Of a DNA stretch of 64,000 nt, positions 1 through 64,000 are shown piece after piece. Made by a program: the position numbers and the translations under genes. The notes below the pieces were generated by a model that was not told the DNA's origin, did not search any database, and was given only the letters and a program-made list of their open reading frames with translations. Where the stretch lies: assembly GCA_023701385.1 (NCBI GenBank), contig JAMPXC010000006.1:1-64000 (forward strand), written 5' to 3'. This DNA is from Pseudobdellovibrio sp. Its GTDB lineage: Bacteria > Bdellovibrionota > Bdellovibrionia > Bdellovibrionales > Bdellovibrionaceae. How positions within the stretch are numbered: position 1 is the stretch's first letter; every line of letters starts with the position of its first letter.

Positions 1-117
1 TCAGAAGGCTTTGAATGCGGTATTGGCATCGAGAATTTCAATGATATCAAAGTGGGCGACGTTATCGAAGCTTACCTCAAGGAAGAAATTGCTAGAGAAC
101 TTACTCCGATCAAGTAG
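1..117 (+). CDS. infB: Translation initiation factor IF-2, C-terminal end (partial, cut by window start)
   Basis: Frame 1 reads [38 protein letters not shown], typical IF-2 C-terminus; followed by rbfA-truB-rpsO. Confidence 0.9.
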
Positions 118-148
118 ATCGGGGTAAATTCATAAAGGAATTTTTCAC

Positions 149-613
149 ATGAAAAATATGGGTGACGGGCGCCGTGTGGCGCGCGTTGAACGTGAAGTTC
201 AATCTGTAATTTCGACATTTATTATTCAACGCCTGCAGCGTGAGCTGCCAGGCTTGATCACTGTGGCACGTGTGCAAATCCCACCGGATTTACGCCAGGC
301 GCGTGTGTATGTAAGTCTTCTTCAAACAAACGTTGAAGAGTTACAACTTGATCCGAAGGATCAGCTTATCAAAGCTCCGCAAGTTAAAATGTTGCAAGAA
401 GCCGTTAAGATTTTACAAAGCTGGGCTCCTGAAATTCAGGACGAAATCGGCAACAAATTAAATATGAAGTATCTTCCGAAATTAACTTTCTTTGCTGATG
501 AATCAACTGAGAAAATTTTAAGAGTAGAGAAAATTATTTCTGAAATTAGTAAAAATCCTAGCAAAGCCGAATCATTAGATGATGATGACGACTTTGAAGA
601 CGAAGAAAACTAA
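149..613 (+). CDS. rbfA: Ribosome-binding factor A
   Basis: RbfA-like protein (RRVARVEREVQSVISTFI...) between infB and truB. Confidence 0.92.
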   Translation: MKNMGDGRRVARVEREVQSVISTFIIQRLQRELPGLITVARVQIPPDLRQARVYVSLLQTNVEELQLDPKDQLIKAPQVKMLQEAVKILQSWAPEIQDEIGNKLNMKYLPKLTFFADESTEKILRVEKIISEISKNPSKAESLDDDDDFEDEEN

Positions 614-1573
614 ATGTCTCAGCAAATTAAACAACCTAAACCAAGAACAAGCCTGCACGGGCTTTTACTCGTTGATAAACCATCGGGCATGACTTCGCAC
701 GATGTGGTATCGCGCGTGCGCCGTCTTGCGGGTACAAAAGAAGTGGGCCACTCAGGAACGCTTGATCCGTTAGCGAGTGGTTTAATGGTTGTTTTATTAG
801 GTGAAGCGACAAAACTTTCGTCGATTGTGACCGAAGGCGATAAAGCTTACGAAGTGCAAGTGCAGCTGGGTATTGAAACAGACACTTTAGATATTACAGG
901 CGCTGTTGAAAAAACAACTCCTGTCACTGTCAAAAAAGACGAAGTTGTAGCGAAAGCTTTGGCTTTACTTGGTGAAATGCAGTTACCAATTCCTTTATTT
1001 TCAGCAAAAAAAATCGACGGTAAAAAACTTTACGAATATGCGCGTGAAGGTGAAGAAGTTGAAATTCCCTCAAAATCTATGACGTTTTGGGATGTGACTT
1101 ATATCGAAAACGTAGAAGCCGAAAAAGAAAATCGTTATAGCTTTCATTTGCATTGCTCAAAAGGCAGTTTTATCCGTTCATGGGTTAAGCTTTTAGGCGA
1201 GCAGTTGGGCTGTGGAGCTGCCATGTCAGGCCTTCGTCGAACTAAATCCCACGACTTTACGGTTAATCAATCATTAGGTTTAGAAGGCCTTATGGCCGAA
1301 AAAGATGCTGGAACCCTGGATTTGTCGAACACTATTGTGCCGCTTAATGAGGCTGTTAGCGGGGTTCGTAATATCAAGGTTCATGGCCACGACGAGGTTC
1401 TTTTAAATAATGGCCAAATCAGCCATGACCTCAGATCGAAATTAATCGTTCTATTCAATCCTGAGCGCGATCAATGGGTTTTTGCCAGCTCTAGAGATAA
1501 TAAACAGGTTCTGGCGATCATCGGTCTGGAGCCTCAAGTCGGGTTTAAGATTAAACGCGGCTTTCGTTACTAA
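614..1573 (+). CDS. truB: tRNA pseudouridine(55) synthase TruB
   Basis: HGLLLVDKPSGMTSHDVV...GHSGTLDPLASGLM catalytic motif. Confidence 0.96.
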   Translation: MSQQIKQPKPRTSLHGLLLVDKPSGMTSHDVVSRVRRLAGTKEVGHSGTLDPLASGLMVVLLGEATKLSSIVTEGDKAYEVQVQLGIETDTLDITGAVEKTTPVTVKKDEVVAKALALLGEMQLPIPLFSAKKIDGKKLYEYAREGEEVEIPSKSMTFWDVTYIENVEAEKENRYSFHLHCSKGSFIRSWVKLLGEQLGCGAAMSGLRRTKSHDFTVNQSLGLEGLMAEKDAGTLDLSNTIVPLNEAVSGVRNIKVHGHDEVLLNNGQISHDLRSKLIVLFNPERDQWVFASSRDNKQVLAIIGLEPQVGFKIKRGFRY

Positions 1574-1694
1574 ATCCTTGCCTTAACCCCTCGAAATTGC
1601 TAAAAAATTCACTCGCGCTAATCGGGGATACATGTCAGCCATGACGGTATTTCGGAAAAGCTTAAAACAAAAAAGCCTTACAAAGGAATTTATA

Positions 1695-1964
1695 ATGGCA
1701 GTTACAAAAGTACAAAAAGCAGAAATCTTAAAAAAATTCAAAACAGCTGAATTAGACACTGGTTCTCCAGAAGTTCAAGTTGCGTTACTTACAGCTCGTA
1801 TCAATGATATGACAACTCACTTCGCAACTCACAAAAAAGACAACCACGGCCGTCGTGGTCTTTTAAAATGCGTTAACCAACGTCGTAAATTATTAGATTA
1901 CTTAAAATCTAAAAACACTTCTCGTTACGAAACTCTAATCAAAGCATTAGAAATCCGTAAATAA
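1695..1964 (+). CDS. rpsO: 30S ribosomal protein S15
   Basis: [15 protein letters not shown]...[15 protein letters not shown]; 89 aa. The supplied ORF start at 1632 is upstream of the likely start at 1695. Confidence 0.96.
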
Positions 1965-2013
1965 TCTAAAGCGCGCCGCCACAGAGGCGATGCTCATTAA
2001 ATTTAGATATCCA

Positions 2014-2045
2014 AAAACCCGGATTGAAAAATCTGGGTTTTTTTG
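2014..2045 (+). terminator. Rho-independent terminator after rpsO
   Basis: AAACCCGGATT-GAAA-AATCTGGGTTT followed by TTTTG. Confidence 0.85.
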
Positions 2046-2096
2046 TTTTGGGCTCCTACCCAAACCCCTCCGCTAAAGCTCCCGGGGCTGGCGCGC

Positions 2097-2124
2097 AAAA
2101 ATGCCTTCCTGGGCATTTTTGTAT
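2097..2124 (+). terminator. Second hairpin/terminator downstream of rpsO
   Basis: Perfect 9-bp stem AAAAATGCC-TTCCTG-GGCATTTTT with T-rich tail. Confidence 0.6.
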
Positions 2125-2197
2125 TTTTGGCTTTACAAAAGTCCTGTGTTTTCGATGTCATTTAGCTAACTAACCGAAAAAATGGTTAAATAGAAGG

Positions 2198-2617
2198 ATG
2201 ACGAAAATTTCATTTTTCCTAGTGCTATTTTCCGTAATCAGCGCGTTTTCGCAAAACACGAAAACGACCTTAAAAGAATCTTTTTTGGCCGACTATGTGG
2301 CGCAAAAAGAAAAAGTAAAAGCTGAAGACATCAGTCGTATCGTTTTAAAAAAAGATAAAGACTTCACACGCGGTGTGATTCTTTTAAATTCATCTTCGGC
2401 TTGCGGTGTCGGGTCGTGCACGTATTATGCTTTCGTTAAAAATAGCAACGGCAGTTTCGATTTTGCCGGAATGATTGACGGTGTTTTTGTCGAGACAAAA
2501 TCGAGCAAAGATTCAGATCTTCCCGAGATTTTGACGCAAACAAAAGCCAGCGATGTCAAATCAGCAAAAATGAAATGGACTTTCAATAAGGAAACAAAAG
2601 TGTATGAAACAAAATAA
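2198..2617 (+). CDS. Hypothetical secreted protein
   Basis: ORF with N-terminal signal sequence (KISFFLVLFSVISAFSQ); no family recognised. Confidence 0.75.
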   Translation: MTKISFFLVLFSVISAFSQNTKTTLKESFLADYVAQKEKVKAEDISRIVLKKDKDFTRGVILLNSSSACGVGSCTYYAFVKNSNGSFDFAGMIDGVFVETKSSKDSDLPEILTQTKASDVKSAKMKWTFNKETKVYETK

Positions 2618-3899
2618 ATTCACAGCACTTTTAATTCTGGTCTTTGGAGTTCAAGCACAAGCTTTTGATTATCAAGTTTCTTGTCATGGGAAAAAATTAA
2701 CGCGTTTTGAAAATGTGTCGTTAGTTCAGAACTCTGATGAATGTAAGGCTTTTTTATCCAACGGTTATTTAAGCTGTTATGACTCTAAAAAAGTAAATAA
2801 GTCATCAGAGCTTATTACGATTTCTACACCGAATGATCATTACTATAAAAGTAAAGAATCAACTCGCTATTCTCGTAAAACTGTTAAAAATATTATTGAT
2901 GCAGCTATTAAAGCTGGAAACGATCCTTATTTAACTTTAGCGATTGTTATGACTGAAAATCCGCCGGTGGCATCAAATAAAAAAGTTGTCGACAATATGA
3001 CGGCCGCAGAATCTTACGCCGAAAGTTTCGGAACGATTCCGTTAGATGCGATTGCTGTGGCTGATGTTATGGGGTGTGATCGTGTGCGTGTCGGTTATGA
3101 TAGCAACGGTTTAAATCGTATTAAAAACCGTAGCCCTCGTCTTAAAAAATTTACTGAAGACCCTAAAGGTAAAGATATGACGGTGTGTATGGAGAGTCAG
3201 TTTGCTGCAGGTGAAAGTGCTCAGTTTTTTCTAACTGATAAGGCACGCGAAGATGATTGCTGTATGACTTTAAAAACGCAAATGTCAGGTTTTATGCATG
3301 AGCCTATTCGTGATCAGCCGAATCAAGTTTACAGTTATCCGGGGCCAGAGCTTCGCGCTAAGATTTTAGATTTGATCGCTCATAAATATATGGCCAACCG
3401 TTTTGCTGGCGCACAAGAACGTGGCGCAAGATTAAAGCTTCCTGAAGAGAAAATGGCCTTAACAGCGCAATCATTCAACGGTTACGGTAAATTCGGTGTG
3501 AACGAGCCCATGGCCAATGCCTGTCTTTATAAAATTCATATGGGTACTAAACCAGTTTACGGGGCGGGCACTTCAGAAATTATGATGAATTCCTTGATGA
3601 ACAATTCAGAAATTCAAAATATGGTGACTGATTCTTTAAAGGCCAGCAAAATTCCTCATGCAGACTCGTACTTATGCGCTTCTTATGGTTCGGGAACCCA
3701 CACGGTTTCAGGCTATGCTTTTACGAACTTGCTTGATGGTTACTTAGGTGATCGTAAAGCGTGCCCTCGTTACTCGAATAAAATTAAAAATTTAAGCAAA
3801 TTTGCGAAGCCCACAGCAGCTGATAAGATCAACGAAGCGATTTCGCCTAGTAATGATGCAGATATTAAGAAATCTAATCCTGCAGACTACGCAAACTAA
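2604..3899 (+). CDS. Hypothetical secreted protein (431 aa)
   Basis: Signal peptide (FTALLILVFGVQAQAF); overlaps the upstream ORF by 14 nt, suggesting coupling. Confidence 0.8.
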   Translation: MKQNKFTALLILVFGVQAQAFDYQVSCHGKKLTRFENVSLVQNSDECKAFLSNGYLSCYDSKKVNKSSELITISTPNDHYYKSKESTRYSRKTVKNIIDAAIKAGNDPYLTLAIVMTENPPVASNKKVVDNMTAAESYAESFGTIPLDAIAVADVMGCDRVRVGYDSNGLNRIKNRSPRLKKFTEDPKGKDMTVCMESQFAAGESAQFFLTDKAREDDCCMTLKTQMSGFMHEPIRDQPNQVYSYPGPELRAKILDLIAHKYMANRFAGAQERGARLKLPEEKMALTAQSFNGYGKFGVNEPMANACLYKIHMGTKPVYGAGTSEIMMNSLMNNSEIQNMVTDSLKASKIPHADSYLCASYGSGTHTVSGYAFTNLLDGYLGDRKACPRYSNKIKNLSKFAKPTAADKINEAISPSNDADIKKSNPADYAN

Positions 3900-3940
3900 G
3901 CTCTCTGACGCAAATCTGAAAAAACTAAAAATCTGATAAA

Positions 3941-3969
3941 GGTTCACTCTCAAAAGTGAGCCTTTTTTG
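3941..3969 (+). terminator. Rho-independent terminator
   Basis: GGTTCACTCT-CAAA-AGTGAGCC followed by TTTTTTGTT. Confidence 0.8.
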
Positions 3970-3976
3970 TTGCAGG

Positions 3977-4003
3977 CAAAAACCCTTTTTTGGGTGTTTT
4001 TGT
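3977..4003 (+). terminator. Second hairpin after the 3941 terminator
   Basis: CAAAAACCC-TTTTTT-GGGTGTTTTTG near-palindrome with T tract. Confidence 0.5.
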
Positions 4004-4067
4004 CATTGGCGAATGAGCCTTTGTGTGGCTAAATGTCTGTACGAAAAGAAGAATAAAATTATATAGC

Positions 4068-4101
4068 GGAAACGACTAATAAATTTCGTAAAAACGTTTC
4101 C
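4068..4101 (+). promoter_or_regulatory. Candidate stem-loop in pnp 5' leader
   Basis: GGAAACG (4068-4074) pairs with CGTTTCC (4095-4101), 20-nt loop, ~30 nt upstream of pnp ATG. Confidence 0.45.
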
Positions 4102-4133
4102 CAAAAAAAGAATTAAAAGGAGACCTCGTAAAT

Positions 4134-6227
4134 ATGGTCAACACAGTTACAACTTCAATCGCAGGAAAACAAATCACAATCGAAACTGGTCGCTTAGCAA
4201 AACAAACTGATGGTGCAGTTTTAGTTACTTGCGGCAACAACATGGTTTTAGTTACTGCGGTATCTGCTAAAGAAGCAAAACCAGATCAAAGCTTTTTCCC
4301 ATTAACAGTTGAATTCATCGAAAAATACTACGCTATCGGTAAAATCCCGGGTGGTTACTTCAAACGTGAAGGTAAACCATCTACAGATTCAATCTTATCA
4401 GCACGTATTATCGATCGTCCGATCCGTCCGTTATTTCCAGAAGGTTACTTAAACGACACACAAGTTGTTGCCACAATCTTATCTGCTGACGGTTCATTCC
4501 CAATGGATACATTATCTTCATTAGGTGCTTCAGCTGCTTTACACATTTCTAATATTCCATTTAACGGTCCAACAGCAGCCTGCCAAGTTGGTCGCGTAAA
4601 CGGTCAGTTCATTGCCAATCCAACGCCGGAACAATTAGCTCAATCAGATATGGACATCATCGTATCTGGTACTAAGAACGGTATCTTAATGGTTGAAGGT
4701 GAAGCGAAATTTATCTCTGAAGCAGATGCACTAGCCGCTTTAAAATTCGGTCACCAATCAATTATGCCATTATTACAAATGCAAGAAGAGTTACGTGAAA
4801 AAACGGGTTCAGTTGCTAAACGTGCTTTCACTCCTGCAGTTATCGATGCTGACTTCAGAACTCAAGCTGAGAACTTAATTACTCCGCTGATCACTAAAGC
4901 TTTATCGCAAAAAATTAAACAAGATCGTTACGCTGGTTTCGATGCCGCTAAAGATGCAGCGATGACTCAATTAGTGAAAACGTTAACTGATGAAAAACTT
5001 CAAGCTCAACGTAAAAAAGAAGTTGGCGCTATCATCGAAGACATCAAGTACAAAATTGCCCGTGCGCAAATCTTAGATGGCGGTCGTATCGACGGTCGTG
5101 ATTTAAAAACTGTTCGTCCAATCGCTTGTGAAGTTGGTTTATTACCACGCGCTCACGGTTCTGGTTTATTCCAACGTGGTGAAACACAATGTTTAGGTAC
5201 TGTTACACTTGGTACTGCTGATGACGAACAAACAGTTGAAACATTAAACGGAACAGTTAAACGTAAATTTAACTTACACTACAACTTCCCTCCATACTCA
5301 GTAGGTGAGGTAGGTCGTTTTGGTGGTCAAGGCCGTCGTGAGATCGGTCACGGTAACTTAGCAGAACGCGCGATCAAAGCCGTTACTCCTGATCACGTCC
5401 AATTCCCATACACAATCCGTATCGTATCTGAAGTTTTAGAATCTAACGGTTCAAGCTCAATGGGTTCTGTTTGTGCGGGTGTATTAGCATTACTTGATGC
5501 CGGTGTTAAAATTAAAGCTAACGTTGCAGGTATTGCAATGGGCTTAATTAAAGAAGGCGATAAAGTTGCTGTATTATCTGATATCTTAGGTGATGAAGAT
5601 CACTTAGGCGATATGGATTTCAAAGTAGCTGGTTCATCAACTGGTATCACAGCTTTACAAATGGATATCAAAATCGATTCAGTTTCTTTCGCCGTTATGG
5701 AAACAGCTTTAAACCAAGCTAAAGAAGGCCGTTTACATATCTTAGGTGAAATGGAAAAAGTGATGAAAGCGCCTCGTGGCCAAATCTCTGAATTTGCTCC
5801 ACGTATTGAAACGATCAAAATTAAACCAGACAAAATCCGCGAAGTTATCGGTTCTGGCGGTAAAGTTATCCGTGGAATCACTGAAGCTACAGGTGTTAAA
5901 ATCGAGATCCAAGATGACGGTACAATCAATATCGCATCAGCAGATCCTCAAGCGACTAAAAAAGCTATTGCTATGATCGAAGCGATCTGTGCTGAAGCTG
6001 AAGTAGGTAAAACGTATAAAGGTAAAGTAATGAAAGTGGCTGAATTCGGTGCTTTCGTTGAAATCTTACCGAATACGCAAGGTTTATTACATATCTCTGA
6101 ACTTGCTAACGAGCGCGTACGCCAAGTAACTGATGTTGTTAAAGAAGGCGACATGGTTGATGTAAAAGTGCTTGAAGTAGATCGTTCAGGTCGTATAAAA
6201 CTTTCTCGTAAAGCTTTATTACAGTAG
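4134..6227 (+). CDS. pnp: Polyribonucleotide nucleotidyltransferase
   Basis: Full-length PNPase with RNase PH domains, KH (IREVIGSGGKVIRGI) and S1 domain. Confidence 0.98.
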   Translation: MVNTVTTSIAGKQITIETGRLAKQTDGAVLVTCGNNMVLVTAVSAKEAKPDQSFFPLTVEFIEKYYAIGKIPGGYFKREGKPSTDSILSARIIDRPIRPLFPEGYLNDTQVVATILSADGSFPMDTLSSLGASAALHISNIPFNGPTAACQVGRVNGQFIANPTPEQLAQSDMDIIVSGTKNGILMVEGEAKFISEADALAALKFGHQSIMPLLQMQEELREKTGSVAKRAFTPAVIDADFRTQAENLITPLITKALSQKIKQDRYAGFDAAKDAAMTQLVKTLTDEKLQAQRKKEVGAIIEDIKYKIARAQILDGGRIDGRDLKTVRPIACEVGLLPRAHGSGLFQRGETQCLGTVTLGTADDEQTVETLNGTVKRKFNLHYNFPPYSVGEVGRFGGQGRREIGHGNLAERAIKAVTPDHVQFPYTIRIVSEVLESNGSSSMGSVCAGVLALLDAGVKIKANVAGIAMGLIKEGDKVAVLSDILGDEDHLGDMDFKVAGSSTGITALQMDIKIDSVSFAVMETALNQAKEGRLHILGEMEKVMKAPRGQISEFAPRIETIKIKPDKIREVIGSGGKVIRGITEATGVKIEIQDDGTINIASADPQATKKAIAMIEAICAEAEVGKTYKGKVMKVAEFGAFVEILPNTQGLLHISELANERVRQVTDVVKEGDMVDVKVLEVDRSGRIKLSRKALLQ

Positions 6228-6271
6228 TTTTTAAAGATTAGAAGTATTGGCGAAGCCGATCGGACATAAAG

Positions 6272-7549
6272 TTGTCATCTCACTTTAAAAAATCAATTTT
6301 ATCAAACGGAGTGCGTGTGGTGAGTGAATATCATCCGCACTCTAAGTCTGTGGCGTTAGGCGTGTGGGTTTTAACCGGCACGCGTGACGAAGACCCCGAA
6401 GAAATCGGCATGTCGCATTTTGTAGAGCACTTAGTTTTTAAGGGAACGAAAAAGCGTAATGCTTACCAGATTGCAAAATCATTAGAATCTTTAGGTGGAG
6501 ACTTAAATGCGTACACTACGCGCGAACATACCACTTATCATTGCACTGTTTTAAAAGAAGACTGGAAAACGGGTTTAGAGGTTTTGTCAGATCTTGTGTG
6601 CAATATGAAAATTTCTAAAAAGGATCTTGAGTTAGAAAAGAAAGTTGTCGTTCAAGAAATTCAAATGAGTGACGATTCTCCTGAAGAAATTATTTACGAT
6701 TATTTATTCGAACACAGTTATGCGAATCATCCCTTAGGTCGTCAGATCTTAGGTAAAGCAGATACAATTTCGAATTTGACGCAAAAAAGCGTTTATGACT
6801 TTTACAAAAAGTTTTACCAAGGCAGTAACTTAATCGTTTCTGCTGCAGGCCCGTTAGAGCACGATGCCTTAGTGATCGAAGCTCAAAAGATGTTTCGCTC
6901 ACGTAAGAAATTTGCTGTACCTGATACGCGTCGCGCGCCTCGCTGGAAAGCAGCTCGTAAATTTTACGATGATGATTCAGAACAAGTTCATATTTTATTA
7001 GCGTTACCTTCAACAAGCTTTCACGATAAATTCCGCTTTGAAGCGTTTATCGTAAACTCGTTATTAGGTGGCGGCATGACTTCAAAACTTTACCAAGCCG
7101 TGCGTGAAAAGCAGGGCTTAGCTTACAGCATATTTTCATCTTTAAATACGCAAGTGGATTCGGGCAACATCACGATTTATGCGGGAACTGATCCGAAAAA
7201 AGTTAAAAAAGTAATTAACACAATTAAAGATGAATTATTAAAAATTAAAAAAGACGGTATTAAAAAATCAGATCTTGATTTATTTAAGACCCAAGTTCGT
7301 GGCCAATTATTAATGGGCTCTGACGATATCGAAAACCGCATGACCTCTTTAGGTGTGAATGAAATGGTTTTTGAAGATTATCGTTCTGTTGAAAGAGTCA
7401 TTCAAGAAGTTGAAGCCGTGAACGAAAAATCAATTAAAGCTTATCTTAAAGACCACTTCGATCTGGAAAAAATGGCCGTAATTCTTATGGGCCCTCATGT
7501 TTCAAAAATGAAATCATGGGTCAGCGAGATCGACTTTTCGCGTAAGTAA
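6272..7549 (+). CDS. M16 family zinc metallopeptidase
   Basis: HxxEH motif in [13 protein letters not shown]; starts after pnp. Confidence 0.94.
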
Positions 7550-7572
7550 CGCACTTTTGCAGGAGACAGACT

Positions 7573-8016
7573 ATGATGCAAGTTAAAATTAAAAAATGGC
7601 CTCATTTCAAAGGTGAACTTCCGGCTTACCAATCACATGGTGCCAGCGGTTTTGATGTGCGTGCGCAATTAGACCAGCCGTTAACTTTAAAGCCGATGGA
7701 GCGCGCGTTAGTGCCAACAGGATTAACTTTCGAAATTCCGGTGGGTTATGAAATTCAAGCCCGTCCTCGCAGCGGTTTAGCAGCGAAACAAGGTTTATCA
7801 GTATTAAATACACCGGGTACAATCGATGCCGATTACCGTGGTGAAGTTAAAGTGATCTTAGTTAATCTTGGTCAAGAGGCTATCACGATTAACGATCAAG
7901 AGCGTTGTGCTCAGTTCGTTATTTGCCCCATCATTCAAGCGCAGTTTCATGTGGTAGAAGAGTTATCTGATACAGCTCGTGGCGCTGGCGGATTTGGATC
8001 AACAGGTAAAGCTTAG
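7573..8016 (+). CDS. dut: Deoxyuridine 5'-triphosphate nucleotidohydrolase
   Basis: [41 protein letters not shown] motifs. Confidence 0.96.
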
Positions 8017-8990
8017 TGAAGGAAGTAGCAAGGAATATACTCTTTGCTATTGCTGTCATTGCAACCGTCGTTCTATGGTACGGTATTTCCAATAATTTTT
8101 CAGGTGTTATTACTAATGAGGGTGAAGCTCAGGTAACTTCAGTTGCGCATACCCCCTCAAGCAAAGAAGCTTTTTTGCAAAGTGCCCATTGTAAAGCGCA
8201 GCACGATGATCTTTTAAAAAGAAAAGATTACGCTGCAATCGTTCAAGCCAGAAAAAATAATCCACAAAAATACGATGTAAAATGTTTTATGGTGAACGAG
8301 TCTGTTGATGTTGGCACTTTAGAGCGTTGTCTGTTGGGGGCTAATAACTCGACGGTGACCGAAACTATCGAAACTCTGATGTGCCAAGCTTTTTTAAAAG
8401 TTTATCAAAGCTATGTAACTGATTTTGCGTATCCAGATGATGTCGATGTTAAGAGTTTATCGCAGATCGTGCTACAGCGAAAAATTCAGGCGCAAATGCT
8501 TAAGCCCGATAAAAATCCGCAACTGATGCAGGCGATGGTGCAAACACTTATCGAAACTTATCCCAATAACTTTGAAGCTATAAAAGTTTATATCAAAGCT
8601 TTAGGTTTTGGCCAAAAACCTTCAGTTTATGCTGAAGGTGGGCCGCTGTTTTCTTATTTAGTTAAAGCCTATGCTCTTAACCCGCGCGATTTAGAAGTTC
8701 GTGAAATGTATATGTATGCCTTGATTCATTCGGCTGACGGCGAAGTTAAACTTCTTAAAGTATTTCCGAATGTTAAAGAAGACGGTAAGCTTCAGGCTTT
8801 ACGTTATTACTATTTAGCCTGGGCCGGCTGGAATAAAGGTGATCGCACTCAAGCGTTAAATAACTTAGAATTTGCGAAATCGCTTTCTAAGAATGACCCG
8901 CGCTTTAGTGAAGCGTATGATAAAGTTAAAGATCAAATGAATATACCTAAAGCCGAAGGTTTATTTTATTTATCGTTTTCATTGATTTAA
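8016..8990 (+). CDS. Hypothetical membrane-anchored protein, TPR-like
   Basis: N-terminal TM (ILFAIAVIATVVLWYGI), helical repeat-like C-terminus; GTG start overlaps dut stop. Confidence 0.7.
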   Translation: MKEVARNILFAIAVIATVVLWYGISNNFSGVITNEGEAQVTSVAHTPSSKEAFLQSAHCKAQHDDLLKRKDYAAIVQARKNNPQKYDVKCFMVNESVDVGTLERCLLGANNSTVTETIETLMCQAFLKVYQSYVTDFAYPDDVDVKSLSQIVLQRKIQAQMLKPDKNPQLMQAMVQTLIETYPNNFEAIKVYIKALGFGQKPSVYAEGGPLFSYLVKAYALNPRDLEVREMYMYALIHSADGEVKLLKVFPNVKEDGKLQALRYYYLAWAGWNKGDRTQALNNLEFAKSLSKNDPRFSEAYDKVKDQMNIPKAEGLFYLSFSLI

Positions 8991-9008
8991 TAAATTTAAG
9001 GATAAGTT

Positions 9009-9797
9009 ATGAGTCAAAATTTAGCGCATCTTTCAACTGAAATTAAAAATCAAAACCAACTATGGATTACTTTAAATAATCCAGAAAAAATGAACGCAAT
9101 CAGTTACGAAATGATCGACTCATTAACAACGACACTTTTTAAAGCTGAAATGAATCCCGATGTTAAAGTGATCGTGATTCGCGGGGCGGGTAAAGCTTTT
9201 TCAGCGGGCGGTGATGTGCAGGCGATGAAAGATAAATCAGGTATGTTTCACGGCGATTCAAATGAATTACGTATGCGCTATATGCAAGGGATTCAGAAAA
9301 TTCCTAAATGCATGGAAGACTTATCAAAACCAATTATTGCTATGGTGAACGGTGCTGCGATCGGTGCGGGTTGTGATTTATCGATGATGTGCGATTTACG
9401 TATCGGTTGTGAAGAGTCACGTTTTGGTGAGACTTTCGCAAAATTAGGATTAGTTCCAGGTGACGGCGGAACATTCTTTTTAACCCGTATCGTGGGCTTT
9501 GCAAAAGCTATGCAAATGACAATGACCGCAGAAATTATCAGCGGCAAAAAAGCTTATGAATTTGGTTTAATGAATTATTATGTCGAAACCGCTGATTTAG
9601 AAAAAGAAACTTCAGCTTTAGCGACTAAGATTGCGAGTCTTCCTGCAGTGGCTTTGCAAATGGCGAAGAAATCTTTAAAAGCCGCCTACCGTCATGATTT
9701 ACAGGTGAATTTAGATTTATTAGCCGCGTTTCAAGGAATCGCGCAAAGGACGCCGGATCATGAAGCTGCGGTGAATGCGTTTTTTGAAAAGAAGTAG
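9009..9797 (+). CDS. Enoyl-CoA hydratase/isomerase family protein
   Basis: Crotonase motifs GAGKAFSAGGDVQAM and NGAAIGAGCDLSMMCDLRI. Confidence 0.93.
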   Translation: MSQNLAHLSTEIKNQNQLWITLNNPEKMNAISYEMIDSLTTTLFKAEMNPDVKVIVIRGAGKAFSAGGDVQAMKDKSGMFHGDSNELRMRYMQGIQKIPKCMEDLSKPIIAMVNGAAIGAGCDLSMMCDLRIGCEESRFGETFAKLGLVPGDGGTFFLTRIVGFAKAMQMTMTAEIISGKKAYEFGLMNYYVETADLEKETSALATKIASLPAVALQMAKKSLKAAYRHDLQVNLDLLAAFQGIAQRTPDHEAAVNAFFEKK

Positions 9798-9861
9798 GTT
9801 AGGGTAGCTACCGCGCTGAACTGGCTTAGGTTATTTATCTAAATAGGTGGTCTGCTTGGTG

Positions 9862-9890
9862 CATCCTGAATTGCTTTGCAATTCAGGATG
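9862..9890. repeat. Perfect 13-bp inverted repeat
   Basis: CATCCTGAATTGC-TTT-GCAATTCAGGATG. Confidence 0.85.
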
Positions 9891-9933
9891 TTCGTTTGAG
9901 GGGAAGAACTTTAATTTTAATGTAAGCTGGTCG

Positions 9934-9964
9934 AAAACGAAGTGGTTTGAGTTTCGTTTTTCTT
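9934..9964. terminator. Bidirectional terminator between convergent genes
   Basis: AAAACGAA...TTCGTTTT stem between convergent genes ending at 9797 (+) and 9964 (-). Confidence 0.6.
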
Positions 9965-10314
9965 TAAAACTTATAACTTTTAGATTTTTCGATTTCTTTG
10001 TTTAGTTTTCCAAACAGGAAAAAGAAATACATTTTAAAATCAGAGATTAAGCTCCAGAAGGGGTACTTAAAAGTAGCTGGGCGGTTATGTTCAACTTTAA
10101 AGTGACCTACCCAGGCAAAAGCGTAGCCTGCCAGTGGGCAGAGCCAGATGAGTTTGTAGTTTTGAGTTACTAAACCAGTGATTAAAAAGATAAAAACAAA
10201 AGTTGTTCCGATAAAGTGAAGCATTCTATTTGTGGAGTTAGAATGCTCTTGCAGATAGAAAAACCAAAATTCTGAGTAAGTCGCAATTCTGTTATCAGAT
10301 TTTGTTTGGCTCAT
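9964..10314 (-). CDS. DUF962/Mpo1-like family membrane protein
   Basis: YSEFWFFYLQEHSNSTNRMLHFIGT...GYAFAWVGHFKVEHNRPATFKYPFWSL pattern. Confidence 0.85.
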   Translation of the reverse strand: MSQTKSDNRIATYSEFWFFYLQEHSNSTNRMLHFIGTTFVFIFLITGLVTQNYKLIWLCPLAGYAFAWVGHFKVEHNRPATFKYPFWSLISDFKMYFFFLFGKLNKEIEKSKSYKF

Positions 10315-10330
10315 CTTTTTATCCTTTGTT

Positions 10331-10873
10331 TTAAATGTACTTATTTAATAACCAAGTCGCTAGTACAAGCAGATATAAAAACACAGCGATTTGGTAGGCG
10401 CGTTTACGATCCACTTGAAAGTTTTCAGTTAATCCAACCACGCAGAGTAAACTTGTAAAACCAAAACCGATTAAAGTGACCGGCGGAAAGTATTCTGAAG
10501 CGATTTGAAAAATGTAAAACGGAATTGAAGCTAATGTCACAAACGCAAAAAGTCTGCGGTAACTTTCTGTGCGGTTTTCAAAAAACTGAAAGTAGTAATA
10601 GAAAAACGTTGTTAAAAGCATACTTGATACCGTTGAAACAATCGGCATTAAGAAAATACCAGAAAGCGCACGTAGTAAGTTTAATTTAATGGCTCCGGCT
10701 AATACACCAGAAACAACGGCAAAAGTGATTTGCACGATGATTAAAGACATCCAATCCCAAGAAGGAATTTCTGTGATTTTCAAAACAGGATTTTTCACGA
10801 ATTCTTTGAGGTAATTCAGAATTTCTTTAACGTTAGTTTTTTGATGATTCATGTTGGGATTAACTTCTCTCAT
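10331..10873 (-). CDS. Yip1-like multi-pass membrane protein
   Basis: Several hydrophobic segments; Yip1-like organisation. Confidence 0.6.
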   Translation of the reverse strand: MREVNPNMNHQKTNVKEILNYLKEFVKNPVLKITEIPSWDWMSLIIVQITFAVVSGVLAGAIKLNLLRALSGIFLMPIVSTVSSMLLTTFFYYYFQFFENRTESYRRLFAFVTLASIPFYIFQIASEYFPPVTLIGFGFTSLLCVVGLTENFQVDRKRAYQIAVFLYLLVLATWLLNKYI

Positions 10874-10889
10874 ACAGAAATTATCTCAC

Positions 10890-11414
10890 TTATTCAGAAA
10901 GGAAATCAAGTTCTGCCAGCTTCACGCAGTGATCTATAAAGGCATACCATGTGTTTTTATCCGCATTAATGAACAAATTCTGTGGTTCAGTTACGGTAAA
11001 GCCTAAAAAATTAAGCCAGCGACGGTGTAAGTAATAAGCCAATGACGAAGTTTTGTAGTTGGGTTTAAAAGTTTTACCGATGATATTGATCGTTGAATTA
11101 TTCACATTTTTTAAAGCCTCAAAGAACTCCTGATAAGTTTGTTCATCGATAATGATGTGTGTGTTATCAAGCTCGGAAAGGCGGTGAGTGAAGGCCTTTT
11201 GGCGCAGCTCTTTATTGTTAAATGGCAGCTGCATTACAGAGGCGCGATAGCCGTGTTCGTAAAGGACTTCTGGCAGATCCCCCCAGGGTTTTTGGTAAAA
11301 GAAGATGCTCTTTGGACCAGAGACCAGTTTCAGAGGGCGTTTAGTCAATAAACAGTTTGGTTTCAGTTCTAACTTCATCGTTGTCGCTATGTGTACCGCT
11401 TGGCTTTGGGCCAA
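10890..11414 (-). CDS. Hypothetical protein
   Basis: ORF in intact array; likely start at an internal Met (MKLELKPN). Confidence 0.6.
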   Translation of the reverse strand: MAQSQAVHIATTMKLELKPNCLLTKRPLKLVSGPKSIFFYQKPWGDLPEVLYEHGYRASVMQLPFNNKELRQKAFTHRLSELDNTHIIIDEQTYQEFFEALKNVNNSTINIIGKTFKPNYKTSSLAYYLHRRWLNFLGFTVTEPQNLFINADKNTWYAFIDHCVKLAELDFLSE

Positions 11415-11459
11415 TCCTTAAAAAGGGTTCACTGTCAGAATAGAAAATAAACCCATTCT

Positions 11460-11906
11460 TTGGCAAACTGGAAATATATGATTCAAATGCAAAACCGTAA
11501 ATCCTGCTACTGTGCTTTTTGTAAGAATACTCGCAAAGTTTATTCAAATAAGCATATGAGTCTTTCAGGAATCGTGGGTATGGTGCTTTTAAGTTACGTG
11601 ATGACCTACGCCATCTGGCATCAACCGGATATTCGCGGTTTAATTATTATGGGAACATTATTGATGGTGGGCGAGAGTGCTACGCAGCTTCGCTGGCGCC
11701 AATCAATGGTGTGTCAGCACTGCGGTTTTGATCCGGTAATTTATGTGAGAAGCCCGGAACTTGCCGGTGCAAAAATCAAAGATTTTATGAGAACACGTTC
11801 AGAACGCCCGGAATATTTATTAAAACCAGCTTTGAATTTACCTGCACGCCGCGCCTCAGCTGAAAATACTCAACCACGTGGTGAAAATTTATCCTTGCGC
11901 GGTTAA
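11460..11906 (+). CDS. Hypothetical membrane protein with two CxxC pairs
   Basis: CAFC and CQHC pairs flanking hydrophobic segments; start may be internal (MIQMQNRK, 11478). Confidence 0.65.
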   Translation: MANWKYMIQMQNRKSCYCAFCKNTRKVYSNKHMSLSGIVGMVLLSYVMTYAIWHQPDIRGLIIMGTLLMVGESATQLRWRQSMVCQHCGFDPVIYVRSPELAGAKIKDFMRTRSERPEYLLKPALNLPARRASAENTQPRGENLSLRG

Positions 11907-11931
11907 TCCATTGATTTAATAATTACGAGAG

Positions 11932-12786
11932 ATGCGTCTAGCTTCATTCGTTTTTTTATTCGTATTTCTTTCTTTGCAATGCGTTTTTGCGCAAAACAAA
12001 GCCCATGTTTTAAATGCTGATACCGATGTTTATGGCAGCGCTGATTTTGATTCGGCGACAATCGGTACGGTTGACCCAGATGAAACATTTCTAGTTTCTA
12101 AAAAAACTTACGGCGAATTTTATAAAGTTAAATTTAAAGACGGCACGATCGGGTATATTCCAGATACTGAGGTGTACATCGAAGGCGTTGGAACCGTAAG
12201 AGAGACACCTTTTCGCGGTGATGACCTAGATAAAAAAGCAAAGCGCGCCAAACGTGAGGAAGATGAAGAATCACCTGAAGATGATACTGAAAATCCAAAC
12301 ATCAATTACAAAGGTGTTACATTTTCACTAATTAATTTTCACGAAGAGACTATGGGTGGAAACCAAGTGGCTGATCTGCAGGCATTTGGTTTTCGTTTTC
12401 AACCGCTACAAGGAAATTACCAATCAGGTTTAGCCTATGATTTGATGGTGGCTCCTAAGGCACCAGATTATTACGAAGAAAAAACCGGAGCTAAAACTTC
12501 TGGCGCCATTTTTTGGGGCAGCGCAGGAATTTCTAATGTTTCTGCCTTAAATTCAAACACTTCATTTCGCTACGGTGCGGGTCCTTTTTTACGTTATTCG
12601 TATTTTACGATTAAAGATGCCCCATTGCGCCCTCAAAGCACGTATAACCTGCAAGATTTAACAGTCGGTTTAGATTTTCAAGCCGGAATTATGCTTCATA
12701 GCCGCTTTGTCACGATTGATTTAGGCCTTCGCTACTTCTGGGACAAAGAATCTTATGGTGGCTTCGGCGTAGCATTCTTATTCTAA
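11932..12786 (+). CDS. SH3-like domain secreted protein
   Basis: Signal peptide then SH3_3-like VLNADTDVYGSADFDSATIGTV...GTIGYIPDTEVYI; C-terminal beta-rich region. Confidence 0.75.
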   Translation: MRLASFVFLFVFLSLQCVFAQNKAHVLNADTDVYGSADFDSATIGTVDPDETFLVSKKTYGEFYKVKFKDGTIGYIPDTEVYIEGVGTVRETPFRGDDLDKKAKRAKREEDEESPEDDTENPNINYKGVTFSLINFHEETMGGNQVADLQAFGFRFQPLQGNYQSGLAYDLMVAPKAPDYYEEKTGAKTSGAIFWGSAGISNVSALNSNTSFRYGAGPFLRYSYFTIKDAPLRPQSTYNLQDLTVGLDFQAGIMLHSRFVTIDLGLRYFWDKESYGGFGVAFLF

Positions 12787-12825
12787 TTTCTTGATTGGCT
12801 CATTCGCCCTTATTAGAATCCTGGC

Positions 12826-14646
12826 ATGTCTTCAATTCAGGTTTTATCTCCCGATGTTGTGAATCAAATTGCCGCTGGTGAAGTGGTTGAACGTCCGTCA
12901 CATTTAGTGAAAGAGCTTTTAGAAAACTCACTGGATGCAAACTCTACGCAAATTCAAATTGATGTGAATTTTGGTGGTAAGTTTATCAAGATCACAGATA
13001 ACGGCGATGGTATCACCAAAGAAGATTTACCGTTAGCACTGCAACGTCACGCGACCAGTAAGATTACCCAAACCAACGATCTTTGGAATTTATCAACTTA
13101 CGGATTTCGCGGTGAAGCTTTAGCGTCAGTAGCTGCGGTTTCAAAGCTCACTTTAATGAGTAAAGCTAAAAAAGCTAAAGCGGCCTTTCAGATTAAATCT
13201 GACTTTGGTGTGATCAGTGAAGTGATGCCGTCATCAATTGATACCGGCACACAAATTACTATTGATGTTTTGTTTGAAAATGTTCCCGCACGTTTAAAAT
13301 TCTTAAAGTCAGATTCAGCCGAGCTTGCGCAAATCAGAAACGTGATTCGTGCTTTATCTTTAGCGTATCCGCATGTTGAATTTAAATTAATCGAAAACGG
13401 TAAGCTTGATTTATTTTTTAAAGCTCAAGGTAATGCGAAAGATTTATCAGTACGTGCATCACAAGTTTTAGGTTTAAATAAAATTTATACGCAAGAAAAC
13501 CGTTACAAATCTTACGTTGTTAAAGCTTATTTTTCGTCTCCAAATGATGTGCAAAAAACGTCTAAAAATATTTGGATCTTTGCGCAAAAACGTTGGATTC
13601 AAGATCGCGGTTTGCAAGCGGCGATCACTGAAGCGTACAGAAGTTTATTAATGCACGGTGAATATCCGCAAGTGGTGATTGATCTTGAATGTGCGCCAGA
13701 TTTAATCGACGTAAATATTCACCCGACCAAATCACAAGTAAAATTCCAGGATGCCTCTGATGCTTTTCGTGCGGTGCACGGGGCTGTTAGACAAGGTTTG
13801 GAGTTAGCACCGTGGATTCCTAAAGTGGCACAAACTGAATCGGCGTCAGCCTCATTCGATTCACAACCGGCAGCGGGTGCTAGTTACCAGTCTTTCGTGC
13901 GCGAAATCCCGCAAATGAGTGTGCAAGATCAAACTCGTTTTACGGATCTGGGTTCATCGTTAGGAAACACCCAGTTTAAAACTAAATTAAGTGCGCTTGA
14001 GCAGTTATCGCAGTTAAAAGTGGATTCAACTCCGATTGCAGCAATTGAAACTGCAGGCGGGTACTGGTCCAGTTTACAAGTTTTAGGGCAGTTAAATTTA
14101 ACGTACCTTGTTTGTCAGAAACACGATCGTATGGTTTTAGTTGACCAGCACGCAGCCCATGAACGTGTGGCTTTTGAAAAGCTAATGCGTAAATGGAAAG
14201 GCGGAGCAATTGATCAGCAGGATTTTTTATTTCCGCTAGCGATTGATTTATCTCCTGAAAAAGCAGAAGCGTTACTTGCGCAATCTGAAAATATTGCCAA
14301 GATGGGAATCGAAATTGAAGCGCTTGGGCCATCAGTGATCGGGGTAAAATCAGCTCCGCTTTTTGTAAAAGAAGCCGCACTTCCAAAAATTTTTGATAAA
14401 ATGGCCACTGACATAGTTGATTACGGTGGAAGTTATTCTTTAGAAAAATCAATCGCAGATTTATTTGCAACGATGGCCTGCCATTCGGTGGTGCGTGCGG
14501 GGCAAAGTCTTTCGCAGGCAGAAATGGTTGAATTACTTAAAGCCATGGATGAATTTCCATTGTCGTCATTCTGTCCGCACGGGCGCCCGGTGTCGATTGA
14601 ATTTGCATTTAACGATATTGAAAAACAGTTTGGTCGCACCCTGTGA
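12826..14646 (+). CDS. mutL: DNA mismatch repair protein MutL
   Basis: VVNQIAAGEVVERPSHLVKELLENSLDA, TYGFRGEALASVAAVS. Confidence 0.97.
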   Translation: MSSIQVLSPDVVNQIAAGEVVERPSHLVKELLENSLDANSTQIQIDVNFGGKFIKITDNGDGITKEDLPLALQRHATSKITQTNDLWNLSTYGFRGEALASVAAVSKLTLMSKAKKAKAAFQIKSDFGVISEVMPSSIDTGTQITIDVLFENVPARLKFLKSDSAELAQIRNVIRALSLAYPHVEFKLIENGKLDLFFKAQGNAKDLSVRASQVLGLNKIYTQENRYKSYVVKAYFSSPNDVQKTSKNIWIFAQKRWIQDRGLQAAITEAYRSLLMHGEYPQVVIDLECAPDLIDVNIHPTKSQVKFQDASDAFRAVHGAVRQGLELAPWIPKVAQTESASASFDSQPAAGASYQSFVREIPQMSVQDQTRFTDLGSSLGNTQFKTKLSALEQLSQLKVDSTPIAAIETAGGYWSSLQVLGQLNLTYLVCQKHDRMVLVDQHAAHERVAFEKLMRKWKGGAIDQQDFLFPLAIDLSPEKAEALLAQSENIAKMGIEIEALGPSVIGVKSAPLFVKEAALPKIFDKMATDIVDYGGSYSLEKSIADLFATMACHSVVRAGQSLSQAEMVELLKAMDEFPLSSFCPHGRPVSIEFAFNDIEKQFGRTL

Positions 14647-15578
14647 GTGAAAAAACTAAAGTTGTTTTTGTAGTTGGCCCCACAGCATCCGGTAAAAGTG
14701 CATTAGCCATGCAGCTAGCAAAAAAGTTTAACGGAAGCATTATCAACATTGATAGTGTCCAGTTTTACGAAGGTCTAATTGTTGGCTCGGCAGCTCCTAG
14801 TGAAGACGAAAAAAAACAAGTTCCCCATTATTTATTTTCTTATGTCAAAGCTCCTGATGAAATGACAGCCGGGCAGTACATTCGTGATTTTTATGAATTA
14901 ATCGAATCAGGAAAAGCCACATCACCCCTTTTTGTTGTGGGTGGCACAGGTTTTTATGTGCAAGCCCTGGAAAAAGGAATGTACGATTTACCTGAAGTCA
15001 GTGAAGAAATAAAAAAAGAAGTTCTGGCTGATTTTGAAACTTTTGGCTCTGAAAAAATGTTTACCGAGCTTAAAGAATTTGACCCCGACACTGAATTACA
15101 TCCGAACGACCATTACCGTGTAGGCCGAGCCTTAGAAGTAAAACGTGCGTTTAATTTAAAAATGTCTGAGTTTAAAAATGCTGCGGCTGCAGACAATAAA
15201 AATAAACTTCCGTACCCCTCAATGAAAATTGGATTAACGTTTGAAACAAACGATAAAGAAAAATTCGCGCAGCGTGTCCACGAGCGCACTTTAAAAATGC
15301 TTGATGAGGGTATCATCGAAGAGACAAAACATTTCTTAGATGATGGTTTTGAAAATTGGGCGCCGCTTTCAAGTGTGGGCTATCATGAAGCGAAAGCGTA
15401 TTTGCAAGGCGAGCTTAAACGCGAAGAATTAGCGCCAGCGATCACGCAGGCCACGATGAAGCTCGTTAAAAAACAGAAAACTTGGTTTAAGCGCGACGAG
15501 GCCATACTTTGGTCTGATGTTTTTACCCCTGATTACGGGTCTCTCGAGAGAGAAGTTCAGGACTTCTTAGCAAAGTAA
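14643..15578 (+). CDS. miaA: tRNA dimethylallyltransferase
   Basis: VGPTASGKSALAMQLA, DSVQFYEGL, VGGTGFYVQAL. Confidence 0.94.
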   Translation: MSEKTKVVFVVGPTASGKSALAMQLAKKFNGSIINIDSVQFYEGLIVGSAAPSEDEKKQVPHYLFSYVKAPDEMTAGQYIRDFYELIESGKATSPLFVVGGTGFYVQALEKGMYDLPEVSEEIKKEVLADFETFGSEKMFTELKEFDPDTELHPNDHYRVGRALEVKRAFNLKMSEFKNAAAADNKNKLPYPSMKIGLTFETNDKEKFAQRVHERTLKMLDEGIIEETKHFLDDGFENWAPLSSVGYHEAKAYLQGELKREELAPAITQATMKLVKKQKTWFKRDEAILWSDVFTPDYGSLEREVQDFLAK

Positions 15579-15617
15579 ACTTTGACGCCTAAGAATAAAG
15601 CACGCCATAATTTATAA

Positions 15618-16508
15618 ATGAAAAGTATGACTGGCTACGGTCTGTGCCGGGCCCAAACCAACGAAGTAGCATTAGAGATCAGTATCAGAGCGGTGAACGG
15701 TCGCTTTTTAGAAACTCGTTTTCACTTACCAAAACCTTATTTTATCTTTGAATCGGATCTTAAGAAAAGACTTGGCGAATACGCTTTACGCGGAACAGTT
15801 GATATTTATATTTCACGAAAATTAAAAGCCAGCCACACCGCCGGAAAAATCGTTATCAACACGCGCTTAGCGCAAGAGTATTTAAAATCTTTCAAGAAGT
15901 TAGCTAAAGATTTAAAAATGAACGAAGCCGTTCGCTTTGATCTGATCTCGCGCCAAGCCGATGTGATCGTGATGGAAGAAGTGGACACATTAAACCCGCA
16001 AGAAGTTGTTCTTCTTAAAAAAGCTTTTGAAGCGGCTCTTAAAAAATTCGAACAAGAAAAAATCCGCGAAGGCGGAGCGCTAAAAAAAGATCTTTCAAAA
16101 AACTTAAAAGATCTGCAAAAGCACGTGGTTAAAATTTCTAAATTACGTGATGATGCGAATAAGATCCTTCAGGAAAAATTCGAAGCAAAAATCAAATCAC
16201 GTTTACCCAAAGAAGTTGTCGGCCAATCAGTTGATCCTTTACGCATTTCTCAAGAGATCGTTATTCAGCTCGAGAAAGCCGACATTAACGAAGAGCTGAT
16301 TCGTTTAACAGAGCACTTAAAAAACTTTGAAAAGCTGATTGAGAATTCGGTTGTTGAAGGTAAAAAGCTTGATTTTTACACACAGGAATTACTGCGTGAA
16401 GTTAATACCATCGGATCAAAAAGTCAGGTTGCCGGAATCACTGAATCTGTTGTAGAAGCTAAAACACTTATCGAAAGAATTAGAGAACAGGTGCAAAACA
16501 TAGAGTAA
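15618..16508 (+). CDS. YicC family endoribonuclease-like protein
   Basis: MKSMTGYG N-terminus and conserved C-terminus (LDFYTQELLREVNTIGSKS). Confidence 0.93.
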   Translation: MKSMTGYGLCRAQTNEVALEISIRAVNGRFLETRFHLPKPYFIFESDLKKRLGEYALRGTVDIYISRKLKASHTAGKIVINTRLAQEYLKSFKKLAKDLKMNEAVRFDLISRQADVIVMEEVDTLNPQEVVLLKKAFEAALKKFEQEKIREGGALKKDLSKNLKDLQKHVVKISKLRDDANKILQEKFEAKIKSRLPKEVVGQSVDPLRISQEIVIQLEKADINEELIRLTEHLKNFEKLIENSVVEGKKLDFYTQELLREVNTIGSKSQVAGITESVVEAKTLIERIREQVQNIE

Positions 16509-16510
16509 TT

Positions 16511-17095
16511 ATGACCGACGTTAACGACAAAGCTAAAACACCTACAAGAATGATCATCGTTGCGGCTCCAAGTGGAGCAGGCAAGAGCAGTTTTGTGGAA
16601 AAATTAGCTGCCGAAGATAATCGTTTACACGATGTTGTTACGTACACCACTCGTTCTATGCGCACGGGTGAAAGCCAAGGTAAGCCTTACTTTTTTATTA
16701 CTCCTGAAGATTTTGAACAGAAGAAAAATGAAAACTTCTTTATCGAGTGGGCGAAAGTTCACACGAACCACTACGGCACTTCGTACGAGCAGCTTCAAGG
16801 CGCTTGGGCAAAGGGTAAAGTGGTGATCATGGATATCGACATCCAAGGTGTTGCGACATTTAAAAGCAAGTACCCTGACGCTAAAACTGTGTTTATCTTA
16901 CCCCCATCACTGGATGAGCTAAGACGCCGCGTTATTAAACGCGATGGTGTGCCCCCAGTTGACCTAGAAATCCGCATGCAAAATGCTGAAAAAGAGATGG
17001 CTAAGGCCCACGAATTCGATGTTAGAATCGTTAATGACGATTTTAATCGCTCTTTTGCCGAATTTAAGAAGATCGTAGATAGCTGGCTAGCTTAA
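16511..17095 (+). CDS. gmk: Guanylate kinase
   Basis: IIVAAPSGAGKSSFVEKL, TYTTRSMRTGE, DIDIQGV. Confidence 0.96.
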   Translation: MTDVNDKAKTPTRMIIVAAPSGAGKSSFVEKLAAEDNRLHDVVTYTTRSMRTGESQGKPYFFITPEDFEQKKNENFFIEWAKVHTNHYGTSYEQLQGAWAKGKVVIMDIDIQGVATFKSKYPDAKTVFILPPSLDELRRRVIKRDGVPPVDLEIRMQNAEKEMAKAHEFDVRIVNDDFNRSFAEFKKIVDSWLA

Positions 17096-17154
17096 TTCCT
17101 TGAAATTTAGAGTACTTAGAAGTATAACTATGGTTTCGTTAAACCGGAGGTCCT

Positions 17155-17394
17155 ATGGCTCGCGTTACAGTTGAAGATTGCTTAGATAAAGTTCCTAACC
17201 GTTTTGCTTTAGTTTTATTAGTAGCTAAACGCGCAAAGCAATTACTTAAAGGTGGCGAGTGCACAGTAGCGACTCGTAACAATAAATACATCGTTAACTC
17301 ATTACGTGAAGTAGCGATCGGTAACGTGGTTTTCGACACTAAAGTTGATGAAACTACAGCTCGTGAAGATATGTTAAAAGACCTAAACAAATAG
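17155..17394 (+). CDS. rpoZ: DNA-directed RNA polymerase omega subunit
   Basis: [30 protein letters not shown]; follows gmk. Confidence 0.95.
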
Positions 17395-17432
17395 GTTCTT
17401 ATTACGTTAGTCCGAATCAGTTAAAATTTGTT

Positions 17433-17462
17433 AAAAACCCGCTCACAAGGCGGGTTTTTTCA
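17433..17462 (+). terminator. Rho-independent terminator after rpoZ
   Basis: AAAACCCGC-TCACAAG-GCGGGTTTTTT. Confidence 0.85.
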
Positions 17463-17477
17463 TTTATTCTATAAGGA

Positions 17478-19712
17478 ATGTCTGACTTTTCTTCGACTTC
17501 GCATCTTGATGACCGTTTACCTACAAAGCCGGTGAAAACCGTCGAAGATCTATTGAGTAAAATTAGAACGTACTATCCTCAGGCTGATTTACAAATCGTT
17601 GAGAAGGCTTATCTATTTTCTGAAAAAGCTCACGAAGGGCAGTTGCGCCGTTCTGGTGAACCTTACATTTCACACCCGTTAAGTGTTGCGGGAATCTTAG
17701 CTGATTTAAAACTTGATATGGACACGATCATGACGGGCTTACTGCATGATACGGTTGAAGACACAGATGTAACTTTAGACGATATCAAACGTGAATTTGG
17801 CGAAACGGTCGCGTACTTAGTTGATGGCGTTACTAAAATCGGTCAGATGAATTTTCGTAACAGCTTTGAAAAGCAGGGCGAAAATATTCGTAAGATGATC
17901 GTATCGATGGGTAAAGATGTTCGCGTTGTTTTAGTAAAGTTAGCGGATCGTCTTCACAATATGCGCACGCTAAATCATATGCCGTACGAGAAACAAAATC
18001 GTATCGCGCAAGAGACGTTAGAGATTTATTGTCCTCTCGCGGGCCGTATCGGTATCAGTGCTTTAAAGATCGAATTAGAAGATCTGTGTTTTAGATATTC
18101 TCGCCCTGATAAATACTATGAACTTGTTCAATTAATCAAAAAGACTGAAGGCGATACTGATCGTTATATCGAAGAAGTAAAAAGAAACGTCAGCGACGTT
18201 TTGTCGAAATCAAATATTAAAAATTATAAAATTTACGGACGTTCAAAGCATTTATGGTCAGTCTACAGAAAGATGACCTCACGTAATCTTGATTACGATC
18301 AGATTTACGATGTGTTAGCGTTTCGTATTATCGTAAGTTCAGTCGTAGAATGTTACGAAGTGCTTGGGTATATCCACTCGATCTGGAAACCGATTCCAGG
18401 CCGTTTTAAAGATTTCATCGCGATGCCTAAATCAAATAACTACCAATCACTGCATACAACGGTGATCGGCCCGGGCGGTGATCGTATCGAGATTCAAATC
18501 CGTACTGAAGAAATGCATTTGATCGCCGAAAAAGGGATCGCGGCCCACTGGAACTATAAAGAGCGCGGAAACTTAACCGGTGATAAGTTACAGCAAGCGA
18601 ACTGGCTGCGTGAGTTAGTATCTCTTCATCAACAAGCTGATTCGTCTGATGAATTTTTAGAGACAATTAAAACTGACCTCATGGAAAAAGACATTTACGT
18701 TTTCACGCCACGTGGAGATGTCAAAGAACTTCCAGAAGGTTCAACGCCGGTAGATCTTGCTTACGCGATTCACACAAACTTAGGTAATACCTGTACCGGA
18801 GCTCGCGTCAACGGCCGTATGGTGCCATTAAAACACGCTCTACAAAATGGTGATCGTGTTGAAATTATCACTCTTAAAACACAAACACCGTCGAAAGATT
18901 GGTTAAAGTTTGTTGTTACCAATAAAGCTAAATCAAAAGTTCGCCAGTTCGTGAAAGAAGAACAGCGCCGTAATGCTCTTGCCATGGGTAAAGACCTTGT
19001 CGAGAAAGAATTCAGAAAATTCGGCATGGCGGCTTCAAAATATCTTAAAGGTGAGATTTTTGAAAAGTATGCCCGCGATAGCGGTGTCGTAGATGCCGAC
19101 GATTTATTTGTTAAAGTGGGTTACGGTAAAACTGAACCTCGTCATTTAGTTTCAGCCTTAGTTCCTGAAGCTCCAGAGAAAGTTGTAGATGCTAAAACAG
19201 CCGAATCAGCTTCGTTCATGGAGAAAGTTGTAAAGTCTGCGAAAAGTAAAAAACGTAAAACAAACTCACTGGTGTCAGTTGATGGCATGGATGACGTTTT
19301 AGTTCACTTTGCGAAATGCTGTGCACCGATTCCAGGTGATCCAATTTCTGGTTTTATCTCGCGCGGTAAGGGTATTATGATCCACCGTAGTGATTGCCAT
19401 AAAGTTTTTGAGTTAGATCAAATGCGCCGTGTGGATGTGGCGTGGACAACAAAAACCGCGGCTGTAGGTCAAGAACGCCAAGTGCGTTTGGAAGTGATCG
19501 GGCAAGACGTTCCGGGATTATTAAAATTAATGTCAGAGGCGTTTTCAGCCCAGGGTATTAATATTGAATCGGCACAAATCAGAACAACTCGTGATAAAAA
19601 AGCGGTTTGTATTTTTGAAATCTCAGTTAAAGATTTAACTCAGTTAACAAATTCAATTTTAGCTCTGCAAAAAATCAAAGGCATTATCGGCGTTAAGCGT
19701 GTGACTGAATAA
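17478..19712 (+). CDS. spoT: RelA/SpoT family (p)ppGpp synthetase/hydrolase
   Basis: HD domain (SHPLSVAGILADLKLD...LLHDTVEDTD), synthetase, TGS and ACT domains. Confidence 0.96.
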   Translation: MSDFSSTSHLDDRLPTKPVKTVEDLLSKIRTYYPQADLQIVEKAYLFSEKAHEGQLRRSGEPYISHPLSVAGILADLKLDMDTIMTGLLHDTVEDTDVTLDDIKREFGETVAYLVDGVTKIGQMNFRNSFEKQGENIRKMIVSMGKDVRVVLVKLADRLHNMRTLNHMPYEKQNRIAQETLEIYCPLAGRIGISALKIELEDLCFRYSRPDKYYELVQLIKKTEGDTDRYIEEVKRNVSDVLSKSNIKNYKIYGRSKHLWSVYRKMTSRNLDYDQIYDVLAFRIIVSSVVECYEVLGYIHSIWKPIPGRFKDFIAMPKSNNYQSLHTTVIGPGGDRIEIQIRTEEMHLIAEKGIAAHWNYKERGNLTGDKLQQANWLRELVSLHQQADSSDEFLETIKTDLMEKDIYVFTPRGDVKELPEGSTPVDLAYAIHTNLGNTCTGARVNGRMVPLKHALQNGDRVEIITLKTQTPSKDWLKFVVTNKAKSKVRQFVKEEQRRNALAMGKDLVEKEFRKFGMAASKYLKGEIFEKYARDSGVVDADDLFVKVGYGKTEPRHLVSALVPEAPEKVVDAKTAESASFMEKVVKSAKSKKRKTNSLVSVDGMDDVLVHFAKCCAPIPGDPISGFISRGKGIMIHRSDCHKVFELDQMRRVDVAWTTKTAAVGQERQVRLEVIGQDVPGLLKLMSEAFSAQGINIESAQIRTTRDKKAVCIFEISVKDLTQLTNSILALQKIKGIIGVKRVTE

Positions 19713-20275
19713 TGGGTAAGGGCATTCGTTTTATTGGAATCATCTTAATCGGGCTTTATCTCGGGATGTATTTCAAGGATGTTCAGTCAGCCAAGCTACC
19801 TGTCATCGAATGGCACACGGAAAATTTCAACGATATTCAATTTCAATCTCCGTTTAAATTTGAATTAGATCCAGGCATGCCAGCAGTGCCTGCCGAAGTT
19901 CAGGTACTGGTGAAAGAATTCAAACAAGTTCGAGCGCTTCAAAGCGGCGAAGTTACGATGAATGTCGTTAAAACGGTTTACGAAGATAAAGTCAAAGTTT
20001 CACTCGAAGGTGCTGCGACAGGTTCAATCAACGCTATGGCAAAAGAACTTGGTGATCAAACGCCGGTTCCTAACTTTGAACCGATTAAAGGTAAATCCTA
20101 CGAAGGCTATATTGGTATTTACAGTACTACTGTTGAGAATAAAAAAATTCTAATCCGTGCGGCCTACATCGTTAAAGGCCAAAATCTTTATATGGTGATT
20201 ATCATGTTCCCTGAAGGAAGTTTTTCTGAAGATCAAGCCTATAAAATTTTAGACTCTATTAAATTTAAAAATTAA
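19712..20275 (+). CDS. Hypothetical membrane-anchored protein
   Basis: ORF overlapping the spoT stop; N-terminal TM. Confidence 0.7.
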   Translation: MGKGIRFIGIILIGLYLGMYFKDVQSAKLPVIEWHTENFNDIQFQSPFKFELDPGMPAVPAEVQVLVKEFKQVRALQSGEVTMNVVKTVYEDKVKVSLEGAATGSINAMAKELGDQTPVPNFEPIKGKSYEGYIGIYSTTVENKKILIRAAYIVKGQNLYMVIIMFPEGSFSEDQAYKILDSIKFKN

Positions 20276-21246
20276 TTTTGCGCTTTTAAAACTTTAGCTA
20301 CTTCTGGCGCAAAGTATGTCAAGATTACATCGGCACCAGCACGGCGGAATGAGTACATGCACTCCATCATTGTTTTTTCTAAATCAAGTGCGCCAGCTTG
20401 GGCTGCGAAATGTAACATCGCGTATTCACCACTGACATTGTACACAGCGACCGGAACTGAAGAGTGCGCTTTAAGATCGGCAACCACATCAAGATAAGGA
20501 AGTCCTGGTTTTACCATCACCATATCTGCACCTTCAGAAATATCTAACGATAATTCGCGAACAGCTTCCGTGCGATTTCTAAAATCCATTTGATAAGTTT
20601 TTTTATCTCCTGCTTTTGGAGCAGAGTCTAAAGCTTCGCGAAATGGACCGTAAAAACTTGAAGCGTATTTTGCGGTGTAAGAAAGAATACTGGTTTTTGT
20701 AAAGCCATTTTCATCTAAGGCTTCGCGAATGGCAGCGACACGGCCATCCATCATGTCCGAAGGGCAGACCCAGTCAGCGCCCCACTGTGCTTGTTTAACG
20801 GCCATTTGCGATAAAATTTGCACGGTCTCATCATTTAAAATTTCGCCGTTTTTGACGATGCCATCGTGGCCATCTGACGAATAAGGATCAAGTGCCACAT
20901 CGGTAAACAAACTAATTTCTGGATGATTTTGTTTAAGATATTTGATCGCTTTCGGAAGTAGGCCGTTGTCATTTAAAGCTTCTGACCCAGGTGAGTCTTT
21001 TTTGCTGTCTTCGATTTTCGGGAAAAGTGCGTAGTTTTTAAGGCCTAATTTTTTCCAAGCGGTGATTTTTTCACCCAAAACATCCACACTCATGCGAGAC
21101 TGCCCAGGAAGCGTGCGAATAGGCTGGTCAATCTTCTCGCCGTCACAAATAAAGACGGGGTAAATAAGATTTGCCACATGTAAATTTGTCTCGGCGATCA
21201 TCTCACGAATGTTGCTTGTTTGGCGTAAGCGTCTAGGTCTGTGCAT
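20272..21246 (-). CDS. hemB: Delta-aminolevulinic acid dehydratase (porphobilinogen synthase)
   Basis: RPRRLRQT, VCPSDMMDGRV, MVKPGLPYLDVV motifs. Confidence 0.97.
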   Translation of the reverse strand: MHRPRRLRQTSNIREMIAETNLHVANLIYPVFICDGEKIDQPIRTLPGQSRMSVDVLGEKITAWKKLGLKNYALFPKIEDSKKDSPGSEALNDNGLLPKAIKYLKQNHPEISLFTDVALDPYSSDGHDGIVKNGEILNDETVQILSQMAVKQAQWGADWVCPSDMMDGRVAAIREALDENGFTKTSILSYTAKYASSFYGPFREALDSAPKAGDKKTYQMDFRNRTEAVRELSLDISEGADMVMVKPGLPYLDVVADLKAHSSVPVAVYNVSGEYAMLHFAAQAGALDLEKTMMECMYSFRRAGADVILTYFAPEVAKVLKAQN

Positions 21247-21345
21247 ACCTATTTTTTGAGCTACCTTTTAAAAAATAGCAACTTTTTTTTCGGGCGGTGA
21301 CAAACTTGTGACAAATTAATTGAGAATCTTTGGTATGGTACAAAC

Positions 21346-22248
21346 ATGCTTAAGCTCTGGCACCAGCCCATTGAACAGGAACATACATATTTAGCGCCAC
21401 TTATCGTGGATAGCAAAGCTGTTCTATTATGGGAAACTTGTCGCCGTAAAATTTATTTTTACTTAGATGAGACAGGTTTTGTGGCTGATGGCCGCGGTTT
21501 TATGAATGGTCTTGACGCTGAAAGTTTTTTACTTGAAGTGTTGTGCGGTCTGCATTCACCCGTGATCGGTGAAACAGAAATCTTAGGCCAGTTTCGCCAA
21601 TTTATTAACTTAAATGCAAAACATGAGTGGGTTCAAAAATTTCAATCCCGCATGCAAGTTTGGTTTTCGTTAATCAAAGAGGTGCGCGAAAAATATTTAT
21701 ATAACTTCGGTTCACAGTCTTACGGTGGTTACTTACGCCGTATTCTGCAAAATCAAAACAGTGTACAAATCATTGGAGCCGGTTCTTTAGTTGAAGATGT
21801 GCTTCCGTGGTTACAAGCTAAAAACGTGCAAGTGTTTGCACGCAATCTGGAAAAATCACAAATCCAAGTGATGAAACATTTTTCTCACTTTGTTGAAGCG
21901 GGTGGAAAGTTATCGCTTCATCCGCTTGAGAATACTTTGCCATCAAGTGAAGTGTTAGTGATTGCGGCCCCGATTTCTCACGAACAGTTAAAAACGATCG
22001 TTTCAAATTCTACGAACAAGTGGAAGTATGTGATCGATTTACGCCGTGATGCTAAGTTATTTAATGATCGTGATCCACAAATTGAATCGTGGATTACGTT
22101 AGAACATGTGATGGAATTTTTTTCTCAACAAAAGGATTTGTTAGCTTCCAGACAAAAGCAAGCGTTTGCCGCTGTAGAACAGTGGCGCGTAGCTCAAATG
22201 GATAAGGTGACATTACGTCCTTTCGGTTGGGAAGACTTATGCGGTTAG
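21346..22248 (+). CDS. hemA: Glutamyl-tRNA reductase, short/divergent
   Basis: ETCRRKIYFY (catalytic Cys region), VIGETEILGQFRQF, GAGSLVEDV; 300 aa. Confidence 0.8.
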   Translation: MLKLWHQPIEQEHTYLAPLIVDSKAVLLWETCRRKIYFYLDETGFVADGRGFMNGLDAESFLLEVLCGLHSPVIGETEILGQFRQFINLNAKHEWVQKFQSRMQVWFSLIKEVREKYLYNFGSQSYGGYLRRILQNQNSVQIIGAGSLVEDVLPWLQAKNVQVFARNLEKSQIQVMKHFSHFVEAGGKLSLHPLENTLPSSEVLVIAAPISHEQLKTIVSNSTNKWKYVIDLRRDAKLFNDRDPQIESWITLEHVMEFFSQQKDLLASRQKQAFAAVEQWRVAQMDKVTLRPFGWEDLCG

Positions 22249-23729
22249 TTTTAGGAGCCAGACAGAGCGATTTAGCTCGTTTGCAAGGGTACTTAGTGGG
22301 TGACGCCCTTAAATCTTTAGGCGTCGATATCGAATATGTATTTCGTGAATCTTTAGGTGATAAAAATCTAACAGATCCTTTATGGAAAATGCCTGAGAAG
22401 GGCGTTTTCACGCAAGATTTCTATCAAGACTTAATCAACGGAAAATTAGATTTCGTGGTTCACTCATGGAAAGATCTTCCGGTTGAACACACGCAAGGCA
22501 CTGAAATCGTAGCAACGCTTCCGCGTGCCGATCAGCGTGATTTAGTTCTTATTAAAAAAACGAGTTTAAAGAAAAAAGTCTTACGTATTTTTTCTTCATC
22601 GCCTCGCCGTGAATACAATTTAATTCCATTTTTATCGAAACACTTACCGTGGACGACAGAAAAAATCGAATTTGCAAATGTGCGCGGAAATATTCCGACA
22701 CGTTTACAAAAAATGACTGATGATGAATCAATCGATGGTTTAGTTTTAGCGAAAGCGGCGATTGATCGTTTGTTAGCGCATCCTTATCCAGAGTTTAAGC
22801 CTGTTCAAGAAAAAATCCGTGGGCATTTAGCAAAATGCAATTGGATTATTCCGCCAATTTCTGAAAACCCAAATGCAGCAGCCCAAGGGGCTTTAGCGAT
22901 CGAAATCAGAAGTGACCGTAAAGATTTAAAAGAATTGTTTGCTAAAATTCACTGTGAACAAACAGCTTCAAGTGTTGTTCATGAAAGAAAAGTTTTTTCT
23001 GGTTACGGCGGCGGTTGCCACCAAAAAATCGGTGTCGCGGTACTTACTCGTAGTTATGGCGAAATATTAACGGTTAAAGGTCTTTCACCTAAAGGTGAGA
23101 TCTTAGATACACGTAAACTTTTAGCGACTAAGTCTGCACCAGCTGATTTAGTAAAACACAGTTTTAATTTTTCAATTGTTCGTAATCAAAAAACAGCTGA
23201 TGTTTCTTTAGCTAACACCGACATGGTTTGGGTGGCGCGTAGTGAAGCGGCCGGCTCAGTTGATCTTAGTTCATACCCAGGCGTTGTTTGGGCCGCTGGC
23301 GTAAGCACTTGGGAAAAATTAGCTAAAAAAGGCGTATGGGTAAGTGGCTGCGCCGAAGGTCTTGGCGAAAGTGAAGATCCACGTGTTGAGTGGCTTATTG
23401 GTAAAACTAAGCCAGAGTTAGTTACATTGACGCACACACTAGCGTCAAATGCCGGAACCTATGACCTGCAAATTCAGCTGGCAGATGGCGAAATCGCCAA
23501 GCTTAAAGATGATTTATTAGCTTCTGGAAAGTATTTCTTTTACTGGAAGAGTCATAGTCAATTCGAAGCGGTTTTAGGTGTTCTTGATAGTGCACCTAAG
23601 CAGAACTTTTTAAATTGTGCTCATGCCTGTGGCCCGGGTAAAACGTGGCAAAACCTGAAAGACACTTTAGGGTCTGATAAGAATTTATATATTTATTTGA
23701 ATGAAGAAAGTTGGAAGTCGCAGATATGA
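22239..23729 (+). CDS. hemC: Porphobilinogen deaminase with C-terminal uroporphyrinogen-III synthase-like extension
   Basis: N-terminal [37 protein letters not shown] (cofactor Cys); extra ~180 aa C-terminus. Likely start at 22239, overlapping the hemA stop. Confidence 0.88.
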
Positions 23730-25012
23730 ATAACATGACATCTGAAAATTATTTTGAACGCGCAAAACAAGTGGCTCCAGGTGGAGTACATTCTCCGGTA
23801 AGATCTTTTGCGGGCCTTGGCCGTTCACCGGTCTTTTTCAAATCAGCACAAGGGGCTTATTTAACAAGTGTTGAAGGCAAAAAATATATCGACTGCTGCC
23901 AAAGTTTTGGTCCGTTGATTTTAGGTCACCGCGATTCTGAAGTTCAATCTAAAGTGATGGAGATGATCGACACAGCTTGGACATTCGGAGCCTGCGAACC
24001 GTATTCATTGATGTTAGGCGAGTGGATTCAGAAAAAAGTACCATGGGTTGAAAAACTGCGTTTCGTTTCTTCTGGGACAGAAGCGGTGATGTCGGCTTTA
24101 CGTGTAGCGCGTGCAGCGACAGGACGTACTAAAATTTTAAAATTTGAAGGCTGTTATCACGGCCACGTGGATTCATTACTTGTTAAAGCAGGTTCTGGTT
24201 TAGCTGGGGTTACAGCGTCATCAAGTGCTGGTGTTTCTGAACAAACAGCTTCTGAAACTTTAACGGTTTCATTAGATGACGAAAAAGCTTTAGAGGCGGT
24301 GTTTGCGCGTGAAGGTAAAAATATCGCAGCTCTAATCATGGAACCACTTCCAGCGAACTACGGTTTATTAATTCAACGTAAAGAATTTATCCAAAAAGCG
24401 TGCGCATTAGCTAAAGCCAATGGCGCCTTAGTTATTTTTGACGAAGTGATCTCGGGTTTTCGTGTAGCCTTAGGTGGTATGGCTGAAGTTTTAGGAATTA
24501 AACCTGATCTAGCTACCTACGGAAAAATTTTAGGCGGGGGTTTTCCAGTAGGTTGTTACGGTGGTCGCCGTGAATTAATGGATTTAATCGCACCACTAGG
24601 CCAAGTTTACCAAGCTGGTACCTTAAGCGCTAACCCGGTAGGGATGGTTGCAGGTCTTGCGACTTTAGAAAAAATGGAACGTGAAAACGGTTACCAAGTT
24701 TTAGAGAAGCGCGGTCAACTTTTAGAAAACAAAGTAAATGATTTAATTAAAAATTTAAATTTACCGTTAAACTTTGTTCGTTACGGAAGTTTATTCTGGT
24801 TACACACTAAAACGGCAGATGGTTCGCCAATCCGCCAAGTAGAACAAATTGCAGCAACCCAAAAAGAAACTTTTAAAAAGTTATTCTTAAATTCATTAGA
24901 TAGAGGTTTATATTTAGCCCCTAACGCTTACGAAGTGGGTTTCCTATCATTAGCGCACACTGAAGATGTCATTAATGATATGGTGAAAATCATGGGAGAA
25001 TCACTGGCGTGA
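23711..25012 (+). CDS. hemL: Glutamate-1-semialdehyde 2,1-aminomutase
   Basis: [39 protein letters not shown]. Confidence 0.97.
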
Positions 25013-25884
25013 ATTTAAAAGCTCTCTCGCAAAGCAGACTGCGCTTTTACCTGTCGATCATTTGGCTGGTGTTAACCGGTGCGTTGACGACATGGTGGTG
25101 GTTATTAAGTCTGCGCCAGCTGGAGGTTATGAAGTCACTGATGTCTGATGATGAATTCGTGCGCTCATACCGTATGATTATGTCAGAAGGTTTAGTTTTT
25201 CTTATGGCCGTGATCGTAGGTGGAATAGCCTTGATTTTATTGGCAAAAAAAGATTTAGAACGTCACGAACAGATTCGTATGTTTTTTGGAAACTTTGCCC
25301 ACGATTTAAAAACTTCAATTTCACGTTTACGCCTGCAATCAGATTTACTACGCGAGGGTTTTGACCAACAGACATTAAACCGTCTGGGCGAAAACATGAA
25401 CCAGCTTGATCTGCAATTAGAAAATTCATTGTGGGTAGCGCGTGGTGAAACGCAAGTGATGCATTTACAAAACGTGAAGATTTCAAAAATCTTTTCAGTG
25501 ATTCGCAGTGAATGGCCCGAAATTGAAATCAGCATGACTTCTGATGCTACGGTTTATGCTGATGAATTAGCCCTGCGCAGTGTATTTCGTAATTTAATTC
25601 AAAATGCGGTGATACACGGTAAAGCCACGAAAGTTCAGTTGGTTGTTAAAGAAGTCGCTGGCCATTACGAAATTCAGTTTCAAGCTAATGGCGAAGCGTT
25701 TACAGGTGAACTAGAGCAATTAGGCCAACGTTTTATCCAACCTAAATCATCACATGGTAATGGTTTAGGGTTATACTTAACCCGCTTCTTGGTGGATAAA
25801 CTTTCTGGGCAAATTCAATTTAAGTTAGGTCAAAATACACAATTGATGGTGTTAGTTATTTTACCTAAAGGAAAGGGTGCTTAA
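25009..25884 (+). CDS. Sensor histidine kinase (two TM, short)
   Basis: H box [16 protein letters not shown] box [10 protein letters not shown]2 box [12 protein letters not shown]; overlaps hemL stop by 4 nt. Confidence 0.88.
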
Positions 25885-26568
25885 ATGACGCTTTCTTTTA
25901 AGAAGAATATTTTACTTGTCGAAGATGATCCAGTTTTAGGCGAAGGCTTAAAAACCAGCTTAAGCCGTACTTATAATGTGAAATGGGCTAACACCTTGGC
26001 TAAAGCCAATCAGCTGATTAGCACAGAAACTTTTGATCTGTTAATCTGTGATTTAGGTTTACCTGATGGTAACGGCATGGATTTAGTCGAAAAGATCCAG
26101 GCGTTATCATATAAACCACCGGTATTAATTTTATCAGCGCAAGGTGATCCCGAAACGCGCCTTAAAGGTTACGAAATCGGTATTCAAGAATTCGTGCCAA
26201 AACCATTTCATTTAAAAGAATTACTTTTACGTATCGGCCATGTGTTCGAAGCGCATGCGAGCCAAATCGAAGTTGAAGTGGGTAAAGTGAAAATTAACTT
26301 TGCCACTTTCGCTGTTTACCAACCGGACGGGTCGATCGAATATCCTCCGGTGAATGATATTAAAATTTTAAAACACCTTACAAGCCAAGCGGGAACGCCG
26401 GTCAGCCGTGATCAATTAATTGATGCGGTTTGGGGCACTGACAGCGAAACTAGCCACCGTACCATTGACAATGCAATTGCGCGCCTTCGTCACCTCATCG
26501 GTGATACCGACGAACAGATGATTCGATCAGTTCGTGGTGTTGGCTATGTATTTGAACAGAAAGCATAA
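25885..26568 (+). CDS. OmpR/PhoB-type response regulator
   Basis: REC domain LLVEDDPVLGEG...LICDLGLPDGNG...VPKPFHLKEL and winged-helix C-terminus (RTIDNAIARLRHLIGD...IRSVRGVGYVF). Confidence 0.94.
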   Translation: MTLSFKKNILLVEDDPVLGEGLKTSLSRTYNVKWANTLAKANQLISTETFDLLICDLGLPDGNGMDLVEKIQALSYKPPVLILSAQGDPETRLKGYEIGIQEFVPKPFHLKELLLRIGHVFEAHASQIEVEVGKVKINFATFAVYQPDGSIEYPPVNDIKILKHLTSQAGTPVSRDQLIDAVWGTDSETSHRTIDNAIARLRHLIGDTDEQMIRSVRGVGYVFEQKA

Positions 26569-26582
26569 AGAGGAGAAAAACT

Positions 26583-27593
26583 ATGATTTTAAAAACCGGA
26601 ACTAAAGCTCCTCCCGTATGGATGATGCGCCAAGCAGGCCGTTATCATTCACACTATCAAAACCTACGTGCAAAGCATTCGTTTATGGATCTTTGTAAAA
26701 TTCCAGATCTGGCAAGTGAAGTGGCTTTAGGCCCTGTGCAAGATTTTGACTTCGACGTTTCAATTTTATTCAGCGATATTTTATTCCCGCTTGAAGCATT
26801 AGGCATGGGGTTAGAATACACTGATCACGGCCCACGTTTAGGTTTTCAGTTGGATCAAGCGACAATCGGCAAACTTGTGCCGTGGACAGACGCACTTCCG
26901 AAACTAGCTTTTCAAAAAGAAGCGATGATTTTAACGCGTGAAAAAATTCCGGCACAGAAAAAGGTGATCGGATTTATCGGTGGTCTTTGGACGTTATTCG
27001 TTTACGCCGTTGAAGGTTCACACGCAGGCTCATTGATTAAAAGTAAACAAGACATGGCGCTATTTCAGAAATTCGCGCAGACCATGCTTCCGCTTTTAAA
27101 AGAAAATATCCGCATTCAATTTGAAGGTGGTGCTGACGCGGTCATGATTTTTGATACAGCGGCGGGCGAAGTTAGCCCTGCATTTTACCAACAATGGATC
27201 GCGCCGTTAATGGCTGAGTTAGCGAAAGCTTACCCGGGTAAACTTGGCTACTATTCAAAAGGCACACAGCGTGCGTTTTTCACGCCGGAATTTCTGGCTT
27301 TACCATGGGCGGGGATGGGTTTTGACCACCGTTGGAATTTACCTTCGATCTTAAATAAGACTGAATTATCTACTCCAGGCTTCGTACAAGGTAACTTTGA
27401 CCAAGCTTTATTATTCTTATCAGCTGATGAATTTGAAAAAACGTACCGCACTTACTTAGAAGGATTTAAAAAGTTAACTCCTGAACAAAGAAGTAACTGG
27501 GTCTGTGGTCTTGGCCACGGTGTTTTGCCAAAAACTCCTGAAGCTAACGTTCGACGTTTTGTACAAATCACGCGTGAGGTTTTCCATGAATGA
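26583..27593 (+). CDS. hemE: Uroporphyrinogen decarboxylase
   Basis: PPVWMMRQAGRYHSHYQ, FIGGLWTLF, VMIFDTAAGEVSP. Confidence 0.96.
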   Translation: MILKTGTKAPPVWMMRQAGRYHSHYQNLRAKHSFMDLCKIPDLASEVALGPVQDFDFDVSILFSDILFPLEALGMGLEYTDHGPRLGFQLDQATIGKLVPWTDALPKLAFQKEAMILTREKIPAQKKVIGFIGGLWTLFVYAVEGSHAGSLIKSKQDMALFQKFAQTMLPLLKENIRIQFEGGADAVMIFDTAAGEVSPAFYQQWIAPLMAELAKAYPGKLGYYSKGTQRAFFTPEFLALPWAGMGFDHRWNLPSILNKTELSTPGFVQGNFDQALLFLSADEFEKTYRTYLEGFKKLTPEQRSNWVCGLGHGVLPKTPEANVRRFVQITREVFHE

Positions 27594-28932
27594 TTCTCAA
27601 CTGTTTGCTAAATATGATATTCCGGTACCTCGTTATACAAGCTATCCTACGGTGCCGTACTGGGGAGTCGCTCCGACGACTGAACAATGGTTATCTCACT
27701 TACGCCAAGGTTTGGCTGGCGAAAATAGCCAATGGTCAATGTATATTCATGTTCCCTACTGTGAAAGTCTTTGTACATTTTGTGGCTGTAACAACATTAT
27801 TACCAAAGATCATAAAAAAGAAGATCCGTATGTTAAAATGGTTCTTAAAGAGTGGGAACTATACCGTAACTTAGTTCCTGAGTTTGCTAAAGCGCAGCTG
27901 CAAGGAATTCATTTAGGTGGCGGTACGCCGACATTTTTATCGGCTCAGCATTTAAAAGAATTACTTACGCCAATTTTAGAATACACAAAACGCGGTGAAC
28001 ACTTTGAGGGATCGATCGAAGTTGATCCTCGCCGTACCAACCGCGAGCAATTAGAGACTTTATACAGTTTGGGTTTTCGCCGTATCAGCTTAGGAGTTCA
28101 GGATTTTAGCCCTGAGATTCAGCGGTTGGTTAATCGTTCGCAGTCATTTGAGCAGACTGAAAGTATAACGCGTTTTGCCCGTGAAATTGGGTTCACGTCG
28201 GTGAATTACGATTTAATTTACGGGTTAGCGAAGCAGACTCTAGATACAATGAAGTACACCATTGAACAGACGAAAAAACTTCGTCCGGACCGCATTGCTT
28301 TGTATAGCTTTGCTCTGGTGCCTTGGATTAAGCCTGCCCAGCGTTTATTTAAAGACGAAGACCTTCCGGTCGGCAAAGATAAACGTGATCTTTATGAATA
28401 TGCTCGCACTGAATTATTAAACTTTGGTTACATTGAAGTAGGCATGGATCATTTTGCCTTACCTGATGATGCTCTGGCGACGGCCATGAAAAATGGGGAG
28501 TTGCACAGAAACTTTATGGGCTATACTGATCAAAAATCGCAAGTGATGCTGGGGCTTGGTGTCAGTTCGATTTCTGAAACACCACAAAGCTTTCACCAAA
28601 ACGAAAAAATTCTTCCGAAATACGAAGAGCTTTTAAATGCAGGACAAATTCCGACTTCACGTGGTCATATTTTAACAGATGAAGATGTTGTGCGCCGCCA
28701 GCAAATCTTATCATTAATGACGACCTACGAAGTTCAAATGACTGCGGAGCAAAAACAACTGGCTCCTGAGTTTTTAAAAGAAATGATTTCGGATAATTTA
28801 CTGGTTATCGAAGGTGATAAAGTTAAAGTTACAGATAACGGCAAACCATTTCTACGTAATATCTGTATTTTCTTTGATGAACATTTAAAACGTAATAAAC
28901 CGCAAACACGTATTTTTTCTCAGTCGTTATGA
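27586..28932 (+). CDS. hemN: Oxygen-independent coproporphyrinogen III oxidase (radical SAM)
   Basis: CESLCTFCGCN CxxxCxxC motif; PRYTSYPTVPYW. Likely start at 27586, overlapping hemE. Confidence 0.96.
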   Translation: MNDSQLFAKYDIPVPRYTSYPTVPYWGVAPTTEQWLSHLRQGLAGENSQWSMYIHVPYCESLCTFCGCNNIITKDHKKEDPYVKMVLKEWELYRNLVPEFAKAQLQGIHLGGGTPTFLSAQHLKELLTPILEYTKRGEHFEGSIEVDPRRTNREQLETLYSLGFRRISLGVQDFSPEIQRLVNRSQSFEQTESITRFAREIGFTSVNYDLIYGLAKQTLDTMKYTIEQTKKLRPDRIALYSFALVPWIKPAQRLFKDEDLPVGKDKRDLYEYARTELLNFGYIEVGMDHFALPDDALATAMKNGELHRNFMGYTDQKSQVMLGLGVSSISETPQSFHQNEKILPKYEELLNAGQIPTSRGHILTDEDVVRRQQILSLMTTYEVQMTAEQKQLAPEFLKEMISDNLLVIEGDKVKVTDNGKPFLRNICIFFDEHLKRNKPQTRIFSQSL

Positions 28933-30146
28933 TTCACATTGTTGGAGCTGGTTTTTCGGGGTTAAGTTTAGCTTGGGAGCTGCAAAAAGCAGGTCTCAAG
29001 GTCATCGTTTATGAAAAAAATCGAATAGGCGGGCGGATTCAGTCGTATCGTACGTCAACCCATTTACGCGAAACTGCAGCTAATGGAGTTTTATGGAATC
29101 CGCGTTTTGAAGTTTTAGCTAAAGAGCTGGGAGTTGAATTTCAACCGTCACAAAACGAAGCCAAAAAAAGATTTATTTTTCATAACCGGAGACCTCGCCG
29201 TTGGCCATTAAGTTTTATTGAAACAATTAAATTTTTAGCTGCGGGATTTAAGTTTATTCTAAAAAAAATCTTTACAAAAAAGCAAATTGATTCCGATCTG
29301 ACTCTTGAACAATGGGGTACACAGTCTTTCGGAAGTCCATTTACCGGCGTAATTTTAAGTGCAGCGGTGCAGGGAATTTTTGCTTTAACACCCAAATACT
29401 TAAATGCAAAAGCTGTTCTTGAATCGTTTAAATCTGTGACCGCATTTAAAAAAGCAAAAAAGTACAAGCCAGTGACATATTCTCCTAAAGACGGAATGGG
29501 CGAACTGATTTCAGCGTTAAAACAAAAGTTGGCTGAAAAAGATGTGATTATTAAACATCAAGAAATTCTGGATTTAAAAGATTTAAATCTAGAAAAAAAT
29601 GATGTGGTGGTGATAGCGACCTCAGCATGGGAGGCTGCTCAACTCATTCCACAGACACAGGGATTAGAGAAAATTCAAGCTGTGCCCATTACGACAGTAA
29701 CTTTGGTATGGCCTAAAGAGGCCAAAACCCTTGCAGGCTTTGGCTGTTTATTTCCGCCGGTAGAGCGTTTTTTTGCCGCCGGGGTTTTGATCAATTCTTG
29801 CATTTTTGCCAATCGTGGGCCGAACCCTTCGGAGACTTGGATTATTAGCCAAGATTTAGAAAAATTCAGTGACGAGCAGATTAAGCAACATGTGCTGATG
29901 GATCGTCAGCGTCTTTTTCCAAATCAAGACCAACCTTTAGAACGCCACATCGTACGTTGGCCTAAAGCGATTCCAGCCTATAATCTGCAATTGGAAAAGT
30001 TTTTAGAAACTTACCAGCAAACCGCAAAAACCTTGGCTAAAGATAATATTTATCTTTCTGGAAACTACCTGGGAAAGATCGGCTTAGCTAAAATCTATGA
30101 TCAAAACATCGTTTTAGCGAAAAAACTTAAAGTGCATTATGGGTAG
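28929..30146 (+). CDS. Protoporphyrinogen oxidase-like FAD-dependent amine oxidase (HemY/HemG type)
   Basis: IVGAGFSGLSLAWELQKAGLKVIVYEKNRIGGRI dinucleotide-binding motif; position between hemN and hemH. Confidence 0.85.
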   Translation: MIHIVGAGFSGLSLAWELQKAGLKVIVYEKNRIGGRIQSYRTSTHLRETAANGVLWNPRFEVLAKELGVEFQPSQNEAKKRFIFHNRRPRRWPLSFIETIKFLAAGFKFILKKIFTKKQIDSDLTLEQWGTQSFGSPFTGVILSAAVQGIFALTPKYLNAKAVLESFKSVTAFKKAKKYKPVTYSPKDGMGELISALKQKLAEKDVIIKHQEILDLKDLNLEKNDVVVIATSAWEAAQLIPQTQGLEKIQAVPITTVTLVWPKEAKTLAGFGCLFPPVERFFAAGVLINSCIFANRGPNPSETWIISQDLEKFSDEQIKQHVLMDRQRLFPNQDQPLERHIVRWPKAIPAYNLQLEKFLETYQQTAKTLAKDNIYLSGNYLGKIGLAKIYDQNIVLAKKLKVHYG

Positions 30147-31161
30147 AAAATTATTAATCCTTAGTCAAATCGGGAGCCCGACAAAGCCCGAACCTAAAGA
30201 GGTTGGGGCCTACTTGCGCCGTTTTTTGATGGATAAAAGAATTTTAGACATACCTTGGTTGCCGCGTTTTATTCTCGTAAATCTGGGCATCGTCTGGCGT
30301 CGTAAAAAGCCGTCGGCTGAAAAGTATCATAATATTTGGACCGCTGAAGGTTCGCCGTTGGTTGTTGAAACCACGAAGTTTGCTGAGGGTTTAAAAAAAC
30401 AATTACCCGACGTGGATGTAGCCATTCACTGGCGTTACGGTGAACTCAATGCCGAACAAACTTTAATGCCTTACCAGGCTAATAACTACGATGAAGTTCT
30501 AGTGGCACCGTTGTACCCGCAGTTTGCGATGGCTACGACCGGATCAGCTTTTGATGTGCTTTTGCCAGCTCTACAAAAAATCTGGCCCAAGCAGAAGAAT
30601 ATTAAAACTTTAAAACCATTTTTTGACCACGAAGCTTTTGTAAACGGGTGGGTGAATCGCTTAAAACCACTAATTAAAGAAGATCGCCATGTTCTTTTTT
30701 CATTTCACGGTCTTCCGGTTTCACAAATTAAAAAGACAACGGGCTGTGATTTAGAATCTTGCTGCGATCGTGCAGATAACGATTCAAACTGTTATTATGC
30801 CCAATGCAAACAAACCGTAAGAATTTTAAGCGATCATTTGGGATTAAAAGCGGAACAATACACTCTTTGTTTTCAATCGCGCGTAGGACCCAAAAAATGG
30901 TTAGAGCCATCGACAGAACAAACCACTGAAAGTTTGGTCAAGAATAAGGGCATTACGTCAGTAGTTGTGGCCTGTCCGGCATTTGTCACGGATGGCTTAG
31001 AAACGCTTGAAGAAATCAATATTGAGCTACAGCATAATTTCAAAAAATGGGGCGGTAAAGACTTTGTTATGGCCGAATCTTTGAACCATAATTTGGCTTG
31101 GATTTCGGGTTTTGCCGCGATTGTAAACGCTTCAGATCGCTGGGATCCAAATCACAGTTAA
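30139..31161 (+). CDS. hemH: Ferrochelatase
   Basis: APLYPQFAMATTGS, LFSFHGLPVSQIKKT, ACPAFVTDGLETLEEI; internal Cys-rich segment. Confidence 0.93.
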   Translation: MGRKLLILSQIGSPTKPEPKEVGAYLRRFLMDKRILDIPWLPRFILVNLGIVWRRKKPSAEKYHNIWTAEGSPLVVETTKFAEGLKKQLPDVDVAIHWRYGELNAEQTLMPYQANNYDEVLVAPLYPQFAMATTGSAFDVLLPALQKIWPKQKNIKTLKPFFDHEAFVNGWVNRLKPLIKEDRHVLFSFHGLPVSQIKKTTGCDLESCCDRADNDSNCYYAQCKQTVRILSDHLGLKAEQYTLCFQSRVGPKKWLEPSTEQTTESLVKNKGITSVVVACPAFVTDGLETLEEINIELQHNFKKWGGKDFVMAESLNHNLAWISGFAAIVNASDRWDPNHS

Positions 31162-31265
31162 AATCCGGTCAAACACCGGGGAATTATTGTCAAAATCAGG
31201 CCTGTTGCTTGCTTGTTCTAGTTTGAAGGGTTAGAAAAAAACCTCTCAAGGAGCAGGTTTTCAAA

Positions 31266-31928
31266 GTGAAAAATGAGTTTATTGATCTCAGTGTAAAGCT
31301 CCAAAAAGTTCTCGGAAAAGAAGGTCTTTTTGTTATTCCGTTTGAAGAGCCCGGCTTACCTTTTTTTTCAAGTCTAACGAGCGAACAAAAAGATGTAATT
31401 CTTGAACAAATGCAAACCCTGCTTGAAATTGCCCAAGATTTGCAAGCGCACAATCTTAAAGTCACTGAACCCGCCAATTTAATTCGTACTTTCTTTAGAA
31501 AATTTAATCTGAATGCGCCTTCAAGGGTGGTGGATTCTATCACCAGGCACGATATCGTTGATGTTTGGAATTTAGATTCGCGGTTAATTATTGCCAGTTT
31601 TAATTTCTTTGATATTTGTACATATTCATTAGAAGAACTTTTTTGCAGGCCTTGGGCAGAGTTATTTTCGCGCGATAATGATATTCATATACAAATTTAT
31701 CAACTTTGCCGTTCACTCTTAAATGGCGAAATCACGCAACCGGTTGATACAACCTATATTCCGCAACACAAAGTGCGTGAAACCTACGCTCCTGAAAAAC
31801 ACTACGCTGTTTTGCAGCCTCGTATTTTTTCGCCGGTTTATGCCGGTGATAAATTGTTCGGTTTTATGAGTGTTAATCGCATCATCAAACTAGAACCTGA
31901 AAAAGTTTTAAGGTTACTTGATGAATAA
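31266..31928 (+). CDS. Hypothetical protein, PAS-like C-terminal region
   Basis: ORF overlapping the downstream kinase start; C-terminus resembles a PAS fold (weak). Confidence 0.6.
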   Translation: MKNEFIDLSVKLQKVLGKEGLFVIPFEEPGLPFFSSLTSEQKDVILEQMQTLLEIAQDLQAHNLKVTEPANLIRTFFRKFNLNAPSRVVDSITRHDIVDVWNLDSRLIIASFNFFDICTYSLEELFCRPWAELFSRDNDIHIQIYQLCRSLLNGEITQPVDTTYIPQHKVRETYAPEKHYAVLQPRIFSPVYAGDKLFGFMSVNRIIKLEPEKVLRLLDE

Positions 31929-34077
31929 AGAGTTTGCCATAGCCGCTATCGAAAATATTCCCAATATTGTTTTTGTAAAAGACGCAAAAACTTTTCGATA
32001 CCTTTATGTCAATAAAGCCTTTGAGGCGGTGATGGGTATACCGCTTTCGGCGATCATAGGTAAAACCGATAACGATTTTATGCCACCGACCCAGGCGCAT
32101 AGCTGTCTTGAAGCGGATATAAAAGTTCTTAAAGAAAACACTACGGTGCAGAGCTTTGATGATGAGATCGTGACTATCAAAGGGCCACGCATTTTTAATA
32201 CGCGTAAATTACCACTTCCCTCACCCCGTGGTGAAATCGAATATATTCTGGGAATCAGCGAAGACATCACCGAAAAAAGAATTTCAGAAAGACAAAGCGA
32301 ACAATTAGTGTTCGAGCGTGGCGCCAGAGCTGAAGCTGAAAAAGTAACGGCGCAGTTAAAATTTTTATCGCAAATCAGTACAGCTATCAGTGAATCTTTA
32401 GATACTAATTCAATTCTTCGTGCCGTTGCGACCATTACAAATAAATTTTATTCAGACTGGTTTGTGGTTGATTTATTTGCTCAGCCCACTTTAACCGTCG
32501 AACGTGTGATCGTGGCCAGTACTGACAGCCAAGGAAATAAATTTATCAAACCAGTTTCTGAGAAATGGCAGATTAGTCCCTCAAGTAAAGAAGGTACTAA
32601 TTATGTGATACGCACAGGGCATCCGAAGTTGTATATGCATGTGCCTGAAGAAATTTTACCGCAGTTAAGTTTTCCGGCGATTGAAGATTTGCAAATGAAT
32701 GAAATCACATCAGTGATGATTGTACCGCTTAAGTATTACGGGAAAATCTTCGGTGCTCTAACTTTTTATTCAACCAAACCAGAGCGTCGTTACACATCTC
32801 TTGATTTAAATATGGCGTTAGAGCTGGCTAAACGCATTTCATTTGCGCTGGAAAATGCACGACTATTTACTAAAGCCAACGAAGCCAGTCGGGCAAAGTC
32901 AGCTTTTTTAACCAACATGAGCCATGAAATCCGAACACCGTTAACGGCGATTTTAGGATTTGCAGAACTTCTTTCTGAAGATGAATCTATCTCTGAAAAA
33001 GCCTCGCAGTACGTGTCGACGATTCGCCGCAATGGAAACCAGCTTTTACGAATTGTAAATGAAGTGTTAGATTTATCTAAACTTGAAACCGACACCTTAG
33101 AAACTGTGAAAGCCAGTTTTTCTTTACCGCAGCTTATTGATAGCATAGGTGTTCTTCTTTCAATTAGAGCTTTAGAGAAGAATCTGGATTTTACAGTGAC
33201 TATGAATACGGCTATCGAAGAACATATTATCACCGATAGCTATCGCTTGCGACAAATCGTAATGAACGTGATCAGCAACGCCATTAAGTTTACGCAAAAT
33301 GGTTATGTGCATGTCGATGTCGCCACCCACGAATATCTACCGAAAAAACATCGCTTAGAAATCAAGGTGAGTGATTCGGGAATCGGTATGACCGAGCAGC
33401 AGATTAAAGATCTGTTTACGCCATTTACTCAGGTGGATTCTTCAATGACCCGTAAGTTCGGTGGCACAGGTTTAGGATTATTCTTAGCACGCCGAATGGC
33501 TATTTTATTAGGCGGTAATGTCGAGCTCATTCGTAGTGAGCCTGGCCGAGGTACAGAGTTTTTAATTTTCGTGGATATTGCTTATGATGAGCTTCCGCAA
33601 AATAAAGAAGTTCGTACTTTTGAATACGCGAAATCTTCTTTAGAAGTTAAATCACAAGTGATTCCGGCAAAGAACGAAGTTACAGGCGGTGTTAAAAGCA
33701 AGGTTCTTATCGTTGATGACTCAGAAGATAACCGCGAGTTATTGACCTATCTTCTTTCGGGCACAGGAATGAAAACGCTCACCGCCGAAAACGGCCAGCA
33801 AGCTATTGAGAAAGCTCTGACCCAACATTTTGATGTGATCTTAATGGATATTCAAATGCCTGAAATGGATGGCTTTGAGGCCGTTAAAATTCTGCGTGAA
33901 AACAACTGTGAAGCCAAAATCGTGGCGGTTACAGCGCACGCGATGAAAGGTGATCGCGAAATTTGTTTAAATCGCGGTTTTGATGATTATTTAAGTAAGC
34001 CGATTACGCGTGAGGCTCTAGTTGAAGTAACTCAGAAACACTTGAACGAGTCGACATCAATGCACGAACTTCGCTAA
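31921..34077 (+). CDS. Hybrid histidine kinase: PAS-GAF-HisKA-HATPase-REC
   Basis: FLTNMSHEIRTPLTAILGFAELL, VSDSGIGMTEQQI, GGTGLGLFLARRM, VLIVDDSEDNRELL...DVILMDIQMPEMDGFEAV. Confidence 0.94.
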   Translation: MNKEFAIAAIENIPNIVFVKDAKTFRYLYVNKAFEAVMGIPLSAIIGKTDNDFMPPTQAHSCLEADIKVLKENTTVQSFDDEIVTIKGPRIFNTRKLPLPSPRGEIEYILGISEDITEKRISERQSEQLVFERGARAEAEKVTAQLKFLSQISTAISESLDTNSILRAVATITNKFYSDWFVVDLFAQPTLTVERVIVASTDSQGNKFIKPVSEKWQISPSSKEGTNYVIRTGHPKLYMHVPEEILPQLSFPAIEDLQMNEITSVMIVPLKYYGKIFGALTFYSTKPERRYTSLDLNMALELAKRISFALENARLFTKANEASRAKSAFLTNMSHEIRTPLTAILGFAELLSEDESISEKASQYVSTIRRNGNQLLRIVNEVLDLSKLETDTLETVKASFSLPQLIDSIGVLLSIRALEKNLDFTVTMNTAIEEHIITDSYRLRQIVMNVISNAIKFTQNGYVHVDVATHEYLPKKHRLEIKVSDSGIGMTEQQIKDLFTPFTQVDSSMTRKFGGTGLGLFLARRMAILLGGNVELIRSEPGRGTEFLIFVDIAYDELPQNKEVRTFEYAKSSLEVKSQVIPAKNEVTGGVKSKVLIVDDSEDNRELLTYLLSGTGMKTLTAENGQQAIEKALTQHFDVILMDIQMPEMDGFEAVKILRENNCEAKIVAVTAHAMKGDREICLNRGFDDYLSKPITREALVEVTQKHLNESTSMHELR

Positions 34078-34693
34078 GCGGAGTGTGGATATGTTCTTCC
34101 CAGCGGAAAGCAAAAGGTGTTCTTAATTGTTCACCATAATTAAACCCCTGATTCACTTCGCAAGTCAGTTTCACTAGTTCGCTTGGGCGTTTAAATAAAA
34201 AATGAAAAAAAGCACCGGCTACAATTACTGAAGTAAAAGGGCTGCAGCCCTTCACCATAAAGATCGCATTAAGTTTAGCTTCTTCTTCAACGGTAGTTCC
34301 GATATTTAACAGAGCATGCACATAATCATGAACTACACGTTGGCGCTCGCGCATATAAATTTTTTCGCTCGCCAAACTTACATCAGGTGCAAAGTAAGGT
34401 GTTAAACCAAAAGTCTGCATGTGATTGTAGTAGGCTAAGCCGAAACTTCCTGGCGCGCAGGTTTTAAGTTTTTCCATATCGAGCGGGCTTGGTGAATAGC
34501 GTTCAGCGATCAGAACTTTGGCTTGAGCATCTTCTTTAACATGTAAAACAGCTTCATCAAAAGCTTTAAGGTCAGTCAGTTGGTTAGCTAACTGAATCAG
34601 CGAGTTTAATTCATGCGGGCGTAAGAATAAACGTACGCCGTAGTACATCGCTTTTAAAACTTTGCCTGGAATACTAAAATACGTCAGCTTCAT
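34004..34693 (-). CDS. Coq4-like protein
   Basis: HDxxH-x11-E metal motif (VVHDYVHALLNIGTTVEEE) and RYSPSPLDMEKLKTCAPGSFGLAYYNHMQTFGLTP, matching the Coq4 family pattern. Confidence 0.78.
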   Translation of the reverse strand: MKLTYFSIPGKVLKAMYYGVRLFLRPHELNSLIQLANQLTDLKAFDEAVLHVKEDAQAKVLIAERYSPSPLDMEKLKTCAPGSFGLAYYNHMQTFGLTPYFAPDVSLASEKIYMRERQRVVHDYVHALLNIGTTVEEEAKLNAIFMVKGCSPFTSVIVAGAFFHFLFKRPSELVKLTCEVNQGFNYGEQLRTPFAFRWEEHIHTPLSEVRALMSTRSSVSELLQLEPHA

Positions 34694-35582
34694 AAATCGC
34701 AGATTTTAAATTTAGATCAGGGGTCATTTTAGTTAAACTTTTGCACGGGCCTACGTTAATAAAACGCATTTCTTCTTCAAGACCTTCAAGTTTTTGAATC
34801 GCTTCGCCCCAACGTAGCGGCTGAGTCATATTCAACATCAACTCACTTTTCATAATATCGGTATTCGTGATTTCATCACACGAGATGCATGAAAAAATAC
34901 GGTTTGTAGGTGTTTGTAGCTGAATATCTTTAACTTCAAAAGCCGCCGCATGCACATACGGAGAAATATATCTTGAGTGAGCCGGGTAGTCTAAAATCTT
35001 AACGGTGCGAAATCTTTTTTCTTTCGCGATCATTTGCAATTGTTCTAGCTCTTGGTAACGGCCACCGATATTTAAAAAATTAGGTGTCATCACTGAAATA
35101 TCTAAGCCTAAATTTTGCATTTCGATAATTTCATCTTGAGTAAAAGCCGCGCCTGCAGGCTTTGAAACACCTACGTTGGCTCCGATTTTTTCAATGCCTT
35201 GCAGTTTATCGGCAAAACGAATGTAGCCCATAATACAAGTTTCGAAACTCACTACGTGGCTGATCACCGCACGGGCCAAATCGCCAAGTGAACAACCTAA
35301 AGTCCAATCAGGTTTAATGCCTTTTTTCATTAAATGCTCAGAGACGCCCACTTGAATTGCACAAATGGCTGTGGCGGCTTTACTGATATTTTCAACCGAA
35401 TAGATCTCTTGCATTGAACCTTGCAGATAATTTTCAAATTTAAATTCGTGGTTGGCTTGGGTTTTAAAAATCTCTTCAACTTGCCTTAAACGCGCTGCTA
35501 CTTCAGGAACATTTAAGTAGCGCATACGATCTTCAGCTTTGATCAGACCGTTTAGGCCTGGAAAAATAAATGCGGTTTTCAT
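34674..35582 (-). CDS. FabD-like acyltransferase domain protein
   Basis: AT-fold signatures: WTLGCSLGDLARAVISHVVSF (nucleophile elbow), DYPAHSRYISPYV (His motif). Confidence 0.78.
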   Translation of the reverse strand: MKTAFIFPGLNGLIKAEDRMRYLNVPEVAARLRQVEEIFKTQANHEFKFENYLQGSMQEIYSVENISKAATAICAIQVGVSEHLMKKGIKPDWTLGCSLGDLARAVISHVVSFETCIMGYIRFADKLQGIEKIGANVGVSKPAGAAFTQDEIIEMQNLGLDISVMTPNFLNIGGRYQELEQLQMIAKEKRFRTVKILDYPAHSRYISPYVHAAAFEVKDIQLQTPTNRIFSCISCDEITNTDIMKSELMLNMTQPLRWGEAIQKLEGLEEEMRFINVGPCKSLTKMTPDLNLKSAIYEADVF

Positions 35583-36544
35583 AACGAAACACTCGCTTGA
35601 TTTAGAGATAACCCACGTTGCGCTTGCTCTAACGCGTAACTTACGCCAATCAATGTCGTTTCAGAAGCAAGAGCCGACATATGTTGGTGTAAACGTTCAG
35701 GGCTAAAATCTGAAAGTGCGGTTAAATCGGGAGTTAAATCAACTTTAAAGGCTTCTTTAGTTTGTCCGGTGATAAAGAGCACGGAATCTTCAAGCACTTT
35801 AGCATTCTGAGCGCGAGCATTTTTATTTTCATTTTCAGCTAAAGCTAAAATCCACGTCGTTAAGCGCGAGCGGCTTTTTGTTAAAGAACTTTCTAAAGAT
35901 TTTGTTTCTGTTTTCGCCGGATTTAAATTCTTCTCGATCACTTGAATCATACGGCGGCCTAAAAGCTCACACATTTCAGCTTCGATATTGTTAATTTCAT
36001 CGATATCAAAACGGGCTTCAGCCGATAAAGTTTCATAAAACTTGCGGCCTAAAGCTAAATGGTCAGCTTCGTCTTTTAACACCACAGCTAAACCTTTTTT
36101 GATCGCTTCGTTTTTTGTAAGCTTATAATAAGCCGTGTACATTTGCAGAGGCACTTGTTCAATCGTTAAAGCACCGTGAACATAACCAGCAAAGCGGCTG
36201 GCCGAGCGGGCTTTAAGTAATAATTGCTGTCCGAAGAATCCTAAAACGAAGTTGATGCCGATTTCAGAGAGCTCGTTTTCCATCGCATAGAATTTAAGGT
36301 CAGAATAAAGTTTAACAGGTTTTAAAGCGCGTAGCTGAAAGGCGTGGCGGTGTTCATCTTGGGCGTGTTGCGTGATTTCAACTAAGGCTTCGGGTGGCGT
36401 TTCATGGGTGATGGTTTTAATGATTTCACGGGCAGCAACCTCTTCCATATTGCCGAGAGTGGCTAAAAAAGCAGATTCAATATTTGGATCACTCATCACC
36501 AATTGCGCGAGCTGATCCATTGTCTGTTTAAGACTTGTTACCAT
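35579..36544 (-). CDS. Ferritin-like diiron protein (putative oxygenase)
   Basis: Two Glu + ExxH sets: EEVAAREIIK...HAQDEHRHAFQ and IEQVPLQMY...LKDEADHLALGRKFY. Confidence 0.75.
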   Translation of the reverse strand: MVTSLKQTMDQLAQLVMSDPNIESAFLATLGNMEEVAAREIIKTITHETPPEALVEITQHAQDEHRHAFQLRALKPVKLYSDLKFYAMENELSEIGINFVLGFFGQQLLLKARSASRFAGYVHGALTIEQVPLQMYTAYYKLTKNEAIKKGLAVVLKDEADHLALGRKFYETLSAEARFDIDEINNIEAEMCELLGRRMIQVIEKNLNPAKTETKSLESSLTKSRSRLTTWILALAENENKNARAQNAKVLEDSVLFITGQTKEAFKVDLTPDLTALSDFSPERLHQHMSALASETTLIGVSYALEQAQRGLSLNQASVSL

Positions 36545-36642
36545 GAAATTACCCCCGTTTTTTTATTGTCAGCAGAGGTATACCCCAAAATATGATTAAA
36601 ATCTACGCAGGCGTCGGAGGCTATAAAATGTTTACGAAGCTG

Positions 36643-37659
36643 TTAAAATTTAGCTCCAAAACCGACCATAAATGCGCTGTGGTCGATTACGGGAACCGTA
36701 TCCGACTTGTTCAAGGAGTAATGGTATTCGTACGCTAAAGGCATAAAGAAGCGGTTATTAAAGGCGAAATCAAGGCCAGCGCTACCTACGATGGAATTTG
36801 CGACCTTAATATCCTCTTGGCGTAACGCTGTGGTTTCTTTAGAGGTCGGAGATTTGAACACCATACCGCCAGCAGCCCATAAAGTAAGACGGCTGATATT
36901 TAAATCAAAGCGTAAGTGCCCACCAAGGGTAAGGTAATCGATATTAGCTATACAGTCTGATGAAGTTTTTCCGGCGCAGACATTGTTATCGACAGATCTT
37001 CCGTAAACACTCAATTTTTCGTGACCGACAACCCCACGTAAAGTGATACCCCAGTGAGACGGGTAATCAAACGCTAAAGCAAACCCAGAACCAGAGCCTG
37101 ACATCGGGACAGTTTCCCATTCTTGGAATGGCAAAGTGTCGTCAGCTTGTTTGGCAGAAATTTTATCGGTGGCAAAAACTCCTAGTAAAGACACTTTCAG
37201 CATATCACGGCGAAAAACGATCGTGTCATCGCCAGCTAAGCGCATACGGTCACGGCGCTGCTCTGATGTTTCGTAAATTTCTTCGTCTTCAGGATATTCC
37301 GCTTCAGCTTTTGTGGGTTTTGTCACAGTTTCTTTCGCGGCAGCCTTAGCTTGCTCAACCGCAGAAGGTTCAGCGGCTTTACGAGCTATTTTTTTTCCAA
37401 TCACGAATTTGCCGTCAGAAATAATTGCGACCGCTTGTGTTTGGCGAACTTGTAAAACTTTGGCCGAACCTGCGATCTCAGGGCCACTTGAAGTTTTATC
37501 AATTGAAATGACAGTGTCACCTTCAAAAAGCTTCTCGCCTTCAAGATCGATTAAGACTTTTTTGCCGTTAATATCTTTTACCTTATAGGCTTCAGCCGAT
37601 AGGGTGGTGAAAGCAACTGCAAATATTAAAAGAAATCTTTTATTCAAAAGTAACGTCAT
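36643..37659 (-). CDS. Outer-membrane beta-barrel-like protein
   Basis: Signal peptide and alternating beta-rich C-terminus (YEYHYSLNKSD...FMVGFGAKF). Confidence 0.7.
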   Translation of the reverse strand: MTLLLNKRFLLIFAVAFTTLSAEAYKVKDINGKKVLIDLEGEKLFEGDTVISIDKTSSGPEIAGSAKVLQVRQTQAVAIISDGKFVIGKKIARKAAEPSAVEQAKAAAKETVTKPTKAEAEYPEDEEIYETSEQRRDRMRLAGDDTIVFRRDMLKVSLLGVFATDKISAKQADDTLPFQEWETVPMSGSGSGFALAFDYPSHWGITLRGVVGHEKLSVYGRSVDNNVCAGKTSSDCIANIDYLTLGGHLRFDLNISRLTLWAAGGMVFKSPTSKETTALRQEDIKVANSIVGSAGLDFAFNNRFFMPLAYEYHYSLNKSDTVPVIDHSAFMVGFGAKF

Positions 37660-37948
37660 ACAAACAGTATGTGCCTTTTAAATCGGTTGATTCGTAAAAA
37701 GAATTTTCCTGGATTTTATGTTCCCATAAAAATTCATCATCAAGAGCTGTAAGTAAACGGCTTTGTGAAGCTTCTGAAACGATAGACTGGGCTGAGCAAG
37801 TCTGTTTTTGTAAACTTTTAATTTTAAAGGTGGGAACTTCTGATTCGAAATTATTACGGTCGGCTGATTTATAAATTGAACACGACATAACTGAGTAAGA
37901 TGCCGTAATTAGAAATAAAAATAAAAAAAGCCTTTTCGTTTTTTCCAC
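37640..37948 (-). CDS. Small lipoprotein
   Basis: VEKTKRLFLFLFLITASYSVMSC lipobox. Supplied ORF starts TTG at 37975; GTG at 37948 is a likelier start. Confidence 0.6.
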   Translation of the reverse strand: MEKTKRLFLFLFLITASYSVMSCSIYKSADRNNFESEVPTFKIKSLQKQTCSAQSIVSEASQSRLLTALDDEFLWEHKIQENSFYESTDLKGTYCLYDVTFE

Positions 37949-37991
37949 ACCCTTAAGTTTGAGCGTGTTTTTCAAAAAAGAAAAGGCTTTT
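37923..37991 (-). terminator. Large rho-independent terminator for ssb
   Basis: Minus-strand AAAAGCCTTTTCTTTTTT...AAAAAACGAAAAGGCTTTT (18-bp arms, one bulge) plus inner stem, followed by TTTTTTTATTTTTATTT. Confidence 0.75.
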
Positions 37992-38011
37992 AGCGATAAA
38001 TAGCTAATTAA

Positions 38012-38467
38012 TTAGAACGGGATATCTTCAGATTGGTTGAAGCTAGGCTCCGGACCGAAATCTTGGAAATTGAAATCTCCGCCACCTTGGTTCATGGAGT
38101 CGTTTTGGTAATTGTTATTACCAGCGCCAGCTCCAGTTGAAGCTCCACCTAAAAACTGAACAGTTGAAGCTACGATATCTGTAGCGTATTTTTTCTGTCC
38201 GTTGTCTTCCCATGAACGCGTTTGAAGTTTACCTTCTACGTAAACCATGCGTCCTTTTGCTAAATACTTACCGCAAAGTTCGGCTAATTTACCCCATACC
38301 GTGATACGGTGCCATTCAGTGCGCTCTTGCTTGTTACCAGTTTTATCTGTCCAAGATTCGCTTGTAGCAACGTTAAGACGAGTCACTGTAGAGCCTTGGC
38401 CCACAGCTTTCATCTCAGGGTCTTGACCTAAACGGCCAACAATAATTACTTTGTTAATTCCAGACAT
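38012..38467 (-). CDS. ssb: Single-stranded DNA-binding protein
   Basis: [22 protein letters not shown] fold; acidic C-terminal tip SEDIPF. Confidence 0.97.
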
Positions 38468-38610
38468 ATGCCCTCCTTCTTCTTTGTCCTTTGGGCGTGA
38501 ATTTGAGTCAACACTAAAGCAGTGCGACTCTGTGTTTGAGTTTTTGTTGCTAGGAGAAGTGGCAAAGTCTGCACCAATATTAGGAGGGCATAAATTGTTT
38601 AATAAACTTA

Positions 38611-38637
38611 AAGCAGTTCGCCTGGCGGAAACTGCTT
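38611..38637 (-). terminator. Candidate terminator overlapping stop codon of 38636-39046 gene
   Basis: AAGCAGTT-CGCC...GGCG-GA-AACTGCTT stem followed on the minus strand by TTTAAGTTT. Confidence 0.5.
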
Positions 38638-39046
38638 AAATGAAGAGCTGTTGCAAGTTGTTAAGAAGAGGCGACCAACGATCAAGCTTGAAGAAGCCAA
38701 TTTGACGATAAAATTCGGTAAAGATGAAGCAGTAAATGATACTGGCCATTGAACCAATTAAAAAATATTCGGCAAAGTCCTTATCATCAAGTTGTTTAAA
38801 GCGAGCCAAAGTCTTCAGAGCGACAACAGCAGTGATAATCTCCCATTTGTGGGAGTAAAATCCCACGGCCATTAAAACTCTCTCCAAACTACCAATGTGG
38901 CGTCCTAGCTTATTGCCATCATCTAGCTTTTTCTCTTGGAGAAAACCAAAGAAGTCCTTAATGATTTTGTTGCCCAAAATAGTCAGAATCAAAAGAAAAA
39001 GTATTTGTAGAATGAATTCAAAGAGGTAACTAATTATGACTGACAT
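38636..39046 (-). CDS. Small membrane protein, SatD-partner-like position
   Basis: Two hydrophobic regions; overlaps the SatD-like gene by 13 nt. Confidence 0.65.
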   Translation of the reverse strand: MSVIISYLFEFILQILFLLILTILGNKIIKDFFGFLQEKKLDDGNKLGRHIGSLERVLMAVGFYSHKWEIITAVVALKTLARFKQLDDKDFAEYFLIGSMASIIYCFIFTEFYRQIGFFKLDRWSPLLNNLQQLFI

Positions 39047-39684
39047 CTGATTTTATACCCTTCAAGCAAATAAGAGATTTCATGTTGTGCTTCTTTGTAA
39101 AGATCAAGGTGCGTCTTCTTAAGCATACGATGAATGGTGGATGGGTTTTTGTCAAAACGGCGAGCTACATCGGAAGAGTTGCGATTCTTCTCATTCAATA
39201 AGTAGGAAACATATTGTGTTTGTACTTTTGTCCACCCATTTTCTATCTCTTCCAGAGCAAAACCCAAAGTCATTAATGTAGAGTTTAAAGGATCGCCCTC
39301 AATAGAAAAATTGTATCGGCGATTTTTTTGTTCGATAAGTTCGCGCGCCTTCCAAAAAGCAGGCCCATCCATTTTAAGGGGGGCTTGTCTGTTTATAGAT
39401 GTTAAAAGTTCGCCATGAGAGATGGCGAAGCGAAATCGAATTCCCAGCTCATGCGAAACATTATTAAGAGCTTTTACAAGAATCCACATATCTAAAGGAG
39501 ACTTTGTAACGGCCTGGAATTCGTCGCCTATTGTTAATAGCAAGGGTGAAAGGAGGTGCTCTGCTAATTCTTTATTTAGTTTTGTGAACGCATTGTCGAG
39601 TTTTTTTTGGATCTGATTTCTACTATTGGTTGCGATTTTTTTGCTGGCGTCGATATCGCCAATCAGAACTGTCGTTTTTTTCAT
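39034..39684 (-). CDS. SatD-like protein with C-terminal HTH
   Basis: VLIGDIDASKKI...LLLTIGDEFQAV N-terminus; HTH-like NSSDVARRFDKNPSTIHRMLKKTHLDLY. Confidence 0.7.
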   Translation of the reverse strand: MKKTTVLIGDIDASKKIATNSRNQIQKKLDNAFTKLNKELAEHLLSPLLLTIGDEFQAVTKSPLDMWILVKALNNVSHELGIRFRFAISHGELLTSINRQAPLKMDGPAFWKARELIEQKNRRYNFSIEGDPLNSTLMTLGFALEEIENGWTKVQTQYVSYLLNEKNRNSSDVARRFDKNPSTIHRMLKKTHLDLYKEAQHEISYLLEGYKIRCQS

Positions 39685-39690
39685 AATACA

Positions 39691-39774
39691 CCTTTTGCAT
39701 AGTTTAATGCAAAAGGCGCTAAATTTGCATAAAAAAATGCAAAAATAGTTAGTTTTGCATAAAATGATACAAAT
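39691..39774. promoter_or_regulatory. Array of three 6-nt-spaced palindromes, consensus TTTTGCAT-N6-ATGCAAAA
   Basis: CCTTTTGCAT-AGTTTA-ATGCAAAAGG (39691-39716), TTTGCAT-AAAAAA-ATGCAAA (39724-39743), TTTTGCAT-AAAATG-ATACAAAT (39753-39774). Confidence 0.85.
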
Positions 39775-39792
39775 ATAGCCCTTAGATGGGTT

Positions 39793-40761
39793 TTAATTGA
39801 GCGGAAGCATTGATGGCGGAAGATCCGTGCTTGAGGCTTGAAGCTTCAGGCGGTAGCGGCTGGCGCCTTTTTCATCTTTTTTGAATTGATCAATTAACGT
39901 TAAGAAAAAACCGGCTTTTTGCACGAACGCTGGTTTTGCGACTAAATCAACATTGAAATTGTAACCGCCAATCATCGGGCGCGCTTGGCCGCCGATATTT
40001 TGAATCGTGATGGCGATGTCACCTTTGATCGTTCCAGATAATTCGTCAGAAGGGTTACCTAATTTAGCGTTTTCGATAATTAGTTTTCCGTTCGATAATT
40101 TACCTTTTACATCGACTTGTTTAAATTTAATTTCAGGTAACGTTACCGCCCCGAAATTAGGTGTATTTAAAGATGTTGAAGGCATTTCAAAATTATCAAT
40201 CACAATCGATACTTCGCCATCGGGTTGTTCTTTAAACGACATATCAGCCGTTACATTAGCTGTGATATTTGTCGAACCAACAAGTGGGATAGATAGCTTC
40301 ATTGTGTCGCGAAGATTTTTTAAAGAGATATTTTCAGTCGCTATTTCAAGATTAGCTTTTAAAGCGCCTGATTCTAAAGTTTCAAGCGGCGTAAGCTTAA
40401 TCTGCGCGTTTCCGCCAAAGATGCCTTCGGCTGAAAGTTTTCCACCAGGTTGACGTTTAAACAAAGCGGCAATAGACGGCGAAGCTGAAATTGAATTTAC
40501 ATTTAAGCCATCAATTGTTGAAGTTTCAACTAACACGTCATCAAGGCTGATGGCTGCCGTAGCCGGGTTGATGTGCATATCTTCAAACTGCAGATACACC
40601 GCATTTTGAGTTAGGCGTGAAACTTGCCCTGAAATAAAATCATTTAAATCTTTAAACGGAAATAAAATAAATAAAAACACTAAAGTAAAAACCAGGGTGA
40701 ACAGAATTTTAAATTTCTGTGCCCAGATATAGCGAAATGTTTTAATGATTAAATCCATCAT
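39793..40761 (-). CDS. gspN: Type II secretion system protein GspN-like
   Basis: N-terminal TM, AsmA/GspN-like beta-rich protein at the end of the gsp operon. Confidence 0.75.
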   Translation of the reverse strand: MMDLIIKTFRYIWAQKFKILFTLVFTLVFLFILFPFKDLNDFISGQVSRLTQNAVYLQFEDMHINPATAAISLDDVLVETSTIDGLNVNSISASPSIAALFKRQPGGKLSAEGIFGGNAQIKLTPLETLESGALKANLEIATENISLKNLRDTMKLSIPLVGSTNITANVTADMSFKEQPDGEVSIVIDNFEMPSTSLNTPNFGAVTLPEIKFKQVDVKGKLSNGKLIIENAKLGNPSDELSGTIKGDIAITIQNIGGQARPMIGGYNFNVDLVAKPAFVQKAGFFLTLIDQFKKDEKGASRYRLKLQASSTDLPPSMLPLN

Positions 40762-41441
40762 TATTCTTCACCTTCGCTTGATTTCTTCTTTTTAGGATTA
40801 ACTGGTTCTGGAGCTGGCTCAGGAAGAGGTTCCGGAACTTTTAAAGCGTAAAGTTTGTAAGTTACATCAAAATAACCAGCCAGTTCAGCATTAGCTTGCA
40901 TGAACATGTCTTTAACTTTTACGGCTTGTGAGATATTGGCTAATTGCGCGCCGATATCAACGATCTGACGTAAATTAAGTTTGGCTAATTTAACTTCAAC
41001 CACAGCTTGCTGTAAGTTCGCAGGAATTAAGCGGCCTTCAGCTTCGCTTGTGTTTACTGAAACAATTTGTTCCGGAATCAATCTTGAGCTAGAAAGTGAA
41101 TTTTGAACCGTAGAAATTAATTCGCCCGCTTGTGGGGCTGGAGCCATTTGTAAGCCACCCGATGAATCACGGTAGGTTTTAAATAAATCACGAATTAAAG
41201 TTCTTTTTTCTTCGAACTGAGTCAGTAATTCGCCTGAAACCTGTAATTGGCTGATCGGTGAGTAGAACACGATGCCGGCAAGTACCACAGCTGTTACAAC
41301 CTGCGCTACTTTTTGCCCTGACGGGCTTAAGTTTTGGTATTTATCATTCAGCTGGTTATAGGCTTCTGATTCTTGGATACGTTCCCAAGTTGTTTGCAGC
41401 GAGGTCTTAAGTTGATCTTTTAATTCATCTAAACGACTCAT
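40761..41441 (-). CDS. gspM: Type II secretion system protein GspM-like
   Basis: Single TM with cytoplasmic N-terminus; between gspL and gspN. Confidence 0.72.
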   Translation of the reverse strand: MSRLDELKDQLKTSLQTTWERIQESEAYNQLNDKYQNLSPSGQKVAQVVTAVVLAGIVFYSPISQLQVSGELLTQFEEKRTLIRDLFKTYRDSSGGLQMAPAPQAGELISTVQNSLSSSRLIPEQIVSVNTSEAEGRLIPANLQQAVVEVKLAKLNLRQIVDIGAQLANISQAVKVKDMFMQANAELAGYFDVTYKLYALKVPEPLPEPAPEPVNPKKKKSSEGEE

Positions 41442-43156
41442 TTAAGTAATCCTCGGTCAGTTTTTAAACTTAAAGAAAAAGCTACGCGGTTAGGCTGGCT
41501 TGGTAATGTTGGAGTTTCTTCTAAAACTTTTTTATTTAAAGCCATTGTGCTTAAACGTTGATTTAATAATGTCACTTCACGCGGAGAATTCGCATAACCT
41601 ACGATTTTTACGTTATCATCGCTGATTTGTAATTGCGTGATATCAATTTTACTTTGTGATTTGTCAGGAGATACTTCGCTGATTTTCTTTAAAACATCTA
41701 ACGCCGAATTCATGCTGGCCACTTGGCTTAATAATTTAAACTCTTGCGCACGTTTTTTATTTTCGCTGATGTATCTTTTTACACCTTTTTCGTTAGCCTG
41801 CTTGCGCGGAAGGCGGGCCACATTTTTAGCCTGTGTTGAAAGTGCTTCATCACCTTTTTCAGCTAACGTTGTTGTCATGGATTCGCGAAAGCTTCCCCAG
41901 ATAAAGAAAACGATTACCGCTGCGGCCGCAGTTTTTACGGCAAGGCCCCAGTCTGTCCAAAACTGTTTAAGGCGATTGTTTTCAGCAACGAATTCGCCTT
42001 TCATAAATTGCAGAGCCGGGTTTTTTGGTTTTTTGAAAGCTTCGATCGCAATACCTACAGCTGTGGCAAAACGTGATTTTACCGCTTCGAGTGGAATATT
42101 GTTTGTCTGAATAGAACCTTGATCGATTAAATGATCTAAGACAGAAACCGGGTTACAAGCCACTTCTAAATGCTGAGTTAAAAAAGAACCCACATTCGGA
42201 AGAAGTGATAAACCGCCCGTTAAATAAACGTTTTTAATTTCGCCGTGAAATTCACTTTGTAGTTCTAAGAACGACATTTGTAAATCACGCACTAAATCGC
42301 GCATGCTTTTTTCAATTGTCGAAGCTGTGTTTGCCGTTTCAAAATCTTGGTTAGATTTTGATAACAATAAAGCCGCTTCGTTTTGTAACATACGTTGCGC
42401 ATCAAGATATGGAAGCTGAAACTTACGTACGAATTCTTGAATGATGTAATCAGAACCCCACATTAAGCTGCGAACGAAAACTAAACGACCTTCGATCTGT
42501 GCTAAAAGTAAAGTTTTCTTGTGGCCAATGTTTAAAGTAACAGTGATAGGGCTTCCAAGTTTTGTTCCACCTTCAGTTTCTTCAGCATCAGGTACGTCTT
42601 CATCAGGATTAAAACTTAAAGGGCCCTGGGCTGTCGGGTATTGCGGAGGCGCTTGATCCCAAGCTTCTAACAGATTTGAAAACGCAATACCATCTACCGT
42701 TAATGTGTAAGGTTCAACACCGAAATCTTTAGCTAAGCTTAAAGATTTTTCGATATGAGTTTTTGGGGCAGCTACAGCTAAAACGTGAGCTGATAAACCT
42801 TCTGTTAAAATTGTTTTAGCATCAAATAAACAAAGATCCGGATCAAATGGAATATCTTCTTCCATTTCAAATGATAAGCTTTTTAAAATTTTTAAACGAT
42901 CAGCAAACGGAAATTGTTTTTTTCTAACAGTGACTTTGTCTTGCTTAAGAGCCATCACCACACGGGCAGAGCCGAAATCTAATTTAGGTGCAATCGAGCG
43001 AACATATTCAATAGCTTCGATTTCACGGTCATGGGCGGTAACTTGTTGAGAAAGTTTTTTTTCATAAACTGCGGTGACGTAAACTGATTTTTTGTTTTGA
43101 ACAACTTCGGCAATCTTGATTGAATCTTCGCCAATATCAATACCGAGTGCGCGCAT
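41438..43156 (-). CDS. gspL: Type II secretion system protein GspL (PilM-like actin fold plus PilN-like C-terminus)
   Basis: MRALGIDIGEDSIKIAEV, VYLTGGLSLLPNV, RFATAVGIAIEAF; single TM then periplasmic domain. Confidence 0.85.
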   Translation of the reverse strand: MRALGIDIGEDSIKIAEVVQNKKSVYVTAVYEKKLSQQVTAHDREIEAIEYVRSIAPKLDFGSARVVMALKQDKVTVRKKQFPFADRLKILKSLSFEMEEDIPFDPDLCLFDAKTILTEGLSAHVLAVAAPKTHIEKSLSLAKDFGVEPYTLTVDGIAFSNLLEAWDQAPPQYPTAQGPLSFNPDEDVPDAEETEGGTKLGSPITVTLNIGHKKTLLLAQIEGRLVFVRSLMWGSDYIIQEFVRKFQLPYLDAQRMLQNEAALLLSKSNQDFETANTASTIEKSMRDLVRDLQMSFLELQSEFHGEIKNVYLTGGLSLLPNVGSFLTQHLEVACNPVSVLDHLIDQGSIQTNNIPLEAVKSRFATAVGIAIEAFKKPKNPALQFMKGEFVAENNRLKQFWTDWGLAVKTAAAAVIVFFIWGSFRESMTTTLAEKGDEALSTQAKNVARLPRKQANEKGVKRYISENKKRAQEFKLLSQVASMNSALDVLKKISEVSPDKSQSKIDITQLQISDDNVKIVGYANSPREVTLLNQRLSTMALNKKVLEETPTLPSQPNRVAFSLSLKTDRGLLK

Positions 43157-43204
43157 GTTGTTCCTTCCTAAAACGTGTCGTTACTGCAAAGCGGTAAAAT
43201 CTTT

Positions 43205-44488
43205 TTACTGCTCTGTCCAGTATACGATACGAGGTCGACCTTTGGGAAGTGGATCTTGCGCTGGAGCACTGGGTTTAGGTCCAGGATTTGCGCCCGGGTT
43301 TGGTTGAATGCCATTAGCCTCATCTTGTTCTTTTTTCTCTTTGTCTAAGTAGCTTTTAATGGTGGCAGCGGCTTTTTGGGTATTCATCACATACGCTGTG
43401 ATTTTCTTTTGTACAGCGCCCTTACCAGAGCCCGTCATACCAATGGCTTCGATTTTAAAATTCACAACCGCATCACACTGGAAAGGGATTTTGTCAAATT
43501 CCGGAGCTAAACGGGCCCCGCGGCTTTCAACAAATTGTTTAAAGTCATTGCGGCACTCATCAGAAGAAGCCCCTTTAAAAGGGCCACCCTTGTCCTCGTC
43601 ATCACGGCGCTCTAAAGCTTCAGTCACCGCTTCATCAGTCATGCCCGGATCAAGTGATTTTAAAACATCTTTGGTTGTGGTGTTGGGATTAATAGCTTTT
43701 GACCCGTAGATAGTTACAGAGCCAGACATCAAAGTGAAAAACTCTTCGGTCATGCCGGGAACTAAACGCATTTCATCTAAAGTTCTAAAACCACGGTTCG
43801 GTGGATAATTTTCGCCTAAACCTTGAAACGGTTGGCGTTTGTCGCCACCATTTTCAGAAGAGTTCTTCTCGCTCATCCAATCGGCAATGCGGTTCACTAA
43901 TTCGCCAAAATTATAATTTTGATAAACTTCACGGAATTTTTCGTCGTTTTGAATTTTAGATTCAAAGATTGTTAAAATTTGTTTTTTCGTGATTTCGCGT
44001 AACGTTTTAGACGGTGAAGCTAAATCGTTTACGTCAATTTTGGAGCCTTCATCGGTAATCGTGTGCGTATACTGGCCATCAAAAATCGAAGCCTTGGCCG
44101 CTGATTCGACATCATCTTTTGTGGCAATCGAAGTTTCGGTGGTAATTGGTAATGGCCAGGCAAACGGGAATTGCCAGATTTGATTAATCTGTTGTGAAAA
44201 ACCCGGCGGTAAGTTCATACGCGAAGCTTGTTGGTAAACTTTAACGCGTAGTAAGGCTAAATCGAGAGAGCTTCGGGCCGAGTAAAACGCTTTAATACGG
44301 TTAATCTCTTGTGAGTTCACCACGTATTCAATTGTTGAATCCGTTGAAACTTCGCTGGCTACAAACACCATTAAAATTAATGACGTCATAGCTAAGAGTA
44401 ACGCCACACCTTTTTTAGAAAATTTTTGTGAGCGGCCTAACGGATTGAATTTTAATCGAGATTTCCAAGAATTATTTTGTAAACTCAT
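43205..44488 (-). CDS. gspK: Type II secretion system minor pseudopilin GspK
   Basis: N-terminal KKGVALLLAMTSLILMVF and GspK-like YTHTITDEGSKIDVNDLASP. Confidence 0.88.
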   Translation of the reverse strand: MSLQNNSWKSRLKFNPLGRSQKFSKKGVALLLAMTSLILMVFVASEVSTDSTIEYVVNSQEINRIKAFYSARSSLDLALLRVKVYQQASRMNLPPGFSQQINQIWQFPFAWPLPITTETSIATKDDVESAAKASIFDGQYTHTITDEGSKIDVNDLASPSKTLREITKKQILTIFESKIQNDEKFREVYQNYNFGELVNRIADWMSEKNSSENGGDKRQPFQGLGENYPPNRGFRTLDEMRLVPGMTEEFFTLMSGSVTIYGSKAINPNTTTKDVLKSLDPGMTDEAVTEALERRDDEDKGGPFKGASSDECRNDFKQFVESRGARLAPEFDKIPFQCDAVVNFKIEAIGMTGSGKGAVQKKITAYVMNTQKAAATIKSYLDKEKKEQDEANGIQPNPGANPGPKPSAPAQDPLPKGRPRIVYWTEQ

Positions 44489-45321
44489 TACTGACCTACC
44501 ACCGGAGGCGGGGCCCCATTAGCTGACGTTGTATTTGCCGATTTTTTCGGAGGATTGTTCGGAAAGTGCAGGGGAACCACGTACTGTAGCGAGTACTCAC
44601 GTTTTTTGCCTTGTAATTCACGTTCAATCGCTAAAGTAATTTCAACAGCGTCAGGAAAAATTCCTTTCACAGAATCATCTTGGCCACCAACGGTTTTCCA
44701 ATCTTTTTGCCAGTCTTTTTTAGATTCGCCAGTATAACGTAATTTAAATTCTTTTACGTTTTCTAAAAGAACTGATTCAGTTCCACCTTTAGTGACATCG
44801 CTATCCAAAACTTTTTGCACTCGGCGAAATAAACACTGGCTTGAAGTGTCTTTCGTTAAGTTTTTACAAGGTTTAAGAGCGTAACCCACTTCAACAAAGT
44901 CAGCCTGAATATCGTTTGCTAAAAAACGACCGTTATTTAAAGTTACAAAATTAACTTGTTCTGTGTCGCCCACGAAATCAGTTTTTGGATCTTCGCGTTT
45001 ATTTTCACGCGCCGCTGGCGCATTGGGATCGACCGGAGGAGTTGGAGCCGCTGGTTGGCCGGGGCGGGCAGGAGTTGTTTTTTTTGCTGAATCGATAATT
45101 TCTTTTTCGAAATCGTAATGGTTATACGCTTGATACAAATCAGCACGCATAATTTTAACGGCATCACGAAGGCCTGATACATCTTGCACTTCCGCTTGAA
45201 TTTTCGTGCGGGCTTTAAGCGCGCGCCCTAAAGCGGTTGCAACCAGAACAGATAAAGTCGCTAAAATACTGATCGCTAAAATAACTTCGATTAACGTGAA
45301 GGCTTTACGATTACGAACCAC
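44488..45321 (-). CDS. gspJ: Type II secretion system minor pseudopilin GspJ
   Basis: NRKAFTLIEVILAISILATLSV prepilin signal; likely GTG start ~45321 overlapping the gspI stop (supplied ORF starts 45381). Confidence 0.87.
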   Translation of the reverse strand: MVRNRKAFTLIEVILAISILATLSVLVATALGRALKARTKIQAEVQDVSGLRDAVKIMRADLYQAYNHYDFEKEIIDSAKKTTPARPGQPAAPTPPVDPNAPAARENKREDPKTDFVGDTEQVNFVTLNNGRFLANDIQADFVEVGYALKPCKNLTKDTSSQCLFRRVQKVLDSDVTKGGTESVLLENVKEFKLRYTGESKKDWQKDWKTVGGQDDSVKGIFPDAVEITLAIERELQGKKREYSLQYVVPLHFPNNPPKKSANTTSANGAPPPVVGQ

Positions 45322-45823
45322 CGGCACCTCCAGGCATTGGAAGAGGGCGGTCATAATCAACAATATAAAATACCACATCAACAGTGATCGGCTTTTTTTT
45401 GTCTTTGTAAATTACAGTGACCTTAACTTCTTTAACTGATTTAGATAAATGCTCAGAAAAAAGTTTCATGATCGAAACTAAATCTAGGTTTTGATTTTCA
45501 CCAACACCACCGATAATTCCTGATAGATCGGGAAATTCCACTTTTTGAGATTTCATCTCCCAAGTGTAGCCTTCAAGTTCGGAACCGAAATCGCCAGTGT
45601 CTTCTTCTTTGATCGAATCTAAAGGTTGGCCTTTAAATTCGCGTTCAAGCTCAACGATTTTACGCTCGAGTAAAGCAGCCAGTTGCACTTGCGTTTGAGT
45701 TTTGTTAAGACGGTTGTAGGTGCCGGCCCAAGAATTCGTTAAAATAAATAATCCCGAAGCCATGATCATCATAGCTAAGACAACTTCAATTAAAGTAAAG
45801 GCTTTTTGATTTCTTAATTTCAT
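45311..45823 (-). CDS. gspI: Type II secretion system minor pseudopilin GspI
   Basis: NQKAFTLIEVVLAMMIMASGLF prepilin signal. Confidence 0.86.
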   Translation of the reverse strand: MKLRNQKAFTLIEVVLAMMIMASGLFILTNSWAGTYNRLNKTQTQVQLAALLERKIVELEREFKGQPLDSIKEEDTGDFGSELEGYTWEMKSQKVEFPDLSGIIGGVGENQNLDLVSIMKLFSEHLSKSVKEVKVTVIYKDKKKPITVDVVFYIVDYDRPLPMPGGAGGS

Positions 45824-45844
45824 CTACACCAAAAATGGTTTGAA

Positions 45845-46465
45845 CTATTGGCGATTTAAGTCTCGCAATGCTTTTGCACCATCTATGATATCAGCTTGAC
45901 CTGTGAGAGGGTTAAAGACAAGTGTCCAGATGTTTTTTTTCGGATCTTGAATTTGTAAGCCTACGGGCTCAATCATGCCCTGCGGGAAAAAGTGGATATA
46001 AGCTAAGCCTTCAGTGATAACCACATCCTGTGGGCCGCTTTCCAGCTGTTTTACGATATATCCCGGAGGAAGTAGTTTTTCTTTTTTTAGATAGGTTGTG
46101 TCGACCTGAAAAGGTGATGGCGGAGCTTTATCGTCTTCTTTGTCGCCACGTTCACGCTGTTTAGCTAAAAACTCTTTATCAATCAGCGTTGTCGCAATTG
46201 ATTTTTCAACCCAGAAACTAGATTGTTTTTCGTCGATTTTAAAAACTAAACGGTAAGTGTTATTGTAGAGCTTAGCGCGGTTGCGGATTTCTTTGACAGC
46301 GATAACGATTTCGCGAAAGACAGTGCGGTTGTCAACTTTTTTAAAGTTCATCCGCGATAAAGAAGCAGAAAGGACTCCGCCGATGATCATTATCACGATG
46401 ATAATTTCGATCAGCGAGAATCCTCGAGCGTTACGAAGGCGAGAGCTCAAATTACTCTTCGCCAC
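45845..46465 (-). CDS. gspH: Type II secretion system minor pseudopilin GspH
   Basis: NARGFSLIEIIIVIMIIGGVLS prepilin signal; probable GTG start ~46465 (supplied ORF starts 46498). Confidence 0.82.
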   Translation of the reverse strand: MAKSNLSSRLRNARGFSLIEIIIVIMIIGGVLSASLSRMNFKKVDNRTVFREIVIAVKEIRNRAKLYNNTYRLVFKIDEKQSSFWVEKSIATTLIDKEFLAKQRERGDKEDDKAPPSPFQVDTTYLKKEKLLPPGYIVKQLESGPQDVVITEGLAYIHFFPQGMIEPVGLQIQDPKKNIWTLVFNPLTGQADIIDGAKALRDLNRQ

Positions 46466-46916
46466 CGACTGATTCGTCAGAGAATAAGTCTTTATCAAAA
46501 GAAGAACCGCCAGATTTTTTATCGGCGCCTAAAGATGAAAGGTTGTAACCGTTACCAGCAGTGGCGTATTGAAAATCAGATCCCCAAGCATCTTTTAAAA
46601 GATGTTTTAATTTAGGATTTGATGTCCAGTTTTTGCAGCCAGCATCGTCATCAGTGATAAACGATAATGAAGTAGGGTATTTGCTGCACTCAGCATAGTA
46701 CTCATTAAGTTTAGTCGTGATCTCAGTCATTTTCATTTTAGTTTGGTTGACTTGGCCTTTTTTCTGACCATCTTGAATCTTAGGTAACACGATCGCCATG
46801 ATACCGCCGATGATAACCAATACGATCATGATTTCCCCTAAAGAGAAACCTTTGTTATTTGAGATAGTAGAAGTAGAGCGTTGAGATTTAAACAGTTTCG
46901 CAGTTAGTTTTTTCAT
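46452..46916 (-). CDS. gspG: Type II secretion system major pseudopilin GspG
   Basis: NKGFSLGEIMIVLVIIGGIMAIVLPKI; GspG-like C-terminus with LKDAWGSDFQYA. Confidence 0.93.
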   Translation of the reverse strand: MKKLTAKLFKSQRSTSTISNNKGFSLGEIMIVLVIIGGIMAIVLPKIQDGQKKGQVNQTKMKMTEITTKLNEYYAECSKYPTSLSFITDDDAGCKNWTSNPKLKHLLKDAWGSDFQYATAGNGYNLSSLGADKKSGGSSFDKDLFSDESVGGEE

Positions 46917-46922
46917 TGATGG

Positions 46923-48143
46923 TTATCCCCCTAATTTAGATGTCATATCGAACATCGGAACAATAATAGATATTACTATGACAAAAATCACAATACCAAT
47001 CAATAAAGTCATGATTGGATTTAGCAATGTTGTTAAACCGTCGATTTTAGATTTGACCTGAAAATCGTAAGCATCCGCGACTAAGGTCAGCATATTTTCA
47101 AGATCACCTGTTTTTTCACCAATGTTCACCATATGAACAACAATCGGTGGAAACTGTTCTGACTTTTTAAGCGGTCCGGCAATTGATTCACCCTCAGAGA
47201 TATTGCTTTTAGCTTCGTCAATCGCCATGGCTAAAACGTGGTTATCAACAACGTTTCTAACGATATCCATCGCACTTAACATCGGTACACCACCGGCTAA
47301 AAGCGTAGAAAGTGTTCTTGTAAAACGAGAAATCGCCACCATGCGGGTAATTTCACCCACAACTGGAATTTTAAGAATAATAGCATCCCAAGATTTGCGG
47401 CCTTCAGTTGAGTTTTTCCAGTTTAAAAAAACTAACACAGTAATAATAATAAAACCGGCAATCCAGTACCAGCTTTCAACAAACACTTTACTGATGGCTG
47501 CAATATATTGAGTCATTACCGGTAAAGTCATATCGGGCATCGAATCAAAGATGGCTAAGATTTCAGGTAATACTTTTGTAAACAAACCAAACATTACAAG
47601 GGTGATCACACATAACATAATAATCGGGTAGGTCATAGCCGACACAACTCTTTGACGAAGTTCAGCTTGGGCTTCAGTAAATTCAGCTAAACGAAGTAAG
47701 ATCACATCTAAAGTACCTGACATTTCACCGGCTTCGGCCATTGAAATATAGATTTTATCAAAAACCTGAGGGTATTTAGATAAAGCTTTATGCAGCGACT
47801 GACCTTCATTAACCATGTTCTTACAATCAGCAATCGCTTCAGATAAAACTTGGTTTTCAACTTGTTCAGAAATCGCTGTTAAAGCATCAACTAAAGGAAT
47901 GTTGGCTTTAATTAACGTGGCCAACTGACGAGTCATTAACGATAAATCTTTAACAGGCACAGATCCTGTCGAGCGAATCGTAGACTTTTTAATTCCGGCC
48001 GCTTTTTTCTTATCTTTGATATCGACAACGAAAATGCCATCTTTTTTAAGTTTCGTGCGTGCCGCTTTTAAGTTATCAGAATCTAGCGTACCTTTAACTG
48101 TTTTTCCGTCGCGGCTTAAGCCTTTGTACTCGTATAATGGCAT
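46923..48143 (-). CDS. gspF: Type II secretion system inner-membrane protein GspF
   Basis: MPLYEYKGLSRDGKTVKGTLD; LSLMTRQLATLIKANIPLVDAL. Confidence 0.96.
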   Translation of the reverse strand: MPLYEYKGLSRDGKTVKGTLDSDNLKAARTKLKKDGIFVVDIKDKKKAAGIKKSTIRSTGSVPVKDLSLMTRQLATLIKANIPLVDALTAISEQVENQVLSEAIADCKNMVNEGQSLHKALSKYPQVFDKIYISMAEAGEMSGTLDVILLRLAEFTEAQAELRQRVVSAMTYPIIMLCVITLVMFGLFTKVLPEILAIFDSMPDMTLPVMTQYIAAISKVFVESWYWIAGFIIITVLVFLNWKNSTEGRKSWDAIILKIPVVGEITRMVAISRFTRTLSTLLAGGVPMLSAMDIVRNVVDNHVLAMAIDEAKSNISEGESIAGPLKKSEQFPPIVVHMVNIGEKTGDLENMLTLVADAYDFQVKSKIDGLTTLLNPIMTLLIGIVIFVIVISIIVPMFDMTSKLGG

Positions 48144-48157
48144 AGTGTTTAACCGAC

Positions 48158-49849
48158 CTAAATATCAATCTGCGTGTTAGTTAATAGCTCTTCAATAGTT
48201 GTGATTCCCGCCATCACTTTTTGAATACCATGATCACGGAAAGTTTTAAAACCTTTTGAAACCGCTAATTTTTTAATTGTATTACCATCTTTACGTTGCA
48301 TCACCAGTGAACGGATATCATCCGTGACCGGTAAAAGCTCGGCGATAATAGTACGGCCAATATAACCTTTTTGACCGCAGTGTTCGCAACCCATCGCTTT
48401 ACAAATATTTGCACCTTTGGCTTCGGCTGCAGTCACACCTAAACTGTCTAATTCAAACTGAGAAGGAGTGTGTGGCGCTTTACAATGCGGACATAGTACG
48501 CGCACAAGACGCTGAGCTAAAATTCCTAAAATCGAAGTGGCAATTAAGAAAGGCTCAGCACCGATATCCATTAAACGAGGGAACGCACCGGCGGCATCGT
48601 TGGCATGGATAGTAGATAACACTAAGTGACCCGTAAGTGATGAGTTGATCGCAAGTTCGGCTGTTTCTAAGTCACGAATCTCACCCACCATGATGATGTC
48701 TGGATCTTGACGAAGAAACGATCTTAAACCTGCAGCGAACGTTAAACCAATTTTTGCGTTCACTTGCACTTGGCCAATCCCGTGAATACGTTGCTCCACC
48801 GGATCTTCGATCGTTAAAATATTAATATCTGGTTTATTTAATTTTGAAAGACAGCCGTAAAGGGTCGTCGACTTACCGGAACCGGTTGGACCTGTTACCA
48901 GTAAGATGCCGTACGATCTTTCAATCATATCATCTAAAGTATCTAAAAGTTCTTGCGAAAAACCAGCGTGCGCTAATTCACGCACTTGCGATGATTTATC
49001 TTGAAGACGCATTACAATACGTTCACCGAATGTTGTTGGCACAGTTGATAGACGAATATCGATATCTTTACCGCCGACTTTTAACGGGATACGACCATCC
49101 TGTGGTAAACGTTTTTCGGCGATATTTAAATTCGCCATAACTTTAATACGAGAAGTAATCGCGTTTTGCAGCTTCTTAGGTGGTTTAAAAATATCATATA
49201 AATTACCATCGATACGGTAACGAACGGCCATATCTTTTTCATACGGCTCCATATGAATATCGGAAGCTTTTTCTTTGACTGCGCGAAACAGAACAGAGTT
49301 CACTAACTTGATGACCGGAGCATCATCTTCGCCGGCTTCAAGTAAGTCGATGATTGGATCTTCTAAATCCATTTCATCATCTTCGATTTCATCCATGCCA
49401 GATAAATTCGAAGTTGATTTTTCGTACACACGGTTAATTGCATCTTGTAGACGCTGAGTCGTAGTCACAATCGGTTTAATGCGTTTTCCGAATAAAGCTC
49501 TTAAATCATCAAGAGCTTTTGTATTTACCGGATTAGACGTTAAGGCGAAAAGTGTGTCAGGTTCTTCTTTAAACGGAAGAACACCTTGAGTTTTGGCATA
49601 GTTGATCGGGATATCACGCACGAGGTCTGCAGAGATTTCGCTGACCGCGATATCTTTAACAAAATCTAATCCAAGCTCGCGGCAAAGATCGGCCACTAAA
49701 TCTTCAGCGGTAGAGTATTCGCGCGCCGATAAAGTCTCCCCCACACTGACGGGGCGGGAAGTGGCCGGATTTTTTAAAACCGACTTAATCTGATCTGTTG
49801 TCAGTGTCGTCGATTTACCTAATAAAAGTGGAATATCCATTTGAGCCAT
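48158..49849 (-). CDS. gspE: Type II secretion system ATPase GspE
   Basis: VTGPTGSGKSTTLYGCL Walker A, CPHC...CEHCGQKGYIGR zinc motif. Confidence 0.97.
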   Translation of the reverse strand: MAQMDIPLLLGKSTTLTTDQIKSVLKNPATSRPVSVGETLSAREYSTAEDLVADLCRELGLDFVKDIAVSEISADLVRDIPINYAKTQGVLPFKEEPDTLFALTSNPVNTKALDDLRALFGKRIKPIVTTTQRLQDAINRVYEKSTSNLSGMDEIEDDEMDLEDPIIDLLEAGEDDAPVIKLVNSVLFRAVKEKASDIHMEPYEKDMAVRYRIDGNLYDIFKPPKKLQNAITSRIKVMANLNIAEKRLPQDGRIPLKVGGKDIDIRLSTVPTTFGERIVMRLQDKSSQVRELAHAGFSQELLDTLDDMIERSYGILLVTGPTGSGKSTTLYGCLSKLNKPDINILTIEDPVEQRIHGIGQVQVNAKIGLTFAAGLRSFLRQDPDIIMVGEIRDLETAELAINSSLTGHLVLSTIHANDAAGAFPRLMDIGAEPFLIATSILGILAQRLVRVLCPHCKAPHTPSQFELDSLGVTAAEAKGANICKAMGCEHCGQKGYIGRTIIAELLPVTDDIRSLVMQRKDGNTIKKLAVSKGFKTFRDHGIQKVMAGITTIEELLTNTQIDI

Positions 49850-49869
49850 TAAAACCTAAAACTCCTAAA

Positions 49870-52254
49870 TTATTTTTTAATTTGCGGTTGTTCTGCTTGC
49901 CCTGTTGACTGCGGAACACGTTCACGTTTTAAAACTTTATCGATTGTAGAACCATAAGGGTCTTTACCGCCGTTTTGTTTTAAGAAACGTAAGCGCTCAT
50001 CGGTTTTGTATCCTAACAGATTTTGGGCGTCGGCGCGATTGCGAATAATTTTTGGCGACAAAAACACTAACATATTCACTTTACGTTTAGTTGATTTTTT
50101 CGATTTGAAGAACCAGCCTAAGATTGGTAAGTCCCCTAAAATAGGTACTTTTCTTACTTCTTCTGAATCCTCATCCTTCATCAATCCACCGATTACTGCA
50201 GTGTCCCCATTGTTTAAGACAACGTTTGTATTGATAGAGCGCGTTGCTAGCGGTTGAACAGATCCCGCGAAGTTCGCCGGAACTTGTACGCTTGATAATT
50301 GGTTGATTGTTTGTTTGAACTCCATACGAATTGAATTCGATGTCGGAGAAATAAACGGTTTGATTTCCATTTTGATCGTTGCATCACCGAACTCTGGAGA
50401 CGACTGCGAAGGAGCGCCGTTTGTACCTGGAGTTACGATATTACGAGTTACAACTTTATCACCCACTTCGATCGTTGCGGTTTGAGCATCGGTCGCAATA
50501 ATTTGTGGAGTAGATAAGATATTTGTTTTACCGAATTGTTTTACGAATTTTAAATAACCCAGTAAATTGGGAACAGTTGTATTACCTTTAGAAGGGTTAG
50601 CTGCATCGATTGGGACAGTCACTGAGCCCGTCGAGAATCCTAAGATCGCAGAACCTGCACCAGATAAAGGATTTAATACATCAGAAACATCTTCTGCACT
50701 TGATGCGAAACCAGCTTTACCGCCGCCTTCTTTAAACTGAATTAAACCACCACCAGAAGTTAAACCATCTGAAAGATTCATCTCCATGATGATTGCCTCA
50801 ACGAACACTTGATCACGAGGAATATCTAATTTGTTTAAGATTGATAAAACTTTTTCGTAATCTTGTTTTGAAGCTGATACAACTAATGAGTTTGTATTTT
50901 TATCTGATTTAATTGAAACTTCGCCGCCGAATAAACCTTCACGAACAGCAGCTTGGCCTTGCGGTTGAAAGCCAAAACCTGTTGTCGGAGCGGCTTTCGG
51001 AGCAGATTCTTTCGCCACTTCTGATAAAGTTTTTGCGATATCTTCGGCATTACCATGTTTTACGTAATAAACGTAAACGCCACCTTGGTCTTCGGCGCGC
51101 ACTTTAAAGTCTAATTGGGCCACTAAACGTTTAACACGAGCAATACCAGGGCGGTTACCAACGATAATTAAAGAATTTGTTCTGTCATCAGGAAATACTA
51201 AGAACGAAGCGGCTCCACCAGATTTACCACCCGAAGAAGCGCCACCAGTGCTAAAACGCGGAACGCCCGCGTTAAATCCACCAGTTGTTGCAGGTTTTTG
51301 ACCTTTATTTACGATTTTATCAATTAATTCAGCAATATCTTTAGATTTTGCGTATTTGATACCAACAACTTCTAATTGCTCTTCAAAACCCGGAACATCT
51401 AATTGGTTAATGATCTTCATGATACGATCAATTGATGAACCGAAATCTGAAATGATCATTGAATTCGTTTGTGGGTAAGCTTCGATTTCACCGTAAGATG
51501 AATTTAATAAACGACCTAACTGTTGTTTAAGTGTTTCAGCAGAAATATGTTTTAAGTGAACTACTTTAGTAATCATTTGATCGGCATTCGGGTAGTATGA
51601 ACCAGAATAGATATCAATACCGTCACGTTGAGCAGATCTAGCATTTCTGATTTTCAAGAAACCACCAGAAGGAACGATCGTAAAGCCGTTAATCGCTAAA
51701 GATGATAAGAAAGCTTTGTAAGCTTCGGCTACAGTAATTTTAGATGGAGCGATGATCGTGATTTTACCACGAACTGTTGAGTCGATGATAAAGTTTTTAC
51801 CCGTTAATTCAGAAATCGCTTTGATGATGTCAGTGATATCTACATTCGGAAAGTCGAATGATTCAATTGTTTCAGGAAAATTTTCAGAAGTGATATCTTC
51901 AGGATTTGCTTTCGCAAATTTCTCACGTTGTTTATCAGACAACACAGTTGATTTAGTTCCTTTAGATGAAATCACTTTGTCCGCGCCGCCACCACGTGGA
52001 GTTGAAGTATTGCCGCCACGGTTACCGCCAAAGTTTGTTGATGGCGGTGCGCTTGGCACTGCTGGTGGAGGAGGTGGCATGTCGCCCACTGAAGGCGCTG
52101 CAAAATCATCAATTGGTGGCGGAGGAGGGAAATCCTCAAATTGAGCAAAGCAATAACTTCCTGTTAATTGCGCTGCTAAAAAGCTAGTAACAACAGCAGT
52201 CGTCATTACAGTATTCATTGGTCTTCGACCAAGTACACTTCTTTTAAAGGCCAT
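49870..52254 (-). CDS. gspD: Type II secretion system secretin GspD
   Basis: N0/N1 domains, secretin core VFVEAIIMEMNLSDG...VIGGLMKDEDSEEVRKVPILGDLPILGWFFKS. Confidence 0.96.
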   Translation of the reverse strand: MAFKRSVLGRRPMNTVMTTAVVTSFLAAQLTGSYCFAQFEDFPPPPPIDDFAAPSVGDMPPPPPAVPSAPPSTNFGGNRGGNTSTPRGGGADKVISSKGTKSTVLSDKQREKFAKANPEDITSENFPETIESFDFPNVDITDIIKAISELTGKNFIIDSTVRGKITIIAPSKITVAEAYKAFLSSLAINGFTIVPSGGFLKIRNARSAQRDGIDIYSGSYYPNADQMITKVVHLKHISAETLKQQLGRLLNSSYGEIEAYPQTNSMIISDFGSSIDRIMKIINQLDVPGFEEQLEVVGIKYAKSKDIAELIDKIVNKGQKPATTGGFNAGVPRFSTGGASSGGKSGGAASFLVFPDDRTNSLIIVGNRPGIARVKRLVAQLDFKVRAEDQGGVYVYYVKHGNAEDIAKTLSEVAKESAPKAAPTTGFGFQPQGQAAVREGLFGGEVSIKSDKNTNSLVVSASKQDYEKVLSILNKLDIPRDQVFVEAIIMEMNLSDGLTSGGGLIQFKEGGGKAGFASSAEDVSDVLNPLSGAGSAILGFSTGSVTVPIDAANPSKGNTTVPNLLGYLKFVKQFGKTNILSTPQIIATDAQTATIEVGDKVVTRNIVTPGTNGAPSQSSPEFGDATIKMEIKPFISPTSNSIRMEFKQTINQLSSVQVPANFAGSVQPLATRSINTNVVLNNGDTAVIGGLMKDEDSEEVRKVPILGDLPILGWFFKSKKSTKRKVNMLVFLSPKIIRNRADAQNLLGYKTDERLRFLKQNGGKDPYGSTIDKVLKRERVPQSTGQAEQPQIKK

Positions 52255-52265
52255 CTTCTACCTCT

Positions 52266-53195
52266 TTACTGAATTTCATAGTTAAAATCTTGGTCAGATC
52301 CGTTGACCTCTACGCCGAGTTTAACTTTGCTTTCTTTTTTTAATTTATTAAACATTTCCATCGCACTTTGAATGCTGTTTACAGGTTCGCCACCAGCTGA
52401 CTTAATCAGTGTTCCGCGAGGCAGGCCCATTTGTTCAAAGATCGATCCTGGTTGGTAATCGACTAAACGATAACCGTTGATTTCACCTGTATTAGGGTCA
52501 CGGTTTGGAAGCGCACGCGCTTGCATTAATAAGCCTGATAAATCGTTTAAGTATTTATTTAAATCCGCACGCTTGATGCGGAATGTGTTGTTGCCAATAG
52601 CTTGAATGTCTTTACCACCAGCTTTAACCGGGCCCGCAGAAGGGCGGCTTGAATCGAAATTAACTTTCGTATTGCCTTTAGCGATTTCGATATACTCTAA
52701 ACCACCGTTATTTAAATTTCTGAAATACACGATGCCGCGTTCAACTTTTTCAACTTTGGCCATGTTTTCGATTTCAGCGCCCACCATGTAAGAGCCAGAC
52801 ATATTTTTTGATTTTACTTCAATCGCGGCTACTGATTTTGAGGGATCAGAGTGAACAAGTGTGCCGATTAAATTTAAAGGTAAACTTGATTGCACAGGGA
52901 TATCTTCTTTTTGCTCGGCTTGTTCTGCGTTCACAGCAGCTAGCGCATCAGGAATTGTGCCGCTTGAAGAAAATAAATTACGCGATGTAATAGCTGAATA
53001 CTGACTGCGGTCAACATAACCAGAAGTTTGTTGTTTCGGCGCTTTTTTTGGAGGTGCAGATTGGGGTAGGAAGTATTCGCGTACGTAGATAATTCCCAAG
53101 TCGGCTGCGGTGAAGCCAATGAAAAGCAGTAGCCCGTAAAGAGCCCATTTTTGGATGGTTGATCGTTGTTGCGCGCTCAGTTTTTTCATAGTCAA
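52266..53195 (-). CDS. gspC: Type II secretion system protein GspC
   Basis: N-terminal TM, HR domain (LNLIGTLVHSDPSKSVAAIE) and PDZ-like C-terminus (GSIFEQMGLPRGTLIKSAGGEPV). Confidence 0.92.
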   Translation of the reverse strand: MTMKKLSAQQRSTIQKWALYGLLLFIGFTAADLGIIYVREYFLPQSAPPKKAPKQQTSGYVDRSQYSAITSRNLFSSSGTIPDALAAVNAEQAEQKEDIPVQSSLPLNLIGTLVHSDPSKSVAAIEVKSKNMSGSYMVGAEIENMAKVEKVERGIVYFRNLNNGGLEYIEIAKGNTKVNFDSSRPSAGPVKAGGKDIQAIGNNTFRIKRADLNKYLNDLSGLLMQARALPNRDPNTGEINGYRLVDYQPGSIFEQMGLPRGTLIKSAGGEPVNSIQSAMEMFNKLKKESKVKLGVEVNGSDQDFNYEIQ

Positions 53196-53347
53196 TTTCC
53201 AGTTTTCAGCATAACAATGATGGGGGCTCCTGGTTAGGTGATTAACGTGACTAAGGTGAAGTCTAGACCTAGGTTGTGATTTGCGGCTAAGGGCTGGTAA
53301 TCCCAGACTAGATAGACTATTCTTAGATCTAGCATCAGGCGAGGACT

Positions 53348-53836
53348 ATGACGGTCATCTACTTCACGGACGGAGCACTCATTGACGATTGTTTGATTCG
53401 AAGATCACTTCTTCGGATCCCGGAAGTTATTGAGTCGTTACGTAAGTCACAAGACGAATTCATCGGTTGTGATTTGTTTGCCGCGATGAACGAAACGCAA
53501 GTCTACCGTTCGTTAAACTATCACCAAAAAACTCATTTAAAATCGATTTTGCAAAATGCACTTTTTCGTCGTTGGATGAAAAAGGGTATTGAACCTGATT
53601 TGATTTTAAAACGTAACGACTACAGTTCTTATGAGTTAACACAGCTTTTTCAAAAGCTTTCAACAATTGATACCTTGAATGTGGTGACGATCGGACCGGG
53701 TTTTGATGATTTAGAGAGTTTCTTTCGTTTGCGCTTAAAATTGAATTCAAAACCAATTAATGAGTTTATATCACAAGATCCCCATTTAAATTGGTTCTGG
53801 AACGAGATCCGCTCAAGCCTAGAGCTTCATTCGTAG
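53348..53836 (+). CDS. Hypothetical protein
   Basis: Intact 162-aa ORF divergent from gspC; no family recognised. Confidence 0.65.
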   Translation: MTVIYFTDGALIDDCLIRRSLLRIPEVIESLRKSQDEFIGCDLFAAMNETQVYRSLNYHQKTHLKSILQNALFRRWMKKGIEPDLILKRNDYSSYELTQLFQKLSTIDTLNVVTIGPGFDDLESFFRLRLKLNSKPINEFISQDPHLNWFWNEIRSSLELHS

Positions 53837-53884
53837 CTTAAAAAACAGGTACTTTTTTCAAGAATTCTTTAAGAATCGGCTAAG

Positions 53885-53909
53885 ACCCATATTCTTATGG
53901 GCGTTTTTA
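53885..53909 (+). terminator. Rho-independent terminator
   Basis: CCCATA-TTCT-TATGGG followed by CGTTTTTATATATTTTTT. Confidence 0.7.
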
Positions 53910-53928
53910 TATATTTTTTGATATACCA

Positions 53929-54906
53929 GTGTCGCACCATTTTTCGGGGGATGAGCTTATGCAAAACAAACTGGTTTTAACGCTTTCAACTGTGATCTTA
54001 ACGACGTCTTTATTTTCCTGCGCACCCAAAGACGACAAACTTTTAACTGGCGGCAATCGCAGCGGTTCAGGTGATGTTCAATCCCTAAATATCGAAGGTG
54101 ATAAAGCAGAGTCTGCAAGATACTTAGGTGTTTCTTTAGACCGCGCTTTTGAAGGCTTGGCTTTATTAAAATCAGTTTTAAATCCAGAGTATGCAAGCTT
54201 ACAAAAACTATCTATTGCCGCAGGTAAATTTGAGCCAGACGTTTTAGATATGAACACAGATTTATATCTTGAAAGTGAGTTAAAGGGGCAATTCGCAGGT
54301 CGCATTAACTACGCTATCGAAAAATTAGAAAAAGACCAAGACGGTAAAGTTGTTACTTTGGTTTTGAAATCAGTAAACACAAAATTGGAAACAAAACATT
54401 TTAAAGAGAATTCTCTAAAAGGCCCTTTCATATCTTCTAATAACATGAACGATCGTATCGTGATCTCTAAAGGTGTGCGTGAAAGATCATACGTTTTAAC
54501 GATCGAAAAAACAGAAGAATTTGGTTTAGCTAAAAACACAACAGCCTACTCAAACACTCAAATCAAACTTGAATTTGCGTGGGACGGTTCATCTGAAATG
54601 TTAAACGAAGCGGTTAAAGTAACTGCGCTAAGAGTGAATGCTCGTATGCACGGTGCAAGAACTGGTGCAATTATGCTAAAAGATGTGAACCCTAATTTAA
54701 CTGTGAACTTAGGTTCATGCTTAAGCGCAAATGGCGAATTAAATATCGTTCGTGATAGTAAAACTTTAAAAGGTGAAAAACCTGCGGAACTAAAAGCGAC
54801 TTTAGTTAAAATCGAAGACTCTTCGTTAACTATCGAGAATTCAGCTTCGAAGGCGTTATCGTGTGATGTACGCCCTCGCGTAGATTTAACTAGATTCTTA
54901 CGCTAG
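53929..54906 (+). CDS. Hypothetical lipoprotein
   Basis: Lipobox TTSLFSCAPK; likely start MQNKLVLTL (53959). Confidence 0.75.
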   Translation: MSHHFSGDELMQNKLVLTLSTVILTTSLFSCAPKDDKLLTGGNRSGSGDVQSLNIEGDKAESARYLGVSLDRAFEGLALLKSVLNPEYASLQKLSIAAGKFEPDVLDMNTDLYLESELKGQFAGRINYAIEKLEKDQDGKVVTLVLKSVNTKLETKHFKENSLKGPFISSNNMNDRIVISKGVRERSYVLTIEKTEEFGLAKNTTAYSNTQIKLEFAWDGSSEMLNEAVKVTALRVNARMHGARTGAIMLKDVNPNLTVNLGSCLSANGELNIVRDSKTLKGEKPAELKATLVKIEDSSLTIENSASKALSCDVRPRVDLTRFLR

Positions 54907-56112
54907 TTATTTTTTCTTAGAACTTGAAATTTTAAGTCTTGAATAAAGAGGGAAGTGGTCAGCAACTCCCTCTTTTTTTTCGTCATCAAAACGTAGCGGT
55001 GATCCGTGAAGGCTGTTATCAGGTGTGATTACAGTCTGAATTGATTCTGGAATTAAAGTTAATCCCGCTTTAGAAATTGAGTTTCCGTAAACCATCACAT
55101 CTAAGAATGACCATTCACCTTTGTAGTTATGGCTTCCTTTGCAGTGATCGCAACCCACTAGATGAGACACTGGGCCTGCTTGGCTTAAGATTTTTGAAAA
55201 GTAACCGTTACGGCCTTCTTCTGTCGCGGTGATATTCATATCGCCACCAATGATAGTTGCGCGTCCTTTTTTCTCATATTCAAGGATTTTAGTTTTAATA
55301 AACTCAACAGCCTGTTTTCTCCATGCGGTCGGGTTGGCTTGTGAGGGAAAGTGCACCGCCATGACAGTAAGTTCTTTTTTATTCGGTAAAATTACCGTAG
55401 CTTCAATCACGCCGCGCGAACGTTTCGCGTATTTAAGTTGTTCGGGATTTTCATCTTTGTAGGGAATGATGTGCAGAACTGGTTTACCTTTAAGAGGGAA
55501 TTTTGTTAAAATCGCCGGATCGATACCGCGCAAGTCGGGGCCTTCAATCAGCACGCGTGTTTGGTAGCCTAATCCTTGCAGTTGTGTATCGACCAGTTTG
55601 TTTAAGATACTGATGTTTTCAACCTCAGCCATAAGAATAATGTCGGGGCCCCTGCCGTGGTCGATATATTTGATGGTTTTTCCCACCTGTGAAAGTTTGA
55701 ACGCGACAATTTCGTCATTCCAGTCTTTAAAATTACACTCGTCGCGGTAGAATTTTGATTTTACTTTCATACAAAATTCGCCCACTTCAGCTGTGCCTTT
55801 CTGGGCGCGCGGAAGGTAGGCGTAATCTTCAGTGCCGTTGTCGTGAAGGTTATCGAACATATTTTCTACGTTAAAGGTCATTATTGAAACTTCATCTTCG
55901 CCCTTTGAAAGGCGCTCCGGTGGCACGATATCTTCTATTGAGGTTTTGGCCGAAGTTTCACCTTTCGTGTCTTTACTTGTACAGCCGGTAAAAGCCATTA
56001 AAAGCGACATAAAAGCGACTATAGTTAATCTTGATTGAATCTTAAAAAGAGCTTGTATTTTTTCCATGTTATGACAGTAATCGACACCGGATTTTAAAGG
56101 TAGTTTAGACAA
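54907..56112 (-). CDS. Endonuclease/exonuclease/phosphatase family lipoprotein
   Basis: Lipobox LMAFTGCTSK; VSIMTFNVENMFDN, IIGGDMNITATEEG, GVADHFPLYS EEP motifs. Confidence 0.88.
   Translation of the reverse strand: MSKLPLKSGVDYCHNMEKIQALFKIQSRLTIVAFMSLLMAFTGCTSKDTKGETSAKTSIEDIVPPERLSKGEDEVSIMTFNVENMFDNLHDNGTEDYAYLPRAQKGTAEVGEFCMKVKSKFYRDECNFKDWNDEIVAFKLSQVGKTIKYIDHGRGPDIILMAEVENISILNKLVDTQLQGLGYQTRVLIEGPDLRGIDPAILTKFPLKGKPVLHIIPYKDENPEQLKYAKRSRGVIEATVILPNKKELTVMAVHFPSQANPTAWRKQAVEFIKTKILEYEKKGRATIIGGDMNITATEEGRNGYFSKILSQAGPVSHLVGCDHCKGSHNYKGEWSFLDVMVYGNSISKAGLTLIPESIQTVITPDNSLHGSPLRFDDEKKEGVADHFPLYSRLKISSSKKK
54945..54980 (+). terminator. Intrinsic terminator for 53929-54906, inside the convergent EEP CDS
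   Basis: AAAGAGGGA-AGTGGTCAGCAAC-TCCCTCTTT followed by T tract. Confidence 0.75.
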
Positions 56113-56173
56113 TTTTTACCGCGCTGTGATATATATGCAGGCAACTTGTGTCCGGTAGACTTATGGGGGAATC

Positions 56174-57052
56174 ATGAAGTTAAAAGGCTTATTATTGGTA
56201 GCGATGATCTTTGTCGCAGGTTTTGCAAATGCTCAAAGCGACAACGAACCAGCAGGTTCAAACACCGCTTCGGTGGGTGAAAACAAAGCTGAAAAAAGCA
56301 AGTTCGGTATTTCGTGGTACTTTATCGGCGGGCAAACTCTTAACCAAGAAACAGAGCAATTATCTTCTTTTGATATTTTCGATTCTTACCTTTCATTCAA
56401 TTACAAAGTTTCAGATGATTTCCGTATTTCGGCGCGCCCAGCTTTTGGTTATGCCCTTCAGGGAACAACGAACTCGGGCCGTGAAACAAATGACAGAGCT
56501 CGTGTGCGTGACTTCTCTTTTGTAGCTGCTTTTTCAAATCTGTTTGAAGAGTCTTTGCCGGCTTCTACAAGTTACAGATTAGCGCCTCGCTTATACTTAC
56601 CAACTTCTGATGGTTCAAAAGAAGAGGGTATGATTGCGCGTCTTCGTTTAGAGCAATCTTTACGTTGGAATTTTGCGCGATATTCATCTTTAAGTTTTTA
56701 CGCAAAACCAAGTTACTACTTTCAAAGAAGCACAACTTATATGACTTCTACGGGTAAAATTCGCACTACAAAAGCTGCTGATTCTGAGCACGGTGTTGAG
56801 TTGTCATACTCTTTAAGTAAAATGTTTTCTGTAAAGCCGGCTTTAAACTTTATCGAAAGCTGGTCAAATGCTTCAGCAGCCAATAACCAATCAACGTATA
56901 GATCGAGTGTTGTTGATTACCGTTTAGGTTTAGAAGTTCGTGCGATGAGAGAGTTAAGCTTCACGATTGGTGTACAGCAAGAGCAAGACTTGTTAGCTAA
57001 ACAAGATGATGAGTTCAGTTACTCGTTGTTAACGGCAGGTACCTTGTTTTAA
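56174..57052 (+). CDS. Hypothetical outer-membrane beta-barrel protein
   Basis: Signal peptide (LLLVAMIFVAGFANAQ), alternating aromatic beta-strand pattern. Confidence 0.72.
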   Translation: MKLKGLLLVAMIFVAGFANAQSDNEPAGSNTASVGENKAEKSKFGISWYFIGGQTLNQETEQLSSFDIFDSYLSFNYKVSDDFRISARPAFGYALQGTTNSGRETNDRARVRDFSFVAAFSNLFEESLPASTSYRLAPRLYLPTSDGSKEEGMIARLRLEQSLRWNFARYSSLSFYAKPSYYFQRSTTYMTSTGKIRTTKAADSEHGVELSYSLSKMFSVKPALNFIESWSNASAANNQSTYRSSVVDYRLGLEVRAMRELSFTIGVQQEQDLLAKQDDEFSYSLLTAGTLF

Positions 57053-57076
57053 TCATAGGAACAGTTCATCTAGGGT

Positions 57077-57107
57077 AAAAAGCGACCTAATCGGTCGCTT
57101 TTTTTAT
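57077..57107. terminator. Rho-independent terminator between convergent genes
   Basis: AAAAAGCGACC-TAAT-CGGTCGCTTTTTTT. Confidence 0.85.
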
Positions 57108-57122
57108 TTCTAAAGCTTGTTG

Positions 57123-58016
57123 TTAAATATCGAAATCTTCTGAAATTTTGATTTGGTGGCTTTGGCCCGCCCATGTGAATTCGATCTCTTGAGCGCGTAG
57201 GGCGATTTTGTTTTCATTGTCACCTAAGCGGCTTCCGTAAAGTCTATCGCCAATAATAGGGGCGCCCACTTCTGAAACCTGTGATCGGATCTGGTGGGTG
57301 CGGCCAGTGAGTAAATCAATTTTAATCCAGCTATAGTTACTTAAAATTTTTTGCTGCTCGATTTTAAGTTCGCAGATATCCCAACCTTCATGCGCCACTT
57401 GTGAAACTTTTTTTGGCGCGCGCGGGGAGGGCTCCATGTAGTGCACTAAATGATTCGGAAGTTTTTCGGTTGTTTCAACTAAGGCCACGTATTTTTTAGT
57501 GATCAGTTTTTTTTGTAACTGCGTATTAAAGCTATTTACGAACTGATTGTTTTTTCCGTAAACGATTAAGCCTTCAGTTAAAGTGTCTAAGCGGTGAGTG
57601 ATTAAAAGTTTTGTATTAAGGGCTATCGATAATTGTGTCAGCGAGTTTTCGATTTGATTATCAACGGACGGGTGGCTTGGAATATTATTCGGCTTATTTA
57701 AAATCACGAAATCCTGGTGATCAAAGACGATGCGCGATTTCCAATCATAATTCACAGTGTATCTGCGCGGTTTTGTGTGCACGCGAATATGCGTATTTTC
57801 TGTGACTTCATCACCAGTTTGCGCGCGTTTGCTATTTACATAAACACTTCCTAATTGAATGAGGAAGTTAATTTGTTCCAGCGGCTGCTCTAAGACTTCA
57901 GAGGTAATTTCATTAAGCGCACCAGACTTTGGACTATTAAAATGCTTAACTCCGTATTCGAAGCCTTGAGACTGGATTTGAGTTTGGTTTTTAAGCATGC
58001 CGAATGGATAGCACAC
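57123..58016 (-). CDS. RluA-family pseudouridine synthase
   Basis: S4-like N-terminus; LLITHRLDTLTEGLIVYGKN catalytic motif; LLTGRTHQIRSQ. Confidence 0.93.
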   Translation of the reverse strand: MCYPFGMLKNQTQIQSQGFEYGVKHFNSPKSGALNEITSEVLEQPLEQINFLIQLGSVYVNSKRAQTGDEVTENTHIRVHTKPRRYTVNYDWKSRIVFDHQDFVILNKPNNIPSHPSVDNQIENSLTQLSIALNTKLLITHRLDTLTEGLIVYGKNNQFVNSFNTQLQKKLITKKYVALVETTEKLPNHLVHYMEPSPRAPKKVSQVAHEGWDICELKIEQQKILSNYSWIKIDLLTGRTHQIRSQVSEVGAPIIGDRLYGSRLGDNENKIALRAQEIEFTWAGQSHQIKISEDFDI

Positions 58017-58073
58017 TGTACCTATTTAACTCAAGACCTTAACTTTGTGGGCTTTTCGTTTCATTATATTTAG

Positions 58074-58760
58074 ATGTTTCAAGAAACCATGCAATGTCTG
58101 TTCAACAATGCAGACAAGTTAACTTGCTTAGCCCCATACGCTTATGAGCCGGGGTGGATTTATTTTTTCTTGATCGTTATGATGCTTTTATCAGCGGTAG
58201 GTCTTCCGCTTCCAGAAGAAGTCACTTTAGTGTCGGTGGGAATTTTAGCTTATATGGGAGCAAACCCTGATAAGTATCCACCGCCATTTCCAGATGCTCC
58301 GTTTGTGCATCCAACAACCGCTGCAATAGTAGCTTTCTTTGCCGTCTTTCTGTCGGACTTTTTAATTTACGGGATAGGGCGGTTTTTCGGTTCGCGGGTC
58401 TTTGAATGGGGACCAGTTAAGCGTGTTATTTCTTCTGAAGGTCGTTTAAGAATTGAAAAGTGGACGCATAAGTACGGAGCCTTGGCTTGTGGTATTTTTC
58501 GTTTCACGCCGGGCATTCGTTTTCCGGGGCATTTAGCTTGCGGCATGGTGAAGTTTCCAGCATGGAAATTCGCGCTTGTTGATGGGATCGCCGCGATGAT
58601 TTCGGTGCCAACGCAGATTCTAATTTTAGCTCACTACGGTGAAGATATTTTAGGTGTGTTACGTAAATTTAAATTTGTGGTGTTGGGTCTGTGTGTGATC
58701 GCGCTACTGGTTTACTTGTTTATGAAATGGCGCTCATCAAAAAAAGCGGCCGCCTTATAA
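58074..58760 (+). CDS. DedA family membrane protein
   Basis: GLPLPEEVTLVSVGILAYMG; ACGIFRFTPGIRFPGHLACGMVK. Confidence 0.92.
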   Translation: MFQETMQCLFNNADKLTCLAPYAYEPGWIYFFLIVMMLLSAVGLPLPEEVTLVSVGILAYMGANPDKYPPPFPDAPFVHPTTAAIVAFFAVFLSDFLIYGIGRFFGSRVFEWGPVKRVISSEGRLRIEKWTHKYGALACGIFRFTPGIRFPGHLACGMVKFPAWKFALVDGIAAMISVPTQILILAHYGEDILGVLRKFKFVVLGLCVIALLVYLFMKWRSSKKAAAL

Positions 58761-58771
58761 AGGGCAGCCGC
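58739..58771 (-). terminator. Intrinsic terminator for minus-strand gene 58803-59846, overlapping the 3' end of dedA
   Basis: Minus strand GCGGCTGCC-CTTTATAA-GGCGGCCGC followed by TTTTTTT. Confidence 0.78.
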
Positions 58772-58802
58772 AAAAAAATTTGTAAACTTTAAACTGTTGT
58801 GC

Positions 58803-59846
58803 TTAGGCGATTTTTTTAACGCCTAGATCTTGTTCTGTTAATTCAAAGCACACTTTAAACTGTGTTGGTTTTTTAGGTTTTTGACCTGAAGATTCTGGCC
58901 AGAAAACTTTGTCATAACCGTGGTGTAAACCGAATAACTCTTCACGTACGCGGAATAATAAGCCCGCTGATGAACCTAATAACCAGTCCATTTGGATTTG
59001 ATGAAGGTATTGTTCTAAGTCAGCATTCGCTTGGTGAGAAAGAATATCTTGCGGTAATTGGTCAACCAGTGCGCAAGCGTTGTGGTTGTATTGGTCAAAA
59101 GCGCGTTGCATAGGTTCAACGAAAAGCTTTTCAATACGCACGTCTTTATCTTTGTGGCCTACAAATGGCGTCGCTAATTTTTTAAATTGCCAGTAAACCA
59201 ACGCATCGTTTGTTGTAAAATCGGCACGTGGTAAGTAGTCAGAAATTGAATCACATTTAACTGATTCAAACGATGAATCGTCGATATGAATATTGTGATC
59301 TAAAGCAATCAATGAACGTAGATGGAACAAAAACGAATACATTGAAAGTAAGTGATCATTGAATTTTTTAGAAAACTTTAAAGTAAAATTATACATTAAA
59401 GGCGCTTTCATTTGGGATTCGAATTCGGAAAGCATATCAAAGGCTTGGTCTAATTTATTAAAGCTAATTCCTTTTGAAAAATCTTGGGCATCCCAGTAGG
59501 CAAACCATTGATTTTCAAAAGCTTGCACTAACTTTTCATCTACTGGTTTAAGCTTTTCTTGGATTTTGAAAAGACGGTCAGCACTTGAGTAAAATAAAGT
59601 CGCGTATGGGCATAATTCTTCAATCGCATGGTTGATAAAATCTTTTTGTTTGGGGGCACTAAAAAAGTTCGTTAACTTTTGAAACTGCAACCCTACTAAA
59701 GAGTCATTTTGAAATTTTAACGGAGGGTGGGGAGTGAATTCAGCGAAACGTGAATTTTGATCCCAAATTTCTAACGAAACTGGTTTTAACACCGGTCCAC
59801 GCGTTGTTTTAATTTCAAAACCCATAACAAATGAAGATGGCTTCAT
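58803..59846 (-). CDS. Hypothetical protein
   Basis: Intact 347-aa ORF; no family recognised. Confidence 0.7.
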   Translation of the reverse strand: MKPSSFVMGFEIKTTRGPVLKPVSLEIWDQNSRFAEFTPHPPLKFQNDSLVGLQFQKLTNFFSAPKQKDFINHAIEELCPYATLFYSSADRLFKIQEKLKPVDEKLVQAFENQWFAYWDAQDFSKGISFNKLDQAFDMLSEFESQMKAPLMYNFTLKFSKKFNDHLLSMYSFLFHLRSLIALDHNIHIDDSSFESVKCDSISDYLPRADFTTNDALVYWQFKKLATPFVGHKDKDVRIEKLFVEPMQRAFDQYNHNACALVDQLPQDILSHQANADLEQYLHQIQMDWLLGSSAGLLFRVREELFGLHHGYDKVFWPESSGQKPKKPTQFKVCFELTEQDLGVKKIA

Positions 59847-59937
59847 TAGAAACTCCTGTCGTCAAACGACGTTAAATCATATGTTGTTATCGGTATTCGT
59901 GACGGCAATAATGATAATACTTAGGTCTAGGAAATAA

Positions 59938-60050
59938 GACCGCGCTAGCGGTCTCTTTAGAATAAGGTCTACCGGAGGTAGATCAAAATAAGAATAAGGT
60001 CTACCGGAGGTAGATCAAAATAAGATTTAATTCGCCTTTGCGAATTAAAT
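59938..60050. repeat. Array of four stem-loops including an exact 32-bp tandem duplication
   Basis: GACCGC-GCTA-GCGGTC (59938-59953); 32-bp repeat AGAATAAGGTCTACCGGAGGTAGATCAAAATA at 59959-59990 and 59991-60022; ATTTAATTCGC-CTTT-GCGAATTAAAT (60025-60050). Confidence 0.9.
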
Positions 60051-60977
60051 GGATTTAAGGATATTGCCTAGAGTTTGAATGTATTGGAGAGGGTATTTAC
60101 CCATTTCTTGAACCATCAAGTGTTTTACAACTTGTTCGCGGCCTAAACCTTCATAAGTCATCAAACGGTCAACAGTGTTCGCGGCACTTGTCACTAAAGC
60201 CATCGGATCAATTTGTTGTTCTGAATAACCTAACGGGCCAGAGGCATCACACTTTTCTTCGTGTTGGTGAATAATTGTCGTCACCGCTAAATCCATATGG
60301 TTTTTATCTTTAACTTTTTGCGCGCCTTCAACCGGATGTTTTTTGTAAATTTCTAGATCTTCTTTCGAGAAATCTCTCATCGGGCGGGCAATTTTAATTG
60401 GCGTATCGTAATGACCAAAATCATGCAGCAATCCGCCTAAAGCTAAGAGTTGTCGCTGTTTTGCATCGAAAAGTTTAAGTTGTTCAGCGAGTGCTACAGC
60501 TAACGTTGAAACGGTCACACCATGGTGGGCGATGCTTTGATCAAGATTCGGTAAAGAGACAATAGATTTAACCGCATCGTTATTTTTAACTAAGAAATCC
60601 ACGTATTTCGCTGAGGCGTCTTTGGCGGCCACGTAAGCTTCGGCATTTTCAGGGCGTTCGAAAACTTCTTCAGCGTTATTTTGCTGGGCTCCTTGAATGA
60701 TTTCAGAGCGGGTTTTGATGTCTTTTCCTGATTTGTCGTCGTAAGCCATCTCGATATTTTTTTGCATGTAATTGCGGTAACGGCCTTCATCTTCAGTTGA
60801 GATATACATCTTTTTTAACTTTTTGGTTTTAAGACGTTCCAGGCGGGTACCTTCAAAAGAGTCGCCTTGGCGGAGGTATAAAATCCATTTCTCATCAATT
60901 TTAAGGTAAGCATCAAAGTCGATCTTTTGATCGCCGCGGAGGGTACTAACTCTGATTGATACGTAATCCTTTGCCAT
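60045..60977 (-). CDS. HD-GYP-like phosphohydrolase domain protein
   Basis: LGGLLHDFGHYDTPIKI...KKHPVEGAQ...IIHQHEEKCDASGPLGYSEQQI; likely start MAKDYVSIR at 60977 (supplied ORF 61013). Confidence 0.87.
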   Translation of the reverse strand: MAKDYVSIRVSTLRGDQKIDFDAYLKIDEKWILYLRQGDSFEGTRLERLKTKKLKKMYISTEDEGRYRNYMQKNIEMAYDDKSGKDIKTRSEIIQGAQQNNAEEVFERPENAEAYVAAKDASAKYVDFLVKNNDAVKSIVSLPNLDQSIAHHGVTVSTLAVALAEQLKLFDAKQRQLLALGGLLHDFGHYDTPIKIARPMRDFSKEDLEIYKKHPVEGAQKVKDKNHMDLAVTTIIHQHEEKCDASGPLGYSEQQIDPMALVTSAANTVDRLMTYEGLGREQVVKHLMVQEMGKYPLQYIQTLGNILKSI

Positions 60978-61006
60978 TCTTTTCTCTTTTGGTAGACTTT
61001 CTAAGT

Positions 61007-61492
61007 ATGTCACTAGATGCAGATATTTTGAATGATTTTTTCGAAGAGTCCAATACCATCATCACCGAAAGCATTGAGCTTTTAGAAGAGATGGAAGGCG
61101 ACTTCTCGCAGAAAGAAAGTTTAAAAGTCTTCGCTAATAAGATTGACCGCATCATGGGGGCCGCAGCAAGTATTGCGATGATGGCTGAACCAGACCATGG
61201 TTTGAATTTAGTGACGGATTATACATCTCTTTGTAAAGTCGTGGCGTATAAAGCCGCCGAAATTCAAGATAACTCTAAGCTCTATGATGTAACCGTCGCG
61301 TTATTGTTAGATGCGGTTGAAGCATTAAATGTTTTGATTAAAAAAATTGATCTACCGATGGTGGAACTTAAAAAAGTAATTAGTCCCAATTTCATCGAAC
61401 GTTTGCGTTGGATCTCAGAACAGTTTAGTAAACAAAACTCCCTGAAAGCGCAAAGCGAAATCGATGATCTGATGAAAAAATTAGGTTTCTAA
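61007..61492 (+). CDS. Hypothetical protein, HPt-like helical protein
   Basis: DADILNDFFEESNTIITESIELLEEMEGDF resembles CheA-type HPt N-terminus; likely start 61007. Confidence 0.6.
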   Translation: MSLDADILNDFFEESNTIITESIELLEEMEGDFSQKESLKVFANKIDRIMGAAASIAMMAEPDHGLNLVTDYTSLCKVVAYKAAEIQDNSKLYDVTVALLLDAVEALNVLIKKIDLPMVELKKVISPNFIERLRWISEQFSKQNSLKAQSEIDDLMKKLGF

Positions 61493-61493
61493 A

Positions 61494-62294
61494 ATGTACA
61501 GCGACTGTCACGGTCATTGGACAGATCCGCGCGTTTCTGAAGAGCTCCGCCAAACCTGGATGCGTGATTCGTTAAATGAAAATTTAGATCTTTTTATGGA
61601 AGCCGGTGTAAACCCTGAAGGGTGGCTGCGCCAGATCGCTTTACAAAAACAGTTTCCGAAAAATTTTAAAAATGCTTTTGGTCTGCATCCGTACTTTGTC
61701 GCTGAAAACGATGAAGCTACTTGTGAACAAGCTATGGATGAGTTAGCTAAAATTATTAATTTAGCATCAGGCCTAGGTGAGACGGGTTTAGATTTTCGTG
61801 AAAAGTATATTCAAAATCCAAACAATGTTTCAGATGATGTGCGTGATCGCCAAATCGTCTTTTTTGAAAATCAAATTCAGTTAGCTATCGCATTTAAAAA
61901 ACCATTAGTGCTTCATGTGGTGCGTGCGCATTCTGAGGCTTTAAAAGTTTTAAATATCTGGGAGGCTGAAAAAGTCGGTGGAATGGTTCATGCCTTTAAC
62001 TCGTCGATTGAAGTGGCTGAACAGTACATGGATCTTAACTTTTTGATTTCGGTGGGTGGGGCGGTCACGCATGAGAAAAACAAAAAATTGATGGAAGCGG
62101 TAAAAGCGATTCCTATCGAAAAGCTTCTTTTAGAGAGCGATTGCCCAGATCAGGCGCCCGAAGGATGGGCGGAACCGCAAAATAGCCCATTATCTGTGCT
62201 ACTTGTGGCTAAAACTGTCGCTGAAATCAAACAAATGCCTTTAGATTTGGTCTTAGAAAAAACCACCGAAAACTTCAAAATGCTTTTCACTTAG
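61494..62294 (+). CDS. TatD family hydrolase
   Basis: YSDCHGHWTDPR, GLGETGLDFRE, LVLHVVRAHSEA, LLLESDCPDQAP. Confidence 0.93.
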   Translation: MYSDCHGHWTDPRVSEELRQTWMRDSLNENLDLFMEAGVNPEGWLRQIALQKQFPKNFKNAFGLHPYFVAENDEATCEQAMDELAKIINLASGLGETGLDFREKYIQNPNNVSDDVRDRQIVFFENQIQLAIAFKKPLVLHVVRAHSEALKVLNIWEAEKVGGMVHAFNSSIEVAEQYMDLNFLISVGGAVTHEKNKKLMEAVKAIPIEKLLLESDCPDQAPEGWAEPQNSPLSVLLVAKTVAEIKQMPLDLVLEKTTENFKMLFT

Positions 62295-62344
62295 GCTTAT
62301 CTTTGGTACTTGTATTTCTCTTGCTGGAAGCGAGGAAATTAACA

Positions 62345-63238
62345 GTGGAAATTCAGCCAACTAAACCGTTTGAGATTCAAGAAACTAACTACGTTTTGCA
62401 TCGCCGTTTCGACCGCATGGGTCGTCTTGTGGGCGATCAAAATATGAAAACTCTTTTTAACACACACGTAATGATTTTAGGTCTTGGTGGTGTGGGTTCT
62501 TGGGCGGCTGAATCTTTAGCACGTTCAGGTGTTGGTAAAATCACCTTAATCGATCACGATGAAATTTGTATTACAAATGCGAATCGTCAGTTGCACGCGC
62601 TTCAAGGTCTTGTGGGTAAGAAAAAAGCCGAGATCATGGCTGAACGCTTACGTAAAATTAATCCGCAAGCTGAAGTGATTGCTAAACCAGTGTTTTATAA
62701 CAAAGACACATCTGCTGAAATTTTATCAGCAAAACCTGACTACATCGTTGATTGTATCGATAACTTAACAGCAAAAACTTTCTTGTTAAATGAATGCCGT
62801 ATACAAAATTTAAAAGTGATCACAAGCTGTGGTGCTTCTGCGAAAATGGACCCAACTCGTATTAAGATTGCAGACCTTGCAAAAACTGAAGTTGATCCTT
62901 TAGCGCACTCAATGCGTAAAATTTTACGCCAAGAGTTTAACTTTCCACGTGGCCGCGGTGCTTTTGGTATTCCATGTGTTTATTCAGATGAATTGCCAAT
63001 GCCTTCGATCGAATTAAATTACGATAATGGCCAAGGTTTCAAATGCGTTTGCCCACAAGGTGAATACGATCCGCATTCATGCATTCACAGAAGTGTGATC
63101 TATGGAACAGCTAGTTTCGTAACAGGTGCTTTTGGTTTAACAATGGCTTCTTGGGTTGTGCGCGATGTAATGGCGCAAAACCAAGCGCAAGCAGCTGCTA
63201 GCAACACAGAAGCCACTTCTGGCGGAGTGATGAACTAA
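62345..63238 (+). CDS. ThiF/E1-like adenylyltransferase, TcdA (CsdL)-like
   Basis: RFDRMGRLVG, VMILGLGGVGSWAAESLARSGVGKITLIDHDEICITNANRQ. GTG at 62345 is a likelier start than 62303. Confidence 0.92.
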   Translation: MEIQPTKPFEIQETNYVLHRRFDRMGRLVGDQNMKTLFNTHVMILGLGGVGSWAAESLARSGVGKITLIDHDEICITNANRQLHALQGLVGKKKAEIMAERLRKINPQAEVIAKPVFYNKDTSAEILSAKPDYIVDCIDNLTAKTFLLNECRIQNLKVITSCGASAKMDPTRIKIADLAKTEVDPLAHSMRKILRQEFNFPRGRGAFGIPCVYSDELPMPSIELNYDNGQGFKCVCPQGEYDPHSCIHRSVIYGTASFVTGAFGLTMASWVVRDVMAQNQAQAAASNTEATSGGVMN

Positions 63239-63375
63239 TGAGCTTAGTGATCTTCTTCGGTTTTTCATTAGTGGTTTTTTTAGCGGGTCTTTCGGTTGTC
63301 GGAGTGACTCTCTACAAATGGTACGAGATGAAAAAACAGAAAAAAGCCCTTCCTTCGTGGAAGGACTTAGGCTAA
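63238..63375 (+). CDS. Small single-pass membrane protein (45 aa), absent from supplied track
   Basis: ATG overlaps previous stop (TAATG): MSLVIFFGFSLVVFLAGLSVVGVTLYKWYEMKKQKKALPSWKDLG*. Confidence 0.65.
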   Translation: MSLVIFFGFSLVVFLAGLSVVGVTLYKWYEMKKQKKALPSWKDLG

Positions 63376-63412
63376 ATTTCTGACTTTAAAAAATAAAACG
63401 GAGTTTTATAAA

Positions 63413-64000
63413 ATGACTATTACAAACTTTATCGATCATCACTTCAGACATTTCAATGCGGCGGCTTTACGTGACGCTGCTATTGGATACAAAACACACA
63501 TCAATAACGGTGGCCAAATGTTAGTGACTCTTGCGGGCGCGATGAGTTCTGCAGAATTAGGTTTATCATTAGCTGAAATGATCCGTGCTGGTAAAGTTCA
63601 CGCGATTTCTTGTACTGGTGCAAACTTAGAAGAAGATATCTACAACTTAGTAGCTCACGATCACTACGTACGTATCCCTAACTACCGTGATTTAACTCCA
63701 GAGCAAGAACAAGAGTTATTAGACCGTCACTTAAACCGTGTAACTGACACTTGTATTCCTGAAGAAGAAGCTATTCGCCGTATCGAGCGCGTAGTTTACG
63801 AAGAGTGGGCTAAAGCAGATAAAGAAGGTAAGTCTTACTTTCCACATGAATTCATGTACAAAATTTTACTAAGCGGTAAATTAAAAGAGTTTTACCAAAT
63901 CGATCCAAAAAATTCTTGGTTATTAGCAGCGGCAGAAAAAAATCTTCCCATGGTTGTTCCTGGTTGGGAAGATTCAACAACAGGTAATATCTTTGCTGGT
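63413..64000 (+). CDS. Deoxyhypusine synthase-like protein (partial, runs off window)
   Basis: MTITNFIDHHFRHFNAAALRDAA...MLVTLAGAMSSAELG...HAISCTGANLEEDIYNLVAHDHY...VPGWEDSTTGNIFAG. Confidence 0.88.
   Translation, partial: MTITNFIDHHFRHFNAAALRDAAIGYKTHINNGGQMLVTLAGAMSSAELGLSLAEMIRAGKVHAISCTGANLEEDIYNLVAHDHYVRIPNYRDLTPEQEQELLDRHLNRVTDTCIPEEEAIRRIERVVYEEWAKADKEGKSYFPHEFMYKILLSGKLKEFYQIDPKNSWLLAAAEKNLPMVVPGWEDSTTGNIFAG

Follow-up and report, generated by a model that had tools for sequence, protein, structure and literature searches.

The operon analyzed here consists of three overlapping genes that encode a predicted ferritin-fold diiron oxygenase (gene 1), a FabD-fold protein (gene 2), and a Coq4-like protein (gene 3). 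With a probability of roughly 0.6, these genes form a previously undescribed module for the oxidative tailoring of fatty-acyl chains, in which the acyltransferase-like protein is the hub. This reading was adopted because the recurring parts are acyl-handling and lipid-oxidizing enzymes, and it is built on homologies, kept metal ligands, lost malonyl determinants, gene coupling, and recurrence. The window, i.e., the whole 64,000-nucleotide stretch of DNA that was analyzed, belongs to a 3.18-Mb genome (96 contigs, 95% complete) of the same genus as Bdellovibrio sp. qaytius (CP025734.1).

All three genes lie on the minus strand, and their ORF coordinates confirmed the layout given in a preliminary description of this DNA, with a 4-nt overlap between genes 1 and 2, formed by an ATGA stop/start junction, and a 20-nt overlap between genes 2 and 3. 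An OmpA-like gene is located upstream of gene 1, from which it is separated by a 98-nt gap. The 3′ end of a gene encoding a PAS-GAF hybrid histidine kinase overlaps the convergent gene 3 by 74 nt, and the window further contains a ferrochelatase gene and a protoporphyrinogen-oxidase-like gene that overlap by 8 nt. As described earlier, no ketosynthase or ACP-like motif was present among the window's ORFs, and FabF, FabH, and FabG homologues were also missing from them. An anti-phage defense library returned zero matches, promoter and terminator scans gave no more sites than shuffled sequence, and DNA repeats around the operon were limited to short, chance-like matches. A literature search, in which subscription papers were mostly not covered, found no paper describing the module.

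Coordinates of the operon genes, of other genes in the window, and of loci in related genomes
Feature	Sequence	Positions	Strand	Remarks
Gene 1	window	35579-36544	-	321 aa; predicted BioE-family (cADO-like) ferritin-fold diiron oxygenase
Gene 2	window	34674-35582	-	302 aa; FabD-fold acyltransferase/acyl-hydrolase-like protein
Gene 3	window	34004-34693	-	229 aa; Coq4-like protein, zinc motif HDxxH-x11-E
PAS-GAF hybrid histidine kinase gene	window	31918-34077		
Ferrochelatase and protoporphyrinogen-oxidase-like genes	window	28929-31161		
Membrane fatty-acid hydroxylase-GH3 acyl-amido synthetase fusion	L292	9605-12082	-	Pfam shown for this locus
Membrane fatty-acid hydroxylase-GH3 fusion	L293	2698-5166	+	
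Membrane fatty-acid hydroxylase-GH3 fusion	L294	2442-4913	+	
GntA-like and DUF1989 genes	L127	7472-8772		
GntA-like and DUF1989 genes	L013	9585-10890		
GntA-like and DUF1989 genes	L128, L135			
Stand-alone Arg-less FabD-fold member	L131	8133-9089		no diiron neighbor
Stand-alone Arg-less FabD-fold members	L138, L139, L143, L144			no diiron neighbor
Split acyltransferase gene	L135	8675-9671		two reading frames

The proposal that these genes make up a functional unit was supported by their recurrence. The gene 1-gene 2 pair was found directly adjacent at 26 loci distributed among 10 genera and 5 families of the phylum; 24 pairs overlap and two are 2 to 4 nt apart, the largest overlaps being uncertain given the mechanical choice of start codons. 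The trees of the two protein families broadly match. The complete trio was seen in only two congeners, the window's genome and Bdellovibrio sp. qaytius, in which the overlaps are identical (4 and 20 nt). The co-occurrence check named beforehand thus recovered the trio in one close relative, with the two pairwise links being more widespread. A survey of 369 genomes of the phylum extended the acyltransferase family to further bacterial families, and the diiron gene was directly upstream in all seven complete loci inspected there. The third gene beside the pair varies, being Coq4, a fatty-acid hydroxylase, or none: a linked Coq4 is absent from 24 of the 26 pairs, and 5 carry a third overlapping gene for a membrane FA_hydroxylase (E values of 1e-26 to 1e-28 where scanned). 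Whether the third gene encodes Coq4 or FA_hydroxylase, the acyltransferase gene overlaps it in all cases (9/9). The convergent neighbors of the pair in one genus (three genomes) encode a fatty-acid hydroxylase-GH3 fusion, an enolase-superfamily enzyme, and a carboxyl (ICMT) methyltransferase. In four Bdellovibrio-group genomes, genes encoding a GntA-like heme N-hydroxylase and a DUF1989 protein adjoin the pair on a side that differs by genome; both of the gene pairs scanned scored as GntA/DUF1989, with a GntA match of 217 bits for a cut-off of 145. One genome of the Bdellovibrio group has an acyltransferase gene that is split across two reading frames.

Gene 2 carries the nucleophile elbow noted earlier (GCSLGD) and matches PF00698 (Acyl_transf_1) with an E value of 3.3e-13. 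It scores 68.7 bits with the fabD model TIGR00128, below the curated cut-off of 260.9; the window's genome has a separate, genuine fabD gene elsewhere (G000:C79, 305.8 bits). The Ser92-His201 dyad of FabD is retained as S98 and H202, Arg117 is replaced by F123, and Gln11 is lost. When family members were aligned with real FabD, the Ser and His were present in 30/30, Phe or Tyr replaced the malonyl-binding Arg117 in 30/30, and the oxyanion Gln11 was absent in 30/30. The family also has PGLN or PGLD where FabD has PGQG and forms a group with 100% support that is separate from FabD. The PksD acyl hydrolase was both the top PDB match by sequence (E value of 3.4e-7) and the top fold match of the AF2 model in Foldseek (E value of 9.4e-17, TM of 0.78) and, according to its sequence alignment to gene 2, also lacks an Arg at the FabD Arg117 position. 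Gene 2 shares the fold and the Ser-His dyad with both proteins and the replaced Arg117 with PksD-type acyl hydrolases, but the trans-AT polyketide synthase context of the latter is missing from the window, which holds no ketosynthase homologue. Of the earlier suggestion that this FabD-type domain loads acyl groups, the fold stands and the loading needs revision, since both the Arg and the Gln have been lost and an acyl hydrolase provides the closest fold. Gene 2 would instead be predicted to transfer or hydrolyze neutral acyl chains rather than to load malonyl groups. Stand-alone Arg-less members of the FabD fold with no diiron neighbor were also observed. A scan of the contig collection with the gene 2-family alignment retrieved two close relatives, the other matches being distant (about 20 to 26% identity) and resembling ordinary FabD.

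Gene 3 matches PF05019 (Coq4) with 68 bits, above the gathering cut-off of 22.9 (E value of 9.7e-19), and PDB entry 3msq with an E value of 8.9e-15. The HDxxH-x11-E motif noted in the preliminary description corresponds to HDYVHALLNIGTTVEEE and is an intact zinc motif. In animal CoQ synthesis, COQ4 acts as a zinc-dependent C1 decarboxylase, an activity for which this motif is needed (PMC7615680). Seventeen of the 18 Coq4 proteins compared have the intact motif. Coq4 is present in 15 of 140 genomes of the order and is absent from most congeners. Its gene overlaps the acyltransferase gene in 4 genomes representing 3 genera and 2 families, and the four acyltransferase-linked Coq4 proteins, including gene 3, form one clade with 99% support, with their acyltransferases falling in two places of the gene 2 tree. 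Two acyltransferase-Coq4 pairs (G086 and G091) lack a BioE-like gene, which means that the product of gene 1 is not necessarily what gene 3 acts on. A separate Coq4 cluster was seen in 5 genomes (L201, L202, L204, L205, and L209) with a protein weakly assigned to FeeM (E value of 0.012), a hexapeptide/membrane protein, and another ferritin-like diiron protein; one genome (G058) carries both this cluster and a biotin-operon BioE. A single-protein Coq4 scan of the contig collection gave no usable match. Literature searches found no paper that connects Coq4 to diiron or N-acyl clusters or to Bdellovibrio, and no Coq4 role outside quinone synthesis in the papers searched.

The product had earlier been proposed to be acyl- or quinone-like. 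In a variant quinone pathway, the Coq4-like protein would act on a prenylated ring and gene 1 would be a COQ7-like ring hydroxylase. Such a pathway, which we regard as improbable, would fit the Coq4 family member with its intact zinc motif, the decarboxylase role of COQ4, and the fact that COQ7 is likewise a ferritin-fold diiron enzyme. However, of the two markers used for a ubiquinone-pathway setting, menD was above the cut-off in the window's genome and ubiA was not, making a ubiquinone role of gene 3 unlikely. Coq4 is also absent in most congeners, relatives have a fatty-acid hydroxylase or nothing in its place, and gene 1 clusters with BioE (see below) and gave no COQ7 match. Gene 3 thus resembles COQ4 in its Pfam family, zinc motif, and PDB relative but differs from it in belonging to a clade of its own tied to an acyltransferase-like gene, with no sign of a ubiquinone pathway. 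The quinone reading of the operon was rejected on the basis of menD, the lack of ubiA above the cut-off, the replaceable Coq4, and the BioE-like gene 1. The acyl-modifying part of the earlier proposal was supported, as was the view that this is not an ordinary coq or fab cluster.

Gene 1 contains the two ExxH motifs reported earlier, at residues 64 to 67 (DEHRH) and 159 to 162 (DEADH), and further ligands at E34 and E129, so that all six iron ligands of the first domain (E34, E64, H67, E129, E159, and H162) are kept. All first domains compared in the family alignment have EEHEEH at the ligand columns. The second domain (approximately residues 216 to 321) is what remains, in degenerate form, of a tandem duplication of the diiron domain that related species retain intact: in Bdellovibrio-type homologues (426 to 460 aa), the second diiron domain has its full set of six ligands, and this second-half site is lost in the window protein, the qaytius protein, and several others. 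Single-sequence searches with gene 1 returned only weak matches, including rubrerythrin and Ferritin_2, and phmmer found no match in the PDB, for which the family profile was required. The top PDB folds retrieved by Foldseek with the AF2 model (pLDDT of 85) were nearly all cyanobacterial aldehyde-deformylating oxygenase (ADO), with a probability of 1.00, a TM of about 0.5 by target, and an E value of 0.02 that is not significant alone; the family profile also matched ADO chains in the PDB (E value of 3e-5). These matches, which make cADO the closest solved fold, are what would be expected if the operon served hydrocarbon or aldehyde metabolism, with gene 1 as an alkane-making ADO to which gene 2 delivers acyl groups. 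We find this improbable as well, since the score of gene 1 with the NCBIfam ADO model (TIGR04059) was 13.8, far below the cut-off of 222.65, no acyl-ACP reductase was recognized adjoining the module (no profile search was made for it), and gene 1 is closer to BioE.

A search of 60 relatives identified a strong gene 1 homologue in qaytius, tandem-duplicated ones in two genomes of the same family, and short ones in two genomes of the same order. These short homologues are found in biotin operons, either following a fused bioD-bioA gene or flanked by bioD and bioA (gene names at these loci were assigned from sequence, with bioB confirmed by profile), which led to the comparison of gene 1 with BioE. 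BioE, an enzyme of biotin synthesis that was described only recently, is known from Elizabethkingia and Chlamydia and established in the genus Chryseobacterium; it is a ferritin-like diiron oxygenase, likened to cADO by its own authors, that converts long acyl groups (long acyl-ACP) to a pimeloyl thioester (pimeloyl-ACP), and its ligands in Elizabethkingia are E26, E53, H56, E125, E155, and H158 (PMC12915131). In hhalign, module-type gene 1 proteins matched the BioE alignment with a probability of 97.9 and an E value of 4.2e-13; the six ligands (E-ExxH-E-ExxH) are all conserved with closely similar spacing. These placements support the diiron oxygenase chemistry predicted earlier for gene 1, whose reaction may nonetheless differ from that of BioE given an identity of about 20 to 25%. 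The family profile matched in 32 of 140 genomes of the order Bdellovibrionales and gave a single match in Chryseobacterium rhizosphaerae (E value of 1.7e-34), adjoining bioF, bioD, and bioB, in this order, and bioA. At eleven further non-module loci (ten of the order plus Chryseobacterium), biotin genes were beside or near the diiron gene in 11/11. Except for one weak, broken match, all inspected loci of the family showed one of two settings, namely coupling to gene 2 or a position within or next to biotin genes.

This raises the question of whether gene 1 might be a genuine BioE, with the operon providing pimeloyl-ACP for biotin synthesis. Despite the shared family, the six ligands, and the BioE loci within the same order, this is highly unlikely. 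The bioB gene was above the cut-off in just two genomes, those with the gene 1 homologue in a biotin operon, and in neither the window's genome, which is 95% complete, nor 20 other genomes with module genes (together 19 diiron-acyltransferase and 2 acyltransferase-Coq4 genomes, those from the additional families of the phylum-wide survey being left out), which argues that the module is not for biotin. In the family tree, whose long branches leave the deep order unsure, second domains form one group (support of 99) and BioE proteins another (support of 85) that excludes the window's gene 1, its first domain clustering with other acyltransferase-linked first domains. Unlike BioE, gene 1 also lies outside a biotin operon, has an extra diiron domain, degenerate in the window, and is coupled to an Arg-less FabD-fold protein, i.e., to genes absent from the inspected biotin operons. 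A biotin role of the operon is largely refuted by the lack of bioB above the cut-off, the tree position, and the gene coupling. Judging from its sequence, gene 1 encodes a BioE paralogue that belongs to a non-biotin branch of that family. An iron- or peroxide-handling ferritin-like protein in a coincidental neighborhood, to which the weak rubrerythrin and Ferritin_2 matches would correspond, is just as implausible, coincidence being excluded by the 26 recurrent adjacent pairs in five families with broadly matching gene trees.

For the oxidative fatty-acyl tailoring module, we infer the substrate, the order of steps, the choice between cleavage and hydroxylation by gene 1, and the Coq4 step. 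Long acyl chains from ordinary fatty-acid synthesis, carried on ACP or CoA, would be the input; use of a carrier protein is suggested by family precedent. Gene 1, as a BioE/cADO-like diiron oxygenase, would attack the acyl chain using O2 and electrons, and gene 2, as an Arg-less FabD-fold Ser/His enzyme, would dock the carrier and move or hydrolyze the neutral acyl group. An exchangeable third enzyme would then finish the lipid, namely the Coq4-like zinc protein here, possibly a decarboxylase, and the membrane fatty-acid hydroxylase in relatives. Candidate products are an acyl conjugate or an envelope lipid that has been oxidized or shortened in its chain; a search of the Bdellovibrio lipid A literature returned nothing relevant.

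More tentatively, and with less than even odds, this branch of the BioE family might drive a phylum-wide modular lipid or signal pathway in predatory bacteria and their kin, with the Arg-less FabD-fold protein as a common acyl hub and Coq4 as a zinc enzyme that processes lipids and has no part in quinone synthesis. BioE is a proposed drug target, and a non-biotin branch of its family could give rise to wrong annotations and suggests that the family has further chemistry. The linkage between Coq4 and the acyltransferase would offer a testable role for Coq4 outside quinone synthesis, and the module as a whole would mark a conserved, apparently unstudied acyl pathway in a phylum noted for predatory bacteria.
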